Below are positions 1-21,435 of a DNA stretch of 21,435 bases, in pieces. Numbering within the stretch: the stretch's first letter is position 1; each line of letters starts with the position of its first letter. Origin of the DNA: a virus. Location of the stretch: positions 1-21,435 of IMG/VR virus record IMGVR_UViG_3300034010_000457. One strand, written 5' to 3'. The position numbers and the translations under genes were made by a program. The notes beneath the pieces were generated by a model. That model was given only the letters and a program-made list of their open reading frames with translations, was not told the DNA's origin and did no database searches.

Positions 1-873
1 CATCACATGGCCGGCGGTGGCCGTCGTGTTGATGGTCGCCGCCGTCACGCCGGAGTTCCACCCGCGCCGCTGCGCGTCAATGTTGGCGCTCGTCGCCGTT
101 GTGCCGGTGTATTGCGTCCAAAGGTAATTCCACCCGAACAGATCCACCGTGCAGGAGCCTGAGGCTGGCCAGTCCGCAACCGTGAAATTGATCGTGTCGG
201 CATTGGGAATGGACGCAATCGCATAGCGGCCAGGAACGCCCGTCGCGCCGCTGATGGCTCCCACCATCATGAATTGACCGACATTGGCGGCGGTGAAGCC
301 GTGAGCCGTTTTGGTGACGCTGATCGAGGTGGCGCTGTTGATGGTGCAGGACAGGCCCTCACCCACCCTATCCGCCATCATCACGGCGAAGTTGTTGTTG
401 GCGATTCGCTGCGAAAGAATGGTCTTGTGCCGGGCGATAAAGGCCCCCCGGAACGATTTGAGGCTGCGCGCAAGAAACTCGCTGTTGGTCGTTGTGCCGG
501 TCGTGACAAGCAGGTTGCTGGACGACTGGCTAACGCCCATGCCGGTCCCAAGGCGGCGCTGTGTAAGCTCCGGCGCGAGCAGACCTGATCCGCTATCCGC
601 AAAACTTACAGACCAAATATCAGCCGGGGCCTGCCGAACAACCGCGCCGGGGTCTTCGAACATCGGGTTTTTCGTGAGGATGGCGGAACCATTTTGCACG
701 CTGACAGGAAGGGGGAATCCGGTCGAAACATCCGTTGCGGTTTTGGCGTCATCCGCGCCAGAGAACATGACAAGGCCAACGGATTGCGCCTGAGCGGTCT
801 CACCCGAATAGGTGACTTCGCGGCTTGCAACCTTTACGCCGGTGCCGGGATCATAGCCAACATTATCGGACAT
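1..873 (-). CDS. Virion structural protein, 5' part only (runs off the left edge)
   Basis: The frame opens with ATG at 873 and stays open for 291 codons to base 1, so the C-terminus lies outside the window. A Shine-Dalgarno stretch (GAAGGAAA) lies about 7 nt upstream. The N-terminus has the style of many phage virion proteins (VGLVMFSGADDAKTATDV, then PLPVSVQNG). Later parts are rich in Gly, Ser, Thr and Ala with beta-type segments such as TKTAHGFTAANVGQF, as in tail or neck structural proteins. I see no catalytic motif, signal peptide or membrane segment. It is the most distal virion gene visible in the leftward operon, after the tail-fibre-type gene, which supports a structural role. The exact component (tail, tip or neck) cannot be told. 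That it is a real coding frame is likely; the structural role is inferred from composition and position. Confidence 0.7.
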   Translation of the reverse strand, partial: MSDNVGYDPGTGVKVASREVTYSGETAQAQSVGLVMFSGADDAKTATDVSTGFPLPVSVQNGSAILTKNPMFEDPGAVVRQAPADIWSVSFADSGSGLLAPELTQRRLGTGMGVSQSSSNLLVTTGTTTNSEFLARSLKSFRGAFIARHKTILSQRIANNNFAVMMADRVGEGLSCTINSATSISVTKTAHGFTAANVGQFMMVGAISGATGVPGRYAIASIPNADTINFTVADWPASGSCTVDLFGWNYLWTQYTGTTATSANIDAQRRGWNSGVTAATINTTATAGHVM

Positions 874-918
874 CAGGCGTTTCCTTCGGTGATCGTGAAT
901 GCCTCAACCGTTTGCGGA

Positions 919-1365
919 TTAATCCACATCCACATCGAGCGCCCCAACGGCGAAGGTCTGCGTCGCGTTCGAGCTTGTCGTAACCGAAATCGAAGCGGTC
1001 AACGCGCCCTTGAACAGCAAGTTGCCAGCGCCAGACGCCGCTGTGCCAATGCCGAAGTGAGTGATCGTGGCAGAGCCGGCAGTGCAAGGCCCGAATGCAA
1101 TAGCCGCCGCGTTCGATGCATTGTTGCCGGATACTGTCCAGCCGGAACCAGAGCGGGCAACTGCCTGGCGCGCGTAGCCTGTATAGGATACCTCGCTGGT
1201 ATTCTGCGCGCCCGCCTCGCCGGGGTCTGCCGTATGAAGCGACACAAACAAAGAACCTGCGGTAGCGGATGCTGGCAGCCCCGTTACGTCGCCAATGTTC
1301 GCGATAGCAGCATTCTGGAAAATATGCTGAAGCAGGCTTGTCTCAAAGGCGTTTGTTGCTGACAT
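919..1365 (-). CDS. Phage tail-fibre-type protein
   Basis: 148 aa from ATG at 1365, with AGGGA upstream. The sequence follows a family often annotated as phage tail fibre protein. It has an N-terminal segment ending in GLPASATAGSLFVSLHTADPGEAG, then a Tyr/Gly/Arg segment (SYTGYARQAVARS), then alternating Gly/Ala/Ser/Thr beta segments (GSATITHFGIGTAASGAGNLL). The visible signature is LHTADPGE plus YTGYAR and GIGTA. Its size fits a single small domain rather than a full host-range fibre, so it may be an adaptor, a tip subunit or a fibre-associated protein. It follows the coiled-coil gene by 12 bp and precedes the large virion gene by 45 bp. The role comes from family resemblance; no receptor-binding feature can be seen directly. 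Confidence 0.72.
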   Translation of the reverse strand: MSATNAFETSLLQHIFQNAAIANIGDVTGLPASATAGSLFVSLHTADPGEAGAQNTSEVSYTGYARQAVARSGSGWTVSGNNASNAAAIAFGPCTAGSATITHFGIGTAASGAGNLLFKGALTASISVTTSSNATQTFAVGALDVDVD

Positions 1366-1377
1366 ATCGTGTCCCTA

Positions 1378-1851
1378 TCAGCCGGTCAGTAATTTCTGGA
1401 TAGTCTGCTTCGCCTGTTCGATCTTGACTTCAAGGTCGTCCAGTTCCTGTTGCTTCGCGGAAACCGCCGCGCTGGCTTCGGCCTCGGCCTCTCGCGCACT
1501 TTCGGCGGACTTGCTGGCCTTGGCCGCCGCCACTTTGGCGTTGCTCACCGCGGCCGCCGCGTCGGCCCGCATCTGGTTGGCCTGCTCCTGCGCAGCTTCG
1601 ACGATCTGCTTGGCCTGCGCCGAAAAATCCGAAAGCTGCTTGGCGTAGTTCTCCTGCGCCGCGGTGATCGCCGCGTCCAGTTCCTCGACGCGCTTGCGGG
1701 CTTCGGCCTCGACGGTCGCCAAATCGGCGACGCGCTGCTCCGCAGACGCCACGGTGTCGATGATCGCCTCGAAATGCTTGAGCGCCCGAAACGTGGTCAG
1801 CAGGTTCTTGACCTGCGTTTGGGCCTCCCGGATCGACATATCGGTCATCAC
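1378..1851 (-). CDS. Coiled-coil protein of the virion operon, function unknown
   Basis: 157 aa. It starts with tandem ATGs, the first at 1851, in an ATGA overlap with the stop of the 115-aa gene, so the two are probably translationally coupled. From about residue 30 to the end it is almost entirely Ala, Glu, Gln and Lys with heptad-like spacing (for example QRVADLATVEAEARKRVEEL and later AKQQELDDLEVKIEQAKQTI), which predicts a long parallel coiled coil. There is no signal peptide or membrane segment. Proteins of this kind in phage morphogenesis clusters can be scaffolds, tail rods or assembly chaperones. With no major capsid gene in view, a scaffold role is possible but unproven. I do not recognise a named family. 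Confidence 0.68.
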   Translation of the reverse strand: MMTDMSIREAQTQVKNLLTTFRALKHFEAIIDTVASAEQRVADLATVEAEARKRVEELDAAITAAQENYAKQLSDFSAQAKQIVEAAQEQANQMRADAAAAVSNAKVAAAKASKSAESAREAEAEASAAVSAKQQELDDLEVKIEQAKQTIQKLLTG

Positions 1852-2195
1852 TTCCTCCGCAGGAGCATCGTAACGTTGACGTTGACGTCAATCCCGCCGA
1901 AAACGCGCGGGCGTATGAATGTCGTTGCCTCGGCCACAAGCTTGATGTCGGCGCCGGACATGGACACTTCACTGCCAAGCTGGTCGGTCAGCGTGGCCCA
2001 TGCGGTTGGCGGATCGAGCAGCGAGCCCTCAAGCACAACCGTCGTGCCGTTGAACACGCCGCTGACCTGCACGGTGCGGTCAGCGTAGGCCGGATAGTCG
2101 ATCGGTGCACCGTCGTCGCCGGCCGCAAGACCGGCCCACGTGACGCGGATCAGTCCGGTATCTGTCGTCTGGATCGTCGGGTCGATGGTGCTCAT
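1848..2195 (-). CDS. Small virion-operon protein, unknown
   Basis: 115 aa from ATG at 2195, with AGGA about 10 nt upstream, 9 bp after the portal stop. The composition suggests a soluble beta-rich protein: VQVSGVFNGTTVVLEGSL in the middle and a C-terminal segment GGIDVNVNVTMLLRRK. There is no membrane segment, cysteine cluster or known catalytic motif. The position directly after the portal and before the coiled-coil gene suggests a head-tail joining, decoration or minor capsid component. That is inference from gene order only; I do not recognise the family. The stop overlaps the next start (ATGA). Confidence 0.65.
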   Translation of the reverse strand: MSTIDPTIQTTDTGLIRVTWAGLAAGDDGAPIDYPAYADRTVQVSGVFNGTTVVLEGSLLDPPTAWATLTDQLGSEVSMSGADIKLVAEATTFIRPRVFGGIDVNVNVTMLLRRK

Positions 2196-2204
2196 GGCTG
2201 TGTC

Positions 2205-3887
2205 CTATATCACGGCGGTTTGGTTTCCGGCAACGCTGTTCGCTTCCGCCAAGGTTTTCACGGTGTCGGCGATGACAGGCGCGGCCTGAAGCATCTGCTG
2301 CGCCTGCACCTGCTGCTGCTGCCCGGCTTCCATCTCGGCCACTTCGTCGTCGGTGAACATGATGTCCGCCGGGGCGCCGTTGAGTTCCGTGATGCGTTCC
2401 AGTGCCCGCTCGTAGTTGACCTTCTGCACGATCCGCCGTGCGCGATCCTGATCCGCCGCCGCGACCTGTGTGGCCGCCTGGCTGACGAACTCCAAGGTGC
2501 GCAGGATGCCGACGCCTTCCTCGGCGCGCATGGCGCGGGTCAGTGGGCTGTCGTATTCAAAGTCGATCTCCCCGCCGGCCTCGACCAGTTCGGCGGGAAT
2601 GTCGTTCACCGACACGACGCCCGCGTTGAACAGGATGTCGATCTCACGCTCGATGATGACGGACAGGAACTCGGTGCGCAGCCGCCCGCCGAGCGGCCCG
2701 AGCAGCGCACCTTTCTCCTGCACAAGCTGCATGACCTCAGTGGCCGTCATGCGCTTCGTGTTCTCGACGAGCACCTGAAACAGATTGACGAGAAACGCAT
2801 TGTTGATGGCCTGCCGGCGCTGGTCCTGCAATTCCAGCCCGAAGCCGGGGTCGCCCTGCGGACGCAGCGGCGCGACGCGCGGCTGCCCGTCTGCCCCGAG
2901 ATAACCGTAATTGACCGCGCCGGGCCGGGCCGCGAACGGGTCAAGGCTGTCGCCATCGACCGCCAGCCACGGCGGATCAGTGACAAGCTGGCCGTAGCGC
3001 AGGCTGGTCTTGGCCATCTCCTGCAAGGTTAGGTTATCCGCGAGGCATCGCTCGGCAGCACCGCGTGCATAGATCTCGCGCGGCGCGGTGACGTCACGGG
3101 CAACCGCGAACGGGAATGTGCGGTAGCCGCTTTCCTCGACAATCGTGCTGTCCTTGCCGACGATGAACGTGCAGGACGCGAACGGCATGTTCTTGGCGTC
3201 GCGCTTCTTTGGGTCACGGTCGCGGCGCGGGTACACAGCTTTGCAGAACTTGACCGAGCGCTGTGGATTTTTCTCGATGTCCGCCGCGATGTCGGGCGGC
3301 AACTTTTCCACGCCGAACTTTTCGGCGGCCTGACGCACGGTGTACTCGTGCTCCCAATACGCGGTGTCGATGCGGCCTTGCGCGTCCTCGTCGAACCAAA
3401 TCTCGGACAGGTGAACCGTGATATACCGGATGCCGGGCCGCGCGTCGTGGATGTACAGCACGCCATTCCCGAATGCGCCGACGCTGGTATAGACCTCGTT
3501 GACCCGGCTTGCGAAATTGGCGCGCGGCGAATACCGCACAGAGAACAGCAGATCCGTCAGGTCGTCGCAGAAGCGGCGCACGCGCTGGTTCTGGCGCAGG
3601 GTCTTGCGCTTCGGGACCAGCGTGTGCCAGCGCGTCGTTTGCGGAGTGACCAAAGTGTCGATCGCGGCGGCGAAGCGGGGCAGCGCGAGCTGCGCCGTGC
3701 TGTCGAAAATGTCGTAATCCTGGCGGCTGCCGGGAAAGTAGGTCGTCTGGAAGCCGACGGCGGACGGCAGCACAAGGCGCGCAATGCGATCCCACCGGCT
3801 GTCAAAGTTGACGCGGTTCGTCTTGAGCTTCGCCAGCCGTTCGCTGTGCCATTTAGCCTTGTCGTCCGCGCCGCCGTACATCGTCAC
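2205..3887 (-). CDS. Portal protein, podovirus-type head-tail connector
   Basis: 560 aa if started at GTG 3887, which forms a GTGA overlap with the preceding small gene; ATG at 3881 is an alternative two codons in. The sequence matches the T7-like head-to-tail connector family (Pfam Head-tail_con). Visible signs are an N-terminal helical region with RWDRIARLVLP, then FDSTAQLALPRFAAAIDTLVTPQ, then RVNEVYTSVGAFGNGVLYIH, the wing and stem region, and a C-terminal NTKRMTATEVMQLVQEKG followed by a Gln-rich tail (QQQQVQAQQ). Length fits the family (about 500-560 aa). The dodecameric portal forms the DNA channel at one capsid vertex, docks the terminase during packaging and binds the tail afterwards. 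It lies downstream of the large terminase, as usual. Identification is firm. Confidence 0.93.
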   Translation of the reverse strand: MTMYGGADDKAKWHSERLAKLKTNRVNFDSRWDRIARLVLPSAVGFQTTYFPGSRQDYDIFDSTAQLALPRFAAAIDTLVTPQTTRWHTLVPKRKTLRQNQRVRRFCDDLTDLLFSVRYSPRANFASRVNEVYTSVGAFGNGVLYIHDARPGIRYITVHLSEIWFDEDAQGRIDTAYWEHEYTVRQAAEKFGVEKLPPDIAADIEKNPQRSVKFCKAVYPRRDRDPKKRDAKNMPFASCTFIVGKDSTIVEESGYRTFPFAVARDVTAPREIYARGAAERCLADNLTLQEMAKTSLRYGQLVTDPPWLAVDGDSLDPFAARPGAVNYGYLGADGQPRVAPLRPQGDPGFGLELQDQRRQAINNAFLVNLFQVLVENTKRMTATEVMQLVQEKGALLGPLGGRLRTEFLSVIIEREIDILFNAGVVSVNDIPAELVEAGGEIDFEYDSPLTRAMRAEEGVGILRTLEFVSQAATQVAAADQDRARRIVQKVNYERALERITELNGAPADIMFTDDEVAEMEAGQQQQVQAQQMLQAAPVIADTVKTLAEANSVAGNQTAVI

Positions 3888-4075
3888 TGGCCCGTCCGCG
3901 TCGTGGTGCCAAGGTCGGGCAGCCCGCTTTCACTGGTCAGGATGCTGGTACGGCGGCCCGAGCGGCGCGCAACGCGATCCTGCTCGTTCATCCGCGCAAC
4001 GGCGTCATCGACCTGCGGCGGCGGCGGGGCGGGCGGCTGCGGCTTCGGTCCACTGCCACCAAACAACGTTGCCAT
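3884..4075 (-). CDS. Small Pro-rich protein between terminase and portal
   Basis: 63 aa. I chose ATG at 4075 because GGAGG lies 8 nt upstream; the longer frame would need a TTG at 4090 with no ribosome site. The layout is MATLFGG, then a proline run (PKPQPPAPPPPQ), then charged residues, then RRTSILTSESGL and a short tail. This layout (Gly-rich start, poly-Pro, a basic patch followed by a ST-I-L-T motif) recurs in small phage proteins next to the terminase and portal genes, so I am fairly confident it is a real gene. Its function is not established from what I know; a head-completion or virion-associated role is a guess. It starts 4 bp after the terminase stop and its own stop overlaps the portal GTG. 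Confidence 0.72.
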   Translation of the reverse strand: MATLFGGSGPKPQPPAPPPPQVDDAVARMNEQDRVARRSGRRTSILTSESGLPDLGTTTRTGQ

Positions 4076-4079
4076 GGGG

Positions 4080-5528
4080 CTAACCTCCAAACCTAACCTC
4101 GCCCGTGCCGAGCGCGGTGACGGACCTGAAATCGCCGTTCCACGACGGCCTGCGGTTCGGCGTTCGACCGAAGCGCCTGCCCATCATGCCGTAGCGGCTC
4201 GCCGAGATCAAGTCGTCGTTCAACTTGACGATCAGGCCGTCCTTGCGATGGTACAGGGAGAACTCGTTGAACCACATCGGGCAGGTGTCGAACACCTTCC
4301 ACCGGCCCTCGTTCATGCGGGTCAGCATCTCCATGATGCCCGCCTCGACCGCGATCGAGCCGTCATCAAATGTTACATGGGTCGGATGCACGATCAGCCC
4401 GGCGTTCTTGTACTGCTTCGCCATGGCGATACCGCCGTCGATGCCCGAGCGCTCGCCGTCATGCGGCCACATCCACGGCAACCACTGGCCCCATTGGCGC
4501 AGAACCGTGCCGTGCTCGGCCGGCGTTTTCTTGGTCTGGCGGTATTCCCGAATCACGTAGATCGTATCGGTGTCGCGGTCCCATGCCATCTCGACGGCGG
4601 CGGTCGGATGGTCCCACCCGAAGTCCAGCGCCCCGAGCCGCGACCAGTGATCAGGAATGCGGATCGGTGACACCTTGATCATCTCCTCGGGCACCGGAAA
4701 GACGCGGCCCGAGCCAAGGACCGGGATGCCCTTGGTGCGGGCCTCGCGGGTCGCGTCGTCATAGGACGCGATGATCTTCGCCTTGTGCTCGGCGGTGTAG
4801 TGATCCACGTCGTCGATCGTCATCTGCACGACGATGCGGTCGTTTCCGGGCGTCTGGAAGAACTTCATCACGACCTGGGACATGCCCTTGAGCGGCGTGA
4901 ACGTGATGTAAATCATGCCCTGCGTGGCGTTGGTGCGGGTGATCGCTTCCTCGTACACGTCGTATGGCGGCTCTTCGTCCATCCACACGCCGTCCACGGT
5001 GTCGGCCTGCCACTTCGACCGACCCTGATCGAACGACTTGAAGCGCACGACGGACTGTCCGCCCTGCACGTGGTTCACAACCACGGCGTCGATCGCGTCC
5101 TTGACGCCGGGGCGGCGCTTGGGTTTCTGCGCGATCATGTCGCGCGGGATCAGCCCCGTGCCCCATTGTTCCTCGATCGACGGCGGCCCCATCAGCAGGC
5201 GCTGCATACCGTCTCGGGTCAGTTCGCCGCTTTCCGATCCGGCGAGCCACGAGGTTGGGCGGGACCAGCGCCTGCCGTTCCACCACGGCGGGTACATCCC
5301 GGTCAGGTGCATGGCGAGTTCCGCGGCGCCGGAATACGTCTTGCCAAGCTGATTGCCCGCCGCGAACAGCCGTTCGCGATACGCGGCGCCGTGCTGATGG
5401 AACAGCTTCTGCTTGGCGTAGGGCTGGTAATCTTCCAGTTTCTTGAGCTTGGCCGCCTCGTGCTTCTGCGCCTCAAGCCGGCGCAGGGCATCGCGGATCT
5501 GCTCGTCAGTGAGTTTGGTCAGGTCCAT
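4080..5528 (-). CDS. terL: Terminase large subunit (ATPase and nuclease)
   Basis: 482 aa from ATG at 5528; a longer reading from TTG 5618 would sit wholly inside the upstream gene and is rejected. The N-terminal ATPase shows Walker A GNQLGKT at residues 58-64 and Walker B VWMDEE at about 181-186, followed by a coupling-type segment TFTPLKGMSQ near 210. The C-terminal RNase H-like nuclease is suggested by LDFGWDHPTA near 301-310, with its acidic residue, and by further acidic patches. The protein powers DNA translocation into the procapsid and cuts concatemers, docking on the portal encoded just downstream. Its start overlaps the DUF6378 gene by 23 bp. No adjacent gene is recognisable as the small terminase. 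Identification is firm. Confidence 0.92.
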   Translation of the reverse strand: MDLTKLTDEQIRDALRRLEAQKHEAAKLKKLEDYQPYAKQKLFHQHGAAYRERLFAAGNQLGKTYSGAAELAMHLTGMYPPWWNGRRWSRPTSWLAGSESGELTRDGMQRLLMGPPSIEEQWGTGLIPRDMIAQKPKRRPGVKDAIDAVVVNHVQGGQSVVRFKSFDQGRSKWQADTVDGVWMDEEPPYDVYEEAITRTNATQGMIYITFTPLKGMSQVVMKFFQTPGNDRIVVQMTIDDVDHYTAEHKAKIIASYDDATREARTKGIPVLGSGRVFPVPEEMIKVSPIRIPDHWSRLGALDFGWDHPTAAVEMAWDRDTDTIYVIREYRQTKKTPAEHGTVLRQWGQWLPWMWPHDGERSGIDGGIAMAKQYKNAGLIVHPTHVTFDDGSIAVEAGIMEMLTRMNEGRWKVFDTCPMWFNEFSLYHRKDGLIVKLNDDLISASRYGMMGRRFGRTPNRRPSWNGDFRSVTALGTGEVRFGG

Positions 5529-5781
5529 GGCTGAGATGATCCGCCACCAACTTGGCGTACCCGGCAATGTCGATCCAGTGATCGGCGTGGCTCGGGTCGC
5601 CGTTGAGAATGCGCGCAATCTTCACGAAGATCATCGTCAGCGCAAGGGCGGACGTTTCCGGCAGTGGCTGGCCAGAGGATTGCCATGCCGCGAGCAGCGT
5701 GGCGTAAGTGTCCGCCACGGCCGCATAGTCGCCGTGAGTTTTCCCCCGCTCGCCGATCAGGTCGTCCAGTTCACCAGCCAT
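5506..5781 (-). CDS. DUF6378 family phage protein
   Basis: 91 aa from ATG at 5781, with AGGGG about 10 nt upstream. The family pattern is clear: an N-terminal segment with HGDYAAVADTYATLL, a middle MIFVKIARIL, and the hallmark HADHWIDIAGYAKL near the C-terminus. DUF6378 proteins are small and widespread in phages; their biochemical role is not known to me. The invariant His, Asp and Trp around HWIDIAGYA hint at a conserved binding site. Here the gene lies inside the packaging operon, overlapping both the upstream 176-aa gene (11 bp) and the terminase (23 bp). In many phages the family sits in nucleotide-metabolism or replication regions instead, so location does not settle its job. Confidence 0.75.
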   Translation of the reverse strand: MAGELDDLIGERGKTHGDYAAVADTYATLLAAWQSSGQPLPETSALALTMIFVKIARILNGDPSHADHWIDIAGYAKLVADHLSHGPDQTH

Positions 5782-6301
5782 CGGCGCTGAACCCCTGAAC
5801 CTGAACCCGTGAAACCTCGGTTGCGTCGAGATCGACCTGCAGCGTAATCGGCAGCGAGCGCGAGCGCTTGGTGATGCCGACCTTGGTGATCTCGTTCACC
5901 GTGACGAGCAGCCCGTTCCACGCTTTCGCAAACCGGCGCTTGTGCTCGGGCACCCCGTCGAGAAGCTGCGGCAGCAGGCCGTTCGACATCGTGTATCCGC
6001 CCATCCACTGCACCATACCGGGCGGCAGCGTCTCGACCGTGCGGTACTCGTCGTTCGCTGCGGCCAGTTCCTCGATCGCCGCGCCGAGCTTCTGCTTCAG
6101 CGATTTCTCAAGGATCAGAGGCAGCATGGCGCGCGCCAGATCGGGCAGCGACTGCCACGCCTGCGCCTTCACCAGATCGCGGGCCTTGCGCGCGTCGGCG
6201 GAGAACGTCTGCTCGCGCACTTCCTCGCGCGACAACCCCTTGGCCGTATCGACCAGTTTGCCCGCATTCGCCGCGCGGATCGCCTCAAGACGTTCACTCA
6301 T
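5771..6301 (-). CDS. Unknown packaging-operon protein (small-terminase candidate)
   Basis: 176 aa. ATG at 6301 was chosen because AGGA lies about 9 nt upstream and the start forms an ATGA overlap with the membrane peptide gene; the longer reading to 6364 has no ribosome site. The N-terminal half is helical and charged (SERLEAIRAANAGKLVDTAKG, then SREEVREQTFSADARKARDLV); the rest mixes helix and beta segments, ending in SLPITLQVDLDATEVSRVQVQGF. There are no membrane segments, cysteine motifs or catalytic signatures I recognise. It sits two genes upstream of the large terminase, so it is one of two candidates, with the 272-aa gene, for the missing small terminase. I cannot confirm this: no helix-turn-helix is evident. 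Confidence 0.6.
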   Translation of the reverse strand: MSERLEAIRAANAGKLVDTAKGLSREEVREQTFSADARKARDLVKAQAWQSLPDLARAMLPLILEKSLKQKLGAAIEELAAANDEYRTVETLPPGMVQWMGGYTMSNGLLPQLLDGVPEHKRRFAKAWNGLLVTVNEITKVGITKRSRSLPITLQVDLDATEVSRVQVQGFSADGW

Positions 6302-6444
6302 TTCGTTTTTCCTGTTTTGGTGGCGACGGAAAGTGGGTCGGGTGAGCGGGGCGCATTGCGCCACGAGCGCGCATGACTGGCGCTCGCCAGCAGCAGGATG
6401 AGGGAGCCAATCGCAGCAACCGCCAACCAGAAGCTACCACCCAT
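6298..6444 (-). CDS. 48-aa single-span membrane protein
   Basis: This short frame starts at ATG 6444 and ends in a TGA that overlaps the ATG of the 176-aa gene (ATGA). A very good Shine-Dalgarno sequence, GGAGGA, lies 8 nt before the start, inside the end of the 272-aa gene. The peptide begins MGGSFWLAVAAIGSLILLLASASHAR, one hydrophobic helix of about 18 residues, followed by a basic, Pro/Ser/Thr-rich cytoplasmic-type tail ending TKTGKTK. The start signal and the tight overlaps on both sides argue that it is real. Small membrane peptides in phages can be holins, pinholins, spanin parts or superinfection-exclusion factors. No endolysin lies nearby in this window, so none of these can be assigned. 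Confidence 0.68.
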   Translation of the reverse strand: MGGSFWLAVAAIGSLILLLASASHARSWRNAPRSPDPLSVATKTGKTK

Positions 6445-7252
6445 CGTCGTAATCCTCCGCGTTGACATCAACAACCCCGCGCAGTCCCGTGACTGCCCGG
6501 CTGTCGTCCGGCGCCACGAGGCCGGGTTTCCGGTCCTCCGTGATATTCGCCGCGTCGTGCAGCACCATCGCCCGTGTCACGAACGCATCCGCCGGCTCCG
6601 CAAATTCTACGTCCTGCGGGTTGACCGTGATGATCTTCATCTCCTGCTCGCGACGCCGAAGCTCATCCCCGAGCGCCTCGATGATCAAATCAAGTTGCTT
6701 GCTGTCCGGCGCGTGCTGCACCGGCTCAACCCCGGCCGGCAGATAGGTTGACCGCGCCAGATCGCGCACCAGCTTCAGATACTGCCCCGGCTGCCGATCG
6801 GCCAAACGCTCGAGCGTATCCGTCAGCCGCTCCGACGTGGATACCTTGCGCACGGCGGATACCAGCCGAAACGCCGTGTCCGCCTGGACCTGCTTCACTT
6901 CCATCTGCCGGATGGCAACCTTGGGCAGCTCGGGCAGCCCGGCCTCGATGCGCGCGAGCATATGGACCTCGCCGCAAATCTGGTCATTCAGGATGTTCGA
7001 TTTCTTGTCCGCCCCAAGGTTCCAGCGCGGATGATCCGGGTAGAACCGGCAGATCGCCACAACGCCGTCCTTCTGGCGGAACCACTCTCGCGTATCCGGC
7101 TGGATATGCGCCTCCCCGTGCCGGATCGCCGCGGGCGGATACGACCATATCCGGCTGTTCTCGTCGGGCAGTTCGCCCGGCGGTAGCGGCGCCGGCAATC
7201 TCGGGCGGCCCATGATGCCGTGTGCGGTTTTGTGGGGCGGGTCCTTGCGCAT
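6434..7252 (-). CDS. Unknown 272-aa protein of the packaging operon
   Basis: The frame starts at ATG 7252, one base after the stop of the zinc-ribbon gene; an internal ATG at 7213 (start of MGRPRLPAPLPPGELPDE) is an alternative because no clear ribosome site precedes either one. The sequence is hydrophilic with a Pro-rich N-terminus, an aromatic central part (SRIWSYPPAAIRHGEAH, then FYPDHPRWNLGADKKSN), and a helical C-terminal half containing IIEALGDELRRREQEMKI. There are no membrane segments, cysteines in pairs or recognised catalytic motifs. It lies at the head of the packaging operon and could include the small-terminase function, but I do not recognise a family. Its first seven codons are part of a 21-bp repeat also found at 7776-7796. 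Confidence 0.62.
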   Translation of the reverse strand: MRKDPPHKTAHGIMGRPRLPAPLPPGELPDENSRIWSYPPAAIRHGEAHIQPDTREWFRQKDGVVAICRFYPDHPRWNLGADKKSNILNDQICGEVHMLARIEAGLPELPKVAIRQMEVKQVQADTAFRLVSAVRKVSTSERLTDTLERLADRQPGQYLKLVRDLARSTYLPAGVEPVQHAPDSKQLDLIIEALGDELRRREQEMKIITVNPQDVEFAEPADAFVTRAMVLHDAANITEDRKPGLVAPDDSRAVTGLRGVVDVNAEDYDDGW

Positions 7253-7255
7253 GTC
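7235..7255. repeat. 21-bp direct repeat, copy 1
   Basis: An exact 21-bp match to 7776-7796. Here it covers the stop of the zinc-ribbon gene and the first codons (minus strand ATGCGCAAGGA...) of the 272-aa gene. The half TCCTTGCGCA also occurs in the palindrome at 7706-7719. Confidence 0.85.
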
Positions 7256-7697
7256 AGGTCGGTTTCCCTGTTTCCGTCAGTAGCTTTCGCGCCACCGCCA
7301 GCTTTTCATCGAGCCATTCCAGTTTCTCGCGGCAGTTAAAACCGAGGCCCCACGCCCCGATGGTGCCGTTTTTATCAAAAGTAATGGCCGCAACAAGCTC
7401 CTCGGGGTCGGCCGCGAGAATGCGTCGGCACGCTGCCCCGCTTGACCCAAGTGCCGTAACAATCGTGGAGCCTCCTGTTTCCATCGGGGCCAGTGGTTGC
7501 GCGCTCGCGTCCGGCAACTTCGCCCGCCACTCCCCGTTCACTCCGTCGGCCACAGACCCGCAACTCACACACTCAAGCTGTCCGTCCGCCCGAGCGAAGT
7601 AGCTTGTACATCCGCACCCACACCGCCAAACCGCGTCCGGGCCAGGTTCGCTCCCTTTTGGGCTCCGGTGATCGTCAAGTTGAATAACGTCCGACAT
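7254..7697 (-). CDS. Small zinc-ribbon protein, first gene of the leftward operon
   Basis: 147 aa from ATG at 7697, with AAGGAG 7 nt upstream. In-frame codons continue back to an ATG at 7793 but have low-complexity content and no ribosome site, so I prefer the internal start. The protein has a zinc-ribbon-like segment at residues 25-48: WRCGCGCTSYF, then LECVSCG, giving cysteines 26, 28, 30, 43 and 46. The rest is neutral, with a C-terminal helix (REKLEWLDEKLAVARKLL). Such ribbons bind zinc and often contact nucleic acid or a protein partner; the partner here is unknown. The ribosome site lies in a palindrome (7706-7719) that could fold over it, so translation may be controlled. Confidence 0.65.
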   Translation of the reverse strand: MSDVIQLDDHRSPKGSEPGPDAVWRCGCGCTSYFARADGQLECVSCGSVADGVNGEWRAKLPDASAQPLAPMETGGSTIVTALGSSGAACRRILAADPEELVAAITFDKNGTIGAWGLGFNCREKLEWLDEKLAVARKLLTETGKPT

Positions 7698-7705
7698 CGG
7701 TCCTC

Positions 7706-7719
7706 TCCTTGCGCAAGGA
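7706..7719 (-). promoter_or_regulatory. Palindrome covering the ribosome site of the zinc-ribbon gene
   Basis: TCCTTGCGCAAGGA is a perfect 14-bp palindrome. On the minus-strand transcript it can form a 5-bp stem with a GCGC loop that pairs the AAGGA of the Shine-Dalgarno sequence of the gene starting at 7697. This would allow translational control or binding of a dimeric DNA protein. Function is inferred from position only. Confidence 0.45.
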
Positions 7720-7775
7720 TGCCAGTCACTTCGATTTCGCGGCCATCGCGCGGCAGAAAGCGGCGCAAAGGGCAA

Positions 7776-7796
7776 GGGCGGGTCCTTGCGCATGTC
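7776..7796. repeat. 21-bp direct repeat, copy 2
   Basis: This copy lies upstream of the zinc-ribbon gene and contains an in-frame minus-strand ATG at 7793. Because the second copy reproduces the start of the 272-aa gene, the zinc-ribbon gene may have been inserted between, or duplicated with, the two copies. The match is read directly from the sequence; the origin is inferred. Confidence 0.85.
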
Positions 7797-8033
7797 GGTA
7801 TGTCTGCCATTGGTTCTGATGGGTTGTCAAGTTGCTATAGCAGCTTTTTGCCGACTTGGGGAGGGGGTGCAGAGTTGTCACGTTGGCGTTACGGCGGTTC
7901 GACGATCCGGAAAAACGTGGATCAGGACTCGCGCGGCGGTGTGGCGGCGCGGTGGGGGACCCGCCCCGGCCTGGTCAGCATCGCGCCAGCACGCGCGTCT
8001 CGCATGGCGCGCGCATGTGCGTGCGCGTGACGC

Positions 8034-8058
8034 TGCGGTTCCTCGGCGGGGAACCGCA
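8034..8058. other. Strong GC-rich hairpin
   Basis: TGCGGTTCC at 8034-8042 pairs perfectly with GGAACCGCA at 8050-8058, giving a 9-bp stem with a 7-nt loop. No T run follows on either strand, so an ordinary intrinsic terminator is unlikely. It could be a protein-binding site or an RNA structure. Confidence 0.55.
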
Positions 8059-8086
8059 TTGCGGCGCTAAGCTGTTAATATTGCTG

Positions 8087-8108
8087 CGATATCGTCATGC
8101 CGATATCG
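8087..8108. repeat. Two copies of the palindrome CGATATCG
   Basis: CGATATCG occurs at 8087-8094 and 8101-8108, 14 bp apart start to start, immediately before the tandem repeat array. Each copy is itself a palindrome. This may be a protein-binding pair in an origin or operator; no binding protein can be named. Confidence 0.6.
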
Positions 8109-8110
8109 GG

Positions 8111-8158
8111 AAAGCCCAACAAAAAGCCCAACAAAAAGCCCAACAAAAAGCCCAACAA
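8111..8158. repeat. Tandem array: 12-bp unit, four exact copies
   Basis: The unit AAAGCCCAACAA is repeated four times without change at 8111-8158. It stands out from the surrounding unique sequence. Iteron-like direct repeats beside an AT-rich segment are common at replication origins and as initiator-binding sites; slippage of a simple repeat is an alternative. It is not a CRISPR array, since there are no spacers. Confidence 0.9.
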
Positions 8159-8192
8159 TCGGGCAAGCTGGGGCGGATCAGCGGAATGCGAT

Positions 8193-8290
8193 GCGCAATA
8201 AAATTGCGCGAGCCGGTGCTTTCGTGATGTTTTATTTTAAGATACGGTTGTTTGGCGCAACTTTATGTTATTATTGAAATATTGTTGCGC
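8193..8290. promoter_or_regulatory. GCGCAAY half-sites flanking an AT-rich island
   Basis: A perfect inverted repeat, GCGCAAT-aaa-ATTGCGC, lies at 8193-8209. A second, wider pair, GCGCAAC (8255-8261) and GTTGCGC (8284-8290), brackets a strongly AT-rich stretch. The AT-rich core (about 8220-8285) is unusual in this GC-rich genome. Four copies of one half-site next to easily melted DNA suggest an origin unwinding element or a regulated promoter. The motifs are read directly; the role is inferred. Confidence 0.5.
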
Positions 8291-8337
8291 AGTCTGGCTG
8301 ATCGAGACCGGCGGATCAGGTAAGCGCCCGTAGCACC

Positions 8338-8358
8338 TTATCCTCAACCTGAGCATAA
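8338..8358. promoter_or_regulatory. Operator-like palindrome, site 1
   Basis: A 21-bp imperfect palindrome: TTAT-N-CTCA, three bases, TGAG-N-ATAA. A close copy lies 69 bp downstream. Size and dyad symmetry are typical of a site for a dimeric helix-turn-helix regulator. It lies in the divergent control region; the regulator is unknown. Confidence 0.6.
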
Positions 8359-8406
8359 CCAACGCGCACGGCTTTTCCTCTGCAATTCACTGCAACACCG
8401 CCGCGC

Positions 8407-8427
8407 TTATTCTCAATTCGAGCATAA
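8407..8427. promoter_or_regulatory. Operator-like palindrome, site 2
   Basis: Same layout as site 1: TTAT-N-CTC, five bases, GAG-N-ATAA. The two sites share their arms plus flanking bases (CTTAT before, CC after), while the DNA between them is unrelated, which favours a selected binding site over a recent duplication. Paired spacing of 69 bp could allow cooperative binding or looping. Confidence 0.6.
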
Positions 8428-8484
8428 CCCCCGTTGTCACGCTGACACACCGAACCGGCGACACAACCAATCTATCCGATTACA

Positions 8485-8546
8485 GGGCGGAAGATATAGC
8501 ACCACATAGGCCACACGGGGCCTCTATGTGTCGCCTTATCCCGCCC
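8485..8546 (+). ncRNA. Nested long hairpin, candidate structured RNA
   Basis: Four stems stack in one arm. GGGCGG (8485-8490) pairs with CCGCCC (8541-8546). GATA (8493-8496) pairs with TATC (8537-8540). CACAT (8503-8507) pairs with ATGTG (8526-8530). AGGCC (8508-8512) pairs with GGCCT (8519-8523), closing a 6-nt loop. Small bulges and one internal loop separate them. There is no open reading frame of note across it and a terminator-like stem follows, so a short plus-strand RNA ending near 8606 is possible. No clear promoter was found upstream. It could instead be a leader, an anti-termination element or a DNA structure. Expression is not shown by sequence alone. Confidence 0.4.
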
Positions 8547-8568
8547 CCAATCCACCACAACACGAGAC

Positions 8569-8606
8569 GGGCAGAGCGCGCCGTGTTCCGGCGCTCTGCC
8601 TCTTTA
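8569..8606 (+). terminator. Probable intrinsic terminator before the early promoter
   Basis: GGCAGAGCGC (8570-8579) pairs perfectly with GCGCTCTGCC (8591-8600) around an 11-nt loop, followed by TCTTTA. The 10-bp GC-rich stem with a short T-rich tail on the plus strand fits a moderate Rho-independent terminator. No plus-strand gene lies just upstream, so it either ends a small RNA from the control region or insulates the early operon. Confidence 0.55.
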
Positions 8607-8617
8607 TGATGAGCGAC

Positions 8618-8662
8618 TTGACGTCTTACTAATTTGCGTAGTTTATTGTTTACGCCTATAGC
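8618..8662 (+). promoter_or_regulatory. Early promoter region for the rightward operon
   Basis: Two overlapping sigma-70-like options exist: TTGCGT (8634-8639) with a 17-bp spacer to TATAGC (8657-8662), and TTGACG (8618-8623) upstream with a poor -10. An inverted repeat GCGTA-N10-TACGC lies across the spacer and could be an operator. The first early gene starts at 8681. Confidence 0.45.
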
Positions 8663-8680
8663 AAACGAAAGGGGCTAAAA

Positions 8681-9211
8681 ATGGCCGAACGGATCGTCGA
8701 TCCCCTCGATTACATGACGTTAGTGGACGGTATTGTTACATGGGTTTCCGAGGCGCAAGCGGCGGCACTTCCGCGCGCTTCCCGCTTCTCAAAGCCGAAA
8801 CGTGTGCCGTTCGGCGAACCCGCAGGTCACGGGCAACCCGTTCACGGCCGAGGCCGAATGGTAAAATGCGGATGGCGGTTTTACCTGACCGGCGATATCG
8901 CCGCAGCGATCCGTGACGGGTATGCGTGGCCCTGGGACACGGATAGCACGGGATGGGCGGATAACCGCGAGCGCATCCGCCCGGACCGCATTCACGCGGC
9001 AATCCGTCTCGATGGCTCGCGCCTGGTATGGGCGCGCGACGTGCGCGACGGCACATATAGAGCAGGATCACCTATAACCGGCGCGCCGGTATGGCGCGGC
9101 CGCGAAGAGCGCGTCGTTCAATGCGACGGTGTAAAATTTCTGTATGCGGATATGGTCGCCTATCTCCGTGACGGAAAATTTCCATTCGATGCCGGCGACG
9201 GATGGGATTGA
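8681..9211 (+). CDS. First early gene, unknown 176-aa protein
   Basis: ATG at 8681 has AAAGGGG 6 nt upstream, a strong start. The protein is soluble, rich in Arg, Asp, Gly and Trp, with no membrane segment. The C-terminal part (from about residue 95: RIRPDRIHAAIRLDGSRLVW, then RVVQCDGVKFLYADMVAYLRDGKFP) faintly resembles the DNA-contacting segment that precedes the nuclease in some phage HNH proteins (a short charged strand, then DG-K, then a helix with YLRDGKFP), but no HNH residues are present. As the first gene behind the early promoter it is a natural candidate for a host-takeover or anti-defence protein; that is inference from position. I do not recognise a family with confidence. Confidence 0.68.
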   Translation: MAERIVDPLDYMTLVDGIVTWVSEAQAAALPRASRFSKPKRVPFGEPAGHGQPVHGRGRMVKCGWRFYLTGDIAAAIRDGYAWPWDTDSTGWADNRERIRPDRIHAAIRLDGSRLVWARDVRDGTYRAGSPITGAPVWRGREERVVQCDGVKFLYADMVAYLRDGKFPFDAGDGWD

Positions 9212-9236
9212 CACGAATGTTACAACCCGCTATATA
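9208..9236 (+). promoter_or_regulatory. Sigma-70 promoter for the small early genes
   Basis: TTGACA at 9208-9213, a 17-bp spacer, and TATATA at 9231-9236: an almost consensus promoter. The TGA stop of the upstream gene (9209-9211) lies inside the -35 box. It lacks the GCATAA-N4-TTATGC palindrome seen at the other promoters, so it is probably controlled differently. Confidence 0.72.
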
Positions 9237-9270
9237 CGCAACACCGACACACAAACACGGGGATACACCG

Positions 9271-9513
9271 ATGCCAGTCATTTATGAAACGGAAAAATAC
9301 ACTTTTGCGACGCATCGCGGCGGTGGAGCTTCCATCACTCGCAAGCGCGATAACACGTCTGTTTTCTTCCAGCCCGGCGACGACGCGGCGGAAGCAATCG
9401 AGAATGTGGAGGGCGTCTATTCTCAGCTCGCGCCCATCTATTTCAATTCGTGGTGCGACGAATATCGCGAGCTGTTCGACAATCACGCGGCCGCAAAGGC
9501 CGCCGACCAATGA
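9271..9513 (+). CDS. Small early protein, unknown
   Basis: 80 aa from ATG at 9271, about 35 bp after the -10 box of the promoter at 9208-9236; a GGGGAT stretch lies upstream. The earlier in-frame codons from 9202 overlap the promoter and are not used. The protein is acidic with a basic N-terminal part (YTFATHRGGGASITRKRD), then VFFQPGDDAAEAIENVEG and YFNSWCDEYRELFDN. It has no membrane segment or metal motif. The stop overlaps the start of the next gene (ATGA). Function unknown; possibly a short host-interaction protein. Confidence 0.68.
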   Translation: MPVIYETEKYTFATHRGGGASITRKRDNTSVFFQPGDDAAEAIENVEGVYSQLAPIYFNSWCDEYRELFDNHAAAKAADQ

Positions 9514-9647
9514 ACCGCCTCACCATTCTCTCGGTCATCGCCGTGATCCTGGTCACGTTTGCGATGTTGAACCGCAATTACGCCCGAGCACTCGAACAGT
9601 GCGAGCGTTACCATTCCCGCGCAACCTGCATCCACGCGATGCGCTAA
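9510..9647 (+). CDS. 45-aa single-span membrane peptide
   Basis: It starts at ATG 9510 in an ATGA overlap with the previous stop. The peptide begins MNRLTILSVIAVILVTFAMLNR, a single hydrophobic helix of about 17 residues, followed by a short periplasmic or cytoplasmic tail with two cysteines (EQCERYHSRATCIHAMR) that could form a disulfide. Together with the overlap this supports a real gene. An early, inner-membrane phage peptide could act in superinfection exclusion or membrane modification; no family is recognised. Confidence 0.6.
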   Translation: MNRLTILSVIAVILVTFAMLNRNYARALEQCERYHSRATCIHAMR

Positions 9648-9665
9648 CCAGAAGGAACTGAGATA

Positions 9666-10154
9666 ATGTTTACCGGCCTTTTCTCCAATCGCCCGAGTGG
9701 CAAAGTTCACAACGGCGATACGATCAAATGTACGGTTGACGGCGTGACCTACACGGCGACGATCCACTGCGACGATTATGCAGGGAAACCAGAAGATAAC
9801 GACGAAGGTTTCTGGCCTTCTCTCGACCGTTCCGCTCCTGGCTGGATCGGCGATAACCCGCGCAAATCCTATGCGCAGCAGATGGCCGATTGCGAAGCCG
9901 TTATGGCCATGCACCGCGCAGGGGAGATGATCTATTGCGCCGTTGCCGTGACCGCTGAAAAAGGCGGTTTCCAGCTTCTGGATGATTACGAATGCGCTTT
10001 GTGGGGCGTTGATGCGAATTGGCCTCACGGGGATAATTCGTATCTTGTCACCGTGGCGAACGAGATCCTCCCGGAAGCCCAAAGCGCGGCGGCCGTCGCA
10101 ATCAAGAAGAAAATCACTTCTGCACAAGACACACTAGCCGTTCTGACGGCCTGA
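9666..10154 (+). CDS. Unknown soluble early protein (162 aa)
   Basis: ATG at 9666 with AAGGAA about 10 nt upstream, 18 bp after the membrane peptide. The visible core is FWPSLDRSAPGWIGDNPRK, then a helix with MADCEAVMAMHRAGEMIYCAVAV, then an acidic segment ending ECALWGVDANWPHGDNSYLV and a helical C-terminus. From memory, similar arrangements (FWPSLD, G-I-G, LWGV near DN-YL) occur in uncharacterised proteins of plasmids and phages, which suggests a conserved family of mobile elements. The function is not known to me. There is no membrane span or metal-binding cluster. Confidence 0.7.
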   Translation: MFTGLFSNRPSGKVHNGDTIKCTVDGVTYTATIHCDDYAGKPEDNDEGFWPSLDRSAPGWIGDNPRKSYAQQMADCEAVMAMHRAGEMIYCAVAVTAEKGGFQLLDDYECALWGVDANWPHGDNSYLVTVANEILPEAQSAAAVAIKKKITSAQDTLAVLTA

Positions 10155-10194
10155 AGCGGCCATCCTCACAACCGACACGCAAGGACAACCGACA

Positions 10195-10599
10195 ATGCCC
10201 GACATTTACGCCCAGCACAAAGCCGCCTTCCCGAACGTCTCGGCCTATGTCATCGCCCGCAATGGCGCTCGCGTGGCAACGATCGCCTTCAAGTATCCGC
10301 GCGACGGCGCTGGCCGCCTGTATGCTTATGTGCATTGGATCGGCGTTCCGATGGTGCGCGGCTTCGCGGGCGGGGGCGGATACGACAAGCATTCTGCGGC
10401 CGTTGCTGATGTGGTGCGCAAAGGCCGGCTTGCCGAGAAAGTCAAAGCGCGCGCCAAAGAATGCCGCATCGCCGAAACGGATGGGCGCCCGTGGCACGAC
10501 TTCGTTGATGAGTTTGTTACGGCCTGCCTTGACGACAACGGTTTCCATTGGGGCCGGCGCTTAGAGAAAACCGGTTTCACCGTTTGGCAAGCCGTGTGA
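10195..10599 (+). CDS. Unknown mobile-element protein with a GGGYDK motif
   Basis: 134 aa from ATG at 10195. The sequence has an N-terminal beta part (VSAYVIARNGARVATIAFKYPRDGAGRL), then YVHWIGVPMVRGFAGGGGYDKHSAAVADV, then a C-terminal part ending DDNGFHWGRRLEKTGFTVWQAV. The run KYPRDGAGRL...GGGYDKxSAA resembles uncharacterised small proteins that I recall from plasmids and prophages, next to the kind of gene found at 9666. Their shared neighbourhood suggests a travelling pair. No catalytic residues can be assigned. A hairpin (10609-10635) follows directly after the stop. Confidence 0.7.
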   Translation: MPDIYAQHKAAFPNVSAYVIARNGARVATIAFKYPRDGAGRLYAYVHWIGVPMVRGFAGGGGYDKHSAAVADVVRKGRLAEKVKARAKECRIAETDGRPWHDFVDEFVTACLDDNGFHWGRRLEKTGFTVWQAV

Positions 10600-10608
10600 C
10601 GCTGCTTC

Positions 10609-10635
10609 GTGAACCGCCCAGGTGAGGCGGTTCAC
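10609..10635 (+). other. Perfect 10-bp hairpin after the stop codon
   Basis: GTGAACCGCC (10609-10618) pairs with GGCGGTTCAC (10626-10635) around a 7-nt loop, 9 bp after the stop of the previous gene. There is no T run, so it may be an mRNA end-protection or processing structure, a Rho-type pause or a protein site rather than a full terminator. Confidence 0.55.
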
Positions 10636-10648
10636 CGGGAAGCGCCAT

Positions 10649-10687
10649 GCTTCAACGCAACCAGGCAACCAAGGGTGAAAACGATGG
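10649..10687 (+). repeat. 39-bp leader repeat, copy 1
   Basis: It matches 10937-10975 with a single mismatch. It ends at the start codon of the next gene and contains the AAGGGTGA ribosome site, so it is a duplicated translation leader. Identity stops at the start codon; the two proteins are not alike. Confidence 0.85.
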
Positions 10688-10929
10688 GCGACCTGCGTTT
10701 CTTCGCAGACATGATGCACGAGGCTTTGCGCATAGAGCGTGAACTGAACGCGGCACGGCTTGAAGCTGCCGCGGTGCGGGAACGCGCCGCGACTTACGCT
10801 AAAGCCTGCCAAGCCGAAAAGCTGGCCGTGCTTCCTTTTCACGGGAACCGGCTCCCGATCGCGTTCGAGCGCGCTAGTGAAGGTTTGTGCGCGGTTCGGA
10901 TTATTTTCGGTAACGGCGTTGCGGTCTGA
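10684..10929 (+). CDS. Unknown 81-aa protein behind leader copy 1
   Basis: ATG at 10684 follows the ribosome site AAGGGTGA in the duplicated leader; earlier in-frame codons (from 10609) run through the hairpin and are not used. The N-terminal two-thirds is helical, probably a short coiled coil (MHEALRIERELNAARLEAAAVRERAATYAKACQ), followed by a short beta-rich tail (RIIFGNGVAV). No known motif. It may be a small protein that binds a host target. Confidence 0.65.
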   Translation: MGDLRFFADMMHEALRIERELNAARLEAAAVRERAATYAKACQAEKLAVLPFHGNRLPIAFERASEGLCAVRIIFGNGVAV

Positions 10930-10936
10930 CCGCCAC

Positions 10937-10975
10937 GCTTCAACGCAACCAGGCAACCAAGGGTGAAAAAGATGG
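10937..10975 (+). repeat. 39-bp leader repeat, copy 2
   Basis: Second copy of the leader at 10649-10687, ending at the ATG of the next gene. A gene-plus-leader arrangement like this suggests modular gain of small genes by recombination at the shared leader. Confidence 0.85.
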
Positions 10976-11247
10976 CCCCGCTACACGATCCGCATAACCT
11001 GACCGACCCTAAAAGGTGGACGCGAAAACGCATTCCTTTGACCGGCCCATGGAAACCCGCAAGCGGGTATATGACAAAAGCCGGAAAGCCGATGTGGCGT
11101 GTCTGGAACGATGACGCGCAGCCACACAAAGCGGAGCTGCTCGACGCGCGAGGATGCCCGAGACTGTTTCGGACATTCGATGCCGCACACAAGGCTGCAG
11201 AGGATCAGAACCGGAAGTCCGCGCCTGATCGCCACGCGAACTCTTGA
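10972..11247 (+). CDS. Unknown 91-aa basic protein behind leader copy 2
   Basis: ATG at 10972 sits in the same place relative to the leader repeat as the ATG at 10684; a GTG three codons earlier is rejected on that comparison. The protein is basic and rich in Pro, Trp, Lys and His (PKRWTRKRIPLTGPWKPASG, then GKPMWRVWNDDAQPHKAELL). It has no membrane segment or cysteine pair. The stop TGA (11245-11247) lies in the -35 box of the next promoter. Function unknown. Confidence 0.63.
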   Translation: MAPLHDPHNLTDPKRWTRKRIPLTGPWKPASGYMTKAGKPMWRVWNDDAQPHKAELLDARGCPRLFRTFDAAHKAAEDQNRKSAPDRHANS

Positions 11248-11280
11248 CATGACAGCCAGGGGTCGCATAATGGTTTATGC
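11244..11280 (+). promoter_or_regulatory. Promoter with overlapping GCATAA-N4-TTATGC operator
   Basis: TTGACA (11244-11249), a 16-bp spacer and CATAAT (11266-11271). The palindrome GCATAATGGTTTATGC (11265-11280) covers the -10 box and expected start site, so a bound protein would block initiation. It lies 19 bp before the start of the HTH gene at 11300, which suggests autoregulation. The same operator recurs at 15395, 15672 (one arm imperfect) and 20590. Confidence 0.7.
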
Positions 11281-11299
11281 AAACGAGAGGTGAAAACCA

Positions 11300-12268
11300 A
11301 TGGACATCAGAGCAGAAATCGAGCGGGCGGCGGCCGAATGGCCGCTTTCGCTGCGCGACGATCCAACCGCGTTCGGATCGTCTGATACGTGGCTTTCAGT
11401 CACGGACAAGGCCAACGCGGCGATCCGCGAAAACGCCCGTTCCGCGATCTCGCGCGGGCTCGGCAAGCTCGTCGATGACGTGGCCGTCGCCTGCGAGGTC
11501 GAGATCGAGGAAAACGGCGGGCTGGCTGATCTCGATGAGGTCATCGCCCGGTTCGCGCCGGGACTGGAAGTTGAAACCACGCCGATTTACGAGGCGTCGG
11601 ACTGGACCGCGCGTGTCGCGGCCATCCGGCAGGCGTTCGGCTTGGCCGTCGCGGGCATGCCGATCTCGACCGTTGACGGGAAGCAGCTTCGCGAGTTCGT
11701 CGGCAGTGAACCGCGTCTCGCGCACCTGCATGGTGCCGCGCTGCCGCAGAAGCCGAAGCACGAGTTGGAAATCCCGGCTGACCTGGATCGGCGCAAGAAA
11801 GATATCTACCAGGACGCGGCCGATAATCTGAAAACTGCCGGCCCGCTTATCGAAGGTAGCGCCCGCGTGATCGGGTTTGCGCCCGAACTGGCCGCCGGTT
11901 ACGGCGACGACTTCAAGCCGCCGGCATTCGTGGCGAAGGCATTTGAGCAGCCCGAACCCGAGCCGAGCAGCGATGACGGATGGGATGATGAACCGGCACC
12001 CGCCACGCCCGCCCCGGCCAAAGCAACCAAGGGTGACGCCCCTGTCAGCCCGGTCGCGTCGATCGCCGCGCATCTTTCGGAGCTTGGCGTGCGTGACGCC
12101 GATCTGGCCGAGGCGATTGGCATCAGTCGCCCGTACCTGTCGCTGATGCGCAAAGGTGAACGCACCTGGTCGCCGGCCACGCCCGAGCGCATGGCTGCGC
12201 TGCGCGCCATCGCCGAGCACAAGGCCAAGGTGGCGCAGGACGCGATCAGCGAGGCAGGTGCACCATGA
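11300..12268 (+). CDS. Phage protein with C-terminal helix-turn-helix, likely regulator
   Basis: 322 aa from ATG at 11300, with GAGGTG 9 nt upstream. Three parts can be seen: an N-terminal acidic helical domain to about residue 205; an acidic Pro/Ala-rich linker around residues 215-245 (EPEPSSDDGWDDEPAPATPAPAK); and a C-terminal XRE-like helix-turn-helix at about residues 255-295 (LSELGVRDADLAEAIGISRPYLSLMRKGERTW), where IGISRPYLSLMRKGE is the recognition region. Its promoter carries the palindrome shared by at least two other promoters of the window, so this protein is the leading candidate for the repressor of that regulon. The N-terminal domain is unrecognised and could sense or bind a partner. 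It overlaps the next gene by 4 bp (ATGA). Confidence 0.75.
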   Translation: MDIRAEIERAAAEWPLSLRDDPTAFGSSDTWLSVTDKANAAIRENARSAISRGLGKLVDDVAVACEVEIEENGGLADLDEVIARFAPGLEVETTPIYEASDWTARVAAIRQAFGLAVAGMPISTVDGKQLREFVGSEPRLAHLHGAALPQKPKHELEIPADLDRRKKDIYQDAADNLKTAGPLIEGSARVIGFAPELAAGYGDDFKPPAFVAKAFEQPEPEPSSDDGWDDEPAPATPAPAKATKGDAPVSPVASIAAHLSELGVRDADLAEAIGISRPYLSLMRKGERTWSPATPERMAALRAIAEHKAKVAQDAISEAGAP

Positions 12269-12471
12269 CGCCCGAGGTTCAGCAATTCGCATGGTTCGCG
12301 TTCGTGGCCGTTGTGTCGGCCGTCTGCTGCGGGCTGGCGGTGTGGATGTACATGTCGGACATGCTCGCGGCCGAGCGGCTCACGCGCCGTCAGGCCGAGT
12401 TGCGCGCCGAGATGTACAAGCGCCATCGCGACACGCTGCTGCGCGTTGATCGAAACCGCGAGGGTGATTGA
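12265..12471 (+). CDS. Small membrane protein with a charged coiled-coil tail
   Basis: 68 aa. ATG at 12265 overlaps the previous stop. One hydrophobic segment at residues 8-30 (FAWFAFVAVVSAVCCGLAVWMY) is followed by a highly charged helix (LAAERLTRRQAELRAEMYKRHRDTLLRVDRNRE), a layout like Rz-type or other membrane-anchored phage peptides. With no lysis cassette nearby, a lysis role is unsupported; a membrane tether for replication or exclusion is equally possible. The stop overlaps the start of the RusA gene by one base. Confidence 0.65.
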   Translation: MTPEVQQFAWFAFVAVVSAVCCGLAVWMYMSDMLAAERLTRRQAELRAEMYKRHRDTLLRVDRNREGD

Positions 12472-12911
12472 TGCCGCCGCGCGTTCGCCAGAACCTTGTG
12501 TCCGTGCGGCTGCCGCTGCCGCCGAGCGTGAACGCTGCGTTCGCGTCTCGGGGTCACTCGCACCGCACGGCCAAGACCGCCGCTTATCGGTTCTGGTGGC
12601 AGCAGGTCTGCGATACACTCGGCGACTTCGACAAGCTGCCGATGTTCCGCAATGGCCGCTACTGCCTATGGATCGACCTGCCGAAGAACATGAAAGGTGA
12701 CAGCGACAACCGAACCAAGCTGATCTCCGACGTGCTGCGCGCGCCGAGCGTCGCGAACCAAGCCCGCGAGGGGCTGGCAATCGTGGTTGATGACGCCGAC
12801 ATGCGCGACCACATGGTGCATATGTGCGACGGACTTCCGAACGACCAATGTATTGCAACCGTCGTAGCCGAGGCCGACTGGCCGGGCTACGTGATGATGA
12901 GGATCGGATGA
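12471..12911 (+). CDS. rusA: RusA-like Holliday junction resolvase
   Basis: 146 aa from ATG at 12471, overlapping the upstream stop by one base. The N-terminus has the typical SVRLPLPPSVNAAF of RusA nucleases. The catalytic core shows D77-x-D79-N-x-x-K83 (KGDSDNRTK) and an acidic pair at D107/D108 (VVDDADM), matching the three acidic residues and lysine of E. coli RusA. Length fits the family (about 120-150 aa). RusA dimers cut four-way DNA junctions symmetrically, resolving recombination or replication intermediates before packaging. It sits in a DNA-metabolism run with helicase, exonuclease-like and polymerase genes, as expected. Identification is firm at family level. Confidence 0.88.
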   Translation: MPPRVRQNLVSVRLPLPPSVNAAFASRGHSHRTAKTAAYRFWWQQVCDTLGDFDKLPMFRNGRYCLWIDLPKNMKGDSDNRTKLISDVLRAPSVANQAREGLAIVVDDADMRDHMVHMCDGLPNDQCIATVVAEADWPGYVMMRIG

Positions 12912-13117
12912 TGACCGAGAAACAGGTGTGGCCCGAAGCGGCATTCCGCGTGAATGTGCGACTGAAGAAGCACAAAACCCAAGGCCAGATGCTTGCCGAC
13001 TTTAGCGAGGCCGTGGCGGCTTTGCGGGCCAAGGTGGAACACCCGCAGGATAAGCAGTGGCGCGGGATCGTCGCGGCGATTAGTCTCAAGAAGGTTTGTC
13101 CGACATGCCAGCGATGA
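12908..13117 (+). CDS. Unknown small protein with a C-terminal CPTC
   Basis: 69 aa. It starts at tandem ATGs (12908 and 12911), overlapping the end of the RusA gene. The body is basic and helical (RVNVRLKKHKTQGQMLADFSEAVAALRAK), ending in KVCPTCQR, one CxxC pair that could be half of a shared zinc site. No family is recognised. It overlaps the next gene by 13 bp and belongs to the same operon. Confidence 0.58.
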   Translation: MMTEKQVWPEAAFRVNVRLKKHKTQGQMLADFSEAVAALRAKVEHPQDKQWRGIVAAISLKKVCPTCQR

Positions 13118-13461
13118 AGGGAAACCGCACCGTCGTTGCGCACGTCAATGGCGAGGAGCGCCGATATTTTTGGACGACCGTGCAGGAGCGCAACGAGGTT
13201 GTGCGCGAGTTGCGCGCTGCCGGGTTTCTGCCCAACAAGATCGCGAAGCTGATCGGCGTGTCCCGGCGGCACATTTACCACGGCACGAAGCCGGACACGC
13301 GCAACACCTACACGCAGATGAACGTCCGTCTGCGCGAAGATACGTGCGACCTGATTTACCGCTTTGCTGCCCGGCACGGAATGAAGATCTGCGATACAGT
13401 GGGCCTGCTCGTGACCAAGGGCGCCGAGGCCGTCAACTTCAAAGTGGATGACCCGAAGTGA
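13105..13461 (+). CDS. DNA-binding protein with HTH and RHH-like parts
   Basis: 118 aa. ATG at 13105 is preferred because AAGG lies 10 nt upstream; TTG 13096 and ATG 13114 are alternatives. Two DNA-binding modules can be seen. Residues about 42-62 (GFLPNKIAKLIGVSRRHIYHG) form a classic helix-turn-helix. The C-terminal part (about 72-112: MNVRLREDTCDLIYRFAARHG, then a second helix to GAEAV) reads as a beta strand followed by two helices, as in ribbon-helix-helix regulators. Both types bind DNA as dimers, so a dual-site regulator or origin factor is plausible. It is the second candidate for a regulator of the palindromic promoters. Its stop overlaps the GTG of the helicase gene. Confidence 0.72.
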   Translation: MPAMKGNRTVVAHVNGEERRYFWTTVQERNEVVRELRAAGFLPNKIAKLIGVSRRHIYHGTKPDTRNTYTQMNVRLREDTCDLIYRFAARHGMKICDTVGLLVTKGAEAVNFKVDDPK

Positions 13462-14807
13462 CCGACCAGCTTGAGCCATACCAGCTTCAGGGCGCGGCGT
13501 TTCTCGCGAGCAAGCACCGCGCCTCGATCTTCGACGAGCCGGGGCTCGGCAAGACCGCGCAGGCCATCCGCGCCCGCGAGCTTGTGCGCGCCGGGCGCAC
13601 GCTGGTCATCTGCCCGGCCGGCGTGCGGCAGGTCTGGCCCTACCAGTTCAAGCTGTGGGGCCGCGACGGTGCGCGGGTGTGCAAGGCCGACAGCGTGTTC
13701 GACCTGGATATGTGGCAGCGGGACAAGATCGACGTGCTGGTCGTGTCGTTCGAGCAGGCAACCAACTGGTCGGCGGACCTCGCGGCGGATTTCTTCGACC
13801 TGCTGGTGATTGACGAAAGCCACTACCTCAAGAACCCCGAGGCGAAGCGCACCAAGGCGATTATCGGGGCGAACGGGCTCGGCGGCGTGGCCGCAATGGC
13901 GAACCATGTGTGGTGCCTGACCGGCACGCCAATCAAGAACGACCCGGCGGATTTATGGGTGCCGATGCGGCTGGCCGGCGCGACGCCGCTCGCGTTCACT
14001 GCATTCCAGAAGCGCTACTTCAAGCAGCGGATCGGCACATTTTCGGTGTCCAATACGGTGCGCAAGGAGGCGCTGCCCGAGTTGCAGGCGCTGCTGCGCA
14101 CGATGTCGATCATGCGGACATTCGACGACGTGGGCGAACAGTTACCGCCGATCCGCATCGACCCGCTGGCAGTGGACGGATCCCGCGAGGAAATCGTGAA
14201 CTACCTGCGGCAGTATCCAGGGCTCGATCAGCGGATTGTGCAGGCCGTCGAGGCCGAAGGTGCGCTGTCGTTCGACGACAGCACCCATGTCGCCACCTTG
14301 CGCGCGCTGATTGCCGAGGCCAAGGCACCCGGCTACGCCCGGCTCATCACGGACGAGATCAAGTCCGGCACGATCGACAAACTGGTCGTGATGGCGCACC
14401 ACCGCCGCGCGATCCAGCTTGTCGCGGACCATTTGACGCAGGCTGGTATCCGCACCGCCGCGATTGTCGGCGGCACGAGCGAGAAGGCGCGCACAGATGC
14501 GGTGCAGAGCTTCCAGCACGAACAGGACGGCGTGCGGGTCCTCGTCGGGAACATCACCGCCGCAGGCACCGGCATCACGTTGACTGCGGCTTGCCGGCTC
14601 GACATGCTGGAAAGCTCGTGGACGCCGGCCGATAACATCCAGGCTGTGCGCCGCGTGCGCCGCAAGGGACAGAAGCGCCCCACCTTCGCGCGCTTCGTGA
14701 TGCTGCAAAACAGCTTCGATCAAACGGTCGCCTCGATCGTAACCCGCAAGGCCAATACGATCGTCTCGATCACCGCGAAGGACAATCTACAGGAGGCGAT
14801 GGCGTGA
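13458..14807 (+). CDS. SNF2-family / superfamily 2 DNA helicase
   Basis: 449 aa from GTG at 13458, in a GTGA overlap with the previous gene. Motifs in order: Q-like LEPYQLQGAAFL (5-16), motif I DEPGLGKT (26-33), motif Ia ICPAGV (51-56), motif II DESH (119-122), motif III LTGTPIKN (154-161), motif V AAGTGITLTAA (368-378) and motif VI QAVRRVRRKGQ (395-405). These are the seven motifs of SNF2-like ATPases in a compact phage form, without insertions. The enzyme should translocate on or remodel double-stranded DNA with ATP and probably assists replication or recombination with the nuclease, SSB and polymerase encoded downstream. A phage SNF2 helicase next to DUF2800, DUF2815 and family A polymerase genes is a recurring module. 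Identification is firm. Confidence 0.92.
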   Translation: MTDQLEPYQLQGAAFLASKHRASIFDEPGLGKTAQAIRARELVRAGRTLVICPAGVRQVWPYQFKLWGRDGARVCKADSVFDLDMWQRDKIDVLVVSFEQATNWSADLAADFFDLLVIDESHYLKNPEAKRTKAIIGANGLGGVAAMANHVWCLTGTPIKNDPADLWVPMRLAGATPLAFTAFQKRYFKQRIGTFSVSNTVRKEALPELQALLRTMSIMRTFDDVGEQLPPIRIDPLAVDGSREEIVNYLRQYPGLDQRIVQAVEAEGALSFDDSTHVATLRALIAEAKAPGYARLITDEIKSGTIDKLVVMAHHRRAIQLVADHLTQAGIRTAAIVGGTSEKARTDAVQSFQHEQDGVRVLVGNITAAGTGITLTAACRLDMLESSWTPADNIQAVRRVRRKGQKRPTFARFVMLQNSFDQTVASIVTRKANTIVSITAKDNLQEAMA

Positions 14808-15130
14808 GGTCACGATTGAAGAACCGCAGGCCGGGGTTAACGTTTACACTGCCGCACCCCGGCAATATTTCCGTTTTGGTCTACGACGTGATGGTCGGGT
14901 TCGACGAGGCCGGCACTCCGAAGGAAGTATTTATCTCGGCTAACAAGCCGACAACTGCCATGGACGTTGCCGCCCGCGACACTGCCACGCTGATCAGCAT
15001 CGCGCTGCAACACGGCGCAACGATCGCAGAGCTGTCCGCCGCCATGACGCGCGGCGACGAGGGCGAACCGCAGGGTGTGGCAGGTGCTGTGCTCGACGCG
15101 GTTCGCGAATTTGAGCAAGGAGGAGCGTAA
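14804..15130 (+). CDS. Stand-alone TSCPD-domain protein
   Basis: 108 aa from GTG at 14804, with AGGAGG 8 nt upstream and a GTGA overlap with the helicase stop. The sequence follows the TSCPD domain found at the C-terminus of some ribonucleotide reductases and as free small proteins: an N-terminal RSRLKNRRPGLTF, EVFISANKPTTAMDVAARDTATLISIALQHG, then a short tail with GAVLDAVREF. Free copies in phages are often annotated as ribonucleotide-reductase-like, but there is no catalytic reductase part here, so no dNTP synthesis can be claimed. It may act on a host reductase or bind nucleotides. The family call is by motif pattern. Confidence 0.7.
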   Translation: MRSRLKNRRPGLTFTLPHPGNISVLVYDVMVGFDEAGTPKEVFISANKPTTAMDVAARDTATLISIALQHGATIAELSAAMTRGDEGEPQGVAGAVLDAVREFEQGGA

Positions 15131-15131
15131 C

Positions 15132-15377
15132 ATGAATGTGAAAGATGGCGGACAGGCGTTTCCAACACACGCAGAATACTCGAAAGTGTGTAGCGACGGG
15201 TACACTTGGCACCACGGCACGGTGTCCGGCATGTCCTTGCGCGATTGGTTCGCGGGGCAGGCTGTAGCCGGGCTTATGTCGAACACGGATTTCTTGTCGA
15301 GACATAGGTCCGATGACATCGCGAGAGCGGCATTCAAAGTTGCCGATGCGCTATTGGAATTTAGAAAATCGCGTTGA
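15132..15377 (+). CDS. Small conserved phage protein (MSLRDWFAGQA type)
   Basis: 81 aa. ATG at 15132 is supported by AGGAGG 8 nt upstream. The sequence DGGQAFPTHAEYS, then GMSLRDWFAGQAVAGLMS, then AARAAF-type helix residues (ARAAFKVADALLEFR) belongs to a small-protein type that is very common in phages but has no known function. It has no membrane span. Its TGA stop (15375-15377) lies inside the -35 box of the next promoter. Confidence 0.75.
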   Translation: MNVKDGGQAFPTHAEYSKVCSDGYTWHHGTVSGMSLRDWFAGQAVAGLMSNTDFLSRHRSDDIARAAFKVADALLEFRKSR

Positions 15378-15427
15378 CACCAACCCGCCAATCTGCATAA
15401 TATTTTATGCGTCGATCAACACAGGAG
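15373..15427 (+). repeat. 55-bp promoter-leader repeat, copy 1
   Basis: This segment and 15650-15704 differ at only 4 of 55 positions. Both hold a complete promoter, the palindromic operator and a ribosome site. It is a duplicated expression cassette. Confidence 0.88.
15374..15410 (+). promoter_or_regulatory. Promoter with GCATAA-N4-TTATGC operator
   Basis: TTGACA (15374-15379), a 16-bp spacer, CATAAT (15396-15401). The palindrome GCATAATATTTTATGC (15395-15410) covers the -10 box and start site. The upstream TGA stop lies in the -35 box. It drives the 72-aa gene at 15436. Confidence 0.72.
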
Positions 15428-15435
15428 GCAATGGC

Positions 15436-15654
15436 ATGAAACGCCACTGGTCTGAGACATACGGTTGCGCGTGCGGCGCTCGGTTCACGAGTTACGCGGC
15501 GGGAGCGCGGCACCGACACAATTATCCGCTGCTGTGTCGCCAGCCGAAAGTGATAAAAACCCCAACTTTAACCCGAGTATGGATCGACGAAGCCGGCGCC
15601 ATAACGCCGGAAAACTTTGCGCGCATCGGCGCACTCATCAAAGGCGACGGTTGA
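15436..15654 (+). CDS. Small Cys/His protein, probably zinc-binding
   Basis: 72 aa. ATG at 15436 follows AGGAGG by 7 nt; an ATG at 15431 gives only a dipeptide frame. The N-terminal half has CACGARF, then ARHRHNYPLLCR, that is C-x-C, H-x-H and C, enough ligands for one zinc. The rest contains a short helix (ENFARIGALIKG). No family is recognised. It sits between two copies of the promoter cassette, so it is separately controlled. Its stop lies in the -35 box of the next promoter. Confidence 0.62.
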   Translation: MKRHWSETYGCACGARFTSYAAGARHRHNYPLLCRQPKVIKTPTLTRVWIDEAGAITPENFARIGALIKGDG

Positions 15655-15704
15655 CACCGACCCGCCAGTATGTATAATATTTTATGCGTCGATCAACACA
15701 GGAG
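15650..15704 (+). repeat. 55-bp promoter-leader repeat, copy 2
   Basis: Second copy of the cassette at 15373-15427, placed between the 72-aa and 139-aa genes. The four changes improve the -10 box to TATAAT and break one arm of the palindrome (GTATAA in place of GCATAA). Confidence 0.88.
15651..15687 (+). promoter_or_regulatory. Strong promoter with a partly mutated operator
   Basis: TTGACA (15651-15656), a 16-bp spacer and a perfect TATAAT (15673-15678), the best promoter of the window. The palindrome here is GTATAATATTTTATGC (15672-15687), one arm off consensus, so repression may be weaker than at 15395. It drives the 139-aa gene and the nuclease-SSB-polymerase run behind it. Confidence 0.75.
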
Positions 15705-15714
15705 AAACATCGAC

Positions 15715-16134
15715 ATGCAAATCCACATTCAAATCAATCTCGACACGGAAAAGGACGACGTTGCTCGGGTACTGAGTGCCTTGGCCGGGACGCACGGTTT
15801 TCCCGCCCCGGCCGCCGTGCCTACGCCGTCGGCCCCGCCCAAGGCCAAGGCCGAGAAGAAGGAAACCCCCGCAGCCCCGGAGCCCGCACCTGCCGCCATT
15901 ACCGCAGGCGCCCCTTCTGACTACGTGCCGACTGAGGCGGAACTGTCGACGGCGGCGAACAGCGCCATCGACAAGCTCGGTGCCGGCGCGCAGGCCAGGG
16001 TGAAGGAATACATTGCGGCCACGTTCCAGAAGGACGACGGCTCGCCCGCCGGTCTGCGCACGGTTCGCGCCGATCAGCGCGCGCGGCTGCTCGCCGACCT
16101 GAACGCTTTTGCCGCCGGCAAGAAGGTGATCTGA
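15715..16134 (+). CDS. Unknown protein upstream of the DUF2800 nuclease
   Basis: 139 aa from ATG at 15715, with an AGGAGAA site about 10 nt upstream. Layout: a short beta N-terminus (MQIHIQINLDTEKDDVARVL), a Pro/Ala/Lys-rich flexible linker at about residues 30-68, then a folded helical C-terminal domain (ELSTAANSAIDKLGAGAQARVKEYI, then RTVRADQRARLLADLNAF). The acidic and basic mix with a linker suits an accessory protein of the recombination-replication complex. It sits directly before the nuclease and SSB genes, 1 bp from the nuclease start. No family is recognised with confidence. Confidence 0.66.
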   Translation: MQIHIQINLDTEKDDVARVLSALAGTHGFPAPAAVPTPSAPPKAKAEKKETPAAPEPAPAAITAGAPSDYVPTEAELSTAANSAIDKLGAGAQARVKEYIAATFQKDDGSPAGLRTVRADQRARLLADLNAFAAGKKVI

Positions 16135-16135
16135 T

Positions 16136-17332
16136 ATGTCAGACGAACGGGAACATCTTCCGTTCGGCGGATCGAACGCGCACCGCTGGTTGCGGTGCGC
16201 GGCGTCCGTCAAGCTGTGCGCCGCCGCGCCGCCAAGCCCGCCGAGCGAGCACGCCATGCGCGGCACCCATGCCCATGCCCTGCTGGAACTGGCGCTGCGC
16301 GAGCGGCGGGACAGCGTGTTGGAGTTCGAGGGCCAGGCTCTGCTGCCGGGCCACGTCGAATACGACGCCGAGGATGTCGAGGCGGTGCAGAAGGCCGTCG
16401 ATTTCATCCTGCCGCTGCTGCATGAGCCGGATGCAATCGTGCTGATCGAGCAGAAGTTCAAGCTGCACGAGGATACGGGCGGCACGGCGGATTGCGTGAT
16501 CTACGACCCGGCATCCGAGACGCTGCGCGTCATCGACTACAAGCACGGCTATAAACTGGTTGACGCGGCGGCGGTGCAGCTTCGGTTTTACGCCTTGTGC
16601 GCAACGATCAACTGGCAGCACCCGGTTCGTCGTATCGAGGCAACTGTGATCCAGCCACGCGCGTTCGGTGCCGAGCCGATCCGCACGATGCTCTACGGGC
16701 CGGCGGACCTGATGGTGCTCGACGGTGAGATTGACGAGGCAAGGGCGAACGCGCTGGCGGTCGAGCCAGAACCGACGCCGGGTTCGTGGTGCCAGTGGTG
16801 CGCGGGCGCGCCGGACTGCCCGGCGCTGCCGCGAACAGCGGTCCGCGCAACCGAGATATGGCCGGTGCACGGCGACAGCGTAACTGTAACGTTACCGCCT
16901 GCCGGTTCATGCCGCGATCCGCAGAAACTGGCCGAGACGCTGGCGCTGCTGCCCGTGCTGCAGGCGTTCATCGACGGCATCGAGGACGCCGCCCTGTCGA
17001 TGGCGATGGGCGGCACGAAGATCCCCGGCATGAAGTTGATCGAGAAGCAGGCTCGCCGGTCGTGGGAGAACGCCGAAGGGGCGAAGAGATGGTTCGCCGA
17101 GAACACCATACTCGACGAGGACGAGTACGCGCCGCGCAAGCTGCTGACCGTCGCGCAGGCGGAGAAGCTGATCAAGTCCGACAAGGCCGCCGTGAAATCC
17201 ATGGCCGCGTTTGTCGAGAAGAAATCTTCGGGATTGAAGCTGGTCCCTGAGACGGCGAAGGGGGAGGCCGTGGACCCCGCCGCTGCAATGACTGCCACGG
17301 TCGGAGCGCCTGTCGCGCTGCCGCAACCCTGA
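16136..17332 (+). CDS. DUF2800 family PD-(D/E)XK nuclease
   Basis: 398 aa from ATG at 16136. It shows the DUF2800 layout: SNAHRWLRCAASVKL at the N-terminus, then the nuclease core with E105 (IEQKF), D119 (GGTADCVIYD) and D134-Y-K136 (VIDYKHG), then Q148 and Y152 in VQLRFYAL. Four cysteines in the AddB/Cas4 pattern, C21 then C219, C222 and C228 (SWCQWC...C), suggest a 4Fe-4S cluster that ties the ends together. The C-terminal third is helical. It is probably a DNA exonuclease that works with the DUF2815 ssDNA-binding protein and the SNF2 helicase in recombination-coupled replication; the family's exact activity is, to my knowledge, not settled. The catalytic residues are complete. Confidence 0.88.
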   Translation: MSDEREHLPFGGSNAHRWLRCAASVKLCAAAPPSPPSEHAMRGTHAHALLELALRERRDSVLEFEGQALLPGHVEYDAEDVEAVQKAVDFILPLLHEPDAIVLIEQKFKLHEDTGGTADCVIYDPASETLRVIDYKHGYKLVDAAAVQLRFYALCATINWQHPVRRIEATVIQPRAFGAEPIRTMLYGPADLMVLDGEIDEARANALAVEPEPTPGSWCQWCAGAPDCPALPRTAVRATEIWPVHGDSVTVTLPPAGSCRDPQKLAETLALLPVLQAFIDGIEDAALSMAMGGTKIPGMKLIEKQARRSWENAEGAKRWFAENTILDEDEYAPRKLLTVAQAEKLIKSDKAAVKSMAAFVEKKSSGLKLVPETAKGEAVDPAAAMTATVGAPVALPQP

Positions 17333-17348
17333 AAATCGGAGATCGAAA

Positions 17349-18092
17349 ATGTTGACCGCGATTGACCCGCGCATGAATACGCGCCTGACGCTGGAGCAGA
17401 TCAACTTCCTGCTGCGCAGCAAACCGATGCGCGTCGCCGAAGGTGGCGGCGTGCTGAGCGGCGCGGTGCGCCTGTCGTACCCGAGCCTTGCGAAGCGAGC
17501 CAAGAACCTTCGCGACCCGAACGCCGAAGGCAAGTATCAGGCGGCCGGACTGTTCCCGACCACGAACATCGGCCCGCTTGCCGAGTTGTGCAAGAGCACG
17601 GCGCGCGCTGCGTATCCGAGCGTCACCGACCCGTCCATGTTCATGGACAAGTACAGCAAGAACTCGCCGATCAAGGACCAGGCTCTGAAGGTCAACGTCG
17701 CCGACGGTGGGCGTGAGCCGATGAAGGGCACCAGCGACGGCTATGTCGTCGGCCTGCCGTTCTTCAACGCCAAGTCCGGTCGGCAGGTCCCGTGCTTCAA
17801 GGCGGTTGCCGGGCGGTGGGTGCCGATCCTGCCCGAAGAACTGGAAAAGGAAATGTACGGCGGCGCGTGGGTCGAGGCGAAGCTGGTCTGCTTCAAGTCC
17901 ACCACGTCGGCCAATCCCGGCGTGGCTCTTGGGTTGCAGGGCCTGTGGAAGCTGGCCGACGACAACTTCCTCGGTGGCGGGGGCGGCGCGTCGGCTGACG
18001 AGGGCGGCGAGGCGGTCGCGCTCGGGGTCGAAGACCCGAACCAGATCATGCAGTCCACGGCTGCGGCCGGCGGCAGCGACGGGTGGGGGTAA
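17349..18092 (+). CDS. DUF2815 / Enc34-type ssDNA-binding protein
   Basis: 247 aa from ATG at 17349, with GGAGAT about 8 nt upstream. The family signature is GAVRLSYPSLAKRAKN, then EGKYQAAGLFPTT, then the core around VVGLPFFNAKSGRQVPC and GGAWVEAKLVCFKS. Proteins of this family (Enc34 ORF6 type) have an OB fold and bind single-stranded DNA. The C-terminus is Gly-rich and acidic, ending GSDGWG, like the flexible tails by which SSBs recruit partners. It probably coats ssDNA for the polymerase encoded downstream and for recombination. About the first 30 residues before GAVRLSYPS look like an added helical segment. It is preceded by the DUF2800 gene, the usual order. Confidence 0.88.
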   Translation: MLTAIDPRMNTRLTLEQINFLLRSKPMRVAEGGGVLSGAVRLSYPSLAKRAKNLRDPNAEGKYQAAGLFPTTNIGPLAELCKSTARAAYPSVTDPSMFMDKYSKNSPIKDQALKVNVADGGREPMKGTSDGYVVGLPFFNAKSGRQVPCFKAVAGRWVPILPEELEKEMYGGAWVEAKLVCFKSTTSANPGVALGLQGLWKLADDNFLGGGGGASADEGGEAVALGVEDPNQIMQSTAAAGGSDGWG

Positions 18093-18096
18093 TAAC

Positions 18097-18384
18097 GTGA
18101 ACCCTTACAGAAAAGGCGTGGAAGACTTGCGCCGAAGGACCGCGGCTGCCGTATGCCCGTTCGACCTTGGAACCAAGGACGCGCAGCAATGGATGCAAGG
18201 TGCACTGTGGGCGCGGAAGCAAGAAGTCAAGCAGGTGCACCCCAAGGGATCGGAATGTTCGGATGAAGATTTATCTCGATTTCGAAACGCGCAGTGCATG
18301 CGACCTGGTGAAGTGCGGATCCGCGCGTTACGCGCAGGATCCCACGACGGAGGTTCTGTGCGCGGCGTATCTGATCGAGGATGA
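18097..18384 (+). CDS. RMF-like small protein overlapping the polymerase gene
   Basis: 95 aa from GTG at 18097, 4 bp after the DUF2815 stop, with a G-rich stretch (GGTGGGGG) as ribosome site. The N-terminal 45 residues fit the ribosome modulation factor / CrpP-like pattern: NPYRKG, a basic helix, then CPF, eight residues on, W, and a following G (MNPYRKGVEDLRRR, CPFDLGTKDAQQW, MQGALWARKQ). RMF dimerises and silences ribosomes in stressed enterobacteria; relatives in phages and plasmids have other or unknown roles. The frame does not stop before the polymerase ATG at 18263 and continues for 122 bp in another frame of that gene, giving an Arg/Gly-rich tail that may be a passive extension. The core match is good; the functional copy boundary is uncertain. 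Confidence 0.55.
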   Translation: MNPYRKGVEDLRRRTAAAVCPFDLGTKDAQQWMQGALWARKQEVKQVHPKGSECSDEDLSRFRNAQCMRPGEVRIRALRAGSHDGGSVRGVSDRG

Positions 18385-20392
18385 ATGGGGCCACGGTTCC
18401 ATGACCCTGTGGCGGCGGGGCGACCCGCCGCCACGAAACCTGATCGACGCCGTGGCCGCAGGCGCGACGATCGTGGCACACAACGCCATGTTCGAGCTGA
18501 TGATCTGGACCTACGTTTGCGAACCGCGCCTTGGGTGGGGCAAGCTGTCTCCGCATCAGATGGACTGCACGATGGCGCGGTCGCACATCATGTCCCTGAT
18601 GGGATCACTGGACGGCGCGAGCACGCTGCTGCGGGTCAAGGCCCGCAAGAACGCCGAGGGTCACGCGGCGATGGTGCGGCTGTGCAAGCCGCGCAAGCCG
18701 AAGAAAGGCGAGCCGACTGATGTGATCCTATGGAACGAAGACCCTGAGGATTTCAGAAAGCTGTACGTTTACTGTCCGGACGACGTGTGGACGACGATCG
18801 ACCTTGACAAGGAACTGCCGCCGTTCAGCGACGGAGAGCGCGAGGTCTACCATTTTGATCTTGTTGTGAACCTGCGCGGCTTCCGTCTCGATACGGAACT
18901 GATGCGCAAGGCCGACGCATTCCTGGACGAGGCGAAGCGCCGCGTCGATGTCGAGTTGTGCGCGCTGACGGACGGCGCTGTGGCGAAGGCCACGCAGCTT
19001 GAAAGCATCAAGACGTGGCTGCGCGGGCGCGGCATCCCGGTCGAGAGCATGAGCAAGGGCGATGTCGAGGACATCATCGACCACGCCCGGCTGTTCGAGG
19101 ACGAACTGGCCGAGCGCGTCGTGACGCTGCGCCGGCTCGGGGCAAAGGCGACCAGTCTGGCGAAGTACGGGGCGGGTCTGCGCTGCGTGAACTTCGACGA
19201 GCGGGCGCGCGGCCTGCTGGTTTACCACAAGGCCAGCACCGGCCGGTGGGCCGGGTCGCTGTACCAGCCGCACAACCTTGAGCGCATAGACCCCGACGAA
19301 GACGGGCCGCTGATCGAGAACATGCTGCACATCCTGCGGAACGCCGCTTCGCCGGCCGATGCCGTGGACTGGTGCGAACTGCTCGGCTACGTGCCGATGC
19401 GCGCGATCGGCAAGTGCACCCGCGCGATGATCGTCGCCGAGGACGGCAAGGAACTGATCGGCTGCGACTACTCGAACGTCGAGGGGCGCGGCTCGGCGTG
19501 GCTGGCCGGCGAGACGTGGAAGACCGAGGCGTTCCGCGAATACGACGCGGGGATCGGGCCGGACCTGTACAAGCTGTCATACAGCAAGTCGTTCGGCGAG
19601 CCGGTCGAGAGCATCGGCAAGGGGCCGAAGCGCCAGATCGGCAAGGTGCAGGAACTGTTCCTCGGCTACCAGGGTGCGGTCGGCGCGTTCCTGTCCGGCG
19701 CTGCGAACTACGGGTTCAAGCCGGACGCCATCGCGCGAGTCGTGATGCCGACCGCCGACCCTGTGATGTGGGAGAAGTCGCGGGTCAAGTTCGAGAACAG
19801 CGCGAAGTTCGGGCTGTCCGAAGATGTGTGGACCTCGCTGCGCTACGTCGTGGACGGCTGGCGAGCCGGCCACCCGCGCACGGTTCAGTCGTGGTGGGAC
19901 GTGCAGGACGCCGTGGTCGAGGCCGTCAGCGAGCCGGGCCAGATGGTCCAGCTACTCGGCGGCAAGGTCAGGATGTACTGCGCACGCAACCGCAAGTTCC
20001 TGCACATCTATCTGCCGAGCGGCAGGCCGCTGTCATATTTTTACCCGCGCATCCGCGAGACGAAGGAAGCCGGCCGTATTCGGCGGCAGGTCATCGTCGA
20101 GGGAGGGGACAGCCGCTTGAACAAGTGGGGCGATGTGTCGCTCTACGGCGGGCTGATATGGGAGAACATCATCCAGGGTTTGTGCCGCGATCTGCTTGTG
20201 TTCGGCATGATGAACTGCGAGCGCGCCGGCTACCCGGTTGTGCTCCATGTCCATGATGAAGGCGTGTTCGAGGTTCTGATCGGCACCGGGGACAAGGCTG
20301 AAGTGCAGGAACTCATGGCCGTGCTGCCGTCTTGGGCTGCCGGCTTCCCGTTAACCAGCGCCGCGTGGCGCGACAGGAGGTTTGTGAAATGA
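18263..20392 (+). CDS. Family A DNA polymerase with 3'-5' exonuclease
   Basis: 709 aa from ATG at 18263; a longer reading from 18167 would overlap the RMF-like gene without a ribosome site. The exonuclease domain has Exo I DFE (D7, E9), Exo II around HNAMFE (73-78) and Exo III YCPDD (170-174). The polymerase domain has the template-primer and fingers region with KRQIGKVQELFLGYQ (O-helix-like, 457-471), motif A LIGCDYSNVEGRG (D402 as metal ligand) and motif C HDE (664-666). All catalytic residues are present, so a proofreading replicative polymerase is expected; no 5' nuclease domain is attached, as in T7 gp5-like enzymes. It follows the nuclease and SSB genes and overlaps the next gene by 4 bp. 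Identification is firm. Confidence 0.95.
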   Translation: MKIYLDFETRSACDLVKCGSARYAQDPTTEVLCAAYLIEDEWGHGSMTLWRRGDPPPRNLIDAVAAGATIVAHNAMFELMIWTYVCEPRLGWGKLSPHQMDCTMARSHIMSLMGSLDGASTLLRVKARKNAEGHAAMVRLCKPRKPKKGEPTDVILWNEDPEDFRKLYVYCPDDVWTTIDLDKELPPFSDGEREVYHFDLVVNLRGFRLDTELMRKADAFLDEAKRRVDVELCALTDGAVAKATQLESIKTWLRGRGIPVESMSKGDVEDIIDHARLFEDELAERVVTLRRLGAKATSLAKYGAGLRCVNFDERARGLLVYHKASTGRWAGSLYQPHNLERIDPDEDGPLIENMLHILRNAASPADAVDWCELLGYVPMRAIGKCTRAMIVAEDGKELIGCDYSNVEGRGSAWLAGETWKTEAFREYDAGIGPDLYKLSYSKSFGEPVESIGKGPKRQIGKVQELFLGYQGAVGAFLSGAANYGFKPDAIARVVMPTADPVMWEKSRVKFENSAKFGLSEDVWTSLRYVVDGWRAGHPRTVQSWWDVQDAVVEAVSEPGQMVQLLGGKVRMYCARNRKFLHIYLPSGRPLSYFYPRIRETKEAGRIRRQVIVEGGDSRLNKWGDVSLYGGLIWENIIQGLCRDLLVFGMMNCERAGYPVVLHVHDEGVFEVLIGTGDKAEVQELMAVLPSWAAGFPLTSAAWRDRRFVK

Positions 20393-20595
20393 ACCGCTAC
20401 TACTACGAGACTACGGAAGATGTGCGCGGGCGATGGTTCGTGTTCGACCGCAAGCGCGGACACCCGGCGGTCGGCGAAACGAAAGCCATCAAGGCTGTCG
20501 CCATGTGCTTCAACCGGGACGACGCCGAACGGATTGTCGATGCGCTGAACCTTGCGGTCGAAATCGCTATTGACCGGCAGGCGAAACGCGCATAA
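20389..20595 (+). CDS. Small conserved-looking phage protein, unknown
   Basis: 68 aa. ATG at 20389 overlaps the polymerase stop (ATGA) and has AGGAGG 10 nt upstream. The protein is charged, with a beta-rich start (RYYYETTEDVRGRWFVFDRKRG) and a C-terminal helix with CFNRDDAERIVDALNLAVEIAI, a pattern I associate with small phage proteins of unknown role. Its TAA stop lies inside the palindrome at 20590-20605. Confidence 0.68.
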   Translation: MNRYYYETTEDVRGRWFVFDRKRGHPAVGETKAIKAVAMCFNRDDAERIVDALNLAVEIAIDRQAKRA

Positions 20596-20605
20596 ACATT
20601 TATGC
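20570..20605 (+). promoter_or_regulatory. Fourth GCATAA-N4-TTATGC operator, weak promoter
   Basis: The perfect palindrome GCATAAACATTTATGC spans 20590-20605. A poor promoter may accompany it: TTGACC (20570-20575) and CATAAA (20591-20596) with a 15-bp spacer. It precedes the gene at 20622. The palindrome is certain; promoter activity is doubtful. Confidence 0.5.
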
Positions 20606-20621
20606 GACAGGAGACAGACGC

Positions 20622-20867
20622 ATGAAAAAGAAGGCTTACGAGGAACTGGTTCGGACGTTCATGAACCTGCCAGGTCAGGACATCAAGCTCGAACAGATCT
20701 ACCGGATCGTGAGCCGCGAGCCGTCGGACAGCTTGACGCCGACGCAAATGCACAGCCGGTGCAGCCGCGCCATTGGCGAGGCTCGCACAGCGCTGAAGCG
20801 TGAGGGCTACGTGCTGGCGCTCGGCGAACTGAAGAACAGCTACCGCGCCGTGAAGCGGGTGCGGTGA
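20622..20867 (+). CDS. Small helical, probably DNA-binding protein
   Basis: 81 aa from ATG at 20622, with CAGGAG 9 nt upstream, behind the fourth operator. It is basic and helical (KAYEELVRTFMNL, then LEQIYRIVSREPSDSLTPTQMHSRCSRAIGEARTALKREGY), ending in a beta-type segment (VLALGELKNSYRAVKRVR). The helix-helix-strand arrangement resembles a winged helix-turn-helix. It directly precedes the prim-pol gene (one-base overlap of stop and start) and may be a regulator or a replication accessory factor. No family is named. Confidence 0.6.
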   Translation: MKKKAYEELVRTFMNLPGQDIKLEQIYRIVSREPSDSLTPTQMHSRCSRAIGEARTALKREGYVLALGELKNSYRAVKRVR

Positions 20868-21435
20868 TGCTACTGGACTACGCCCTGGCGTGGGCCGCGC
20901 GCGGCTTCCGCATCTTCCCGATCCAGCCCGGCAGCAAGGTGCCGCCCAAGGGCCTGCTGTGGCGGGCCGAAGCGACCAGTGATCCGGCCAAGATCCGCGC
21001 GTGGTGGGCGTTCAACCCGAGCTACAACTACGGCGTGGCGGGCGGTGACGGCTGGCTGATCGTGGATGTGGACGCCGGCAAGAACGGCTTCGCGTCGCTG
21101 CTGGACGTGGACCTGCCCGAGACGTTGACCGTCAGGACGCCCGGCGGCGGGATGCACCTGTACTATCGCGGGCCGGATGTGGCGAACAGCGTGGATCGCG
21201 TGGCGCCCGGCATCGACATCCGGTCGAAGGGCGGCTACGTCGTCGGCCCCGGCTCTGTGTTTGACGACGCCGACGGGGCCAAGGGGTACCGCGGCGCGTA
21301 CACGCTGGTCGAGGACCGGCAGGCCGCTGCTGCGCCGGCCAGCTTTATCCTGCAATGCGGGGAGCCGAAGCAGCGCGACCGCGCGGCGGCCGTCAGCGTG
21401 GACGATCCCGACGACATCGTGTTCGCCATCCACTA
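20867..21435 (+). CDS. Primase-polymerase (prim-pol), N-terminal part
   Basis: The frame starts at ATG 20867 (or GTG 20864) and is open to the window end, giving 189 codons. The archaeo-eukaryotic prim-pol domain is clear: LDYALAWAARGFRIFPIQPGSK (2-24), WWAFNPSYNYGVAGG (46-60), the metal-binding DVD (67-69), TPGGGMHLYY (91-100) with His97, and GIDIRSKGGYVVGPGS (115-130). In this family the domain makes primers and can extend DNA; it is usually followed by a helicase domain, which would lie beyond the right edge. It completes the replication set with the polymerase, SSB and SNF2 helicase. Identification of the domain is firm; the C-terminal architecture is unknown. Confidence 0.88.
   Translation, partial: MLLDYALAWAARGFRIFPIQPGSKVPPKGLLWRAEATSDPAKIRAWWAFNPSYNYGVAGGDGWLIVDVDAGKNGFASLLDVDLPETLTVRTPGGGMHLYYRGPDVANSVDRVAPGIDIRSKGGYVVGPGSVFDDADGAKGYRGAYTLVEDRQAAAAPASFILQCGEPKQRDRAAAVSVDDPDDIVFAIH

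Follow-up and report, generated by a model that had tools for sequence, protein, structure and literature searches.

What is encoded by the small open reading frame (ORF) resembling ribosome modulation factor (RMF) that lies between the SSB and DNA polymerase genes of this virus, and does its long out-of-frame run into the polymerase gene matter? Taking as our window the whole stretch of DNA analyzed, a 21,435-base virus record (GC 56-67% by kilobase), we consider it probable that the ORF encodes an RMF/CrpP-fold protein carried as accessory cargo in the slot between SSB and polymerase, and that its tail is a frame opened accidentally by the polymerase coding sequence. The working part would be about the first 45-50 residues, comprising two helices and a CPF linker, and the last ~40 residues would be the first codons of the polymerase in another frame, there being no earlier stop in the RMF frame. 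The protein, which we infer to be translated and expressed early, may bind a host macromolecule during takeover.

The RMF-like gene appears to be made with the replication proteins, as the earlier note had proposed, from a single operon that follows a promoter-like site of consensus sequence (Table 1): between 15651-15678 and the polymerase start, a scan for promoters and terminators returned no further example of either on the + strand. Two starts in this operon call for comment. ATG 15715 was taken to open its first ORF on the basis of an AGGAG upstream, and ATG 18263 corresponds to polymerase residue 1 when five diverged polymerases (71-73% identical) are aligned with it. A tRNA search of the window found none. 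The 55-bp cassette of promoter-like site and leader (TTGACA-16-[TC]ATAAT ... AGGAG) is duplicated, its copies at 15373-15427 and 15650-15704 being 277 bp apart and 93% identical; another promoter-like match, the third, is found at 11244-11271. At 10643-10687 and 10931-10975, separated by 288 bp, are the two 45-bp copies of a direct repeat with 96% identity.

Table 1. Features of the replication operon and of the RMF-like ORF, in window coordinates.
Feature	Position	Strand	Basis or remark
Promoter-like site, TTGACA-16-TATAAT	15651..15678	+	Upstream of operon; 12/12 match to sigma-70 consensus, a consensus match only
First ORF of operon, no function assigned	15715..16134	+	ORF list gives 15670-16134
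DUF2800 / PD-(D/E)XK exonuclease	16136..17332	+	PF10926 4.2e-50, phrog_69 3.2e-75
SSB, gp2.5/Enc34 type	17349..18092	+	PF10991 2.1e-13, phrog_112 1.5e-21
GGGGG, possible ribosome-binding site	18085..18089	+	7 nt before GTG 18097; putative, read from the sequence
Putative RMF/CrpP-fold domain, codons 1-44	18097..18228	+	Profile of 12 other members, motif-fixed shuffles, predicted helix-linker-helix
Remainder of RMF-like ORF	18229..18384	+	From 18263 on, polymerase gene in another frame
Family A DNA polymerase	18263..20392	+	phrog_17 5.2e-87; start by alignment

The ORF is open from GTG 18097 to a stop ending at 18384 (95 codons), and its GTG lies one base past TAATAA, in which the SSB stop (TAA 18090-18092) is followed by a second in-frame stop; both this choice of start and the expectation of translation follow from position. 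The reading frame and the aligned polymerase start bear out the arrangement described previously, of an RMF-like ORF placed between SSB and polymerase and overlapping the latter out of frame by 122 nt. Since 18097-18384 recurs without mismatch in three other contigs (IMG samples 3300008116, 3300021584, and 3300021582, of which the second and third may be related), assembly error is an unlikely source of the ORF. Two otherwise identical contigs differ elsewhere, one lacking ~101 bp inside SSB (window 17683-17783) and the other ~197 bp upstream (window 15038-15234), through real deletion or assembly fault. Scans by protein, polymerase, motif, and sister SSB recovered identical copies only, and no diverged one. 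Among 50 related records, the family profile (window row included) places the RMF-like gene in one, L003, which represents the window lineage; PF04957 likewise matches this lineage at the slot, together with two weak matches elsewhere, one of which holds internal stops.

We conclude from profile comparison and predicted structure that codons 1-44 encode a putative, divergent RMF/CrpP-fold domain. Eight residues define its motif (P3, Y4, G7, C20-P21-F22, W32, and G35), and the corresponding pattern, P[YF]xxG-x12-CP[YF]-x9-WxxG, has a single match in the window and none in 100 shuffles. Recast as a DNA pattern and run over viral contigs, it returned 17 stretches, three of them from the window lineage; all 14 of the others are open over the motif, and they represent 12 distinct domains, every one of which matches PF04957, NF041886, and NF041887 at E <= 1 (best 8.3e-8, 2.2e-9, and 2.4e-6, respectively). 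A profile built from these 12 phage members, with the window excluded, scores the ORF at 34.3 bits, part of which arises by construction, since the selection of the relatives had already required these eight residues; the best other frame, among 383 stop-to-stop frames of at least 30 residues, reaches 5.7 bits. Because the relatives had been chosen by motif, the 44-residue domain was also shuffled with the eight residues fixed, and only 2 of 2000 such shuffles equaled the real score. The family profile that includes the window row matches the RMF sequences 6h4n, 4v8g, and 2jrm (E 1.3e-6 to 6.1e-6).

The single sequence fares less well against curated models: although it has 34.3 bits to the phage profile, it reaches no curated cut-off. 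Searched directly, PF04957 gives 11.0 bits (E 0.011 for the record, model positions 13-46) against a cut-off of 27.9, and NF041887 gives 9.4 bits against a cut-off of 40; NF041886 (cut-off 28 bits) and phrog_10492 do not match the window protein. The window row matched no NCBIfam family at E <= 1, CrpP (NF033696) included, and searches with the RMF-like protein alone yielded nothing relevant in Pfam, PHROGs, NCBIfam, or PADLOC, no tblastn match in phages at E 1, and no RMF by phmmer in the PDB. A variant pattern with one residue less before W gave ten viral matches, nine of them open. In bacterial genomes 16 of 23 pattern matches are open, and the seven that contain stops are chance, so chance matches do occur. 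The one extra match of a longer pattern (L089) was rejected as a relative, its frame having different spacing. Taken as a whole, the gene adds a divergent member to an already known superfamily of small proteins, and is probably early accessory cargo of putative function.

Structure prediction points the same way, and together with the family profile it supports the earlier assignment of the first ~45 codons to an RMF/CrpP-like fold. With the family alignment, AlphaFold2 placed helices at residues 3-12 and 27-47 (pLDDT 93, 79, 94, and 94 for the first four tens of residues), and on the first 50 residues alone at 3-18 and 27-47 (mean pLDDT 81.9, pTM 0.39); a CP[YF] linker between two helices is thus predicted with and without the alignment. 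In the family-alignment model pLDDT is low past residue 60 and under 50 for residues 66-86. Neither Foldseek nor VIA-align against the PDB listed RMF among the matches for either model. In BFVD, the proteins listed by Foldseek include numerous short ones from phages, at weak E-values (none better than 0.25 among the matches listed), and 15 of the 50 listed rows superpose closely (rmsd 1.1-1.8 over 40-48 columns); two listed rows named ribosome modulation factor superpose at rmsd 13.7 and 2.4. As the model used for this search was built with family rows, these matches are partly circular, and the single-sequence model serves as their control.

The overlap with the polymerase gene is most simply read as accidental. 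No stop interrupts the RMF frame before the polymerase start at 18263. GC by codon position in the RMF frame up to 18262 (0.64/0.47/0.67) dips at position 2, as is usual; within the overlap, it is the polymerase frame that has this dip (0.59/0.41/0.70), and the codon score is -0.76 for the RMF frame versus +0.30 for the polymerase frame. When the polymerase start was recoded synonymously in 20,000 trials, using the window's own polymerase protein and codons, the open length of the RMF frame had a median of 39 codons, and 53% of the recodings kept it open for at least the 39 codons observed. This median equals the observed length; a tail of such length is to be expected if no stop is present, and it needs no selection.

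Real relatives are less favorable to an accident than the recoding, and the proposition that an open tail is as common among them holds only in part. The same polymerase frame is open for at least 39 codons in 14 of 41 loci (median 10), these being drawn from 80 by leaving out near-duplicates and late-starting matches by hand, with starts extrapolated from the match. Among loci with GC of at least 0.60 over the first 150 bases, 12 of 16 are open for at least 39 codons. In the six sister loci the frame is open for 28, 37, 57, 230, 6, and 0 codons, and openness is therefore not general. In nine of the 12 phage relatives the protein stops shortly beyond the domain, 8-17 residues past WxxG; the other three (L095, L101, and L105) are parts of longer proteins, and an early end is no family rule. 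The last ~40 residues of the window ORF are probably without function. Of the two explanations offered previously for the overlap, coupling of the two genes is not supported, as polymerase coding alone yields the open tail, and the overlap should not count as evidence of coupling; a lost stop was the better half of the guess, although no diverged copy was found that would tell a stop lost from one never present.

In six diverged sister loci, with polymerases 68-73% identical, the content of the SSB-polymerase junction varies (SSB genes in these loci were recognized by eye rather than by profile): the junction is empty in L006, L007, and L013, holds another gene of ~95 residues in L008 and L009, and in L014 holds that gene together with an Acb2-type anti-CBASS gene. 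The RMF-like gene is accessory cargo in this variable slot, and the junction is worth screening as an accessory slot throughout this phage group. The ~95-residue slot gene is itself conserved (L008 2716-2994, L009 2701-2994, L014 2440-2733); neither Pfam nor PHROGs gave a match to its L008 and L009 copies, and PADLOC gave none to its L014 copy. The second gene of L014 (2765-2992), between SSB and polymerase, has an Acb2/Tad1 hairpin domain (PF24729 2.2e-16), a domain present in one other of the 50 related records, away from the slot.

Related domains are more widely spread, RMF-like proteins occurring in varied phages. The domain stands close to the start of a 224-residue protein in L095 and inside a longer protein in L107, and this joining to other sequence would suit a small binding module of general use more than a factor dedicated to the ribosome. 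In seven loci (L101, L105, L107, L137, L139, L140, and L141) it is part of a longer protein, and these proteins have an upstream segment in common. In two further loci, L097 (709-1065) and L104 (4063-4353, - strand), the domain (RMF 2.4e-7 and 6.8e-6) follows a segment with sub-threshold HTH similarity only (HTH_23 about 0.07). With one phage member as the query, tblastn in phage records gave 24 matches, all weak (E 0.1 to 1) and all named hypothetical proteins. A short member is carried by the cultured Caulobacter phage CcrBL9. Among the papers listed by the literature searches there was no functional study of a phage RMF-like protein; an excerpt on phage Milano carries an annotation note on one (PMC6588377).

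Several other readings of the locus deserve weight. That the ORF is a remnant in decay, or is open and resembles the motif by chance, is unlikely, yet this reading would account for observations that we count against our main one: GC3 in the domain is 0.67 against 0.83-0.87 in neighboring genes, and the codon score of codons 1-44, while the best of six frames, is slightly negative (-0.07 per codon), as might be expected of a gene that is recent, ill-adapted, or decaying. The missing stop, the failure to match any curated profile, and the chance matches seen in bacterial genomes also agree with it. Such a frame would be hard to reconcile with the rarity of motif-fixed shuffles that equal the real score, with a domain open and identical in four assemblies, or with the fold predicted from the single sequence. 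We regard as very unlikely a functional overlap, whereby the 95-residue form is made or the polymerase level is set by coupling or interference; the overlap is present and identical in known copies, but its length is the recoding median, the codon signal there is that of the polymerase frame, and the tail is predicted with low confidence. Moreover, the stop lies 122 nt beyond the polymerase start, which is far for termination-reinitiation.

An anti-defense or other anti-host role is suggested by the Acb2-type gene in the same junction of L014, and by the differing slot content of the six sister loci. As this is a single neighbor in one sister phage, it amounts to thin guilt by association, and PADLOC, which lists defense rather than anti-defense proteins, returned no match; we think this role improbable. 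The earlier reading, that the protein silences ribosomes in the manner of RMF and shifts host translation, is rather unlikely. It draws on the relationship of fold, on the gene order with replication genes, and on a net charge of +3, equal to that of RMF residues 14-49; charge was dropped as an argument against RNA binding, as this equality means that it does not speak against the window domain. Six relatives for which charge was computed carry -8 to 0, which tells against silencing, as does a PF04957 score far below cut-off. According to an excerpt of a review (PMC8778775), E. coli RMF owes part of its ribosome binding to R3, K5, and R11, and part of its dimerization to G23 and R45. When the window domain is mapped to E. 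coli RMF by anchoring on G16, C29, and W40, none of these five residues is present, which weakens the case for silencing: nothing aligns at 3 and 5 if GTG 18097 is the start, N stands for R11, and R and L replace G23 and R45. Among the 12 phage relatives G23 is kept in eight, and R11 and R45 in none. Formation of 100S particles by the known route is, on these residues, unlikely, and the fold can evidently persist without the residues that RMF uses on the ribosome.

If an RMF/CrpP-fold protein is indeed carried as cargo in the slot, its single most likely target may be the 30S region bound by RMF, contacted other than via the E. coli RMF residues, an assignment that we offer tentatively. Protein targets are also possible, since PA3049 (rmf/batR), an RMF-family protein of P. 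aeruginosa, is reported in an excerpt of one source to interact with the kinase SrkA (PMC13411936), and by this analogy a host protein may be about as likely a target as the 30S region. It is conceivable, with little probability in our estimation, that the RMF fold has been adopted by phages as an all-purpose module for early takeover of the host, and that the window copy, which has none of the ribosome-binding residues and whose accessory slot houses an anti-CBASS sponge in a sister phage, blocks host defense or another host process by a mechanism as yet undescribed.

Compared with known systems, the window domain appears from its residues and its PF04957 score to fall outside RMF proper. It shares with RMF (PF04957; 6h4n, 4v8g, 2jrm) the arrangement G-x12-CP[YF]-...-WxxG, with one more residue before W, and a predicted helix-linker-helix, but lacks the N-terminal basic arm and equivalents of R11, G23, W44, and R45. 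CrpP (NF033696), whose ciprofloxacin role is itself questioned in an excerpt of one report (PMC10971285), belongs by NCBIfam naming to the same fold superfamily; four of 13 aligned members match it, and the window does not. From the Rmf/CrpP-fold proteins of phages (NF041886, NF041887; phrog_10492) the domain differs at two sites: it lacks the glycine that 8 of the 12 other members have at RMF position 23, and the aromatic residue that follows WxxG in 11 of the 12. Its likeness to these proteins is seen in the short members L094 and L098, which have the motif and share with the window a similar [ST]-x-[DE]-[AG] before W.
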